DNA from: Muribaculaceae bacterium
GTDB taxonomy: Bacteria > Bacteroidota > Bacteroidia > Bacteroidales > Muribaculaceae
Length of the DNA stretch: 41,878 nucleotides
Assembly (NCBI GenBank): GCA_024400935.1
Contig: JAKSLZ010000019.1
Coordinates: forward strand, 1 to 41,878
Direction: 5' to 3'
Each line of letters starts with the position of its first letter. The first letter of the stretch is position 1. Under the pieces are notes generated by a model. The model made no database searches and was not told the DNA's origin. It saw only the letters and a program-made list of their open reading frames with translations. Position numbers and translations under genes: made by a program. Below, piece by piece: positions 1 through 41,878 of this stretch.

Positions 1-198
1 AACTTTTGCCAGGGATAACGTCCGCTGACAGTCAACCGAAATCAGGAAAATACACCCCTTTCTGGCAATGGACTATATATGACGGTGTTTGAGGATGTTG
101 CGGCTAATGTCGCGACTTTTACCGGACAGCAATAATTTTTTTTGCAGATTGCCCCGCGCGGAAATCACTGATTTTTTATTGAAGAAACATTAACAACG

Positions 199-667
199 AG
201 AGGCTGAAAGCCGGCACGCACAAAGCTTGCTTTGGGCACATAACCCCCACCGAAAGGAGTGAAACGACTGCCGGTGGGGGTATAAAGTGTAACAAAACGC
301 GCGGTTGAAGACCGCTACCTCGAAACGAACAAGGTGGCGGTCTTCAACCGCAGTATAGTGTATCGCATTTTCCCTGCCCTGCCTTCGCTTGCGCTCAGTT
401 AGGACAGGGTTATGTGGGGCTGTGTCATAATGCATGAACACAACTTCTGATTGTGCCATCAACCGTTATGCCCGGCTACGGGCAGTAGGTAGGGACGACA
501 CCCCCGTGTCGTCCGTAGCGACCGCAGGGCGCTGCAACACAATAGGTTACTACGGAGAAATCATGCTCGTACCGAGCATACGGACGACACGGGGGTGTCG
601 TCCCTACATTCTTCAGCCACAAGCAAAATCGCATTATGACACACCCTCGTGGCGGCTTCCAGCCTCT
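199..667. repeat. nested inverted-repeat (REP-like) cluster
   Basis: This 899-base stretch at the left edge holds no convincing gene. It contains several inverted repeats nested inside each other. Arms 199-213 and 653-667 match at 14 of 15 bases, 421-433 and 631-643 match 13 of 13, and 489-515 and 581-607 match 27 of 27. Each 27-base arm is itself a hairpin, with GGACGACAC opposite GTGTCGTCC. Further local hairpins lie at 243-281 (ACCCCCACCG/CGGTGGGGGT), 301-351 (20-base arms around GGTTGAAGACCGC, one G-T pair) and 470-483. The pattern resembles REP-type extragenic palindromes or a decayed palindromic element. I see no transposase. Bases 1-198 and 668-899 show nothing I can name. Confidence 0.75.
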
Positions 668-899
668 CATTACAAAATCTTGAAAAATCAGTGAGTGCGG
701 GGAGTTCGCAAAAATAACATTGGTGTATAGTTACCCCAAGACGACAATGCCCAAACTGTTGTTTTGCATAGCATAGTTAAATTTTTTGCATGCCTAAAGT
801 CCTAAAACAAAAACCTGTTTTGTTGGTTGTTGTAATATGGGCTTTTCTCAGGGTGAGACAACTCTCCATGTCATTTTTTCCATCAAGGATATATCTTTG

Positions 900-1469
900 C
901 TAATCAGAAACGGGCTGCTTGACAGCGACAATTGTCACGCCATGGGTCTTGCCGGCGATGTATCCGCATGGCTCGGCTGCTCCCGGCAGCATGAGATTGT
1001 CCACTATCATTGGGTGGCCGTTGGCAATGGTTGTGGCATTAAACGTTGCTCCTGCGATGAGCTTGCTGTTCTCGGTAGACAGTACTGTGAATAGATTGTC
1101 TCCGTCAAACCGCAGCGTGCATGTGCGGTTAGGGTGCCATTTGAGGATAATCGTGGTGCCGGGCGCAAGTTGCTTGGCATGTACAGCCTTGCCTATGAAG
1201 TCTGACGAGTTGCGTCCGTCCACAGCAGCACAAAAGGCGTTCCATCCCTCATAACCTACATATCGTGATAGAATCTCCCTTGTGGTCTCGGAAGGCACTG
1301 GTTGCCAGCTTACCTTGCCCCACAATCGCTTGATTGTGGACAAACTCAGAGAGTCGCCAGTAACCGACTTGATGTTGAGTAGCAGAGCATGAATGCTCGC
1401 CGGGGTGGTCACTTCGCGCCCCCAGCGTTGCTCAACGCGCTGTTTCAATATCTTTACATACTCTTCCAT
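900..1469 (-). CDS. hypothetical protein with helix-turn-helix-like N-terminus, partner of Ser/Thr kinase
   Basis: 189 residues starting at ATG 1469. The start overlaps the end of the upstream kinase gene by 16 bases, so the two are probably translationally coupled. Residues about 40-80 carry SLSTIKRLWG and later YVGYEGWNAFC. This arrangement is common at the N-termini of Bacteroidales proteins and looks like a small helical DNA- or protein-binding module. The rest (about 90-189) is predicted beta-rich, with LAPGTTIILKWHPNRTCTLRF and CGYIAGKTHGVTIVAVK. There is no signal peptide or membrane segment, so it is probably cytoplasmic. The coupling suggests it is a substrate or regulator of the kinase; this is inference. 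The gene is real on length, coupling and family-like motifs, but its function is unknown. Confidence 0.75.
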   Translation of the reverse strand: MEEYVKILKQRVEQRWGREVTTPASIHALLLNIKSVTGDSLSLSTIKRLWGKVSWQPVPSETTREILSRYVGYEGWNAFCAAVDGRNSSDFIGKAVHAKQLAPGTTIILKWHPNRTCTLRFDGDNLFTVLSTENSKLIAGATFNATTIANGHPMIVDNLMLPGAAEPCGYIAGKTHGVTIVAVKQPVSD

Positions 1470-2848
1470 TTTGACATGTCTTTTTTATACTCACCACTAT
1501 AAGAATAGCCTATGTAGAAACGTTTCATGACCACGGTCATCACCGAGTCAAACCGCTCGTCACCGGCTGGCAGGTCCTTCTGTAATTTGCTGCGTGTGGC
1601 AAAATAGGTGGAGCGCGCTATGTCGTGCAAGTCGTTCTTCACCTGCGGGTCGGCCAGCGTGTTGAGGCGCATCACTTCCATCTCACCATAATGCTCGGCA
1701 ATCTCCTGATTGGGACTTATGTCCTCGCCTTTGTCACGCTTTGCCTGGATAAACGACCTGATGTATTTAGCGGTCTCTTTCTTGTGATAGTCGTTGGCAT
1801 AGGCTTGCAGGTTCTTGATAATACTGTCATAGTCATACACCTTTTTCTCAGCCGGGGCATTGGCGGGAGTGGCTGGTGCGGGAGTTGCTTCTGCATCGGC
1901 TATCGGGGTAATGATATCGTCCTTGTCCTCGGGGTTGGGCAATGCACTGTCGGCTGGCGATGGGTGGACGGTAACGCTGTCACTGGTTACTTCTCTCGCA
2001 GTGGTGTCTTGACCGATGTGGGGATGGCTTGCATTATCGGGAAGGGGAGAAGTTGCAGGTGTGTTCGTCAACCAGTAGGCCCCCATAGCTGCAACAGTAA
2101 TCACAACAGTTGCAACCCCCATCCACCACCACTCAAAGCTGCGTTTATGCAGCATCGCGGCCACGTCGAGGGCGCTTTGCACCCTCTTGGCACGGTTCTC
2201 ACGCATGCATCGGGCCGCAACACGCCTCAGCTGGTTCTTGCCAGCTGAGCACTTGGCCATGTCTTCCAGTACAACTCCCAGTGAATAGATGTCGCACAGA
2301 GCATCGGTGATGCCCTCGTTTACACATTCTGGCGCAATGTAGTGCCTTGTGCCGGCGGGCATCTTGAGAGTGGCATAGTTGGATGAGTCGGCAAGTCCCA
2401 GGTCGATGAGCACTGCATGCCTGTGGTGCGGGTCCACGATAATGTTTTGCGGTTTCACGTCGCGATGTACCATCTGGTGTGAGTGCAGGTAATCCAGGGC
2501 CTGGCACACATCATCCACAATGCTAACGGCTTGCTTGTGGGTCAGGCGGTGGCCGGCAAGCACATGGTCAAGCGTCTCGCCGTCGATGTAGTCCATGACG
2601 ATGCATTGCCCCAGCTGGTCTACTTCTTCCATGGCAAGCATGCGCACCACATGGGTGTGTCTCACGCTGAATCCCAAGTTGAACTCCTTGAGCAGCAATG
2701 ACTCGTGCAGCGCACGGTTGTCACAATCAGGCTTGACGCTCTTGAGCACAAACCACTGGCCCATGCGCATGGCACGGTGCACCATATAGTAGCGCCCCTC
2801 GTGCAGCAAGGAGATGTGTGACCACTCCTGGCTGAACAAAGCCTCCAT
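1454..2848 (-). CDS. transmembrane Hanks-type serine/threonine protein kinase
   Basis: About 464 residues from ATG 2848. An in-frame GTG at 2887 would add 13 residues, but the promoter box at 2891-2898 puts the transcript start at or inside that GTG, so the ATG is preferred. The N-terminal kinase domain shows the lysine in FVLKSVKPD, the catalytic loop HRDVKPQN (H about 128) and DLG in place of DFG. IAPECV follows, with DIYSLGVVLEDM after it. One membrane helix at about 240-262 (WWWMGVATVVITVAAMG) follows. The outer part is a Pro/Ala/Thr-rich linker and a charged C-terminal domain with no PASTA repeats. It should phosphorylate Ser/Thr residues on cytoplasmic partners and may sense something outside the inner membrane. 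The downstream overlapping gene is its likely partner. The target is unknown. Confidence 0.88.
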   Translation of the reverse strand: MEALFSQEWSHISLLHEGRYYMVHRAMRMGQWFVLKSVKPDCDNRALHESLLLKEFNLGFSVRHTHVVRMLAMEEVDQLGQCIVMDYIDGETLDHVLAGHRLTHKQAVSIVDDVCQALDYLHSHQMVHRDVKPQNIIVDPHHRHAVLIDLGLADSSNYATLKMPAGTRHYIAPECVNEGITDALCDIYSLGVVLEDMAKCSAGKNQLRRVAARCMRENRAKRVQSALDVAAMLHKRSFEWWWMGVATVVITVAAMGAYWLTNTPATSPLPDNASHPHIGQDTTAREVTSDSVTVHPSPADSALPNPEDKDDIITPIADAEATPAPATPANAPAEKKVYDYDSIIKNLQAYANDYHKKETAKYIRSFIQAKRDKGEDISPNQEIAEHYGEMEVMRLNTLADPQVKNDLHDIARSTYFATRSKLQKDLPAGDERFDSVMTVVMKRFYIGYSYSGEYKKDMSKWKSM

Positions 2849-2890
2849 GCCGGTGTGCGACTTTAATATTTCTGAATCACTGTCCACGAT

Positions 2891-2898
2891 GCAAAGGT
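2891..2898 (-). promoter_or_regulatory. -7 box of kinase promoter
   Basis: TACCTTTG read on the minus strand, a perfect match to the Bacteroidetes -7 consensus TAnnTTTG. It lies only 3 bases upstream of the GTG at 2887, which argues for the ATG at 2848 as the real start or for a leaderless transcript. Confidence 0.6.
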
Positions 2899-3007
2899 AG
2901 TCATTTTTGCGTTAACAATTATCCCCTGTGGCTTGTAAACAATAAAAAAAGCACACCGAGAACCAACAAGAACCAAGACGCAGCGCCTTTGTGTGCCTCG
3001 TCTGTGC

Positions 3008-3077
3008 TAAATTTGCAATGTGATGTAAAATAGTTCGCACCACTGCTTGATAATGTGAAGAATTATTCCTAAATTTG
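3008..3077 (+). promoter_or_regulatory. two tandem -7 boxes ahead of the dynamin operon leader
   Basis: TAAATTTGCAA occurs twice, at 3008-3018 and 3070-3080; both match TAnnTTTG. They face the GTPase operon about 300 and 360 bases before its first ATG. No further match lies between the terminator-like hairpin ending at 3316 and the ATG at 3371. Transcription of the operon may therefore start here and pass through the structured leader. Confidence 0.5.
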
Positions 3078-3147
3078 CAAGGCAATGCCGCCGCAGTTGT
3101 GGCGTTGCACGACATTTGGAATAACAAAAGACAATGTTTCTTTTTGG

Positions 3148-3316
3148 GGCTTGATGAAACCGCCAAATCTTCAACCACAGTTCCCCGCCATAGAGAAGCA
3201 ATTGTCCGCATCTTTACATAAGTACAAGGGTGCGGACTTCTTGCATCACAGTGTGGGGAACAGGCGCTTGGCGGTGCCCATCAAGCCACACAGCAAGAAG
3301 CCGCACCCTTTTTTTT
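3148..3316 (+). promoter_or_regulatory. structured leader with terminator and competing long hairpin
   Basis: Two folds share one strand. Fold A is a long nested hairpin with four paired blocks: 3148-3156 with 3279-3287, 3159-3164 with 3270-3275, 3180-3186 with 3255-3261, and 3204-3210 with 3231-3237, all perfect complements. Fold B is an intrinsic terminator: 3228-3244 pairs with 3293-3308 (16 pairs, one bulge), followed by eight Ts at 3309-3316. The segment 3231-3237 (TGCGGAC) is needed by both, so the folds exclude each other. This is the architecture of an attenuator. An independent small RNA ending at 3316 is the alternative. A smaller hairpin lies upstream at about 3080-3107. Confidence 0.55.
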
Positions 3317-3370
3317 GTGTGTACCCTCTTGCCCCGAGTAACAAAACATAAATCTACCAAAATACAAACT

Positions 3371-5527
3371 ATGGAAGATTACGAAAAGATTATAGAAGAA
3401 TTTAATTCATATATTGATAACAATTGCTTTTCAGATGCTGAAAAGATATTGAATCGTTGGTATGATGTCAACGGGAAATCAAAAGATTTTTATTACTATC
3501 TTAATATTGCATTGATGTATGGAGATTGGATATACAATTACGTCTCAAATAAAGATATAGACTACGGTACATTGGTCAGGAATTTTGGAGAATCTATTTC
3601 AGAAGCAAAAAAGAGAATATCAAAAGATCTGCCAGATGAGGACGTTGAAATTTGGCAAGAGCGATTGAAAGAATTAGGGGAAGTACACAAAGCAATTATT
3701 AAGGCTTTGAGAGATACTACAACTCATCATGATATATCCTCCATGGAGAGTGTTAACGGTAAAGGACAGGAAAGCAGTAATCGAAATGGCTCAACCAAGA
3801 GTAACATAGAGGACCGATATCATGAGTTGATCTCTATATTAGAAAAAACACGTGATAAAATTGGTTCATACAGTTCAAAACATAAGAACATTTCTAAATT
3901 ACAAAAGGAAATGTTTACAGCGGTTGATAACGAAATTGTGTCAATTGAGAAGGAAATTGATAATGCTCTGAACTGTATTTCATGGGAAAATCTTGTCATC
4001 GCCTTCTTTGGAGAAACGAATGCTGGGAAAAGCACTATTATTGAAACGTTTCGTATTTTGTTTGAACAGAATAGGACGGGAGGTCAAGATGGTCTTATCG
4101 TGGGAGATGGTCGCCAAGACTTTACCAAGGATTACCATGAATACAGTATGTCAATAAGTGGTAAAACGTTTACCCTCATTGATGTTCCTGGAATTGAAGG
4201 TAATGAAGATGAATTTCTTGATGTGATAAAGGAAGCTTTGCACAAAGCACACTGTGTGTTTTATGTTCAAGGACACAACAAAAAGCCCGATAGTGCTACA
4301 GCGCAAAAAATCAAGAAATATCTGGGGGATTGGGTTAATGTATATTCTATTTACAATGTTCGAGGTTCGGTTACAGACTATGACGAAGAAGATGAACGTG
4401 AGACATTGCTAACTGACAGTGTGTTGAAAAACGAAAAGCTCATTAAAGAAACATTCCGTGATATTTTAGGTAACGTGTATAAAGGGCACATTACCTTACA
4501 GGCCTTATTGGCTATGTGTGCAAAAGCAAGTTTTTCACATAAACGAGATGACCTTCAGCGAAATCAAAACAAGTTGTTAGGATTTTTTGGAAACGCCGAA
4601 GAGGTTTTGTGTTTCAGTCAATTTAGTTCCATTAGACAGTTAGTCGAAGAAAAGGCATCAAATTTTACAGATGAAATTACTGAGGCAAACAAGCAAAAGA
4701 TGACATCATTGGCACTGCGTTCGGTAAAGAGATTAGAAGATGTCATTTCCAGCGATGACATTGACATTTCTGTTATAGAGCAAAAGCTAAAACAATTCAA
4801 GCGCGACATACAACAAATAACAGGTAACTGCGTGACAAACATCAAACACAAGGTTCCAAATTGTATTTATCATAATTTCTCAATACTAAAAGGTGATTTG
4901 AATTCTTATGTTGACAAAGGTGTTGATGTCTTGAAAAACAAAGGTCACTTAAGAATAGCACGATCAAGAGCCGACACAAATCAATCTATAAAAGAAATAA
5001 TTCATGCTGAATTAATAAATGCACAAAAAAAAATTGAAAACAAAAAAAAGGAATTATCCTCAATTAGGTTCAGTTCGAATTTCGCTTTTGACATTGATGT
5101 TGAAATGAATGTAAATTTAGATGATGCATTAGATGATTTGGATTTAAATCTTGATAAAATCGGAGATTTATGTTTATCTGCAGCTTCTGGAGCTGGAATA
5201 GGATCTTTTTTTGGCCCAATTGGAGCAGGAATTGGAGCTGTTATTGGGGCTGGGGCTCATCTTTTATTTAGTGATGGCGGGAAATCTGAGGCTAAAAAAA
5301 ATATTGCAGAAAGCATAGAAGAAGCAGAAAAAAAAGCCACAGCACAAGTTAACGGTTGCTTAATAAGTATAAATCAGATTATTTATGATGAACAACGAAG
5401 ATTAATGAAAGAAGTTGAAAAGGAAATAAATAATCTGAACGCATTGTCCGATTCATCACTTGTGTTGAAAAAAGACATCAAGAACTATATAAACATAATA
5501 AAACGTAACGCTTATGGTACAGTTTGA
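3371..5527 (+). CDS. dynamin-like GTPase, LeoBC type (Eleos-like defence)
   Basis: 718 residues from ATG 3371; a longer frame back to 3230 runs through the leader hairpin and is rejected. Residues about 1-120 are helical and repeat-like. The GTPase domain has a G1 loop GETNAGKST at about 214 and G3 DVPG at about 271. At the expected G4 place, near 329, the sequence is NVRGS instead of N/TKxD. Long helical stretches follow. At about 604-640 there is a glycine-zipper hydrophobic segment (GAGIGSFFGPIGAGIGAVIG), which probably inserts into membrane. Its end overlaps the LeoA-like gene by 14 bases. LeoB/LeoC and LeoA are bacterial dynamins, and the LeoBC-LeoA pair is described as the Eleos anti-phage system. 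The region is A/T-rich, consistent with horizontal transfer. The exact subfamily is less certain than the GTPase call. Confidence 0.82.
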   Translation: MEDYEKIIEEFNSYIDNNCFSDAEKILNRWYDVNGKSKDFYYYLNIALMYGDWIYNYVSNKDIDYGTLVRNFGESISEAKKRISKDLPDEDVEIWQERLKELGEVHKAIIKALRDTTTHHDISSMESVNGKGQESSNRNGSTKSNIEDRYHELISILEKTRDKIGSYSSKHKNISKLQKEMFTAVDNEIVSIEKEIDNALNCISWENLVIAFFGETNAGKSTIIETFRILFEQNRTGGQDGLIVGDGRQDFTKDYHEYSMSISGKTFTLIDVPGIEGNEDEFLDVIKEALHKAHCVFYVQGHNKKPDSATAQKIKKYLGDWVNVYSIYNVRGSVTDYDEEDERETLLTDSVLKNEKLIKETFRDILGNVYKGHITLQALLAMCAKASFSHKRDDLQRNQNKLLGFFGNAEEVLCFSQFSSIRQLVEEKASNFTDEITEANKQKMTSLALRSVKRLEDVISSDDIDISVIEQKLKQFKRDIQQITGNCVTNIKHKVPNCIYHNFSILKGDLNSYVDKGVDVLKNKGHLRIARSRADTNQSIKEIIHAELINAQKKIENKKKELSSIRFSSNFAFDIDVEMNVNLDDALDDLDLNLDKIGDLCLSAASGAGIGSFFGPIGAGIGAVIGAGAHLLFSDGGKSEAKKNIAESIEEAEKKATAQVNGCLISINQIIYDEQRRLMKEVEKEINNLNALSDSSLVLKKDIKNYINIIKRNAYGTV

Positions 5528-7202
5528 TATTTTTAAAAAAGCAAATAAGAAATTTGTCTTATTTGAAAAATTAGTAAAAGAAGGCACTGCTTGCGGTCTA
5601 GACTTACGCAACATACTTGAAAAGATAAATAACGTTAAGCAAATGATAGCTGACGATATCGTTCGCATCGTTCTTCTTGGCAGTTTTTCGGACGGAAAGA
5701 CAAGTGCTATAGCGGGTTTGCTTGGTAGACTTGAGGATTCTATGAAAATTGACCAAGACGAATCTTCCGATGAATTAAAAATTTATCGTCCTGCTGGTTT
5801 GAAAGAAGGTTTTGAAATAGTTGATACTCCGGGACTTTTTGGTACGAAAGAAAAGGAAGTTGCTGGGAACAATGTCAAGTATTCAGATATTACAAAGAAG
5901 TATCTTTCCGAAGCACATATAGTTATATATGTTTGTGATGCAGTTAATCCCTTGAAGGATAGTCATATTCCTGTAATAAAATGGATTATGCGAGATCTAG
6001 GTAAACTTAATTCGACTATTTTTGTTGTTAACAAGATGGATGAAGCTGGGTATGATCTCTTAGATGATTATGACTATAGTCGTGGTAACGAGATTAAACG
6101 CAATGCTCTGATAACTCGACTACGTAGTGCAATCAATCTTACTCCTGATGAAGAAAAGTCGCTGCGAGTTGTGTGCATAGCGGCAGATCCTAAAGGAAAA
6201 GGGCTCACACATTGGTTCAACAAACCTGATGACTATATTCGACGCTCCCATATTGACCTTTTGCGAAATAATCTAACTGACATAGTTGAAAATAGTGATG
6301 CCACGACATTAGAAGTTGCGGCTGTTGAAGCCTCTATCAAAGACATGTTGATCAACGTAGGGGACCAAATAGAGGATGTAACTGTTTCTGCCGAAAAGGC
6401 ATTAAAAAAGGTTGACGAATCGTGCAAGGACCTATCTCTTGATTTAACTCAATTGAGGTCTGAGTTGTCACTTAACCGCAGTGAAATGGAAAAAAGCCTG
6501 GACCAATATAGAGCAGATTTGTTAAGTGATATAAAGAATGCTTCGGTTGAAACCATAAGTGAAGTGATAGATAGAACACTAGGCGTTCAAGATGGTAAAG
6601 TCTCATTCTATGTCACCTGTAATAATATTGACCGTATCATTTCTTCTTGTGCAGAATCTAACAACACATCGATTCAATCAAGTATGGTTAATTTTGAACG
6701 TGAGTTTGATGCTCAAAATCAAATTCTTTCCAACTCACTGAAAGAAGGTGCAAAGCTGCTAAAGAACGTTACGGTATCGGGGGAGCAAGTAAAAGCCGTA
6801 CGTGATGTGATTGCTAAAAGTTACAAATTTAAACCCTGGGGTGCAATAAAACTTGGCAGTAAAATCACAAAAGGGCTTGGGGTATTAGCTACTGGTATAA
6901 GCATCGGAATTGAAGTCTATTCATGGTACAAAAAATACCAAGACAACAAGAAATTAGATGAGATAAAAGAATCACTCTTGAAAGCTCTAGACGATATTTT
7001 TGCTAAAGTATACGAAACAATAAAAGGTAATGCGTATTATACTAATTTTGCTCCATCATTTATCGAGATGCAAAAACAATTAGACGAACGTAACCTTGAA
7101 GTGGAGAAAATGCGGAAACAAATTTACGAACTAGAGGCGTTTAAATCAAAAATTGACCAATGGAAGTTGGGCGAATATGCAGATTTTGAAGTGATTGATT
7201 AG
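5514..7202 (+). CDS. leoA: LeoA-family dynamin-like GTPase (Eleos-like defence)
   Basis: 562 residues, starting inside the end of the preceding GTPase gene. It has a full G domain: G1 GSFSDGKT at 56-63, G3 DTPGLFG at 104-110 and G4 NKMD at 173-176. The spacing and wording around these (MKIDQDESSD, SEAHIVIYVCDAVNP, KPWGAIK) agree with what I recall of LeoA from enterotoxigenic E. coli and the HP0731 group. A helical stalk follows, then a hydrophobic segment at about 441-470 that may touch membrane. A C-terminal coiled coil lies at about 510-550. LeoA was linked to toxin/vesicle release in E. coli. The two-gene Leo arrangement is also described as phage defence, probably acting on membranes after infection. 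The overlap implies a two-protein complex. Confidence 0.88.
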   Translation: MVQFDIFKKANKKFVLFEKLVKEGTACGLDLRNILEKINNVKQMIADDIVRIVLLGSFSDGKTSAIAGLLGRLEDSMKIDQDESSDELKIYRPAGLKEGFEIVDTPGLFGTKEKEVAGNNVKYSDITKKYLSEAHIVIYVCDAVNPLKDSHIPVIKWIMRDLGKLNSTIFVVNKMDEAGYDLLDDYDYSRGNEIKRNALITRLRSAINLTPDEEKSLRVVCIAADPKGKGLTHWFNKPDDYIRRSHIDLLRNNLTDIVENSDATTLEVAAVEASIKDMLINVGDQIEDVTVSAEKALKKVDESCKDLSLDLTQLRSELSLNRSEMEKSLDQYRADLLSDIKNASVETISEVIDRTLGVQDGKVSFYVTCNNIDRIISSCAESNNTSIQSSMVNFEREFDAQNQILSNSLKEGAKLLKNVTVSGEQVKAVRDVIAKSYKFKPWGAIKLGSKITKGLGVLATGISIGIEVYSWYKKYQDNKKLDEIKESLLKALDDIFAKVYETIKGNAYYTNFAPSFIEMQKQLDERNLEVEKMRKQIYELEAFKSKIDQWKLGEYADFEVID

Positions 7203-7226
7203 TTTAATTTTTAATAATAATTATTT

Positions 7227-7349
7227 ATGAGCGACAACAAGAAAAAAAAGGGACATACCAAAAGTGGCCTTGTTAAAATCGGAACAGCAATTTTGACAGT
7301 TGCGGGTATATTAATTGGTTTGGGTAACGGTAAAGGTAAAAACACATAG
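7227..7349 (+). CDS. 40-residue single-span membrane peptide downstream of leoA
   Basis: A short frame starting 24 bases after the leoA stop, on the same strand and in the same A/T-rich composition. The N-terminus is strongly basic (DNKKKKGHTK). One hydrophobic stretch follows (LVKIGTAILTVAGILIGLG), then a short Gly/Lys tail (NGKGKNT) and a TAG stop. The layout is that of a tiny membrane peptide with its basic end in the cytoplasm. Position and spacing suggest it belongs to the GTPase operon. It has no recognised family. It could be an effector, an anchor for the GTPases, or a toxin-like peptide; none of these is shown by the sequence. Short length means it could be a chance frame, but the clean membrane-peptide pattern makes that less likely. 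Confidence 0.55.
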   Translation: MSDNKKKKGHTKSGLVKIGTAILTVAGILIGLGNGKGKNT

Positions 7350-7609
7350 TTATTTATCATTACGTGAGAGTTTGAGACATAATAATGTACTTGATTTCGA
7401 AAAAGACAATATAAATATACGTGTATAGGGGCATAGATATTGAGATTCCATGGCTATAGTGTGAATCTTGCATTTTGATTGAAATGTGGGGCCAGTTGAG
7501 GTTGTATCTGTGATCTCAAAGCCTTGACATTTAATGGACTGTCCATATCTTTCACTAGCATCTCAGTATTATGTGTTACCCAATTATGTAATTAAACAAC
7601 AATTGTATT

Positions 7610-7948
7610 ATGGATAAAATTGTAGATAAAATTGTAGGGATGGGTGTCCCTGGTTTGATGTTTATTGTAGCGATGTCAATGACAGGACTATCGGGTGCGG
7701 CTGCAATCACAGCAGCTTTGGCTTTACTTGGTCCTGGAGGTATGATTGGAGGCGTGATAACTTTATTAGCAGCAGGAGCAATATCGTCTGCTTTGTCAGA
7801 ATATGGTTTTGACGCAATATTTAGAGCAGTAATTAGAAAATTGTATGCGAAAGGGGAATCAAAGCAAACAATAAAGGATAAAATAAACAAAGGGCCTTGG
7901 TCTAGCAAGTTAAAAGCAAAGGCTATTGCTGATTTAAATTCACTTTAA
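7610..7948 (+). CDS. hydrophobic Gly/Ala-rich small protein, possible accessory of the GTPase system
   Basis: 112 residues from ATG 7610. After a short N-terminus, residues about 12-65 form one or two hydrophobic glycine- and alanine-rich helices (MSMTGLSGAAAITAALALLG, then GPGGMIGGVITLLAAGAISS). An amphipathic basic C-terminus follows (RKLYAKGESKQTIKDKINKG). There is no signal peptide. The make-up resembles pore-forming or bacteriocin-like helices and also the glycine-zipper segment of the first GTPase. About 260 bases separate it from the 40-residue peptide. In 7350-7609 I see no gene, no clear TAnnTTTG box and no strong hairpin, so co-transcription is possible but unproven. The composition matches the GTPase genes rather than the next gene. 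No family recognised. Confidence 0.7.
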   Translation: MDKIVDKIVGMGVPGLMFIVAMSMTGLSGAAAITAALALLGPGGMIGGVITLLAAGAISSALSEYGFDAIFRAVIRKLYAKGESKQTIKDKINKGPWSSKLKAKAIADLNSL

Positions 7949-8013
7949 GCATAGTGCTACGGAACACAAAAAACAGTTTTGGAGCATTTTTTATTAAATA
8001 AATAGGGACAATT

Positions 8014-8529
8014 ATGGATGCAAGGTTGACGGCTGCGGAGCAGCTGGAAATTGTGCGTAGGACTGGGTGGTCGATGGAGGTGGTGAGGTTTATCCGCAAC
8101 ATGGATGAGGCTCGCATCTATATGGGGGCAGGGCTGGTGGAGGCTCGCATTGGCGGGCGCACGGCTTTGATACGCCGAGACATTGACTGGAGCGCTTTTA
8201 ACTGCCGCCACGAGTGGCTGAAGAGGAAGTTTGCCGACTGGACCCAGTGGTGGGACTACAACAATGCCGACCTGATAGGAGAGGGGTGGCCGCCGCGTGA
8301 CAGCAATGGCGACCCCTACGAGCTGCACCACATCGGGCAGCAGCAGGATTCGCCGTTTGCCGAGCTCACGTGGCAGGAACACATGGGCGACGGCAACAAC
8401 CGCATTCTGCACCCTCAGCGCGAGTCGGCCATCGACCGTCAGTGCTTTGACGCTGAGAAGAATGCCTACTGGCAGGCGCGTTTCAAGGCATTCACGCCTA
8501 GTGAACTGAGAAAGATCTATGGTAAGTAA
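8014..8529 (+). CDS. orphan LHH (HNH/Endo VII-type) nuclease domain protein
   Basis: 171 residues from ATG 8014. The C-terminal half carries ELHHIGQ (L104-H105-H106) followed by DSPFAELTWQEH, GNNRILHP and the ending FDAEKNAYWQARFKAF. This is the signature of the LHH branch of the HNH/Endonuclease VII nucleases, usually the toxic tip of Rhs, CDI or other polymorphic toxins. The N-terminal part (TGWSMEVVRFIRNMDEARIY, AGLVEARIGGR, RRDIDW) is the lead-in normally seen just before the LHH domain in such toxins. Here the domain stands alone, without delivery or pretoxin parts and without a signal peptide. It is G/C-richer than the GTPase block before it, so it probably arrived separately. It likely cuts DNA in the cytoplasm. 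Confidence 0.8.
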   Translation: MDARLTAAEQLEIVRRTGWSMEVVRFIRNMDEARIYMGAGLVEARIGGRTALIRRDIDWSAFNCRHEWLKRKFADWTQWWDYNNADLIGEGWPPRDSNGDPYELHHIGQQQDSPFAELTWQEHMGDGNNRILHPQRESAIDRQCFDAEKNAYWQARFKAFTPSELRKIYGK

Positions 8530-8544
8530 AACGCGGTTAGTATT

Positions 8545-8745
8545 ATGTTGAGAGGATACAGGACATTCACGTGTCCCAAGTGCGGGCACAAGTTTGTGGG
8601 GCCTGATATGGAACTTAGGGCTACTGTTGACACTATGCCGCTCTCTTGCCCCAAGTGCGGGCACGAGAAGTGCATGCCGTCGACATCAATTGTTGATGCA
8701 ATTAAGGACTGTTTTAAGGTGGGTTCTATTAAATCTGGGATGTAG
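8545..8745 (+). CDS. small zinc-ribbon protein, 3' end supplied by a MITE
   Basis: 66 residues, starting 15 bases after the nuclease stop. Two CPKCGH motifs (in TFTCPKCGHKF and LSCPKCGHEK) about 25 residues apart make a four-cysteine zinc ribbon of the kind found in small nucleic-acid-binding or adaptor proteins. The last ten or so codons, including the TAG stop, lie inside the left terminal repeat of the MITE at 8716-8901. The original C-terminus may therefore have been lost or replaced. Tight spacing suggests co-transcription with the nuclease. A role as immunity or regulatory partner is a guess. Confidence 0.65.
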   Translation: MLRGYRTFTCPKCGHKFVGPDMELRATVDTMPLSCPKCGHEKCMPSTSIVDAIKDCFKVGSIKSGM

Positions 8746-8901
8746 TTATTAATTATTTCGGTCGTTTTTGAGTCTGTTTGGGTATCTCCGACGGTCATAG
8801 ACCATCGGTTACGATGCAGTGCAACGACTGTGTCGTTATCAAGAAAATCTCTCAAAACATATCTCAAAATCACCTCGACATAATTAATAGACCTCATCTT
8901 A
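8716..8901. mobile_element. MITE-like element, copy 1
   Basis: About 186 bases bounded by terminal inverted repeats: 8716-8733 (TAAGGTGGGTTCTATTAA) and the complement of 8884-8901, with 15 of 18 bases matching. The left interior (AATTATTTCGGTCG, then TTTTGAGT) and the right interior (CTCAAAATC, then CGACATAATTAATAG) recur in copy 2 at 19692-19873. The middles differ. No open frame of its own, so it is a non-autonomous element. Its left end forms the tail of the zinc-ribbon gene. Confidence 0.75.
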
Positions 8902-9128
8902 ATCCAATCGGGAAACGATGAGGCATGGAGACATGCTCGGGAAACAATGGTGATATAAAAATGGCGGGGCTGGTGGCGTTCACTGGCCCCGCTATGATTG
9001 TATAGGTCCCGGGAACAACGATGTGGAAGAGGCTATTAAGTTGCTACGGGACGGTGTGCGGGACGGTGTGCATGGATCATTGCAAATTCTTTGTCCTTTG
9101 TTTTTTTTGCAATTATAAAATATTTTCT
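8902..9128. other. intergenic region with GC-rich hairpin and direct repeat
   Basis: No gene seen. A hairpin with arms GCGGGGC and GCCCCGC spans about 8964-8992; it lacks a T-run, so a terminator role is doubtful. CGGGACGGTGTG is directly repeated at 9047-9058 and 9059-9070. Confidence 0.5.
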
Positions 9129-9136
9129 TACTTTTG
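9129..9136 (+). promoter_or_regulatory. -7 box upstream of secreted hypothetical gene
   Basis: TACTTTTG, an exact TAnnTTTG match, 33 bases before the ATG at 9170. A T-rich tract with TTTG lies roughly 20 bases further upstream. Confidence 0.6.
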
Positions 9137-9169
9137 CAGTGATATTATTAAAATAAAAACTTGTTAACT

Positions 9170-9769
9170 ATGAAAAGATTATCATTTTTGATTTTGTTAG
9201 CGTGCTGTATGCTGTCGCTTGCAGCCCAGGAGACCATTAAAGTGAACTACAAGGGTGCAAAGCCCACAATCAGTGATTTTGCAACAGCTATGTTTGCTGC
9301 TTCTCAAGACGATGGTGATGAGTGCAATGAGCCCATCAATGCAGTGCACCAGGCTTGGAACAGATACGTTAAGGGTAAAGCTCAGCCCAAGGGTGAGAAA
9401 CTGACTGTTGACGAGAAGAACGGTTATGTTGTTTACGAGTGCAAGAACGGCAGTTCGTTGCTCAAAGTTGAAATGTGCTACTGGAATGAGTCAGACTCTA
9501 AGCACAAACTGTTTGCCTATAACGTTTCGTGTTTCAATAACGGCAAATATGTTGCTGGTCAGTTTGACGGTGTAGTATTCTATCGTTATACCAATGCAAC
9601 AAAGAAGATGACTTTCATGCAGGATTATAACTTGCCCGTGGGTACTGATGGCGCAATTGTGTCTTATGAGCTGCCCCGCACAGGCAAGAACATCATTGCC
9701 ACATCTTGGTTTGACAATGGCACAAAGAAGACAAAGACTTTGAAGTGGAACGGTCGTCGCTTCAACTGA
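9170..9769 (+). CDS. secreted hypothetical protein
   Basis: 199 residues from ATG 9170; a TTG nine bases earlier is less likely. A signal peptide (KRLSFLILLACCMLSLAAQ) ends near residue 20, so the protein should be exported to the periplasm or outside. The mature part has FATAMFAASQDDGDECNEPINAVHQAW and then beta-strand-like alternation (GYVVYECKNGSSLLKVEMCYWN, VVFYRYTNATKKMTF). Three cysteines in the mature part could form a disulphide. I do not recognise a family. It has its own promoter and a long hairpin downstream, so it is probably a single-gene unit. Confidence 0.75.
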   Translation: MKRLSFLILLACCMLSLAAQETIKVNYKGAKPTISDFATAMFAASQDDGDECNEPINAVHQAWNRYVKGKAQPKGEKLTVDEKNGYVVYECKNGSSLLKVEMCYWNESDSKHKLFAYNVSCFNNGKYVAGQFDGVVFYRYTNATKKMTFMQDYNLPVGTDGAIVSYELPRTGKNIIATSWFDNGTKKTKTLKWNGRRFN

Positions 9770-9818
9770 TACATCGTTAAGAAACACAACCCATTGCGGT
9801 TTTACACTACGACCATTT

Positions 9819-9883
9819 CAAACAACAGATTTCACTCCTGATATAGATTAACAATCAGTTCAATAAGTGAAATCTGTTGTTTG
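9819..9883 (+). terminator. long inverted repeat, probable terminator
   Basis: An 18-base perfect inverted repeat (CAAACAACAGATTTCACT at 9819-9836 and its complement at 9866-9883) with a 29-base loop. It lies 50 bases after the stop of the secreted hypothetical gene. The downstream T-run is weak (TTTAAAT). Confidence 0.5.
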
Positions 9884-9961
9884 TTTAAATATAACTATGT
9901 TCTATAACGTTGTGCATTAATATAATTGACAAAGATTAATGTAAATTCAGTGGTTTTGTTT

Positions 9962-10564
9962 ATGGATAGAAGCGAAAGAGTGACCATGTGCAAGGACGGT
10001 AAGTACCGTTGGATATATGAGATGAGCTTGTACACTAACCCCACAATCCTCCTGCTCATCATGAAGATTATGGGATGGATCAACGTGGGAATATGGGCAT
10101 TTGTCCTTATCATTGAGTTGTGTGACGGGCCCACGTGGAAGGGCGTGTGGGATGTGACGGTCACATTTTTCTACGTCTTTCTGGGCATGATGGCCCTGTG
10201 TGTGGTGGGCTACTATGTCTATGCCCTCATCTCGGGCGGAAAGTATGTCGTGCTATTTGAAATGAACGAGAACGGTGTGATGCACAAGCAGATGCCTCCC
10301 GGAGTCAAGAAGGCCAAACTAATAGGTCATATAACGGCACTGGCTGGCGCGGCTACCGGCAAGCCCGGGATGGTGGGAGCTGGTATTAGAGTGGCAGCCC
10401 GTACCCAGATGTACAGCGACTTTAAGGCTGTGAAGTCGATAGAGCCGTTCCCCATGCGTCACCTGATCAAGGTTAATGCTCCGCTCAACTACAACCAGGT
10501 GTATGTGGGCAAGGAAGACTACGATTTTGTGCTCAACTACATCCACGAGCACACCGGCAAATAG
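9962..10564 (+). CDS. two-span membrane protein of unknown function
   Basis: 200 residues from ATG 9962; the frame stays open back to a TTG at 9926, but the ATG is the more usual start. Two hydrophobic helices lie at about 33-53 (ILLLIMKIMGWINVGIWAFVLII) and 65-90 (VTVTFFYVFLGMMALCVVGYYVYALI). A cytoplasmic-looking C-terminal domain of about 110 residues follows, with ALAGAATGKPGMVGAGIRVA and FKAVKSIEPFPMRHLIKVNA. The latter half reads like a PH-like or membrane-associated beta domain, but I cannot place it in a family. It may share transcription with the upstream secreted gene if the hairpin between is leaky. Confidence 0.72.
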   Translation: MDRSERVTMCKDGKYRWIYEMSLYTNPTILLLIMKIMGWINVGIWAFVLIIELCDGPTWKGVWDVTVTFFYVFLGMMALCVVGYYVYALISGGKYVVLFEMNENGVMHKQMPPGVKKAKLIGHITALAGAATGKPGMVGAGIRVAARTQMYSDFKAVKSIEPFPMRHLIKVNAPLNYNQVYVGKEDYDFVLNYIHEHTGK

Positions 10565-10614
10565 AACACGGTCCTTCAAGGGAAAAGATATGGCTTATAA
10601 ACAGGGGCCAAACC

Positions 10615-10743
10615 GTAACCATACATCAATGGGGATTATCTCGCGCAGATCTCACGGATCTCGCCGATTTTAATCTAAAAAAATAAATAATCATTTGATT
10701 ATCCATGAGATACGCGCGGGAATTATGCAAAAAATGGAGTATT
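10615..10743. repeat. dispersed intergenic repeat, copy A
   Basis: About 129 bases nearly identical to 22114-22250. Shared blocks are GTAACCATACA, GGATTATCTCGCGCA, ACGGATCTCGCCGATTTTAA, ATAAATAATCAT and TTATGCAAAA. Copy A lacks about ten bases present in copy B. It has no coding frame. It is probably a Bacteroidales extragenic repeat family. Confidence 0.7.
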
Positions 10744-10776
10744 GGTGAATAGTTGCGGCCAAACGTCAGATAACAA

Positions 10777-10813
10777 CAATGGGGGCATGCATTCAAGTTG
10801 CATGTCCCCATTG
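10777..10813 (-). terminator. hairpin terminator of the parE-coaD-lipoprotein unit
   Basis: A 14-pair stem: CAATGGGGGCATGC at 10777-10790 opposite GCATGTCCCCATTG at 10800-10813, one G-T pair, nine-base loop. It lies about 20 bases beyond the lipoprotein stop. On the minus strand it is followed by TTGTTGTTATC, only a loose T-rich tail. Confidence 0.5.
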
Positions 10814-10833
10814 ATATGTCTTGGAGGGTTGGG

Positions 10834-11208
10834 TTACTTTATGGGAGCGATTGTGTACTCTTTGACTTTAGTTTCTGTACCCAGGAGGCTCTCGCGGCGA
10901 TAGAGGCCGAATGTGCCTCGCACGTCGTCTTGCTCGCACTGTTTTTTAGTGAACTCATCCATTGCGGCGATAATCTCGGCTTCGCTCTTGTTTTGAGTCT
11001 TTGTGAGCACTTGGCTGGCCTCTTTGAATATGAACTGTCGTGCAGCAATCTTGGTTGCTTCGGTCAGCGGCTCAGAGCCGGGAACAACTTCCAGCTTGAG
11101 AAACTCTTCCATCTTGAGACGATAGATGTAGCCTTCTTCGCTCTTAGAGCATGAAGAAACTAACATGATGAATGCTAAAGAAAGCATTAATAAAATCTTC
11201 TTAGTCAT
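10834..11208 (-). CDS. small lipoprotein of unknown function
   Basis: 124 residues from ATG 11208. A longer frame back to 11490 overlaps coaD and is rejected because a clear signal peptide begins at 11208 (TKKILLMLSLAFIMLVSSC). The lipobox cysteine is at about residue 20, so it should be anchored in a membrane. The mature part is mostly helical and charged (RLKMEEFLKLEVVPG, then AARQFIFKEASQVLTKTQ and MDEFTKKQCEQDDVRG). It lies 19 bases after coaD and is probably the last gene of the parE-coaD unit. No family recognised. Confidence 0.75.
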   Translation of the reverse strand: MTKKILLMLSLAFIMLVSSCSKSEEGYIYRLKMEEFLKLEVVPGSEPLTEATKIAARQFIFKEASQVLTKTQNKSEAEIIAAMDEFTKKQCEQDDVRGTFGLYRRESLLGTETKVKEYTIAPIK

Positions 11209-11227
11209 AGTCGTATTAAATGTATTT

Positions 11228-11734
11228 TTAGAGTAAATGTTTGGGAGCATTGGTTGGTATAAGGTCGCTGATATCCTGTCCTTGGGCCAGGCGCTCGCGC
11301 ACCAGTGACGAGCTGATGTGTTCCAGATGGGGCAGGGTGTTGATGAGCACAGTCTCGATGCCGGCCAGGCGACGGTTAATCGCGGCGATGTTTTTTTCAT
11401 ATTCAAAGTCGGCAGCCGTGCGCACTCCGCGCAACAGGAACTTTGCGCCATTGGCGCGGGCAGCGTCAACGGTATAACCCTCATAAGCAATTACCTTGAC
11501 GCGGGGCTCGCATTCAAAGACTTCTTCAATCCATTGCTTGCGGGCCTCGGCACTCATCATGGGGTGCTTGTCGGGGTTGATGCCTATGCCCACAATCACC
11601 TGGTCAAAGATTTCGAGACCGCGGCGCACGATGTTTTCGTGGCCCAGCGTGAACGGGTCAAATGATCCAGCAAACAGCGCAATGCGCAGCTCGCGGCAGT
11701 TATCAGTGGATGGTGATGTCTTCATCGTCCTCAA
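11228..11734 (-). CDS. coaD: phosphopantetheine adenylyltransferase
   Basis: 168 residues. It converts 4'-phosphopantetheine and ATP to dephospho-CoA, the fourth step of CoA synthesis, in the cytoplasm. The nucleotidyltransferase signature is present: GSFDPFTLGH with the T/HxGH motif at T29-H32. VGIGINPDKHPMMSAEAR, LLRGVRTAADFEYE and the C-terminal ISSSLVRE follow. The usual family start would fall near RIALFAGSF. Here about 15 extra residues precede it, with ATGs at 11734 and 11725. Either start lies inside the 3' end of parE (overlap about 20-30 bases), so translation is probably coupled. Normal family length otherwise. Confidence 0.95.
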   Translation of the reverse strand: MRTMKTSPSTDNCRELRIALFAGSFDPFTLGHENIVRRGLEIFDQVIVGIGINPDKHPMMSAEARKQWIEEVFECEPRVKVIAYEGYTVDAARANGAKFLLRGVRTAADFEYEKNIAAINRRLAGIETVLINTLPHLEHISSSLVRERLAQGQDISDLIPTNAPKHLL

Positions 11735-13679
11735 TTACCAGGTTGTCGATGATGAAGTTCTGGCGCTCCATGGTGTTCTTGCCCATGAAGAACGCTAGCA
11801 TATCCTTGACAGAGTCTTCCTTGCGCAGCGACACGCGGTCGAGACGCATGTCGGGGCCGATGAAGTCCTTGAACTCCTCGGGCGAAATCTCACCGAGTCC
11901 TTTGAATCGAGTGATCTCGGCATTCTCGCCCAGCTTGTTGATGGCCTCGATGCGCTCCTCGTCGGTGTAGCAGTAGTAGGTCTCTACGCGCTGCTCCTCG
12001 GCCTTGCGCTTGGTCGACTTGTGTGCCTTGCGCTTGGCCTCCTTCTTGTTGAGGACGCGGAATAGGGGAGTCTGCAAGATATAGAGGTGTCCGGTCTTGA
12101 CAAGCTCGGGGTAGAACTGGAGGAAATAAGTGAGCATCAGGAGGCGTATGTGCATGCCGTCGACATCGGCATCGGTAGCGATGATGACCTTGTTGTAGCG
12201 CAGTCCGTCTATACCGTCGTCAATGTTCAGTGCCGCCTGGAGCAACGCAAATTCCTCGTTGGTGTAAACCTTTTTGGGCTCAAGACCGAATGTGTTGAGG
12301 GGCTTACCGCGCAGTGAGAACACTGCCTGGGTCTCCACGTCGCGAATCTTGGTGATAGAGCCGCTTGCCGAGAGTCCCTCGGTGATGAAGATGCACGAGT
12401 CGTCGCGGCGGTCATAGTCATATCCCTTGGGCGCACGCGCGTCGCTGAAGTGCACGCGGCAGTCGCGCAGCTTGTCGTTGTGCAGTGCAGCTTTCTTGGC
12501 GCGCTCGCGCACCTGCTTGGTCACGCCGGCAATGGCCTTGCGCTGCTTCTCGCTGTCCTGTATTTTCTTGAACATGACCTCGGCAGTGGCAGGGGTCTTG
12601 TGCAAGTAGTCGTCCAGTTCCTTCTTGATGAAGTCGTTGATAAACTTATAGATAGTGGGTCCGTCCTTCCACATGACGGTGCTGCCCAGCTTAATCTTGG
12701 TTTGAGATTCAAACACGGGTTCCTCTACCTTGAGGCTGATGGCGGCAACCACACCGTTGCGAATGTCGCTGTACTCAAAGTTTTTGCCATAGAACTCCTT
12801 GATGGTGCGTGATATTGCCTCGCGGAATGCACTCTGGTGTGTACCACCCTGGGTGGTGTGCTGGCTGTTGACAAACGAGTAGAACTCCTCGCCCACCTGG
12901 TTGGCATGGGTGATGACCACCTCGATGTCGTCGCCGGTAAAGCGGATGAGCGGATACAGCGGCTCACTGGTCATGTTGTCCTTGACGAGATCCTGAAGGC
13001 CAAAACGTGAGTGATATTTGCGACCATTGAGGTAGAGGTTGAGGCCAATGTTGAGGTAAGAATAATTCTTGACCATAGCCTCGATAATCTCTTCCTGGAA
13101 CTGGTAATCCTCCTTGAAGATGGTGTGGTCGGGCGTGAAACGCACCATTGTGCCATTTTCCTCGCCTTCCTGTGCAGCGATAATGCCAGTTTCATTCACT
13201 ATAAGACCCTCGGCATACTCAACTGCAGCAGCCTGTCCATCACGCACCGAGCGAATGTAGAACGAGGTCGACAAAAAGTTGACAGCTTTGATACCCACAC
13301 CATTGAGACCCACTGAGCGCTTGTAGTTGCTGGTGTCATACTTGCCGCCAGTATTCATCTTGCTCGATGCGTCCTTTACCTGGTCAAGGGGAATACCGCG
13401 GCCATAGTCGCGTATGGTCACTGTGCGGCCCTCAATGTCGATGTCGATGCGGGGCTTAGCATAACCGGTGTTGAACTCATCAATACTGTTGTCCACAACC
13501 TCCTTGATAAGGACATAGATACCATCGTCGGCCTGTGAACCATCGCCCAACTTGCCGATGTACATACCCGGACGCTGACGCACATGGTCACGCGGTTTGA
13601 GGGTGATTAGCTTATCATATCCTCCGTTGTCGATGCCGCCTTGCGGCTGTGCTGTATTCTGAATATTCTCGTCTGCCAT
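11703..13679 (-). CDS. parE: DNA topoisomerase IV subunit B (ParE type)
   Basis: 658 residues from ATG 13679. It is the ATPase subunit of a type IIA topoisomerase that unlinks daughter chromosomes together with ParC. The GHKL ATPase domain has RPGMYIG, the catalytic glutamate in KEVVDNSIDEF (E60), RDYGRGIP and GLNGVGIKAVN. The transducer and Toprim domains follow, with ATDADVDGMHIRLL and the C-terminal RFKGLGEISPEEF. The Toprim motif reads EGLSASGS (E434), with leucine where most relatives have aspartate (EGDSA). The metal-binding glutamate is kept. Length and the form of these motifs favour ParE over GyrB. First gene of parE-coaD-lipoprotein. Confidence 0.93.
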   Translation of the reverse strand: MADENIQNTAQPQGGIDNGGYDKLITLKPRDHVRQRPGMYIGKLGDGSQADDGIYVLIKEVVDNSIDEFNTGYAKPRIDIDIEGRTVTIRDYGRGIPLDQVKDASSKMNTGGKYDTSNYKRSVGLNGVGIKAVNFLSTSFYIRSVRDGQAAAVEYAEGLIVNETGIIAAQEGEENGTMVRFTPDHTIFKEDYQFQEEIIEAMVKNYSYLNIGLNLYLNGRKYHSRFGLQDLVKDNMTSEPLYPLIRFTGDDIEVVITHANQVGEEFYSFVNSQHTTQGGTHQSAFREAISRTIKEFYGKNFEYSDIRNGVVAAISLKVEEPVFESQTKIKLGSTVMWKDGPTIYKFINDFIKKELDDYLHKTPATAEVMFKKIQDSEKQRKAIAGVTKQVRERAKKAALHNDKLRDCRVHFSDARAPKGYDYDRRDDSCIFITEGLSASGSITKIRDVETQAVFSLRGKPLNTFGLEPKKVYTNEEFALLQAALNIDDGIDGLRYNKVIIATDADVDGMHIRLLMLTYFLQFYPELVKTGHLYILQTPLFRVLNKKEAKRKAHKSTKRKAEEQRVETYYCYTDEERIEAINKLGENAEITRFKGLGEISPEEFKDFIGPDMRLDRVSLRKEDSVKDMLAFFMGKNTMERQNFIIDNLVIEDDEDITIH

Positions 13680-13710
13680 TAGTGGTTTTAGTCTTTTCTA
13701 CTCTAAAATG

Positions 13711-13718
13711 CAAAGGTA
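13711..13718 (-). promoter_or_regulatory. -7 box of parE promoter
   Basis: TACCTTTG on the minus strand, 31 bases before the parE ATG, giving a short leader of about 25 bases. Confidence 0.6.
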
Positions 13719-13878
13719 CAACTTTTTTTGCAATTGAGAGAAATAAAAATTGCAGTGCGGCTTCAATTGTCATCTTAAAATGTGTAAAAGTATTTGTTTT
13801 AAATGGAATTGTTGTTAATACTTGCACTATTACGGGTTCTAGACATTATCTATACCTTATTTATTAAAAGAAAATGAT

Positions 13879-13886
13879 TAAATTTG
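13879..13886 (+). promoter_or_regulatory. -7 box of acyl-CoA ligase promoter
   Basis: TAAATTTG, 21 bases before the ATG at 13908; transcription should start around 13890. Confidence 0.6.
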
Positions 13887-13907
13887 CAAAGAATCAATAT
13901 TTAAGGT

Positions 13908-15752
13908 ATGAATAAATTTGTACAGCTTATAGCAGATAATGCTAAGAAATATGGTAATCGCGAGGCGTTGCGTTTTCGTGATTACAAAACAATGCAATGG
14001 ACATCATTGTCCTGGAACAGCTTCAAGGGTGCTATTGAGAGATGTGCTCAGGCGTTATATAATATAGGTGTAAAAGAGCATGGACGCATATGCATCTTTA
14101 CACAAAACTGCCCCGAGATTCTCATCAGCCACTTTGCCGCTTACTATAACCGTGCCGTGCCGGCTCCCATCTATGCAACCAGCAGTAAGGACGAGGCCAT
14201 GCACATTATCAATGATTCAGGTGCTACTGTGATCTTCTCTGGAGACCAGAACCACTATGAAATGTGCCGTGAGCTGGTGGACGTGTGCCCCACACTGGAG
14301 CATGTGGTCACTCTCGACACTAATGTGCAGATAGCTGCCGAGGACAAGGCCACAATGACCTGGCAGCAGTTCATGGCTACAGGTGACAACCCCACTGAGG
14401 AACAAAAGATGGGTGTTGTAAAGCGCAAGCACGATAGCGAGGAGGACGACCTGATGTGTCTCATCTACACCTCTGGTACAACTGGCGAGCCCAAGGGCGT
14501 GATGCTCAACCACAGCAACTTCAATGCCTGCATTTGGGCCCACAGCCAGCGCATCAAGGTTGACGATGAGAACGATGTGTCGTTGAGCTTCCTGCCCTTT
14601 AGCCACATCTTTGAGCTGGGATGGACCATGTATTGCCTCAATCAGGGTGTGCGCGTGGCCATCAACCTCAACCCCAAGGAAATCCAGAAGGCTGTAAAGG
14701 AAATCAAACCCACCTGCATGTGCAGTGTTCCCCGTTTCTGGGAGAAGGTGTACACCGCAGTAAACGATAACTTCAACTCGGCACCCCCGGTGCTCAAGGT
14801 GCTCATCAAGCGTGCGCTCAGCGTGGGCCGCACCCGCAACCTCAAGTACAAGCGCAACGGCCGCAAGGTGCCTTATCTCATCGAGAAGCAGTATCAGTTC
14901 TTTGAGGATAAGGTGTTCAAGAAGGTGCGTGCTGCCATAGGTATCGAGAACCACAACCTCTTCCCCGTGGCAGGTGCAATGATGAGCGACCGCATCACCG
15001 AGTTCCTGCACACTGTGGGCGTGAACATCGTGGTGGGTTATGGCCTGAGCGAGACCACGGCCACCGTGACATGCTATGAGGGCAGCGGCTGGTCGCTGGG
15101 TACCGTGGGCACTCCCATTCCCGGATGGGAAGTGAAGATAGGCGAGAACAACGAGATCCTCGTGCGCGGCAAGCAGATGCTGCAGGGCTACTTCAACAAA
15201 CCCGAAGACACCGCCCGTGCCATTGATGCCCACGGTTGGTTCCACACAGGCGACTGCGGTGAAATCAACGAGAAGGGCGAGATTGTGCTCACTGACCGCA
15301 TCAAGGACCTGTTCAAGACCAGCAACGGCAAGTATATTGCCCCGCAGGTGCTCGAGACGCTGCTTGCACAAGACAAGTATATCGAGCAGGCAGTAATCAT
15401 AGGTGACGGCCGCAAGTATGTGTCGGCACTCATCGTCCCCAACCTGGAGGAACTCAAGGCATATGCCCTTAAGAAACGCATCAATTATACTGATGTGAAC
15501 GATCTGGTCAACAATGCCGAGCTTCACAAGATGATCGAGGATCGCATCAACGACTATCAAAAGGATATGGCTTCTTATGAGCAAATCAAGAAGTTCGTTT
15601 TGCTGCCTCGGGAGTTCACGATGTCGACCGGTGAATTGACTAATACTCTCAAGGTGCGTCGTGCTGTCATCAACAAGCGATATGCTCCGCTCATCGATGC
15701 GATGTATGCCGCTGATTTCAGAAAAAAGAAAAAAGAAGCTCCTGAAAAGTAA
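13908..15752 (+). CDS. long-chain fatty acid-CoA ligase (AMP-forming)
   Basis: 614 residues. It activates long-chain fatty acids to acyl-CoA through an acyl-adenylate, at the cytoplasmic face of the membrane. The ATP-binding P-loop is YTSGTTGEPKGVMLNHSNF (from Y187), followed by the A5 motif GYGLSETTATVTCYE and the A7/A8 region GWFHTGDCGEINEKGEIVLTDRIKDLFK. The distal lysine-containing segment MSTGELTNTLKVRRAVI is also present, so the enzyme looks complete. It resembles the FadD15-like family common in Bacteroidales. It stands alone, with its own promoter. A very long frame on the opposite strand is a shadow of its codon usage. Confidence 0.92.
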   Translation: MNKFVQLIADNAKKYGNREALRFRDYKTMQWTSLSWNSFKGAIERCAQALYNIGVKEHGRICIFTQNCPEILISHFAAYYNRAVPAPIYATSSKDEAMHIINDSGATVIFSGDQNHYEMCRELVDVCPTLEHVVTLDTNVQIAAEDKATMTWQQFMATGDNPTEEQKMGVVKRKHDSEEDDLMCLIYTSGTTGEPKGVMLNHSNFNACIWAHSQRIKVDDENDVSLSFLPFSHIFELGWTMYCLNQGVRVAINLNPKEIQKAVKEIKPTCMCSVPRFWEKVYTAVNDNFNSAPPVLKVLIKRALSVGRTRNLKYKRNGRKVPYLIEKQYQFFEDKVFKKVRAAIGIENHNLFPVAGAMMSDRITEFLHTVGVNIVVGYGLSETTATVTCYEGSGWSLGTVGTPIPGWEVKIGENNEILVRGKQMLQGYFNKPEDTARAIDAHGWFHTGDCGEINEKGEIVLTDRIKDLFKTSNGKYIAPQVLETLLAQDKYIEQAVIIGDGRKYVSALIVPNLEELKAYALKKRINYTDVNDLVNNAELHKMIEDRINDYQKDMASYEQIKKFVLLPREFTMSTGELTNTLKVRRAVINKRYAPLIDAMYAADFRKKKKEAPEK

Positions 15753-15762
15753 AAAAAAAATG

Positions 15763-15805
15763 ACCCTGCTGTAAATTGCCCACGAGGGCAGTGTACAGTA
15801 GGGTT
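15763..15805. terminator. hairpin after acyl-CoA ligase
   Basis: ACCCTGCTGTAAATTGCCC pairs with GGGCAGTGTACAGTAGGGT across a four-base loop, with small mismatches. It follows the ligase stop by about 10 bases. T-rich sequence after it is short (TTT). On the opposite strand it is followed by nine Ts, so it may work in either direction. Confidence 0.55.
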
Positions 15806-15898
15806 TCAGCACTGTTTGGAACGCTCTGTCTTTACATATTTAGACAAAAGATTACACATTTTAACGGTAAAAATATGGCCTGTTACAAAATAAATGAG

Positions 15899-15906
15899 TA
15901 ATTTTG
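15899..15906 (+). promoter_or_regulatory. -7 box of M23 peptidase leader
   Basis: TAATTTTG, an exact TAnnTTTG match. The predicted start near 15912 gives an untranslated leader of about 165 bases. Confidence 0.6.
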
Positions 15907-15927
15907 AGCGTTCTTTAATTGAAACCG

Positions 15928-16062
15928 GACCTGAAAAGGACGTCTCAATAGTGAGAAATATCGTCGAATTGCCCGCTGAAGGGCCCCTGTGACGATAGAG
16001 ACGACGGCCATGAATTGGCCACTGATAGAGTAGGGGATTTTCCCCAAAAATCTCGTCAGGTC
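15928..16062 (+). ncRNA. candidate structured cis-regulatory leader RNA upstream of M23 peptidase
   Basis: A compact set of perfect pairings closes into a multi-branch fold. The outer helix is GACCTGA 15928-15934 with TCAGGTC 16056-16062. Inside it are three stem-loops. The first is CGTCTC 15941-15946 with GAGACG 15998-16003, stacked directly on TATCGTC 15959-15965 with GACGATA 15991-15997 and capped by GCCC/GGGC. The second is GGCCA/TGGCC at 16006-16020. The third is GGGGA/TCCCC at 16033-16045. The fold ends 15 bases before the ATG and could hide or expose the start. It has no terminator T-run. I recall that a candidate RNA class upstream of lysM genes in Prevotella has been described, but cannot say whether this is that class. 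Confidence 0.55.
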
Positions 16063-16077
16063 ATAAAACAAATTTAT

Positions 16078-16839
16078 ATGATTAATTTAAAAAACATTGT
16101 AACATTAGTAGCAGCGGCATTCATCGCTATGCCGTTCGCCGCAAATTCGCAGAACCTTCAAACAGCAAAAAACACCAGCAGACATGCTAACCTGCTCGCT
16201 AAGCAGCAGAAAGTCCAGGAGCAGATTCGCCTGGAAGAGACACAGAAATATGCTAAGGGCCTTTATGGCGAAGCTGAACCCGAACCCGACATCTACACTG
16301 AAGGATGGGATAGCGGTCGAGTAAACCCCTTCAAAGAGAGTGACGTTCCCTCAACAAAGGTTATCGACGTGCGTGGCTTCAAGATGCCCCTCAAGAACAT
16401 CAAGATTACTTCTCCCTATGGATATCGCGCAAAATTCGGTCGCATGCACAAAGGTATAGACTTTGGCTGCCCCGTAGGTGACACAATCCGTTCAACATTC
16501 AGCGGTCGTGTTCGCATCACCAAGTTTGAGCGCAGTGGATATGGTTTCTATATCATCGTTCGCCACGACAACGGTCTCGAGACTGTTTATGGCCACCTCT
16601 CAAAATTCCTTGTTAAGGAAAACCAGTATGTAAAGGCAGGCGATCCCATCGCACTGAGTGGTAACACTGGCCGCAGCACAGGTCCCCACTTGCATTACGA
16701 AACCCGCTTCATGGGCTATGCTATCAACCCCGAGGCAATCTTCGACTTTGCACACCGCACAGTAGTGACTGACAAATACACCTTCAGCAAGTCTACTTAC
16801 ACTCAGGCCCGCACAGGCTCACGCAGTGCTTCAAAGTAA
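16078..16839 (+). CDS. exported M23-family peptidase (LytM-like cell-wall endopeptidase)
   Basis: 253 residues from ATG 16078; an ATG at 16015 in the same frame lies within the structured leader and is rejected. A signal peptide (NIVTLVAAAFIAMPFAANSQ) leads to the periplasm. A helical, glutamine-rich stretch follows (AKQQKVQEQIRLEETQKYA). The M23 domain begins near residue 105. The metal ligands are H124 and D128 in RMHKGIDFGC, and H204/H206 in GPHLHYE, so it looks catalytically complete. Such enzymes cut peptide cross-links in peptidoglycan. There is no LysM domain. The long leader RNA suggests post-transcriptional control. Confidence 0.92.
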   Translation: MINLKNIVTLVAAAFIAMPFAANSQNLQTAKNTSRHANLLAKQQKVQEQIRLEETQKYAKGLYGEAEPEPDIYTEGWDSGRVNPFKESDVPSTKVIDVRGFKMPLKNIKITSPYGYRAKFGRMHKGIDFGCPVGDTIRSTFSGRVRITKFERSGYGFYIIVRHDNGLETVYGHLSKFLVKENQYVKAGDPIALSGNTGRSTGPHLHYETRFMGYAINPEAIFDFAHRTVVTDKYTFSKSTYTQARTGSRSASK

Positions 16840-16866
16840 GACATTAAGGTGATACAATAACAACAC

Positions 16867-16902
16867 AAGACGTTACATCATCACGATGTAGCGTCTTTTT
16901 TT
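16867..16902 (+). terminator. intrinsic terminator of M23 peptidase gene
   Basis: AAGACGTTACATC pairs with GATGTAGCGTCTT, one mismatch, five-base loop, followed by a run of Ts. About 28 bases after the stop codon. A second hairpin, TGCCACT/AGTGGCA, follows at about 16911-16938. Confidence 0.8.
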
Positions 16903-17020
16903 CAGACGCAATGCCACTTGCGGAGCGAGGGGAGTGGCACAGCAAGCCTTAGGTCATAGGTATATAAAGATTATACACACCTTTTTTGCCCTCTCATTTT
17001 GTGGTAAGACAAGTTTATAG

Positions 17021-17028
17021 TAATTTTG
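17021..17028 (+). promoter_or_regulatory. -7 box of serB promoter
   Basis: TAATTTTG, 22 bases before the ATG at 17051, with TTTTGTGG near 16997 as a plausible -33 element. Confidence 0.65.
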
Positions 17029-17050
17029 CAGTTGTAAAAATTTAGACAAG

Positions 17051-18271
17051 ATGAGCAAATCAGAATTTATATTGATAAATATATCGGGCCATGACAAACC
17101 TGGTCTCACATCGGCACTCACCGCAATCTTGGCCAAGCATGACGCTCAGGTATTGGACATCGGTCAGGCCGACATTCACCACATGCTCTCGCTGGGCATC
17201 CTGTTCAAGACCACTAGTGAGCGCAGCGGTGAGATCATGAAAGAACTGTTCTTCAAGGCTACCGAGATGGGTGTTGAGATACGCTACACTCCCATTTCAG
17301 AGCCCGACTATTGTGACTGGGTGAGCCGTCAGGGCAAGAACCGCTACATCATCACAATATTGGGGCGCGAGACCACAGCCAAGCAGATTTCGGCAGTGGC
17401 CGGTGTAATAGCAAAGCAAGGGCTCAACATTGATGCTATCAAGCGACTCACAGGACGCATCCCTCTCACCGACGGCGAGACCGAGACGCGCAAGTCGTGC
17501 ATCGAGTTCTCAGTGCGCGGTACTCCCAGCGACAAAGACGCCATGCAGAGCGAGTTCATGAAACTGAGCAACGAGCTCAGCTTTGACATCTCAATGCAGG
17601 AGGACAACATTTATCGCCGTTGCCGCCGTCTCATATGCTTCGATATGGACTCGACGCTCATCGAGACCGAGTGCATCGACCAGCTGGCCGAGCGTGCTGG
17701 GGTGGGCGACAAGGTGCGTGCCATAACCGAGAGCGCTATGCGTGGCGAGATAGACTTCAAGGAGAGCTTCACACAGCGTGTTGCGTTGCTCAAGGGCCTT
17801 GATGCAAGCGTGATGAAGGAGATTGCCGAGTCGCTGCCCATCACTGAGGGCCTCGATCGCATGATGACCGTGCTCAAGCGCACAGGCTACAAGGTCGCTA
17901 TCCTCTCGGGTGGATTCACTTACTTTGGCAACTATCTCAAGTCGCTCTATGGCTTTGACTATGTCTATGCCAACGAACTCGAGATAGGTGAGGACGGCAA
18001 GCTCACAGGGCGCTATCTGGGCGACGTTGTGGACGGCAAGCGCAAGGCTGAGCTGCTGCGACTGCTCGCACAGGTAGAGAACGTCAACATTGCACAGACT
18101 ATCGCCGTGGGCGACGGTGCCAATGACCTGCCCATGCTTCAGACTGCCGGCCTGGGCATTGCATTCCATGCCAAGCCCAAGGTAAAGGCCACAGCCCAGC
18201 AGAGCATCTCAACCATAGGGCTCGACGGTGTGCTCTATTTCTTAGGATTTAAGGACTCTTTCATTGAATAA
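17051..18271 (+). CDS. serB: phosphoserine phosphatase with N-terminal ACT domains
   Basis: 406 residues. It hydrolyses O-phosphoserine to serine, the last step of serine synthesis, in the cytoplasm. Two ACT-type regulatory modules occupy about 1-185 (ILINISGHDKPGLTSALTAI, then YIITILGRETTAKQISAVAG), suggesting amino-acid binding control. The HAD catalytic domain follows: FDMDSTLIETECIDQ with nucleophile D198 and D200, motif II LSGGFTYF, and motif III VGDGANDLPML (from about 354). Length is right for the two-ACT form. It is followed after six bases by the DUF695 gene. GlyA, which uses serine, is also in this window but in a separate unit. Confidence 0.95.
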   Translation: MSKSEFILINISGHDKPGLTSALTAILAKHDAQVLDIGQADIHHMLSLGILFKTTSERSGEIMKELFFKATEMGVEIRYTPISEPDYCDWVSRQGKNRYIITILGRETTAKQISAVAGVIAKQGLNIDAIKRLTGRIPLTDGETETRKSCIEFSVRGTPSDKDAMQSEFMKLSNELSFDISMQEDNIYRRCRRLICFDMDSTLIETECIDQLAERAGVGDKVRAITESAMRGEIDFKESFTQRVALLKGLDASVMKEIAESLPITEGLDRMMTVLKRTGYKVAILSGGFTYFGNYLKSLYGFDYVYANELEIGEDGKLTGRYLGDVVDGKRKAELLRLLAQVENVNIAQTIAVGDGANDLPMLQTAGLGIAFHAKPKVKATAQQSISTIGLDGVLYFLGFKDSFIE

Positions 18272-18277
18272 TAGATT

Positions 18278-18730
18278 ATGGCAAAACTCAAGGTACCTAA
18301 CGACTGGTGGACCGCACCCGCCGAGGCCGAAGACGGCCAGCTCATTCTCGTAACAGGCCGCCGTGGCATGCAGGTGGTAAAAGAAACAGGTTTCTATAAG
18401 CACCGTGTAGAGATCACGTGGGCTTATGAGCCCGATGCCAAGGGTATGCCCAGCTTTGACGACTCCAAGCTCATGGAGCAGGCTACAGATGCCTTTGAGG
18501 GCGTCTTTGGCAAGGATCCTGTAGCCGTCAACACCGGCATCTACACCGGGGCTGGCGAGCGCAACTGGGTGTTCTATACCCGCAGCCTGCACATCTTCCA
18601 GCGCAAGATCAACGAGGCACTTGCCGAGATGCCTGTGCTGCCACTCTCGTTCTACGCTGAGGAAGACTCAGAGTGGGCCGAGTATGCCGAGATGTGTGAG
18701 GCCGAAATCGCCCTAGGCGACGAGGACTAA
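18278..18730 (+). CDS. DUF695-like protein
   Basis: 150 residues, six bases after serB and surely co-transcribed. The sequence has the DUF695 pattern: YKHRVEITWAYEPDAKGMPS, then LMEQATDAFEGVFGKDPVAV, a TGAGERNWVFYTRSLHIF stretch, and LPLSFYAEEDSEWAEYAEM near the end. There is no signal peptide or membrane helix, so it is cytoplasmic and acidic. The biochemical role of this family is not known to me. The coupling with serB may be only positional. Confidence 0.82.
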   Translation: MAKLKVPNDWWTAPAEAEDGQLILVTGRRGMQVVKETGFYKHRVEITWAYEPDAKGMPSFDDSKLMEQATDAFEGVFGKDPVAVNTGIYTGAGERNWVFYTRSLHIFQRKINEALAEMPVLPLSFYAEEDSEWAEYAEMCEAEIALGDED

Positions 18731-18770
18731 CTAGGTTGCCTAGAATACTAGAGTCTCTAGAATATCTAGA
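18731..18770. repeat. CTAG-centred 9-base tandem repeat
   Basis: CTAG occurs five times, at 18731, 18740, 18748, 18757 and 18766, in a degenerate unit CTAGAATAT of about nine bases. It lies directly after the DUF695 stop. Confidence 0.6.
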
Positions 18771-18780
18771 ATGTGAATAA

Positions 18781-18812
18781 AAAAAACGCAGGATGTCTTC
18801 CTGCGTTTTTTT
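18781..18812. terminator. bidirectional intrinsic terminator between DUF695 gene and fabG
   Basis: AAAAAACGCAGGA pairs with TCCTGCGTTTTTTT across a short loop, giving a T-run in both directions. It serves the convergent serB-DUF695 and fabG units. A second small hairpin, GCGAGC/GCTCGC, lies at 18820-18835. Confidence 0.85.
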
Positions 18813-18844
18813 GTTTCGTGCGAGCGTTAGCTCGCGTTTCGTTA

Positions 18845-19603
18845 TTACATGTTCATGCCGCCGTCGATTTGGATAACCTGGCCGGTAACGTAGCTTGACA
18901 TGTCGCTTGCGAGGAATGTGCACACGTTAGCGATATCCTCAACCTGGCCACCGCGACGCAGGGGGATCTTCTTCATCCAGTCCTTGCGAACCTCCTCGGG
19001 GAGCTGAGCAGTCATAGCTGTCTCAATGAAACCGGGAGCAACAGCGTTAGCGCGGATGCCACGGGGACCGAGCTCCTGAGCGATAGACTTAGCCAGACCG
19101 ATCATACCAGCCTTAGAAGCTGAGTAGTTGCACTGACCTGCGTTACCGTGAACACCAACAACTGAAGACATGTTGATGATAGAACCACTGCGCTGACGCA
19201 GCATGATGGGTGAGCAAGCGTGGATGAAGTTGAACGCTGACTTGAGGTTCACGTTGAGAACTGCGTCCCACTGAGCCTCGCTCATGCGCAGCATGAGACC
19301 GTCCTTAGTGATACCTGCGTTGTTAACGAGAATGTCGATGTGGCCAAAGTCCTCGTGGATCTTCTTAACAACAGCCTCAGTCTCGGCAAAGTCAGCGGCG
19401 TTGCCTGCATATGCGAGGCACTTAACGCCTACAGCCTCGATTTCCTGGCGGGTAGCCTCGAGACCAGCAGCCATATCATCGTTGAGTACAAGGTCGGTGA
19501 ACGCGATGTCAGCGCCTTCGTTAGCAAACTTCAGAGCGACAGCCTTACCGATGCCGCGAGCAGCACCTGTGATGAGTGCAACTTTTCCTTCAAGTAATTT
19601 CAT
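18845..19603 (-). CDS. fabG: 3-oxoacyl-[acyl-carrier-protein] reductase
   Basis: 252 residues from ATG 19603. It reduces 3-oxoacyl-ACP with NADPH in each cycle of type II fatty acid synthesis. It is a short-chain dehydrogenase: cofactor loop TGAARGIGKAVA, NNAGITKDG, the catalytic serine in NMSSVVGVHGNAGQ, YSASKAG with the YxxxK pair, and the C-terminal VTGQVIQIDGGMNM. Length is typical and all catalytic residues are present. It has its own promoter and no close partner gene; the neighbours do not belong to the fab pathway. Confidence 0.95.
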   Translation of the reverse strand: MKLLEGKVALITGAARGIGKAVALKFANEGADIAFTDLVLNDDMAAGLEATRQEIEAVGVKCLAYAGNAADFAETEAVVKKIHEDFGHIDILVNNAGITKDGLMLRMSEAQWDAVLNVNLKSAFNFIHACSPIMLRQRSGSIINMSSVVGVHGNAGQCNYSASKAGMIGLAKSIAQELGPRGIRANAVAPGFIETAMTAQLPEEVRKDWMKKIPLRRGGQVEDIANVCTFLASDMSSYVTGQVIQIDGGMNM

Positions 19604-19653
19604 TTGTAAATGTTTTTATTTTAATAATTTATTGTTTTCTCTTTATTTCTCTG

Positions 19654-19661
19654 CAAAATTA
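19654..19661 (-). promoter_or_regulatory. -7 box of fabG promoter
   Basis: TAATTTTG on the minus strand, 50 bases before the fabG ATG. Confidence 0.55.
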
Positions 19662-19691
19662 CTAAAAACACCTAACGTGACCAAATTTTAT

Positions 19692-19873
19692 TAAGGTGGG
19701 TTCTATTAATTCTGAGATATGTAATATAATTATTTCGGTCGCTTTTGAGTTTGTTTTGGTATCTTTTTGACATTCAGTCGGTCACGAAGCCCGCTTCGTT
19801 CCCTCTTCATGCCAAAAATATCCACAAAACATTCCTCAAAATCGTCACGACATAATTAATAGAACCCACTTTA
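19692..19873. mobile_element. MITE-like element, copy 2
   Basis: 182 bases with terminal inverted repeats 19692-19710 (TAAGGTGGGTTCTATTAAT) and 19855-19873, matching at 18 of 19. It shares both flanks with the copy at 8716-8901 but has a different centre, including a hairpin-like GGTCACGAAGCCCGCTTCG. No transposase frame. It lies between the fabG promoter and the end of the 702-residue lipoprotein gene, 21 bases beyond that gene's stop. Confidence 0.82.
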
Positions 19874-19894
19874 GATGTGTCAGTGAAGTGTCGT

Positions 19895-22003
19895 TTAGGG
19901 TTGACCTGGTCGCTCGGGGCGGGCCTGTACCTGATCCTGCTTGGGTTGTGCGGTTGTGCGTTCAGCCTTAGGTTGGCCGGGGCGCTCAGGCACGGGGACC
20001 TTGTCATTGTTCTTGCGCTTGGGTGGCGGTGGCACTGCTCTGGGGTCGCGCGCAGGAGCTGCGGCCTGAGGTCTGCCAGTGTCGACCGGCACAACTACAG
20101 GTTCGGTTTGCACGGGTCTCGGCTTGGGTTCTCTGGCTCTCATTGAGTCAGGGTTGAAGGTCGACTGGGCTGGTGCCAGTGAGTCAACCACAGGCTTGAA
20201 GCTGATGTTGCTCACTTCCTCGGCCGTGATGGGAACGAGTCCCTCGGGCAAATCTTCCAGGTCTTCGAGCTGTGCATTGGTGAGAAGCTGGCTGGGGATG
20301 TTCTTGAAGTCAGATATCCATGCAAAGTACATGATGACGGGAACACCCTTGATGAGCTTGATGTTGTAGCGTATAGTGCGGAATCCCGGGTCACCTTCCA
20401 TGCCCAATGCCTTGCGGCACTGGTCGGTGAGCTTGAGCTTGACGTCATAGTTGTCGCCTCCGGCATGTGTCACTGAAACTACCTCGGTGACAACGCGGTC
20501 GCGCTGGTTCCACACCCAACCGCCTATCAGGCCCATTGCGCTGCCCCAACCGCCCTCTTGCTGCATGGCGGCTTCGATGCGTGCCTGGCAGTCAGGTGCA
20601 CAGTGTTTAGCCATCCATCCTTCTTCCAGGATTGCATAGTGACCTGTGCTGGTGTGGATGTTGTTGAGGAAGTACAGGATGTGTCGTTGTTTCTGCGGGG
20701 TGCCTTTGGGTATTTTGGGCAGAGTGTACACTTCCTTGATCTTGGCGCAGTTGAGTAGCGCACGGCCATAGTCGGTGAGGCCACTAACGACGCGGCTGCC
20801 TGGCACGTTCACGATTTTCTCCTCGCCAGCCACATGGAACACAAACGAAAGGTTGCCGTTGCCGCTGAAGAAGAAATGGTCGCGCGGACGACGGTTGAAC
20901 AGTGCGATGGCATCGCTATAGGGGTCACCGGCTTCAGTGTGGGCAAACGTGGTGTAGAAATATTCCAGCATGTCGTTTGCGTCCTGTGAATTGCGCACAT
21001 CGGGAATCAACTTGGCTTCGGCCTGGGGCAAGAACACGTCCTCATACTTGATCACTTGTCCCAAGTAGCAGTCATACATGATGACCTTGTCGCGGAATGT
21101 CTTGCTGTAGTCAAACTTGTTGATGTGGTCGTGATTGAAGATATAAGTCATCACGCCGCCTTTTTCCTGATAGCGACCGTGCAGCTCGTTGGAGCCGGTC
21201 TGCTCGCAGGCGCAGTATTTGGGGTTGAGCTCGCGGTAGCGATAACCGTCAGACGAGAATGTCTTGTAGAGTCCTATGCCCGTGGCATTGTTGATTGACC
21301 CTTGTGTCCAGTGCCATGACAGGCGGGTGAAATTGGCCAGTGCAGTGGTAATGCTGGGAGCAATGTCGGCAAGCATTGATCGCTCCACTTCCTGGTAGAA
21401 CGGCTCGAGGTTATAGTTGCTCGAGTCGGGCCAAGCCACATCATAGGAGTTCTCGCTCACCCCTTCGTAGCAGGGTTCCATATACTCTTGACTTATATTC
21501 TTGTAGAACACAAATCGCTGTGTATAGGTGGTGTCGATATACTTAATGGGCTCGTTGGTGAAGGTGAGCTTGTAGTTGATGTCCTTGTTGTCCTCGTCCA
21601 CGCGTCCCAGTGTGGTCTTAGCCTTGCTGGTTGCTGTGCCCACAATGAGGCTGTCGCCCTTGTGAGCCAGGGTAGCATACAGTTGCTTGGCACCATCTTT
21701 GTTGGCCATGTCAAAGAACAGAGTGTCGTTCTTGTAGCGTGTCTCGCGCAGGTCGCGCTCCACATCCTTGAAGAAGCGTTTCTTGTAGAACGAGCGCTCG
21801 ATGAACTTGCCCACAATCATGCTGTCCTCCACCTGGAACCTTATGCCCTGGATGTGAGTTAGCGGGCCAATGTCGCTGGGCTGGCTGTCCTCAAGGACAT
21901 ACAGACCGACAAAGACCTGCTCTTCTATGTCGCCATTGCAGCTTGTGAAAGTGATGGCTGCAATGCATATTGCAAGTAAAATACTAAAGTATTTCATCAA
22001 CAT
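19895..22003 (-). CDS. large lipoprotein with proline-rich tail, unknown function
   Basis: 702 residues from ATG 22003; a second ATG at 21997 is equally possible. The signal peptide and lipobox (ILLAICIAAITFTSC) place it on a membrane, probably the outer one. Residues about 25-580 are a mixed globular region without a family I recognise. The last 90 residues are rich in proline and charged residues, with the unit PERPGQPKAE recurring as RPERPGQP. That tail looks like a disordered, wall-spanning or protein-binding arm. Its own promoter box, TAACTTTG at 22019-22026 on the minus strand, gives a leader of only about ten bases. No clear T-rich terminator follows, but the MITE starts shortly after the stop. 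Confidence 0.8.
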   Translation of the reverse strand: MLMKYFSILLAICIAAITFTSCNGDIEEQVFVGLYVLEDSQPSDIGPLTHIQGIRFQVEDSMIVGKFIERSFYKKRFFKDVERDLRETRYKNDTLFFDMANKDGAKQLYATLAHKGDSLIVGTATSKAKTTLGRVDEDNKDINYKLTFTNEPIKYIDTTYTQRFVFYKNISQEYMEPCYEGVSENSYDVAWPDSSNYNLEPFYQEVERSMLADIAPSITTALANFTRLSWHWTQGSINNATGIGLYKTFSSDGYRYRELNPKYCACEQTGSNELHGRYQEKGGVMTYIFNHDHINKFDYSKTFRDKVIMYDCYLGQVIKYEDVFLPQAEAKLIPDVRNSQDANDMLEYFYTTFAHTEAGDPYSDAIALFNRRPRDHFFFSGNGNLSFVFHVAGEEKIVNVPGSRVVSGLTDYGRALLNCAKIKEVYTLPKIPKGTPQKQRHILYFLNNIHTSTGHYAILEEGWMAKHCAPDCQARIEAAMQQEGGWGSAMGLIGGWVWNQRDRVVTEVVSVTHAGGDNYDVKLKLTDQCRKALGMEGDPGFRTIRYNIKLIKGVPVIMYFAWISDFKNIPSQLLTNAQLEDLEDLPEGLVPITAEEVSNISFKPVVDSLAPAQSTFNPDSMRAREPKPRPVQTEPVVVPVDTGRPQAAAPARDPRAVPPPPKRKNNDKVPVPERPGQPKAERTTAQPKQDQVQARPERPGQP

Positions 22004-22113
22004 TAATTAAATAGCATGCAAAGTTACTGCTTTTCTCGCAAAAAAGAGTACATTAGCCCAATGTTTTTAAGTTAAAAAATACAATCACGGGTTAATACAT
22101 TTGTAATGCATCG

Positions 22114-22250
22114 GTAACCATACACCAATTGGGATTATCTCGCGCAAATCTAACGGATCTCGCCGATTTTAATCTGAATAATAAATAATCATATGATTTA
22201 TCCATGGGATCGGTGAAATCCGTGCGGGGATTATGCAAAAAAGGAGTATT
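22114..22250. repeat. dispersed intergenic repeat, copy B
   Basis: About 137 bases matching 10615-10743. It contains the palindrome AATCATATGATT. It sits in the 328-base gap 22004-22331, which otherwise holds only the promoter of the gene to the left and the terminator of the gene to the right. Confidence 0.7.
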
Positions 22251-22252
22251 AC

Positions 22253-22288
22253 AAAAAAACTGCCCGCAGGTCTTGGGGGCAGTTTTTT
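22253..22288 (-). terminator. intrinsic terminator of YD-repeat-like lipoprotein gene
   Basis: AAAACTGCCC pairs with GGGCAGTTTT across an 11-base loop, with A and T runs on both sides, so it can end transcription in either direction. Confidence 0.75.
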
Positions 22289-22331
22289 GGGTGTATTTGG
22301 ATAGATGTTATTGCTTGATGAGAATTTGTTC

Positions 22332-23045
22332 TCATTCGTCATAATAGGTGATGTAACGAGTCTCTGTGAAGGTGTCTTCCAGCTCTCCTTCGTTTCCCTT
22401 CTCGTCGCTGTCATACCATTCGACCTGTCGTTCGGTCCAGTTGCCGTGTGAGTCAAACTTTGTGTAGCTGTACTTGTAGGTCGCCATCATGAAACCTAGC
22501 AAGACTTGTTTTTCAAGCACACCTTTGTCATTGTAGTAGGCAAGCATGCCGGCGTTTCCGTCCTCGCTTGTATATCCTATCTTAGATACTTTGCCTTTGT
22601 CGTTCCAGGTGAATGTGTAGTCCATAAATCCGGTGGGAGTTCCGCTGGCTGCATTGGTGATTTTCCACACTGTCATGCGTTTGTCGTTGTCGCGCTGCAC
22701 GGTGTAGTTGCAAGAGTCTTTGGTCATTGACTGCTTGGTCACGTCAAAGCTGAATCTGTCAAATTCCAGCTGTAAAGTGTCGATATATCCTTCCTCGGTG
22801 AAACTGATGAAGTCAGGTGAGAGATATGCTCCCGTAGGGGGGCGGGAAACTACAATTTTGGCATAGCTTACATGTCCGCACAGGTCATACATTTGCAGGT
22901 CAGGAGTAGAGAACTCCCCACCTTCAGTTACTTCGGTTTGCGCTTCAGCGCTTGTTCCTTCTTGATTGTTGCTTTTTGACATGCAGCCTGTAACAGTAAA
23001 AGTCCCAATTAGGAATGTGGCAATAAATAGAAGTTTCTTAGTCAT
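22332..23045 (-). CDS. lipoprotein with YD/RHS-repeat-like segments
   Basis: 237 residues from ATG 23045. The signal peptide ends in a lipobox (LIGTFTVTGC), so it is lipid-anchored. The mature part has beta-repeats with the wording YTFTWNDKGKVSKIGYTS, LAYYNDKGVLEKQVLLG and TKFDSHGNWTERQVEWY. These resemble single YD/RHS-type repeats found in many Bacteroidales lipoproteins that lack any toxin domain. The function is unknown; surface or periplasmic binding is plausible. About 110 bases separate it from the next gene upstream on the same strand. Confidence 0.78.
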   Translation of the reverse strand: MTKKLLFIATFLIGTFTVTGCMSKSNNQEGTSAEAQTEVTEGGEFSTPDLQMYDLCGHVSYAKIVVSRPPTGAYLSPDFISFTEEGYIDTLQLEFDRFSFDVTKQSMTKDSCNYTVQRDNDKRMTVWKITNAASGTPTGFMDYTFTWNDKGKVSKIGYTSEDGNAGMLAYYNDKGVLEKQVLLGFMMATYKYSYTKFDSHGNWTERQVEWYDSDEKGNEGELEDTFTETRYITYYDE

Positions 23046-23158
23046 AGGTTATAGTATTTAAAATGGTTAAAAAGAAAACAGGTGGGGCTATGTTTACCAG
23101 ATAATAGCACCCACCTTTTAGGTTGGTTCTTTACCTTGAGTGAGGTGTGGACAAATTG

Positions 23159-23755
23159 TTATTCTACAACCTGGCCGTTTACGTTGTACTTCACGCCGTT
23201 CTTCTTGATGATGAGCTGTCCGTTCTCAATCATCTTCACAGCCTTAGCGTTAGCGGGAGCAACCTCGATTGACTCGATGCCTGTTTTGGGATCGATGAGA
23301 CCTTGTCCGAATACGCCCTGCAGGAACAAATCTTCCTTAGTAAACGTATAAGCACCTCTTTGCTTGGGAATATACATGCGCCATTCTGTACCAGCCGACA
23401 GGCGGGGACCGTTCACAAGTAAGAATGCATAGTAGTTCTTAGAGGCCATGTCACCAGCAACGAAGAACTTGCTGTCCTTGACCTGACCATAGAATGAATA
23501 CGGATCCTCGAGGTCACCCCAGTTGTTTGTTCTCTCCAGCCACTCTTGCTGCGATTCGTCCCATGAATTGCCGTCTAATCCGTCAATTGAGAGCCACTGC
23601 ATCACACCGCCTTTCAATGTCTCAACATCAATATTGGTTGCAGCATAGTAGCCAGCATACCATCCGTTAAGTTCGGCGGGTACAGTCATTACCTGAGCGT
23701 TTGCATTGATGCACATTGCCACGAGGGCAACCATAGAAAGTAAAAATTTCTTCAT
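23159..23755 (-). CDS. secreted hypothetical protein with C-terminal sorting-like tail
   Basis: 198 residues from ATG 23755. A signal peptide ends near NANAQ. The mature part is rich in aromatic residues (ELNGWYAGYYAATNIDVE, then WLERTNNWGDLEDPYSFYGQ). The C-terminus reads MIENGQLIIKKNGVKYNVNGQ, the typical ending of many secreted Bacteroidales proteins and similar to short type IX secretion sorting tails. Whether a type IX system exists here cannot be told from this window. It could also be an extracellular beta-sandwich protein. No enzyme motif seen. Confidence 0.75.
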   Translation of the reverse strand: MKKFLLSMVALVAMCINANAQVMTVPAELNGWYAGYYAATNIDVETLKGGVMQWLSIDGLDGNSWDESQQEWLERTNNWGDLEDPYSFYGQVKDSKFFVAGDMASKNYYAFLLVNGPRLSAGTEWRMYIPKQRGAYTFTKEDLFLQGVFGQGLIDPKTGIESIEVAPANAKAVKMIENGQLIIKKNGVKYNVNGQVVE

Positions 23756-23937
23756 GCTTTAAAATTTTATGAATTTATAAAATGTTGTTTAGTTGTCGTT
23801 ATTATCCACCGATGGGTGATTGCCTTGCGCAGACAATCCCGCCGGTTTCAATTCTACTGCGAAATTAGCAAAATAATGCGACATGTGCAAGTTTTTAGAG
23901 CTTTTTGCTTACAACTTATCTATGGAGCGTTTGAACC

Positions 23938-23972
23938 TAAAAAAGCTGCCCAGTTCGTGCCGGGCAGCCTTG
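23938..23972 (-). terminator. intrinsic terminator of glyA
   Basis: On the minus strand GCTGCCC pairs with GGGCAGC around a ten-base loop and is followed by six Ts. It lies about 30 bases after the glyA stop. The rest of 23756-23999 shows no gene. Confidence 0.82.
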
Positions 23973-23999
23973 TATTGCTGTTATGTGCTGTTTTCGTTA

Positions 24000-25280
24000 T
24001 TACCAGGCAAACATGGGGTAGTCCTTCATGATGCTGTTCACCTTCTCGCGCACGCTGGTGATTACCGCCTGGTCCTCGGGAGCGTGGAGCACGGTGTCGA
24101 TGAGTTCAACGATTTCGCCCATGAGTTCTTCCTTGGCACCGCGTGTGGTGATGGCGGGAGTGCCCAGGCGCAGACCTGATGTCTGGAAGGCGCTGCGGTC
24201 GTCGAAGGGAACCATGTTCTTGTTGGCAGTGATATCGGCCTCAACGAGAGCCTTCTCGGCTACTTTACCGGTGAGTTCGGGGAACTTAGTGCGCAGGTCC
24301 ACGAGCATGCTGTGGTTGTCGGTGCCACCTGAGCAAATCTTGTAACCCTTGTCGGTGAGAGCCTGTGCCATGGCGCGAGCATTAGCGCGCACCTGCAGCT
24401 GGTATTCCTTGAACGAGGGATCCAGAGCCTCGCCAAATGCCACTGCCTTGGCAGCGATGACGTGCTCGAGGGGACCGCCCTGTACACCGGGGAACACGGC
24501 GCTGTTGAGCAGCGACGACATCTTGCGTATCACGCCCTTCTTGGTTGCCTTGCCCCAGGGGTTGTCAAAGTCCTGACCCAGCAGGATGATACCGCCGCGG
24601 GGACCGCGCAGTGTCTTGTGGGTGGTGCTGGTGACGATGTGGGCATATTTCAAGGGATTCTCGAGCAGACCGGCTGCGATGAGGCCTGCGGGGTGTGCCA
24701 TGTCGATCATGAGTAGGGCGCCCACCTTGTCGGCGATGGCGCGCATGCGTGCATAGTCCCATTCGCGGCTGTAAGCGCTTGCGCCGCCCACGATGAGCTT
24801 GGGCTGCTCGCGCAGTGCCACCTCTTCCATCATGTCATAGTCCACGAGGTTAGTGTCGGGAGTCACATTGTACTCGCACTGCTGGAAGTGCATGCCCGAG
24901 AAGTTCACTGGGCTACCGTGTGACAGGTGACCGCCGTGAGCCAGATTGAGGCCCATGAACTTGTCACCGGGCTTGAGGCATGCCATGAAGACTGCCATGT
25001 TAGCCTGTGCACCGCTGTGGGGCTGCACGTTGGCATACTCGGCACCAAAGAGCTGCTTGATGCGGTCGATGGCGAGAGTCTCGGCCTCGTCGACGCACTG
25101 GCAACCGCCATAGTAGCGGTGGCCGGGATAGCCCTCGGCATATTTGTTGGTGAGGCAGCTGCCCATGGCCTGCATTACCTGCGGGCTTACGAAGTTCTCA
25201 CTTGCGATGAGCTCAATGCCTTGTTGTTGACGCTGTTGTTCTTTCGCGATGATGTCAAATAATACTTGATCTTTTACCAT
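24000..25280 (-). CDS. glyA: serine hydroxymethyltransferase
   Basis: 426 residues from ATG 25280. It interconverts serine and glycine while loading tetrahydrofolate with a one-carbon unit, in the cytoplasm with pyridoxal phosphate. It is recognised by [45 protein letters not shown], and [15 protein letters not shown], where K222 should hold the cofactor. [16 protein letters not shown] lies near the end. Length is normal and no key residue is missing. The promoter lies between it and the flavin reductase gene, so it is probably transcribed separately from the pyr operon. Confidence 0.97.
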
Positions 25281-25318
25281 ATCGATTGTTTAAAAAATTT
25301 AGCTAGAAGGTTGAAGCA

Positions 25319-25326
25319 CAAAAATA
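25319..25326 (-). promoter_or_regulatory. -7 box of glyA promoter
   Basis: TATTTTTG on the minus strand, 38 bases before the glyA ATG. Confidence 0.55.
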
Positions 25327-25350
25327 CAACATTTTTATTCTTCACACAAA

Positions 25351-25923
25351 TTATTTCTTGTTTTTCTTGCGCACTGTCCACCCGAAGTGTCCTAACTCTT
25401 CGCCCAGCGTGTAATAATGGCCGTGGCAATAAGTGATGAGGTCGGCTTTCTTGAGGTCGAGCGCGCCGGTCACGGGGTCGAGATACTGCTCGTCGGCAAT
25501 GACGTTGGTCACCTCAGCGATAAACATGTCGTGTGTGCCCAGGCGCATGATGTCCTTGACGCGGCACTCGATGCTCAGCGGAGCTTCCTTGATGTAGGGG
25601 GCAGCCACTGTGCGTCCTTTGACGGGCGTGAGCTTCATCTCCTCCCACTTGTTGCAGTCGCGGCCTGAGCGCACGCCGCACCAGTCGGTGGCATGGGCGA
25701 GTGCCCGGTTGGTGAGGTTGAGCGTGAATGCCATGTTCTTCTCGATGATGTGGTGGCTGTGGCGCTCGGGGCGTATCGAGACGTAGCACATCGCCGGGTC
25801 GCTGCATATGGTGCCCGTCCATGCCGCAGTGAGCATGTTATACTCGTCGGGCGTGGCTCCACAGCTCACCAGCAGTGCCGGCAAGGGGTAGATCATTGTG
25901 CCCGGTCTCCAGTTCTGTTTCAT
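25351..25923 (-). CDS. flavin reductase-like (DIM6/NTAB family) protein
   Basis: 190 residues from ATG 25923. That start overlaps the pyrI stop as ATGA, so translation is coupled. It belongs to the FMN-binding split-barrel family: [36 protein letters not shown], a [18 protein letters not shown] stretch and [16 protein letters not shown]. Such proteins bind FMN and reduce flavin or act as small oxidoreductases. A frame extending upstream to 25971 runs into pyrI and is rejected. Why it sits behind pyrBI is unclear; a link to the flavin-dependent step of pyrimidine synthesis is only a thought. Confidence 0.88.
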
Positions 25924-26375
25924 TTCAGCACGATTTCGTTTTGATGCACGGTGCACTCGCAGTGGTGGCAACGCAGCACGATGTTCTCGCGGTCGATGAC
26001 GTGGAAGCGTGTGCGCATGGGCTCGTTATTGCTGATGCACTTGGGGTTATTGCACTTCACGATGTTGTTGAGTTCCTCGGGTACCACCACCTTGTGCTTG
26101 CTCACCACCTCATAGTCCTTGATGACATTGATGATGGCTGTGGGTGCAATTACGGCGATGCGGTTGAGCGTTTCCTGCGGGAAGGTGACGTCGGCCATCT
26201 TGAGGATGCCTTTCTTGCCCATGTGCTCGCTATCAAGGTTGAAACCTATGGTCACGCTGCTGGTGAGGTTCTTGATGCCCAGCATTGACACAACCTTAAA
26301 CAGTGACTCGCTGGGGATATGGTCGATAACTGTGCCGTTCTTCAATGCGGCAACTGCCAGTTCTTTCTTTATCAT
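25920..26375 (-). CDS. pyrI: aspartate carbamoyltransferase regulatory chain
   Basis: 151 residues from ATG 26375. It is the nucleotide-binding partner of PyrB and makes the holoenzyme sensitive to CTP/ATP. The N-terminal allosteric domain has [20 protein letters not shown] and [16 protein letters not shown]. The C-terminal zinc domain has C108 and C113 (CNNPKC) plus C136 and C139 (CHHC), the four ligands needed to contact the catalytic chain. It lies 176 bases after pyrB, across a tandem-repeat tract, and overlaps the flavin reductase gene by four bases. Confidence 0.96.
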
Positions 26376-26417
26376 TGTCTTAATTATTTTTTTTCAAACT
26401 GTTAAACTATCAGGTTG

Positions 26418-26556
26418 TTAAACGATTAGGGTGGTTAGGACGATTAGGAAAATTAGGATGATTAGGACGATTAGGTTGCTAAAACGATTAACCCATTAAC
26501 CCGTTAACCCATTAACCCATTAACCCATTAACCTCTTAACCTCTTAACCTCTTAAC
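26418..26556. repeat. 9-base tandem repeat tract between pyrB and pyrI
   Basis: Two related degenerate arrays. One is built of units like ATTAGGACG/ATTAGGATG (about 26427-26480). The other is built of ATTAACCCA/CTTAACCTC (about 26490-26556), nearly perfect at nine-base spacing. The second array runs up to and just into the pyrB stop. Every unit contains TAA on the minus strand, so no reading frame can pass. It separates pyrB from pyrI within one transcript. Confidence 0.8.
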
Positions 26557-27463
26557 CCTTTATCCCCAATGCCCTGCAGATGATTGCCTGGCGGGCATAG
26601 AGGCCGTTTTGTGCCTGCTGGAAGTAGTAAGCCTTGGGGCTGTCGTCCACGTCCTGGTCGATCTCGGTGATGCGGGGCAGCGGGTGGAGCACTTTGAGGG
26701 TGTCCTTGCTGTTCTCGAGCATCGATGCACGCAGTGTGTAGATGCTCTTGACGCGCTCATACTCCATCAGGTCGCTGAAGCGCTCGCGCTGCACGCGGGT
26801 CATATACAGGATGTCGGTCTGGTTGATGATGTCCTCGCTGAACTCGGTGGTCTCGGTGTACTTGATGCCCAGTTTGTCGCAGAATCGCTTGTACTGGTCG
26901 GGCATCTTGAGCTCGTCGCATGCCACAAAGTTGAAAGTGGGGTTGAAGTACTGCATGGCCTCGAGCAGAGAGTGCACTGTGCGGCCATACTTCAGGTCGC
27001 CCACCATGGTGATGGTGAGGTCGGTGAGGCGGCCCTGTGTCTTGTAGATGCTGTAAAGGTCGAGCATCGTCTGCGAGGGGTGCTGGTTGGCACCGTCGCC
27101 GGCGTTGATGATGGGCACGGGCGAGATCTCGCTTGCATATCGTGCCGCACCTTCCAGATAGTGGCGCATCACGATGAGGTCGGCATAGTTGCTCACCATC
27201 ATGATAGTATCCTTGAGTGTCTCGCCCTTGCTCTGGCTGCTGGTCTTAGCGTCGCTGAAGCCAATCACGCGGCCGCCCAGGCGGTTCACTGCCGTTTCAA
27301 AACTCAGGCGAGTGCGTGTTGAGGGTTCAAAGAACAGCGTTGCCACAACCTTGCCCTCGAGCAATCGCTGGTTAGGTTGCTTCTCAAACTCGCCTGCTTT
27401 TTCCAGCAAGGCGAGGATTTCCTCCTTGCTGAGGTCTGAAATAGATACCAAACTTTTAGTCAT
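26552..27463 (-). CDS. pyrB: aspartate carbamoyltransferase catalytic chain
   Basis: 303 residues from ATG 27463. A TTG at 27502 lies inside the terminator T-run and is rejected. It joins carbamoyl phosphate to aspartate, the first committed step of pyrimidine synthesis. The phosphate-binding loop is [13 protein letters not shown] (S48-R52), with [13 protein letters not shown] after it. [31 protein letters not shown] and [10 protein letters not shown] follow. The enzyme is complete and is first in the operon with pyrI and the flavin reductase gene. Upstream lie a promoter, a short ORF and a terminator, which suggest control by attenuation. Confidence 0.97.
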
Positions 27464-27500
27464 CGTCTTGTAATATATGTAAATTGTTATAAACCTATAC

Positions 27501-27542
27501 AAAAAAAAGCCTTATCACAACGCAAATGGTTGAGACAGGCTT
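27501..27542 (-). terminator. intrinsic terminator in pyrB leader (attenuator)
   Basis: On the minus strand AAGCCT (27542-27537) pairs with AGGCTT (27512-27507). Above it TCTCAAC pairs with GTTGTGA with one mismatch, and a run of Ts follows. It lies 38 bases before the pyrB ATG and after the promoter, so transcription must read through it to express the operon. Confidence 0.75.
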
Positions 27543-27643
27543 CACTCTCTGCGACTACGATGCGGCTGCTGGCAGCACTGGGGCTGCATGCAGATGTGAG
27601 CGCAGGGCTCACTGTAGCCAGTATGAAACGCTAGTGTTTTCAT
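27542..27643 (-). CDS. possible 33-residue leader peptide of pyrB
   Basis: A short frame starting with ATG at 27643, only a few bases after the predicted transcript start (near leaderless). Its TGA stop overlaps the first base of the terminator stem. It reads MKTLAFHTGY and then a Cys/Gln/Arg-rich end with four cysteines. In enterobacterial pyrBI, a ribosome closely following RNA polymerase through such a leader prevents the terminator forming. The geometry here fits, but there is no obvious U-rich pause site in the leader. A 34-codon frame can arise by chance. The ATG may also be caught in a small hairpin, AGTGTT/AACACT. Confidence 0.35.
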   Translation of the reverse strand: MKTLAFHTGYSEPCAHICMQPQCCQQPHRSRRE

Positions 27644-27650
27644 AACACTG

Positions 27651-27658
27651 CAAAGGTA
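27651..27658 (-). promoter_or_regulatory. -7 box of pyrB operon promoter
   Basis: TACCTTTG on the minus strand, followed by GC. It predicts transcription starting near 27645, giving a leader of about 180 bases before pyrB. Confidence 0.65.
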
Positions 27659-27722
27659 CAAAAAAATCGTGTCATTCGCAATATTTAGCAATAAAAATGG
27701 GTAAAGAATAGAATATATATAT

Positions 27723-27730
27723 TACTTTTG
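27723..27730 (+). promoter_or_regulatory. -7 box of CarboxypepD_reg-like gene
   Basis: TACTTTTG, 28 bases before the ATG at 27759; divergent from the pyrB promoter. Confidence 0.6.
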
Positions 27731-27758
27731 CCATTGTAATAACTCGAATATTAATGTT

Positions 27759-28988
27759 ATGAAAAGATTTTTTACTCTGTTAGTAATATTGTGTGTGATG
27801 GCTAGTGTTAATGCTCATGCCGCAGTCATTAAGGGTGTTGTGACCGATGTTGAAGGCCAGCCCATGGCGTTCACAACAGTGTGGGTTGAGGACATCAACC
27901 GCACTACCGTGAGCGGTCTTGATGGCTCTTACACGCTGCGCGATGTGCCTGCCGGCATGCATCAGGTATATGCCACTTACATCGGCCACAAGAAGGAGAT
28001 TGCTTCAGTGGACGTGACAGGCGAGGTGGCTACTTGCGACTTTGTGCTCGACGAGAGCACCCAGGTGCTGCCTGAGCTTTTTGTCACTCCTGCCGGCGAA
28101 TCCATAGAACTGTTCATCATGCGCATGGTGGCTGTGCACAAAAAGAGCCTCAAGGATGTGGTGGCAAGCTACGACTGCAGGGGTTCGATATACTGGGAAG
28201 CCGATAACGACTCGACCGTCTATAACATGCCTAGCTGGATGTATAAGATTGTCAAGTTTGAGCTTTCGCTCTTCAAGCTGGGCAAGTTGTGTGAGATAGA
28301 GCGCAACTATCCGGGACTCAAATTTGTCCTAGACAAGAAACTTACCTTTGACGGTAAGATCAAGGGCGACAAGCAGGCCGTCGTAGAGATGCGCCCCACG
28401 CTCAAGCAGGACGAGGTGGATTATCTGCAGAACCACTCTTGGAAGATAGACGAAAACTTCTATGACGACACCTACAAGAAATTTGACGTGGGTAAGGTGA
28501 GAAAAATGCGCGAGAAATCGGCCAAGGCCGAGCAAAAGGCACTTGCCAAGGGCGAAGAAGCCGAGGAAGACACCACAGCGGTGAAATATGTGGGAAAATA
28601 TGAAGAGGATGACCGCGACATCTATATCCTGAAACACGGTAAATATGAATACCACATCGTGGATGAGCTGTGGCAGGTGAAGCGCATGTGCGTCAAGGAC
28701 AAGTATGACGAGCGCATCTATGAATTCCGCGAGCTGCTTCCCGGTGTGTTCCTGCCCGTATCTTATTATCAGAAGGTTCTCTTTGACATGGACTTGAAGA
28801 ACGTTTATGCTAAGGAACTTGAAGAGATGAAGGCTAAGGACCGCTCAAAGATGACCGACAAAGACAAGCAGAAACTTGACGAAGACATTGCTAAGCGTGA
28901 GCGCTTTGTGAACCACCGTTACTGGAACATGCAGCGATGCTTCACATGGGACTATGAAAACCTAGTGCCCGCCAACACCAAGAAATAA
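27759..28988 (+). CDS. exported protein with carboxypeptidase-like regulatory domain
   Basis: 409 residues. The signal peptide ends near ASVNAHA. Residues about 23-100 form a CarboxypepD_reg-like beta-sandwich (VIKGVVTDVEGQPMAFTTVWVED, GLDGSYTLRDVPAGMHQVYATYIGHKKE), the module found in front of many Bacteroidales outer-membrane receptors. There is no TonB plug or barrel after it. The remaining 300 residues have an acidic and lysine-rich stretch at about 235-300 and look like the uncharacterised exported carboxypeptidase-regulatory proteins common in this order. The end is charged (KDRSKMTDKDKQKLDEDIAK). It is followed by the Ntn-hydrolase lipoprotein gene after 32 bases. Confidence 0.82.
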   Translation: MKRFFTLLVILCVMASVNAHAAVIKGVVTDVEGQPMAFTTVWVEDINRTTVSGLDGSYTLRDVPAGMHQVYATYIGHKKEIASVDVTGEVATCDFVLDESTQVLPELFVTPAGESIELFIMRMVAVHKKSLKDVVASYDCRGSIYWEADNDSTVYNMPSWMYKIVKFELSLFKLGKLCEIERNYPGLKFVLDKKLTFDGKIKGDKQAVVEMRPTLKQDEVDYLQNHSWKIDENFYDDTYKKFDVGKVRKMREKSAKAEQKALAKGEEAEEDTTAVKYVGKYEEDDRDIYILKHGKYEYHIVDELWQVKRMCVKDKYDERIYEFRELLPGVFLPVSYYQKVLFDMDLKNVYAKELEEMKAKDRSKMTDKDKQKLDEDIAKRERFVNHRYWNMQRCFTWDYENLVPANTKK

Positions 28989-29020
28989 GAATCAACCCTA
29001 TAAACAAATTAGACAGAATT

Positions 29021-30241
29021 ATGAAACACTACAGTTTTATCATGGCATGCGCCATGGCTTGCATGATGGCAAGCTGTAACAACGCCGCTTCTACCGCATC
29101 TGCCGACCCCAATGCCGACAACGCCGAGAAGTGGACCGCCGACCAGCGTGCAACAATCGAGAGCATCAAGGCCGTTGACGGCAGCGACGGACACCTCTTT
29201 GAGATGACCTACACCGCCGACTATAAACTCGACACAATGCTTGCCGAGGGGTGCGGCTCCCTGCCCGAGGCCATGCAGTTGCTCTACAAGCAGCTGTTGC
29301 CCGAGTCTCGCGTCCTCCTGGGCGATGCAAGCACCCAGGGCGTGGGCTGCAGCACGTTCAGCGCAGCAAGCAGCGACGGCGGCTATGTGCTGGGCCGCAA
29401 CTATGACTACCCCGTGGGAGGCAAATACTACATGGTGGTGAAATGTAATCCCAAGGTGGGATACAAATCAATCGGTGTGGCCGACCTGAGCGCGCTCCTC
29501 GAGAAGCCCGACTCAGTCAACCCCTTCAACACAGTACGCAACCAGGAGATCACCCTCTTTGCCCCTTACAGCGTGCTCGACGGCATCAACGAGACCGGTT
29601 TCATGTGCAGCTTCATGCAGCTCGAATATAGCTCTACGATGCAGAACCGCGGCAAGACCAAACTGCTGAGCAACTGGGTTACACGTCTGCTCCTCGACAA
29701 GTGCAAGACCGTGGAAGAGGGCATCGCGCTCATGGACCAGTATGACATGCAGTCAATCTTCCAGAAGGAAGACATGGACCTCCACTACATCCTTGCCGAC
29801 GCCCAGGGCGACCGCGCCATCGTGGAGTATGTCGACAACGAGATGCACGTGCTGCGTGCCCCCGAACTGGTGGGCCAGGAGGCTCCCTACGTGCTGTCGA
29901 CCAACTTCTACCTCACCCCCGGCACCCGCATGACTCCCGAGGAAGGCCTCAAGCACAAGGAACTGGGCTACTGGCGCTTCGATGTCATGAACGACAGCCT
30001 CAAGAATAACCCCACACCCTCAATCAAGGAAGCGATGGACTACATGCGCAGCGTGCGCATCCTGTATAACGACCAGGACGAAATCGCCGCGCTAAAGGCA
30101 CTGGGCAAAGACCCCACCAAGTTTGAAAGCTGGAGTTGGATGACACTGTGGTCAAGCGTATACAGCAGCAAGAACCTGAGCCTCGACCTGTGCATCCGCG
30201 AGAACTACGACAAGAAGTTCTCCTTCAAGATCGACAAGTAA
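29021..30241 (+). CDS. lipoprotein of the linear amide C-N hydrolase (Ntn/choloylglycine hydrolase-like) family
   Basis: 406 residues. Signal peptide with lipobox cysteine C19 (ACAMACMMASC). The enzyme core starts with GVGCSTFSAAS, with C110 as candidate nucleophile, followed by GGYVLGRNYDYP. This pairing is typical of choloylglycine hydrolase and acyl-CoA:6-aminopenicillanate acyltransferase-like Ntn hydrolases. DGINETGFMCSFMQLE and LHYILADAQGDRAIVEYVD follow. Such enzymes cut linear amide bonds in, for example, bile salts, N-acyl amino acids or penicillins. The nucleophile becomes active only after cleavage just before it. Here about 90 mature residues precede C110, so a pro-segment would have to be removed. 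The substrate cannot be named from sequence. Confidence 0.87.
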   Translation: MKHYSFIMACAMACMMASCNNAASTASADPNADNAEKWTADQRATIESIKAVDGSDGHLFEMTYTADYKLDTMLAEGCGSLPEAMQLLYKQLLPESRVLLGDASTQGVGCSTFSAASSDGGYVLGRNYDYPVGGKYYMVVKCNPKVGYKSIGVADLSALLEKPDSVNPFNTVRNQEITLFAPYSVLDGINETGFMCSFMQLEYSSTMQNRGKTKLLSNWVTRLLLDKCKTVEEGIALMDQYDMQSIFQKEDMDLHYILADAQGDRAIVEYVDNEMHVLRAPELVGQEAPYVLSTNFYLTPGTRMTPEEGLKHKELGYWRFDVMNDSLKNNPTPSIKEAMDYMRSVRILYNDQDEIAALKALGKDPTKFESWSWMTLWSSVYSSKNLSLDLCIRENYDKKFSFKIDK

Positions 30242-30268
30242 TCCCCGCACACAAGAACAGAAAACACC

Positions 30269-30307
30269 AAGGGCGTGCCACGCAAGATATGCAATGTGGC
30301 ACGCCCT
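30269..30307 (+). terminator. hairpin terminator after Ntn-hydrolase gene
   Basis: A 13-pair perfect stem: AAGGGCGTGCCAC at 30269-30281 and its complement at 30295-30307, 13-base loop. T-rich tail is weak (ACTGTTA). It lies between convergent genes and may serve both. Confidence 0.65.
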
Positions 30308-30384
30308 TACTGTTACCCAGTACCATCGTGGGAGAAGAGAACGCTTCCTCCATTACACGATGCCAAAGGCATCTGCCGAATACT

Positions 30385-30428
30385 CTAATATGCTGAATCA
30401 GCGGGATAATATGCTGAATCAGCGGGAT
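30385..30428. repeat. 21-base tandem duplication at the 3' end of the second kinase gene
   Basis: TAATATGCTGAATCAGCGGG occurs twice in a row, producing the final PADSAY units. A second, 30-base imperfect tandem repeat within the same gene (about 30690-30755, TTTTTACGGACGT twice and a decayed third copy) gives the TSVKKEE units. Confidence 0.75.
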
Positions 30429-31659
30429 GAGCCTCTTCCAAAAAATCAATAGTATCAGTACAAATAACCGCAGCACAAGTATCAACCGCAGCACAAGAAT
30501 CCTCAACAACACACTCAGCAGAAGTAGAATCAGCGGCTTCGTCGTAAACAGCATTGTTGGATGAACAAGAGTCAACGTTTGAAGCTATTATTGCAAAAAT
30601 TAAAGGTAGAGCAAAAAGGAGAATAATGTTCCAGCAGCCGCCCCAGCAGCCGCTGTTGTCGTCATTATTGTTTTTGGGATGTGTCTCTTCTTTTTTTACG
30701 GACGTCCGGGGTTCTTCTTTTTTTACGGACGTTCGGGTACTCTCTTGGTTAACGAACGTCTGGGTTTCTTCTTGCTTTACAGGTGCAATTAGGCTAGATA
30801 GCTGGCTGATGAAATCTCGGGCGGTGGCTGTGCGCATTGATGGGTCTGCCGCCATGGCGTTGCTTACAACTACTGTCACACGAGTTGACATACCTTTGCT
30901 TGTAAGCTCATTTTGGATATAATCTTTCTTGAAAGCTATTTCTGATGCATTGGGCGGGGTATTGCCAGTGAGTAGCTTGAACAGCGTTGCGCCTAGGGCA
31001 TAGATGTCGATCGTGGGGCGGAAGTCTCCGTCCTTTGCTTGGTTGCCCTGTTCGATGGGGGCATACCCAGGTGTGCCAAGGCCGATGGTTGTGGATGTCT
31101 CAGGCTGACCACCATTGCTGTAGTGCTTGCTCAGGCCAAAGTCGATGAGAAAGATGTGTCCGTCGCTGCGGCGACGCATCACATTGCCTGGCTTGAGGTC
31201 AAGGTGGAGCATGCGGTGCTGCTCGTGCATGTATTGCAACGCATTGGCGATGTCGCGTGCGATACTCACAGCCTCATTCTCACTCAGCCTGTGGCTCCTT
31301 ATATAGTCATTGAGATTCTCGCCCTCAACAAAATCCATCACATAATAGCATGTGCCATTATCTTCGAAGGCATCGGTTACCTCCACGATGTTGGGGTGTT
31401 TCATGCGGGCAAGGTTGGCAGCTTCCTTCCGGAATTTCTCGGCATACTTGAAAGACAGGCTGCCGTCGGTCATACCGGTTATGGAACCGTCCTCAGCACG
31501 TGAGTTGAGTTCTTTCATAAAAAATTCCTTGATGGCAACGGTTTTGTGAAGAATCGTGTGCTCAGCCATATATGTGATGCCGAAACTGCCTTGTCCCAGC
31601 ACTTTGTTGATGAAATATGTGCCGCCTCTGAGTCTACTGCCTGGTTTGAGTTGTGACAT
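30385..31659 (-). CDS. serine/threonine protein kinase with HLD catalytic loop and membrane anchor
   Basis: 424 residues from ATG 31659; the frame extends back to 31734 across the promoter, so the downstream start is preferred. The kinase domain has the glycine loop GQGSFGITY (from G22), AIKEFF, and a catalytic loop HLDLKPGN (H152, D154) with leucine where most kinases have arginine. LIDFGLSKHY and GTPGYAPIEQ follow. A linker at about 310-330 holds a duplicated unit (TRTSVKKEE, PRTSVKKEE). A cysteine-flanked membrane helix lies at about 340-362 (IILLFALPLIFAIIAS). The outer tail is acidic and cysteine-rich, ending in a repeated HPADSAYYPADSAY. Target unknown. Confidence 0.88.
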   Translation of the reverse strand: MSQLKPGSRLRGGTYFINKVLGQGSFGITYMAEHTILHKTVAIKEFFMKELNSRAEDGSITGMTDGSLSFKYAEKFRKEAANLARMKHPNIVEVTDAFEDNGTCYYVMDFVEGENLNDYIRSHRLSENEAVSIARDIANALQYMHEQHRMLHLDLKPGNVMRRRSDGHIFLIDFGLSKHYSNGGQPETSTTIGLGTPGYAPIEQGNQAKDGDFRPTIDIYALGATLFKLLTGNTPPNASEIAFKKDYIQNELTSKGMSTRVTVVVSNAMAADPSMRTATARDFISQLSSLIAPVKQEETQTFVNQESTRTSVKKEEPRTSVKKEETHPKNNNDDNSGCWGGCWNIILLFALPLIFAIIASNVDSCSSNNAVYDEAADSTSAECVVEDSCAAVDTCAAVICTDTIDFLEEAHPADSAYYPADSAY

Positions 31660-31722
31660 AATATACCGAATAAAAAAGTTGTTTTTAGGTAGCCTGATGT
31701 GAACAGGCTCAATACCACCATG

Positions 31723-31730
31723 CAAAGGTA
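31723..31730 (-). promoter_or_regulatory. -7 box of second kinase promoter
   Basis: TACCTTTG on the minus strand, 64 bases before ATG 31659. In the gap 31660-31959 the only other structures are the hairpins near the recG end. Confidence 0.55.
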
Positions 31731-31907
31731 ACACTTATCATTCAAACCTCAAAAAACCAACCTCAAAAAAATCATTATCATTTTTCTCAAGAGATAAACC
31801 TAGAGTCAACCTTTCAAATACACAACACACAACAGAATGGGAATTTCTTCTAATTTTGTATAATTTCTTTCCTACCTTTACTCCCTCATCCGATCATTTA
31901 ATTTTCT

Positions 31908-31968
31908 GGAGATCAAAAACAATCTCCACAATCAGCGTGACACCAATAAAAAAACAGTGTCAGCTGAT
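31908..31968 (-). terminator. paired hairpins at the recG stop
   Basis: ATCAGC-TGACAC at 31931-31943 pairs with GTGTCAGCTGAT at 31957-31968 (one bulge), covering the recG stop codon. A second stem GGAGAT/ATCTCC lies at 31908-31927. There is no clean T-run after the stems, so termination is plausible but not certain. Confidence 0.4.
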
Positions 31969-34059
31969 TTCTGACCAGTTGAGTTGCTTGTTGAAGAGTT
32001 CGTGGATGTGGCGGTCCATCATCTGGCCCTCTGGCGAAGACAGTGACGGGTCGTGGCGCAGCACGGCCTCGGCATCGTCGCGTGCCATCTGCAGTATCTG
32101 TCCGTCTTTGGCAAGATTGGAAATCTTGAGGTTGAATGCCACACCGCTCTGCTGTGTTCCCTCCATGTCGCCGGGGCCGCGCAGCTTCATATCTTCCTCG
32201 GCCACGACAAAGCCGTCGTTGGTCGAGGTCATCACTTCGAGGCGGTGACGTGTGTCGCGGCTCAGCTCATATTTGGTCATGAGGATGCAGTAAGACTGGT
32301 CGGCGCCGCGGCCCACACGTCCGCGTAGCTGGTGCAGCTGCGACAGGCCGAATCGCTCGGCGTTCTCGATAATCATCACGCTGGCGTTGGGCACATTCAC
32401 GCCCACCTCGATCACTGTGGTGGCAACGAGTATCTGCGACTGTCCGCTGGCAAAGAGTTCCATCTGATGGTCCTTCTCGGCGGGTTTCATCTTGCCGTGC
32501 ACATATGTCACTTTGTATGACGGGAATGTCTCCTTAACAATTTCATATCCTTCTTCAAGCGCCAGCAGGTCAAGCTTCTCGTTTTCTTCGATGAGCGGAT
32601 ACACGATGTAGACCTGTCGTCCCTTGCGCACCTCGCTGCCCACAAAGTGGTACACCTTCTCGCGGTCCTTGGCATAGCGCATGAGTGTGGTCACCGGTTT
32701 GCGGCCCGGTGGCAGCTGGTCGATGACGCTCACGTCAAGGTCGCCATATACGGTCATGGCCAGTGTGCGTGGTATGGGTGTGGCTGTCATCACCAGCACG
32801 TGGGGTGGGGTGGTGTTCTTCTTCCACAGCTTGGCACGCTGCGCCACGCCGAAGCGGTGCTGCTCGTCGATGACGGCAAGGCCCAGATTGCGGAACTGAA
32901 CGGGGTCCTCTAGCAACGCATGGGTGCCCACGATGATGTTGAGCTCGCCGCTCATGAGTCGCTCGTGTATAGAGTCGCGCTCCTTCTTGCGGGTGCTGCC
33001 TGTGAGCAGAGCCACGTTAAGCCCTATCTTGCCAGCCATCTTGCTGATTGTTTCATAATGTTGTGTGGCAAGGATCTCGGTTGGAGCCATGATACATGCC
33101 TGGTAGCCGTTGTCGATGGCCAGCAGCATCACCATGAAAGCCACGATGGTCTTGCCGCTGCCCACGTCGCCCTGGAGCAGGCGGTTCATCTGGATGCCGC
33201 TGCCCATGTCCTGGCGTATCTCGCGTATGACACGCTTCTGCGCATCGGTGAGCGGAAACTCCAGCACGTGGTTATAGAAGTTGTGGAAGTAGTCGCCCAC
33301 GCGCGAGAATACAAAGCCCACACGCTTGTCGTTGCTGCCCTTGATATATCGCAGGATGTTGAGCTCCAGATAGAACAATTCCTCATATTTGAGGCGCAGT
33401 TGTGCCCGCTGCAGGTCACGTATGCTGCCGGGCAGGTGTATGTTGACGAGTGCCTCGTTAAGGGGCATCAGGCGCCTTGTGGCTACGATTGAAGCAGGCA
33501 ATGTATCGGGGATGTGCTGCACTGCGGTGGTGTTGAGCAGGTTTTTAACCAGCTTTTGCAGTATGCGGCTAGAGATCTGCCGGTTGCGCAGCTTGTCGGT
33601 AAGGTTGTACACACCCATGAGTCCTTGCGGTGCCGTCTCGGGCTTGTAGACGTCGACTTCGGGGTGGGCGATGCTATAGTGGTGGCCAAATTGTGCCGGC
33701 TTGCCGAAGATGAGGTATTCAACTCCGGTCTTGAGGCTTTCCCTTATCGATTTTACCCGGTTGAACCACACGCATTCTATTGTGCCGCTGCCGTCGGTAA
33801 AGAGGGCCTGCAGTCGCTTGCGGGCGCCTTCGCCCACGGTGGTGAAGGTGATGAAGCGGCCTTTGAGTTGTATGAATGGCATTTCGCCGTTCACCTCATT
33901 GACCTTGTGGATGGTGCTGCGGTCGATGTATCTGAACGGGTAATAGTGCAGCAGGTCGTGGAAGGTGTGCAGGTCGAGCTCACGTGCCAGCAGTTCGGCA
34001 CGCTTGGGCCCCACGCCTTGCAGGTACTGCAGTTCCATGCGTTTGAGGTCACTGTTCAT
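31960..34059 (-). CDS. recG: ATP-dependent DNA helicase RecG
   Basis: 699 residues from ATG 34059. It remodels stalled forks and branched recombination intermediates. The N-terminal wedge domain (LQYLQGVGPKRAELLARELDLHT, then a KGRFITFTTVGEG-type OB fold) precedes a superfamily 2 helicase core. The core has Walker A GDVGSGKTIVAFM at about 296, DEQHRFG at about 397, TATPIPRTL, and RGRVGRGADQSYC in motif VI. The C-terminal FNLKISNLAKDGQILQMARDDA is the usual RecG ending. Full length. It overlaps ispD by 11 bases and closes the lipoprotein-amidase-ispD-recG operon. Confidence 0.96.
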   Translation of the reverse strand: MNSDLKRMELQYLQGVGPKRAELLARELDLHTFHDLLHYYPFRYIDRSTIHKVNEVNGEMPFIQLKGRFITFTTVGEGARKRLQALFTDGSGTIECVWFNRVKSIRESLKTGVEYLIFGKPAQFGHHYSIAHPEVDVYKPETAPQGLMGVYNLTDKLRNRQISSRILQKLVKNLLNTTAVQHIPDTLPASIVATRRLMPLNEALVNIHLPGSIRDLQRAQLRLKYEELFYLELNILRYIKGSNDKRVGFVFSRVGDYFHNFYNHVLEFPLTDAQKRVIREIRQDMGSGIQMNRLLQGDVGSGKTIVAFMVMLLAIDNGYQACIMAPTEILATQHYETISKMAGKIGLNVALLTGSTRKKERDSIHERLMSGELNIIVGTHALLEDPVQFRNLGLAVIDEQHRFGVAQRAKLWKKNTTPPHVLVMTATPIPRTLAMTVYGDLDVSVIDQLPPGRKPVTTLMRYAKDREKVYHFVGSEVRKGRQVYIVYPLIEENEKLDLLALEEGYEIVKETFPSYKVTYVHGKMKPAEKDHQMELFASGQSQILVATTVIEVGVNVPNASVMIIENAERFGLSQLHQLRGRVGRGADQSYCILMTKYELSRDTRHRLEVMTSTNDGFVVAEEDMKLRGPGDMEGTQQSGVAFNLKISNLAKDGQILQMARDDAEAVLRHDPSLSSPEGQMMDRHIHELFNKQLNWSEIS

Positions 34060-34723
34060 CGTTCATGAGCCTCTCGGCAACTATAAGGTCAACGGGATGT
34101 GTTATCTTGATGTTTGACGGTTGTCCGTCAACGAGTGTCACCTTGTGCCCGGCGGCCTCTACCACCGAAGCGTCGTCGGTGAACAGCGGAGAGAACTCCA
34201 CGTCATAGGCGCCCTTGAGCAATGATGCGTCAAAGGTTTGCGGAGTCTGCACTGCGCGCAGGTCGCTTCGCAGTAGCTGATGCGACGAGCCGTCCACGTC
34301 TATCATGCGGATGCTGTCGCTGGGAGTGATGGCTGGAATGGCACTGCCGGTGCGGGCTGCTGTTTCGTATGTCGCTTCAATGAGCTCAGTGCTCACCAGC
34401 GGGCGCACGCCGTCGTGCACAGCCACTACGTCACCATCGTTGAGCGACAGTGTCGCCAGGCCGTTGCGCACGCTTTCAAAGCGCGATGCGCCGCCTGTGG
34501 CCACCTTGTGTGGGGTGGGGTAGTTATATTGAACGCATAGCTCTTGCCACAGCGTGTGGTGCGCTTGGGGCAACACCAGTGTCACCGTGGCTCCTGATGC
34601 GGCAAATTTGTCGATGGTGTGCATGAGCACCGGGCGGCCGCACAGCAGTTGGAACTGCTTGGGCACTTCACCGCCAAATCGGGTGCCGCTGCCGCCTGCC
34701 ACTATTATTGCATATCTTGTCAT
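34049..34723 (-). CDS. ispD: 2-C-methyl-D-erythritol 4-phosphate cytidylyltransferase
   Basis: 224 residues from ATG 34723. It transfers CMP from CTP to methylerythritol 4-phosphate in the non-mevalonate isoprenoid pathway. Signature features are the nucleotide loop IVAGGSGTRFGGEVPKQFQ, RPVLMHTID, VAVHDGVRPLVS, DGSSHQLLRSDLRAVQTPQTF, FTDDASVVEAAGHKV and IKITHPVDLIVAE. Normal length and complete. It starts 22 bases after the amidase gene and overlaps recG, so the four genes are transcribed together. Confidence 0.95.
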   Translation of the reverse strand: MTRYAIIVAGGSGTRFGGEVPKQFQLLCGRPVLMHTIDKFAASGATVTLVLPQAHHTLWQELCVQYNYPTPHKVATGGASRFESVRNGLATLSLNDGDVVAVHDGVRPLVSTELIEATYETAARTGSAIPAITPSDSIRMIDVDGSSHQLLRSDLRAVQTPQTFDASLLKGAYDVEFSPLFTDDASVVEAAGHKVTLVDGQPSNIKITHPVDLIVAERLMNDEQ

Positions 34724-34745
34724 GGTCTTATATTAATTGTCTTGT

Positions 34746-35876
34746 TTATAGTCTGGGCATGATGTGGTTTATCTCATTGGCCTTCACTTTCACTGAGATG
34801 GTCATCGTGTTATAGCCAGTGGCCTCGACCACGATGGTGTATTTGCCGGGCTTCACGTCGTAGAACGAGAAGAAACCGTTGTACTCATTGTCGGTGCGAT
34901 AGGCGCGCACTGTGACGCCGTGTTTGTCCTTGAGATACACCATGGCGCCGTTGATGGGTTTCCACTGGTCGTCGCTGTCAGGGACATACTTGTAGAGGGG
35001 ATGTTCAAAGTGCTCAGTGGCGCTTTTCACTGTTCCCACGATGTGCCCGTTTTTGTCGCCTTTGCCTCCAAACCATGCGTTGATGGCGCGGTAATAGCGC
35101 AGACCCTCATAGCGGCAGTAGTCGCGGTTGAGCAGACGCTGTCGCTCGGGCTGATAGCTGTGGAATGATCCCTCGGCCAGGAAACACGGCACATGATGCT
35201 TGAGCACACTCAGGTAGCCAGTGTATCCCAGTTTGTTGGCATCGCCGGGAGGGGGCGCGCCCATCCATGTGAGGTCACCGGCGATAAATGGGTTGTCGGG
35301 GCTTGAACTAGTCCACACTGTGAGCGGATTGTCCCATATATAAGGGTAGGCTTGCTCGGCGCGTGCGATGCTGCCCTTGGCATAGTCGTTGCCGGTCTCG
35401 CCACGATAGACGAGCGCCAGGTAGTTGCACAGCTTGCCGTCCTCGCCGCCTGTTGCGTTGCTGTGCATCGAGATGAAGTAGTCGGGATTGATTGAGTCAA
35501 CGTTCATGGCTATGGTTTGCAGCGTCACAAGTTGCTGCTGGCCGTTCTCGTCGCTCCATGTCTCAACCTGGTCGCGCGGTGTGGCATTCTTTTGTCCCTC
35601 GGTGACATAGCCGTTGCGAGTGCGTGACATCACTACCTTGGCACCGGCTTTTTCAAGGCGGTCGCGCAGTTCGAGGCCTTTCCACAGATTGCTCTTGGTC
35701 TCAAAAAAACTCATCGTGTCCATCTCCTCATAGTTGATGGTAGCAAGCGGACGGTCGTTGGCTGTCCAGCCACCGTGCCCAGGGTTGACATAAATGACTT
35801 TACCCTTGAGTCCCTTGGCTTGCACGATACCCGCAGTAAGGGCTATCAGTAATAGTAGTGATGCTAAGCGTTTCAT
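34746..35876 (-). CDS. exported N-acetylmuramoyl-L-alanine amidase-like protein
   Basis: 376 residues from ATG 35876. Signal peptide ASLLLLIALTAGIVQAKG. The Amidase_3-type zinc domain has VIYVNPGHGGW with the first histidine, a glutamate in the following segment (NYEEMDTMSFFETKSN), GAKVVMSRTRNG and FISMHSNATGG. It probably cuts the bond between glycan and stem peptide of peptidoglycan. The last 90 residues are a carboxypeptidase-regulatory-like beta-sandwich (GAMVYLKDKHGVTVRAYRTD, FSFYDVKPGKYTIVVEATGY). That is unusual for a cell-division amidase and suggests outer-surface location. The exact zinc ligands need an alignment. Confidence 0.87.
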   Translation of the reverse strand: MKRLASLLLLIALTAGIVQAKGLKGKVIYVNPGHGGWTANDRPLATINYEEMDTMSFFETKSNLWKGLELRDRLEKAGAKVVMSRTRNGYVTEGQKNATPRDQVETWSDENGQQQLVTLQTIAMNVDSINPDYFISMHSNATGGEDGKLCNYLALVYRGETGNDYAKGSIARAEQAYPYIWDNPLTVWTSSSPDNPFIAGDLTWMGAPPPGDANKLGYTGYLSVLKHHVPCFLAEGSFHSYQPERQRLLNRDYCRYEGLRYYRAINAWFGGKGDKNGHIVGTVKSATEHFEHPLYKYVPDSDDQWKPINGAMVYLKDKHGVTVRAYRTDNEYNGFFSFYDVKPGKYTIVVEATGYNTMTISVKVKANEINHIMPRL

Positions 35877-35890
35877 TGTGTTTGTTGTGA

Positions 35891-36580
35891 TTAGTAGAGT
35901 TTACCGGGAGCTTGAGGAACACCATACTCGGCAGGGGGCGCATCCTTGGGCAAGGAGAAATCCTGTCCGCCGCGCACGATGCCGTCACGCGTGTAGTAAA
36001 TCTCCTTTGTGCGCTTGCCACCTATGTAACGTGTCTCAGTGTATTCGCCCAGCATGTTGCCGTCTTTGTCTTTGATTGCGATTGCCTTGAAGGCTGCAAC
36101 GGCTTTGTCGCTGATCTTCTCGTCCTTGGCCTTGTTAGCTTCGGTCAGGTAGTTGACGATGCTCACGTGCTTGCCGTTAGTGAATGTCACCTCAATGTTC
36201 CAGCGGTCGCGGCTTGTGTCCTCGTCATTCAGTTCGGTATAAGGATACTTGTTGAGCTTGAGGTCGCGTGCCAGCTTACTGAATGCTTCCATGTACTCAG
36301 TAGTGACAGTGTAGTTCCATCCACTGGAGCTGCCCATGTCACGGGTGTAAAAATTGCCATAGTTGTGTTGCTGGTCAGCTGTATAGTAATATACGGCGCT
36401 CTCACCGCCCTTGAACAGTTCAAAGCGGAAAGACTGCACGGTGTCGGTCTTTGCAATTGAGGGATTGGTTGCAGGAGTCTCGGCCTGTGGCACTTCTTGG
36501 CTGGACGTGCATGCCGATGCGCTTGACGATAGTGTTACAACCGCTAGTGCAATGAGGGATGAAATGAGTTGTCGTTTCAT
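35891..36580 (-). CDS. exported hypothetical protein, probable lipoprotein
   Basis: 229 residues from ATG 36580. Signal peptide ends in SSSASAC, a possible lipobox. The mature part has FRFELFKGGESAVYYYTADQQ, a GWNYTVTTEYMEAFSKLARDLKL stretch and WNIEVTFTNGKHVSIVNYLTE. This looks like a small alpha/beta domain related to uncharacterised Bacteroidales lipoproteins. The end is proline-rich (LPKDAPPAEYGVPQAPGKLY). Its promoter is at 36613-36620, and it is 14 bases upstream of the amidase gene. It is therefore first in the operon ending with recG, and envelope-related by context. Confidence 0.76.
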   Translation of the reverse strand: MKRQLISSLIALAVVTLSSSASACTSSQEVPQAETPATNPSIAKTDTVQSFRFELFKGGESAVYYYTADQQHNYGNFYTRDMGSSSGWNYTVTTEYMEAFSKLARDLKLNKYPYTELNDEDTSRDRWNIEVTFTNGKHVSIVNYLTEANKAKDEKISDKAVAAFKAIAIKDKDGNMLGEYTETRYIGGKRTKEIYYTRDGIVRGGQDFSLPKDAPPAEYGVPQAPGKLY

Positions 36581-36612
36581 AGGATTTTATATTGTAAAAC
36601 TAGTATTAAATG

Positions 36613-36620
36613 CAAAGGTA
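36613..36620 (-). promoter_or_regulatory. -7 box of lipoprotein-amidase-ispD-recG operon
   Basis: TACCTTTG on the minus strand, 33 bases before ATG 36580. Confidence 0.6.
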
Positions 36621-36729
36621 ATGAATTATTGCAAAAGCAGCAACTACATGAGCCCAAAAAAACAAACAGGCATGGCGTGACACAATATTTTTTTGTGCCT
36701 AAACCATTGCCATGTGTGGTATGAGTCTA

Positions 36730-36765
36730 AAAAAAAGAAACGCCCCTCAATGGTGAGCGGCGTTT
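36730..36765 (-). terminator. intrinsic terminator of SH3b gene
   Basis: On the minus strand AAACGCC pairs with GGCGTTT and an inner CTCA pairs with TGAG, followed by a T-run. About 22 bases after the SH3b stop. Confidence 0.75.
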
Positions 36766-36787
36766 TGATTGTTGTGGCGGGTTGTGT

Positions 36788-37294
36788 TTATCTGCAGCAT
36801 ACTGTGAGGCTATTCCCACATAACATGCCTATTTTGACCCATCCCTCATGGCCGTTGTCAAGTTTTACTTTTGCCCAACCACCCTTAAGGTCAAGCAGTT
36901 GGGATATACTATTGTTGTTTCTGGTGCCATTGCCAGAATGTACAGCCTTGCCGTTGGTGCTGGGAGTGGCACGCAGCGTGAACTTAATGTCTCCGTCATT
37001 AACCCAGTCTACTCCGACCACTGAACGGTGAATCCACAATTCTCCTCTGCTTCTGAATTTTGCAGTCTCTCCCATGTTGCCATCTACATATGTGCGTCCT
37101 ACGATGTGAAACCATCCATTTACACAACGATCCACATCAATCATGTCTCCATTTCTGAGGTAATCCACGATATTGCCTTTGGGGGCGTCGCGAAGATTGG
37201 TGGGTTGAGTGTCGTCTGAGACAAATACACCTAGTTGGGCATTGCAAACCATTGTTCCTAAAACAAGTGCCAGTGCTAATAATAATTGTTTCAT
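36788..37294 (-). CDS. secreted protein with two SH3b-like domains
   Basis: 168 residues from ATG 37294. Signal peptide LLLALALVLGTMVCNAQ. Two bacterial SH3-like modules follow. The first, about 25-80, has PTNLRDAPKGNIVDYLRNGD and NGWFHIVGR. The second, about 105-160, has FTLRATPSTNGKAVHSGNG and GGWAKVKLDNGHEGWVKIG. The pattern RxxPxGxxI...GxWxxV/I is typical of SH3b repeats that bind peptidoglycan or proteins outside the cell. There is no catalytic domain. Single gene with own promoter box (TACCTTTG at 37330-37337, minus strand) and terminator. Confidence 0.85.
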   Translation of the reverse strand: MKQLLLALALVLGTMVCNAQLGVFVSDDTQPTNLRDAPKGNIVDYLRNGDMIDVDRCVNGWFHIVGRTYVDGNMGETAKFRSRGELWIHRSVVGVDWVNDGDIKFTLRATPSTNGKAVHSGNGTRNNNSISQLLDLKGGWAKVKLDNGHEGWVKIGMLCGNSLTVCCR

Positions 37295-37391
37295 GCTACG
37301 TTTGTTTAAATGTTTATATTACTTAAATGCAAAGGTAATGAAAAAAGTTGAAGTGATTGTGTTTTTGACTTTGATTTTTATAGGTGGGGGA

Positions 37392-37481
37392 TATAAAAAA
37401 GTAAGAAGGAATACCTTGTGGGATATTCCTCCTTAGTTTCAATAGTACAATTCTTAAGGTAAAAAAGATTGTTTAGGTTTA
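37392..37481 (-). ncRNA. candidate small RNA
   Basis: A free-standing promoter box (TACCTTTG, 37487-37494, minus strand) points left into a region with no coding frame. About 50 bases later comes a strong terminator: AAGGAGGAATA (37434-37424) pairs with TATTCCTTCTT (37413-37403), 11 pairs with one G-T, followed by AC and six Ts. The predicted transcript is about 90 bases. It ends about 60 bases upstream of the next gene's promoter on the same strand. The rest of 37338-37651 holds only T/A-rich runs and the promoter of the LRR gene. Confidence 0.4.
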
Positions 37482-37608
37482 TGATGCAAAGGTAAGTCCT
37501 TTTTTTGAATTGTGCAAGCGATTGCATAAAAAAAGTGTATTTTTTTTGTTCTTTATATTTCGAAGTTGAATTTTTTTATGGATTGTCGCGATTGATAAAA
37601 AAAAGTTG

Positions 37609-37616
37609 TAACTTTG
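37609..37616 (+). promoter_or_regulatory. -7 box of LRR-dockerin gene
   Basis: TAACTTTG, 35 bases before ATG 37652. Confidence 0.6.
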
Positions 37617-37651
37617 CAAATTAAAGATAACATAATGCAAATTACAATATT

Positions 37652-39889
37652 ATGAGGAAGATTACATTACTTTTATTGTCGGCTATGGTGACCCTTGCGG
37701 CATCAGCTGCATTGAAATGGGGTGAAAAATTCTCGGTTGGTGACCTGATGTACAAAGTGGACAACACCTCTCCGGCTAACGTTAGTGTTATTGGACTGAG
37801 CGATGCTGGTAAGGCAAAGTCAAGTCTTGCTCTTACCATTCCTGCTACAGTCAATTACTCTGACGTTACATGCAATGTGTATATGGTTGGCGAGGAAGCA
37901 TTTAAGGGTGCGACTAATATCACAAGTGTACAATTTGACTACACCCCAGGTACCACTGTAGTGTATATCAGTGCGTTTGAAAATTGCACTAACCTTACAT
38001 TCGTCCGTTTTGCAAGTTCAATAGGCGCAATTCATGATAACGCTTTTAAGGGCTGTGATAAGCTGAAAAGAGTTTTCATTGCTCGTACCGACCCCGATGA
38101 GAAAAACTTTAAATATGCATTCCCATACAACACGGGAATGACACTCTATGTCTCACGAGTGGGCGATAATACGGTAAACAATTACAGGAACTTAGATGCC
38201 TTCGATATGTTTAGCAATATAGAAAGGAGTTCTAGCGCCTATGACTTCCTGTTTACCGATGGTGCGCTGATGTGTGTCACCAAGAAACCTACAGCCACCG
38301 AGACGGGCGAATTGACCATGGTGGGCTACTACAAGAACGGCACTATAGCCAAGGACGGCAATTTCGTCCCCACTTGCGTAGGCACTCGAGGAGGCACTTA
38401 TGGCGCCAATGGCTACAAATATGATTTTGCTGCCATTGCCGACTGGGCTTGCTACGAGAATACCGACCTGAAGAGCATTGACCTGTCTAAGCTCACTAAA
38501 CTCACTCGCATACCTTCATATGCATTCATGGGGTGTACTAACCTTACCGAAGCCAAGGTTGACTGCGCGTCGCTCACCGAGATTAGCAACCTGGCATTTG
38601 CTTCTTCTGGCCTTACAAAAATCAATGTGCCCGCTGGCGTTACTTACTGCAACTATTCGTTTGTGGACAACTGCTCAAATCTCAAGGAGATCACAGTGAG
38701 CGAGGGTAACACAGTGTACAGTTCTTATAATGGCATGATGTTCTCTAAGGACCGCACTACGCTGCGCGTGTGCCCCGGCGGAAAGACTGGTGTGATTCGT
38801 GAATATGATTTCCCCAATGAAATGACAATGGTATTCACTCGCGCTTTTAAAGATTGCAAGAACCTTACCGGAGTATTTCTACCCTATGGCGTTTATAACA
38901 TAGAGACCGAGGCCTTTGCCGGCTGTACTAGCCTCAGCACCGTGAAAATTCCCGGTTCGATCACCAAGATGGGAACCAAAGTATTTGCCGGCGACACATC
39001 ACTCAAGAAACTGTTCTTCAACCTGAACAATCCGCTCGAGATTGATGAAAATGCATTTGACGGCGTCCTGAAGACTACCCTCTATGTACCCTTCCAGTCA
39101 ATAGACAAATACAAGGCTGCAAACGTGTGGAAAGACTGGACAAACGTTACCTCGGGTGGTTACGACATTATGAAGAACATAGTACACACCACAACCGACG
39201 AGGCTCCCAAGGGCGCGGGATATACTGTGTACTCGACTAACCCAGTGGAAGTAAATGGCGTAAAATATGATGGCCGCGTGCGACTCTCTTATCACAGCGA
39301 CTATGGAACAGACTTGCATATCCCCGACGCGATTGAATACGACGGCATGACTTATAGCGTGTATGAAGTGGGTGCTGGCGTCTTTGCCGACGGCAAGACC
39401 GAAGAATTTACCATGACGCTGGACGATAACATTCTTGTCATCAGGTCTTCGGCATTTAAGGATATCGACAAGCTCACTAAGATTAAAATGGGTAAGAACT
39501 TGACCACAGTCTATGACAACGCCTTCAACGGTTGCTCAGGCCTTGCCGAGATTGAGATTGCGGCAACGACTCCCCCTTATGCAATGTATGAGAATTCATT
39601 CACCACCTATGAGACTACAACCCTGCGCGTGCCCGCCGAAAGCCTCGCAGCATACAAGGCTCACGCTGTGTGGGGCAAGTTCCTTAACATTAAGGCGATA
39701 GGCGAAGACACCCTGACAGGCGACGTTAACGGTGACGGCGTGGTTGATATCACCGACGTGAACATCCTCTTAAACATTATCCTGCAATATGATACTGCAA
39801 GCAAATACAACGGCCGTGCCGATGTAACTGCCGATGGAAATGTTGACATCAGCGACGTGAATGCTATAATCAACATAATCCTGGGATAG
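37652..39889 (+). CDS. BspA-like leucine-rich-repeat protein with dockerin end
   Basis: 745 residues. A signal peptide (KITLLLLSAMVTLAASAA) exports it. Most of the protein is LRR_5-type repeats of the BspA kind: EEAFKGATNITSVQF, SAFENCTNLTFVRF, HDNAFKGCDKLKRVF, YAFMGCTNLTEAKV, EAFAGCTSLSTVKIPG. Two segments (about 155-250 and 500-570) break the repeat pattern. The end, about 690-745, is a dockerin type I-like pair of calcium loops: GDVNGDGVVDITDVN and ADVTADGNVDISDVN. BspA-type proteins bind host or neighbour surfaces. No cohesin and no type IX sorting tail is seen. The next gene has the same architecture on the opposite strand. Confidence 0.9.
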   Translation: MRKITLLLLSAMVTLAASAALKWGEKFSVGDLMYKVDNTSPANVSVIGLSDAGKAKSSLALTIPATVNYSDVTCNVYMVGEEAFKGATNITSVQFDYTPGTTVVYISAFENCTNLTFVRFASSIGAIHDNAFKGCDKLKRVFIARTDPDEKNFKYAFPYNTGMTLYVSRVGDNTVNNYRNLDAFDMFSNIERSSSAYDFLFTDGALMCVTKKPTATETGELTMVGYYKNGTIAKDGNFVPTCVGTRGGTYGANGYKYDFAAIADWACYENTDLKSIDLSKLTKLTRIPSYAFMGCTNLTEAKVDCASLTEISNLAFASSGLTKINVPAGVTYCNYSFVDNCSNLKEITVSEGNTVYSSYNGMMFSKDRTTLRVCPGGKTGVIREYDFPNEMTMVFTRAFKDCKNLTGVFLPYGVYNIETEAFAGCTSLSTVKIPGSITKMGTKVFAGDTSLKKLFFNLNNPLEIDENAFDGVLKTTLYVPFQSIDKYKAANVWKDWTNVTSGGYDIMKNIVHTTTDEAPKGAGYTVYSTNPVEVNGVKYDGRVRLSYHSDYGTDLHIPDAIEYDGMTYSVYEVGAGVFADGKTEEFTMTLDDNILVIRSSAFKDIDKLTKIKMGKNLTTVYDNAFNGCSGLAEIEIAATTPPYAMYENSFTTYETTTLRVPAESLAAYKAHAVWGKFLNIKAIGEDTLTGDVNGDGVVDITDVNILLNIILQYDTASKYNGRADVTADGNVDISDVNAIINIILG

Positions 39890-39941
39890 TCGATGAGTTA
39901 TGCAGGTAAAGGATAAAGTTCCTTTACTGGACACCAAACAT

Positions 39942-39984
39942 AAAGAGTAGTTTTGTGAGTGAGATCATAAAACTACTCTTTTTT
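39942..39984 (+). terminator. intrinsic terminator after LRR-dockerin gene
   Basis: AAAGAGTAGTTTT pairs perfectly with AAAACTACTCTTT around a short loop and continues into a T-run. It lies 53 bases after the stop. Confidence 0.88.
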
Positions 39985-40070
39985 ATTGCTGTCCGGGAAA
40001 GCAGCGAGTCACCGAGAATGTCACGCTGATTGGGGAGATAAAGCAGATTAGTGGCTCGTGTTGTTGATTT

Positions 40071-40163
40071 ACTGACAGAAATTAAAAGAAATTTGAATTA
40101 AATATTTTTGGGGACACAAGAATATAATTATGTTTTGAATAATTTCTTTTAATTTCTGTCAGT
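40071..40163. repeat. 93-base element with perfect 23-base inverted ends
   Basis: 40071-40093 is the exact reverse complement of 40141-40163; each arm contains CAGAAATTAAAAGAAATT. The 47-base centre is A/T-rich with no frame. It lies between two convergent LRR-dockerin genes. It could be a tiny mobile element, or a terminator for the leftward gene that ends at 40194. Confidence 0.75.
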
Positions 40164-40193
40164 TCTGTGTAGTGTCGTGTAGTGTACTTTCGG

Positions 40194-41878
40194 CTATTTT
40201 TTCAGCAGGAAGCTTATGATGACGTTGGCGTCGCTGATATCTACCAGGCACGATCCGTTGACGTCGGCGGCTTTGATGGTTTCGTCGTCTCCGCCATAGA
40301 GGATTGTGTTGAGGTCTTTGTTGACGTCGCTGATGTCTATCTCGTCGTCGCCGTTGACGTCATTTATCATGTGTTTGAAATTACCCCAGCCGGTGGCCGC
40401 TTTGTAGCTCTGAGCCGAGCAACGGGGCACTATGAGCCAGCTGTGGCGGTGTATGTCGTCGCCGAATGTGTAAGCGTGGGTGGGGCTCGCTACAGGCGCT
40501 TCGACGATGATGTTGCCTAAATTCTCGCATGAGGAGATGATATACTTGCCCATTGATGTGAGTGAAGCGGGAATGAACACATCACCTTTCATGTCCTTGT
40601 TATTGTAGAAAGCATAGTCACCTATTTTCTCGATATTGCGCGGAAACTCTATTTTCTTAAGATGCATGCAGGAGTAGAATGCGTATCGGCCTATCTCCTT
40701 CACCGACTCGGGGATGTTGTATTCTGTGATTGAGTCTTGGTTATAAGCAAGATACTCCGGGATGATTTCAACATTTTCTCCTATGTGGAGTTTAAATAGA
40801 TGAACATCGCCAAACCATGCATGTAAGCTATTTGTGATGGGAGGATTGGGGACACATCTTGTGGCATTGTAGGTCACCTCACGCAGGTTCTCGCAGTAGC
40901 CAAAGGGATTTATGCCCATCGATGTGACATTCTCGGGAATGGTAATCTCGGTTAGTGTCTTGACTCTGTAAAGCAGATGGCTGGGAATGTTGTGGACATT
41001 GTCGCCTATCACAAAGTTGGTGATATTGCTGCCGTTGAATACCGGGTTGGTGCCCGATGCCGCATTTGCACAGTTCTCGGCATTGAAATATACATCGGTG
41101 AGCGACAGACAGTTGCTAAATGCATTCTTGCCTATTGATGTGACACCGCGTGGGATTGTGATACTGGTGAGTCCACTACCATTGAATGCACTCTGCCCAA
41201 TGGCGGTTATTCCCTCGGGAATGTTAAACGAGGTGATATTTGTGTTCTCGTAGGCGATATAACTCGGGATAGCGGTAACGTTAGAGCCTAAAATAATCCT
41301 CTGCACCGGCGAGCGGTAAAACCAAGTGGCACTCTCGCTGACGGGATTGGCGCAACCGGTGGCGTTGAACACGACCTCGGTGAGTGAAGCACAGTAAGAA
41401 AACGCTTTGTTGCCTATGCTGGTGATGCTCTCGGGGATGGTGACACTTGTCAAGCCCGACTCGCTGAAGGCATAGTAGCCAATTGTTGCGAGTGATGGAC
41501 CAAACTCAATAGAAGTTAAGCTGGTACATTCGCTAAATGCTTCTTTGCCTATTTCCTTCAAAGTGGAGGGCAGCGTGATACTGGTGATGGATGTCATGCC
41601 CGATAGCAGGTAATCAGGAATCTTCACGACTCCCTCGCCTATAACGAACTCGGTAATATTTTTACTGAAGGAATTCGAGAATGCCTCCGAAGTGAAGTCT
41701 TTGCAATTTGTGGAGTTGAAGATGATTTTTTTAATGTTGTTTGAACCATAGAATGTATTGCGGTAGAACTCAGTAATCCCTGCAGGAATTGTCACCTCGG
41801 TACCGGTATAAGCGTTGAACAGGCCATGGGGCAGGATTTGAACATCATTGCCTATGTTTATTGTTGGGATTTCGCAGT
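40194..41878 (-). CDS. BspA-like leucine-rich-repeat protein with dockerin end, 5' part outside window
   Basis: At least 560 residues. The frame stays open to the right edge of the window (first visible codons read CEIPTINIGNDVQILPHG), so the start and any signal peptide are missing. A GTG at 41795 is only an internal codon. The visible part is a continuous run of LRR_5 repeats: NTFYGSNNIKKIIF, EAFSECTSLTSIEFG, KAFSYCASLTEVVFNATGC, SAFNGSGLTSITIPRG, YAFYSCMHLKKIEFP. The end is dockerin-like with two calcium-loop motifs, NDVNGDDEIDISDVN and ADVNGSCLVDISDAN. It pairs in architecture with the convergent gene at 37652-39889, so the two are likely diverged paralogues. Confidence 0.9.
   Translation of the reverse strand, partial: CEIPTINIGNDVQILPHGLFNAYTGTEVTIPAGITEFYRNTFYGSNNIKKIIFNSTNCKDFTSEAFSNSFSKNITEFVIGEGVVKIPDYLLSGMTSITSITLPSTLKEIGKEAFSECTSLTSIEFGPSLATIGYYAFSESGLTSVTIPESITSIGNKAFSYCASLTEVVFNATGCANPVSESATWFYRSPVQRIILGSNVTAIPSYIAYENTNITSFNIPEGITAIGQSAFNGSGLTSITIPRGVTSIGKNAFSNCLSLTDVYFNAENCANAASGTNPVFNGSNITNFVIGDNVHNIPSHLLYRVKTLTEITIPENVTSMGINPFGYCENLREVTYNATRCVPNPPITNSLHAWFGDVHLFKLHIGENVEIIPEYLAYNQDSITEYNIPESVKEIGRYAFYSCMHLKKIEFPRNIEKIGDYAFYNNKDMKGDVFIPASLTSMGKYIISSCENLGNIIVEAPVASPTHAYTFGDDIHRHSWLIVPRCSAQSYKAATGWGNFKHMINDVNGDDEIDISDVNKDLNTILYGGDDETIKAADVNGSCLVDISDANVIISFLLKK

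What the first reader, a model, noticed from the sequence alone, without database searches (positions are those of the whole stretch)
3371..7948. LeoBC/LeoA dynamin pair (Eleos-type) with two additional small membrane genes
Seen: two overlapping GTPase genes with P-loops, a glycine zipper in the first, a coiled coil in the second, then a 40-residue single-span peptide and a 112-residue Gly/Ala-rich hydrophobic protein, all in a block of low G+C. Known: the LeoBC-LeoA pair is described as the Eleos anti-phage system. Inference: the two small proteins may be effector or membrane-targeting parts, making a four-gene variant that I do not know to be described.
Basis: partly seen in the sequence, partly recalled or inferred. 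Interest (0 to 1): 0.75.

Follow-up and report, generated by a model that had tools for sequence, protein, structure and literature searches.

The report
Bacterial dynamin operon with membrane micropeptide
A gut bacterium carries a known pair of dynamin-like proteins thought to fight viruses, followed by a tiny membrane peptide that turns up again beside some related pairs and looks like an overlooked third part, while the fourth gene proposed is probably an unrelated passenger.

Summary
LeoBC (3371-5527) and LeoA (5514-7202) are a genuine Eleos-type dynamin pair. The idea that both small genes belong to the system is half right.

The 40-residue, lysine-rich, single-span peptide (7227-7349) recurs directly after LeoA in 6 of 22 LeoA loci (6 of 20 readable); 1 of 340 control genes has such a neighbour. 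Carriers lie in two parts of the LeoA tree, all Bacteroidales. It is best read as an overlooked micro-protein part of a Bacteroidales Eleos subtype.

The 5 measurable carriers have a 19-residue GTPase-domain loop; the 10 measurable non-carriers have 21-229, and some relatives hold a membrane segment there. The most likely job is a membrane anchor supplied by a separate gene. This is inferred, and five Prevotella loci have neither anchor nor peptide.

The 112-residue protein (7610-7948) was not found in the other 21 LeoA loci. Its homologues lie in prophage-like tail operons and a LeoA-free locus, so it is probably a passenger.

Two leads remain: HNH-type nuclease genes follow LeoA in some loci, and a structured leader RNA precedes LeoBC. 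No activity was tested.

The parts
3047..3077 (+). Bacteroidetes-type promoter-like site, TTG-N20-TAAATTTG
   Evidence: read from sequence; the consensus TTG / TAnnTTTG is recalled, not from a call
3083..3318 (+). structured leader RNA (long imperfect hairpin), ending in a strong terminator-like hairpin (about 3226-3310) and a run of T; the 5' end is inferred from the promoter-like site
   Evidence: window 3075-3330 MFE -96.2, z -5.18, 0 of 200 shuffles as low; terminator domain -47.7 kcal/mol; no Rfam match reaching a gathering score; single copy in own genome, which is 77% complete. Role unknown.
3371..5527 (+). LeoBC dynamin-like GTPase, 718 aa; residues about 1-143 are an N-terminal extension that L015 shares; 19-residue P-loop-to-switch loop; Gly-rich paddle
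   Evidence: PADLOC LeoBC 2.6e-95 over residues 144-692; tblastn to L015 over residues 2-718; alignment A5; loop lengths
5514..7202 (+). LeoA dynamin-like GTPase, 562 aa
   Evidence: NF041922 486 bits over cut-off 325; PADLOC LeoA 5.4e-149; PDB 4aur LeoA 5.9e-94
7227..7349 (+). Lys-rich single-span micro-protein, 40 aa, 24 nt after LeoA; proposed third part
   Evidence: such a frame follows LeoA in 6 of 22 LeoA loci; 56% identical to the L014 peptide in alignment A4
7610..7948 (+). 112-aa Gly/Ala-rich hydrophobic protein; probably a passenger, not part of the system
   Evidence: not found in the other 21 LeoA loci; homologues in tail operons of viral-collection contigs and in one LeoA-free locus
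8014..8529 (+). LHH-type HNH/ENDO VII nuclease, 171 aa; neighbour, membership undecided
   Evidence: PF14411 64.1 bits over cut-off 23.3; G+C 0.585 against 0.368 for LeoA
8545..8745 (+). zinc-ribbon-like protein, 66 aa, near the LHH gene here, in L015 and in L089
   Evidence: zinc-ribbon Pfam hits all under their cut-offs among the 25 shown

Best explanation
The locus is a Bacteroidales subtype of the Eleos (LeoBC/LeoA) dynamin system with a third, overlooked part: a 36-46 residue, Lys-rich, single-span micro-protein encoded right behind LeoA. SHOWN by sequence: the dynamin pair, and the recurrence and position of the micro-protein frame. INFERRED from the families: LeoBC and LeoA hetero-oligomerise on the inner membrane and act there on infection-related membrane damage or invasion. 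INFERRED here: the micro-protein sits in the inner membrane with its basic N-tail in the cytoplasm and tethers or recruits the dynamin pair. It would thereby do in trans what a hydrophobic insert in the LeoBC/LeoC GTPase domain does in cis in other lineages. The 112-aa protein at 7610-7948 is a separate mobile passenger.
For: Pair. Micro-protein: same strand, 12-89 nt after LeoA, in the window and in L014, L015, L016, L026 and L027. That is 6 of 20 readable LeoA loci against 1 of 340 control genes, Fisher p 9e-8; in the same loci all 6 passing frames follow LeoA and none another gene. Carriers lie in two places of the LeoA tree. The frame is kept between the window and L014, with a one-codon gap near its start. 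Anchor idea: the loop is 19 residues in 5 of 5 measurable carriers and 21-229 in 10 of 10 measurable unsplit non-carriers. L017, close kin without the peptide, has a hydrophobic insert in that loop. Split LeoC proteins of L029 and L031 carry a transmembrane segment there, as described for ETEC LeoC (PMC4159319, section read).
Against: The charge and hydropathy thresholds were chosen after seeing the peptides. Loosening them to net charge 2 and hydropathy 1.0 gives 10 of 110 against 16 of 340. A single origin of the carriers is not ruled out by the tree, and the loop correlation follows the tree and rests on few independent events. Five Prevotella loci (L019-L022, L024) have neither insert nor peptide, and L030 has a 21-residue loop and no peptide, so an anchor of this kind is not always needed. 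L032 and L033 have long inserts but no stretch that passes the hydropathy threshold there. Codon evidence for selection on the 40-aa frame is weak: 9 synonymous and 16 non-synonymous codon changes of 36 codons. No structure could be predicted and no activity was tested.
Confidence: 0.5

Rival explanations
1. The micro-protein is the effector: a small membrane-depolarising toxin held in check or placed by the dynamin pair and released on infection (abortive infection).
For: Short, very basic, one hydrophobic span, last gene of the core; sequence drifts fast while composition is kept, as in many small membrane toxins (recalled).
Against: The peptide matched no family in PADLOC, Pfam, NCBIfam or PHROGs at the limits used, though such short proteins are easily missed; no antitoxin gene was seen, but none was searched for specifically. 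The dynamins are the conserved part and the Prevotella loci do without the peptide.
Confidence: 0.2
2. The system is a plain two-gene Eleos; the small frames after LeoA are neutral by-products or translational spacers kept by chance in a few related loci.
For: 16 of 22 LeoA loci show no such peptide, two of these being unreadable; carriers need only two changes on the tree; codon evidence is weak.
Against: 6 of 20 against 1 of 340 control genes; persistence beside LeoA proteins only 36-72% identical to the window's.
Confidence: 0.17
3. Four-gene system as first proposed, with the 112-aa protein as a true component.
For: Same strand, same low G+C block; its Gly-rich stretch gives a weak hit to the LeoBC and PDC-M09A models (E 0.031 and 0.0015), best explained by composition.
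Against: Not found in the other 21 LeoA loci, including L014 with 72% identical LeoA; homologues between tail and tape-measure-like genes in three viral-collection contigs (L085-L087), in a further such contig (L013/L084), and in a locus of a genome without a LeoA match; a 260-nt gap lies before it.
Confidence: 0.05
4. The pair serves vesicle release or membrane repair rather than anti-phage defence, as first proposed for LeoABC of enterotoxigenic E. coli.
For: PMC4159319 (abstract, one results section and discussion read) reports reduced vesicle release on loss of leoA or leoB.
Against: Rare and patchy distribution (3 of 397 genomes of the family; 1 of 295 in the order sample), low-G+C island and presence on 8 plasmid records fit a mobile accessory system. 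No phage test here.
Confidence: 0.08

Closest known systems
Eleos anti-phage system (LeoBC + LeoA; PADLOC LeoA/LeoBC models)
   Same: Both defining genes, in the same order and overlapping
   Different: A Lys-rich single-span micro-protein follows LeoA; compact LeoBC without the GTPase-domain insert; N-terminal extension of about 143 aa on LeoBC. I saw no description of a third gene in what I read or saw listed. The paper that named Eleos is recalled, not read.
LeoA, LeoB and LeoC of enterotoxigenic E. coli (PMC4159319)
   Same: LeoA relative of PDB 4aur (5.9e-94); tandem dynamin genes
   Different: LeoB and LeoC are one unsplit protein here and no LeoC-type membrane anchor is seen; the ETEC proteins themselves were not aligned
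DynA of Bacillus subtilis (PMC8844932, seen in a search listing with the start of its abstract only)
   Same: Bacterial dynamin linked to phage resistance
   Different: Two dynamins fused in one chain (PMC4159319 discussion); not compared by sequence here
Orphan LHH/WHH nucleases of Bacteroidales
   Same: LHH gene at 8014-8529
   Different: In the other family genomes whose loci were read (6 loci, L089-L091 and L093-L095) no LeoA gene was seen within the roughly 3 kb held

Membership tests
Eleos (LeoBC/LeoA) | LeoA dynamin-like GTPase | tested here: met
   NF041922 486 bits over 325; PADLOC 5.4e-149; 4aur 5.9e-94
Eleos (LeoBC/LeoA) | LeoBC dynamin-like GTPase next to LeoA | tested here: met
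   PADLOC LeoBC 2.6e-95; frames overlap by 14 nt
Eleos (LeoBC/LeoA) | Intact GTPase motifs in both proteins | tested here: met
   P-loop GETNAGKS and DVPGIEG in LeoBC; GSFSDGKT and DTPGLFG in LeoA
Eleos (LeoBC/LeoA) | Protection against phage | not testable with these tools
   needs plating
Eleos (LeoBC/LeoA) | Membrane anchor in the GTPase-domain insert (seen in LeoC of the split form) | tested here: not met
   19-residue loop, no hydrophobic segment over the threshold; this is a feature of the split form, not a condition of the PADLOC models as matched here
Bacteroidales Eleos subtype with micro-protein (proposed here) | Lys-rich single-span peptide of 36-46 aa directly after LeoA | tested here: met
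   window and 5 other loci
Phage tail-operon protein family (112 aa) | Homologues in phage structural operons | tested here: met
   L085-L087 lie between tail-like genes and a tape-measure-like gene; 53-54% identity to P0004 in A6. The tail and tape-measure names are my reading of the neighbouring frames, not a family search; PHROGs gave no match for the window's protein.

The most novel reading that the evidence does not exclude
Bacteroidales Eleos is a modular immune operon: a compact dynamin pair, a detached transmembrane anchor micro-protein, and an exchangeable HNH-type nuclease effector behind it (LHH in the window, WHH in L026 and probably L027, a related family in L018 and L025), expressed through a structured leader RNA that can form a terminator before LeoBC.
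Probability: 0.12. Interest if true: 0.75.

Novelty: new variant of a known kind. Interest (0 to 1): 0.5.

Why it matters
How the paired bacterial dynamins reach the membrane and stop phage is open. LeoA alone bound neither lipid nor nucleotide in the published work (PMC4159319 discussion). A micro-protein that supplies the membrane contact would give a testable missing factor and might explain failed reconstitution. Defence-system models that look only for LeoA and LeoBC would not report such small genes.

Tried and rejected
112-aa protein as a component: rejected on distribution. tblastn in plasmids and phages gave no match, and PHROGs gave none for it. Of its 6 genome hits only the window and L005/L010 are convincing. 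L006 falls inside an unrelated, apparently enzymatic, frame of about 1000 aa; L008 was not read but has a similar 1003-aa frame; L007 and L009 have stops inside and were not followed up.

Link of the 112-aa gene to the kinase/HTH-like pair at 900-2887: in L010 homologues of all three lie close together. But the 900-1469 family has 4 matches in the own genome, so this was not pursued.

LHH nuclease as an original part of the low-G+C block: not accepted, because its G+C is 0.585 against 0.368 for LeoA.

Rfam for the leader: nothing reached a gathering score in the window stretch or in L018. Sequence alignment of the three leaders showed no convincing similarity. The promoter scan was at chance level (20 found, 18.0 expected); terminator-like sites were 5 against 2.6 expected, and the large leader hairpin is beyond that scan's loop limit. 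Repeat search showed nothing that bears on the question.

More LeoA loci: the class and order samples gave only the window; the larger family sample gave no new one; the family of G1071 gave only two loci already held; the phages collection gave none. Structure prediction could not be run.

A Fisher value for loop length used 8 non-carriers chosen by hand; I do not rely on it. The full count is 5 of 5 against 10 of 10.

Full report
OBSERVATION. Reading frames, starts and overlaps are as reported. LeoBC starts at ATG 3371. The frame is open further upstream, but this ATG gives a protein that aligns over residues 2-718 with L015. LeoA overlaps it by 14 nt. The block is A+T-rich (G+C 0.345-0.386) in a window of 0.486. 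The window lies in a Muribaculaceae genome. This is inferred: G104 and G243, of its own family, have contigs of the same lengths as two records titled Muribaculaceae.

IDENTITY. LeoA: NF041922 486 bits (cut-off 325), PADLOC 5.4e-149, PDB 4aur 5.9e-94. LeoBC: PADLOC 2.6e-95 over residues 144-692. Residues 1-143 are an extension that L015 shares and most others lack; L025 has an extension of its own. LeoA is rare: 3 of 397 genomes of the family, 1 of 295 of the order sample and 1 of 395 of the class sample, the window's own genome being counted in each; 2 of 201 in the family of G1071, both already held. One scan of a collection of 84,980 species genomes gave 17 loci with strict patterns, so more distant or divergent LeoA genes were missed. 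This patchiness fits a mobile accessory system.

THE 40-RESIDUE PEPTIDE. I examined 22 LeoA loci: the window, 17 (L014-L030), one viral contig (L031) and three plasmids of the 8 found (L032-L034). A Lys-rich single-span frame of 36-46 aa starts 12-89 nt after the LeoA stop on the same strand in 6 of 22: window, L014, L015, L016, L026, L027 (the plasmids were scanned only). In L018 the stretch is N, and in L028 the contig ends 145 nt after the stop, so 6 of 20 are readable positives. L023 is counted as negative although its LeoA match carries a stop and no LeoBC was found beside it.

Control: 340 genes of at least 300 codons in 40 stretches (800 kb) of two Bacteroidales genomes. 54 have some 30-60 aa ATG frame starting -10 to +100 nt after the stop, and 1 of 340 passes the same charge and hydropathy test. 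In the window and LeoA loci 110 genes were tested and all 6 passing frames follow LeoA. Fisher for 6 of 20 against 1 of 340: p = 9e-8; it treats related loci as independent. The thresholds were set after seeing the peptides. With looser ones the contrast falls: 6 of 110 against 2 of 340, 7 against 6, 10 against 16.

In the LeoA tree the carriers are in two groups, {window, L014, L015, L016} at 83/82 (not starred) and {L026, L027} at 99/98 (starred). Two changes of the label suffice, and one origin is not ruled out. Window against L014: the peptides align with one codon gap near the start, and similarity falls off after the stop. Codon changes are 9 synonymous and 16 not, of 36 codons, which is weak evidence for selection.

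WHY AN ANCHOR. The paper on ETEC LeoABC describes a hydrophobic segment at the C-terminus of LeoC, which holds the first part of the GTPase domain, as a predicted membrane anchor, and reports that LeoA alone bound neither nucleotide nor lipid (PMC4159319: abstract, one results section and the discussion read). In my set the split LeoC proteins of L029 and L031 have a transmembrane segment there. L017, whose LeoA is 52% identical to the window's and which lacks the peptide, has a 41-residue loop with a hydrophobic stretch. Unsplit L032 and L033 have inserts of 129 and 229 residues with short aromatic amphipathic-looking stretches, but none above my hydropathy threshold. All 5 measurable carriers have 19 residues; L026 is not measurable because of N. 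The 10 measurable unsplit non-carriers have 21 (L030), 26 (L025), 27 (L019-L022, L024), 41, 129 and 229. L034 was not measured by the script because its P-loop differs; its printed sequence shows a long insert. L018 and L028 have 27 and are unreadable behind LeoA.

Against: five Prevotella loci have neither, so an anchor is either dispensable or lies elsewhere, for example in the Gly-rich paddle; and the pattern follows the tree. I put the anchor reading at about one half, a toxin effector at 0.2, and no function at 0.17.

THE 112-RESIDUE PROTEIN. tblastn finds no match in the other 21 LeoA loci within the flanks fetched. Homologues: L010, 59%, Muribaculaceae, in a genome with no LeoA match at 1e-20; L013/L084, 52%, a viral-collection contig; L085-L087, 53-54%, between tail-like genes and a tape-measure-like gene, followed by a 117-aa frame. 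Tail and tape-measure are my reading of the frames. It looks like a phage cargo gene, perhaps for superinfection exclusion (inference). Its weak hits to PDC-M09A and LeoBC models are best explained by its Gly/Ala-rich make-up.

NEIGHBOURS THAT MAY MATTER. HNH/ENDO VII-type genes lie on the same strand within 1.5 kb behind LeoA in the window (LHH, 64.1 bits, cut-off 23.3) and in L026 (WHH, 33.4 bits, cut-off 25.1, found on the same gene in L012). L027 is below the cut-off (21.7 bits). L018 and L025 have a further family with no Pfam hit whose profile aligns to these WHH proteins (hhalign probability 46.8%, E 2e-4). That is 2 firm, 1 borderline and 2 tentative of 16 Bacteroidales LeoA loci. The count is not systematic: downstream proteins of only L012/L026, L011/L025, L014, L015, L018 and L027 were put to Pfam, and the rest were compared only with these queries by tblastn. 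L015 has an LHH gene about 3 kb away on the other strand, and L014 has an unrelated hydrolase-like gene under the cut-offs. In the family, LHH occurs in 5 of 99 genomes (the window's own included) and WHH in 3 of 99, so the neighbourhood is unusual, although such genes may gather in variable islands in any case. G+C argues for separate arrival in the window (0.585 against 0.368), in L026 (0.523 against 0.41) and in L025 (0.547 against 0.378), less in L018 (0.431 against 0.375), not in L027 (0.358 against 0.357).

LEADER RNA. Window 3075-3330 folds at -96.2 kcal/mol, z -5.18. Its 3' part forms a strong hairpin followed by a run of T, just before LeoBC, and no convincing gene lies upstream on that strand. 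L018 (z -5.99) and L015 (z -5.21) also have a long imperfect hairpin followed by a T-run before LeoBC, without convincing sequence similarity. In the sliding scan 6 of 15 LeoBC loci reach z -4 or lower in some window (window, L015, L018, L019, L024, L025) against 6 of 194 control upstream windows. Up to 11 windows were tried per LeoBC locus and only one per control, so this is suggestive only. L014, the closest relative, has no such structure (best z -1.0).

LITERATURE. Searches. Passages on Eleos were read in PMC11811056 and PMC10482375. None of what I saw mentions a third gene. Most subscription papers are not held, so this does not show that it is unpublished.

VERDICT. A true Eleos pair of a Bacteroidales type; one of the two small genes is a likely new part, the other a likely passenger.

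Noticed in passing
window 3075-3330; L018 3905-4125; L015 3150-3420: Strongly structured leader RNAs followed by a T-run before LeoBC (z -5.2, -6.0, -5.2), different in sequence; possible attenuator or non-coding RNA.
   Followed up: partly
window 8014-8529; L026 7800-8483; L027 4499-5197; L018 7842-8282; L025 8884-9393: HNH/ENDO VII-type or related nuclease-like genes of different families behind LeoA in several Bacteroidales loci; LHH and WHH are rare elsewhere in the family.
   Followed up: partly
L018 7842-8282; L025 7864-9393: A protein family with a WAEECN-like motif and no Pfam match, two relatives in a row behind LeoA in L025, one of them frame-broken.
   Followed up: partly
window 8014-8745; L015 9872-11196; L089 1009-1974: An LHH nuclease gene and a small zinc-ribbon-like gene lie near each other in all three.
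   Followed up: no
L085-L087 6001-6731: Homologue of the 112-aa protein plus a 117-aa partner frame between tail-like genes and a tape-measure-like gene of viral-collection contigs.
   Followed up: partly
L010 7725-10580; window 900-2887: A 112-aa homologue lies next to a kinase gene and an HTH-like gene related to the pair divergent from LeoBC in the window; the latter family has 4 matches in the own genome.
   Followed up: partly
L025 3668-3784; L028 3881-4165: Other small genes just upstream of LeoBC where no peptide was seen behind LeoA (L025) or that stretch is unreadable (L028): a 38-aa charged peptide and a 94-aa glycine-rich protein.
   Followed up: no
L030 10604-12903: Further weak LeoBC matches (E 1e-6 and 0.03) downstream of the LeoBC-LeoA pair in Centipeda.
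   Followed up: no
L034 1-2568: PP2C phosphatase and InaA-family kinase genes directly upstream of LeoBC on a Raoultella plasmid, while the window has a Ser/Thr kinase divergent from LeoBC.
   Followed up: no
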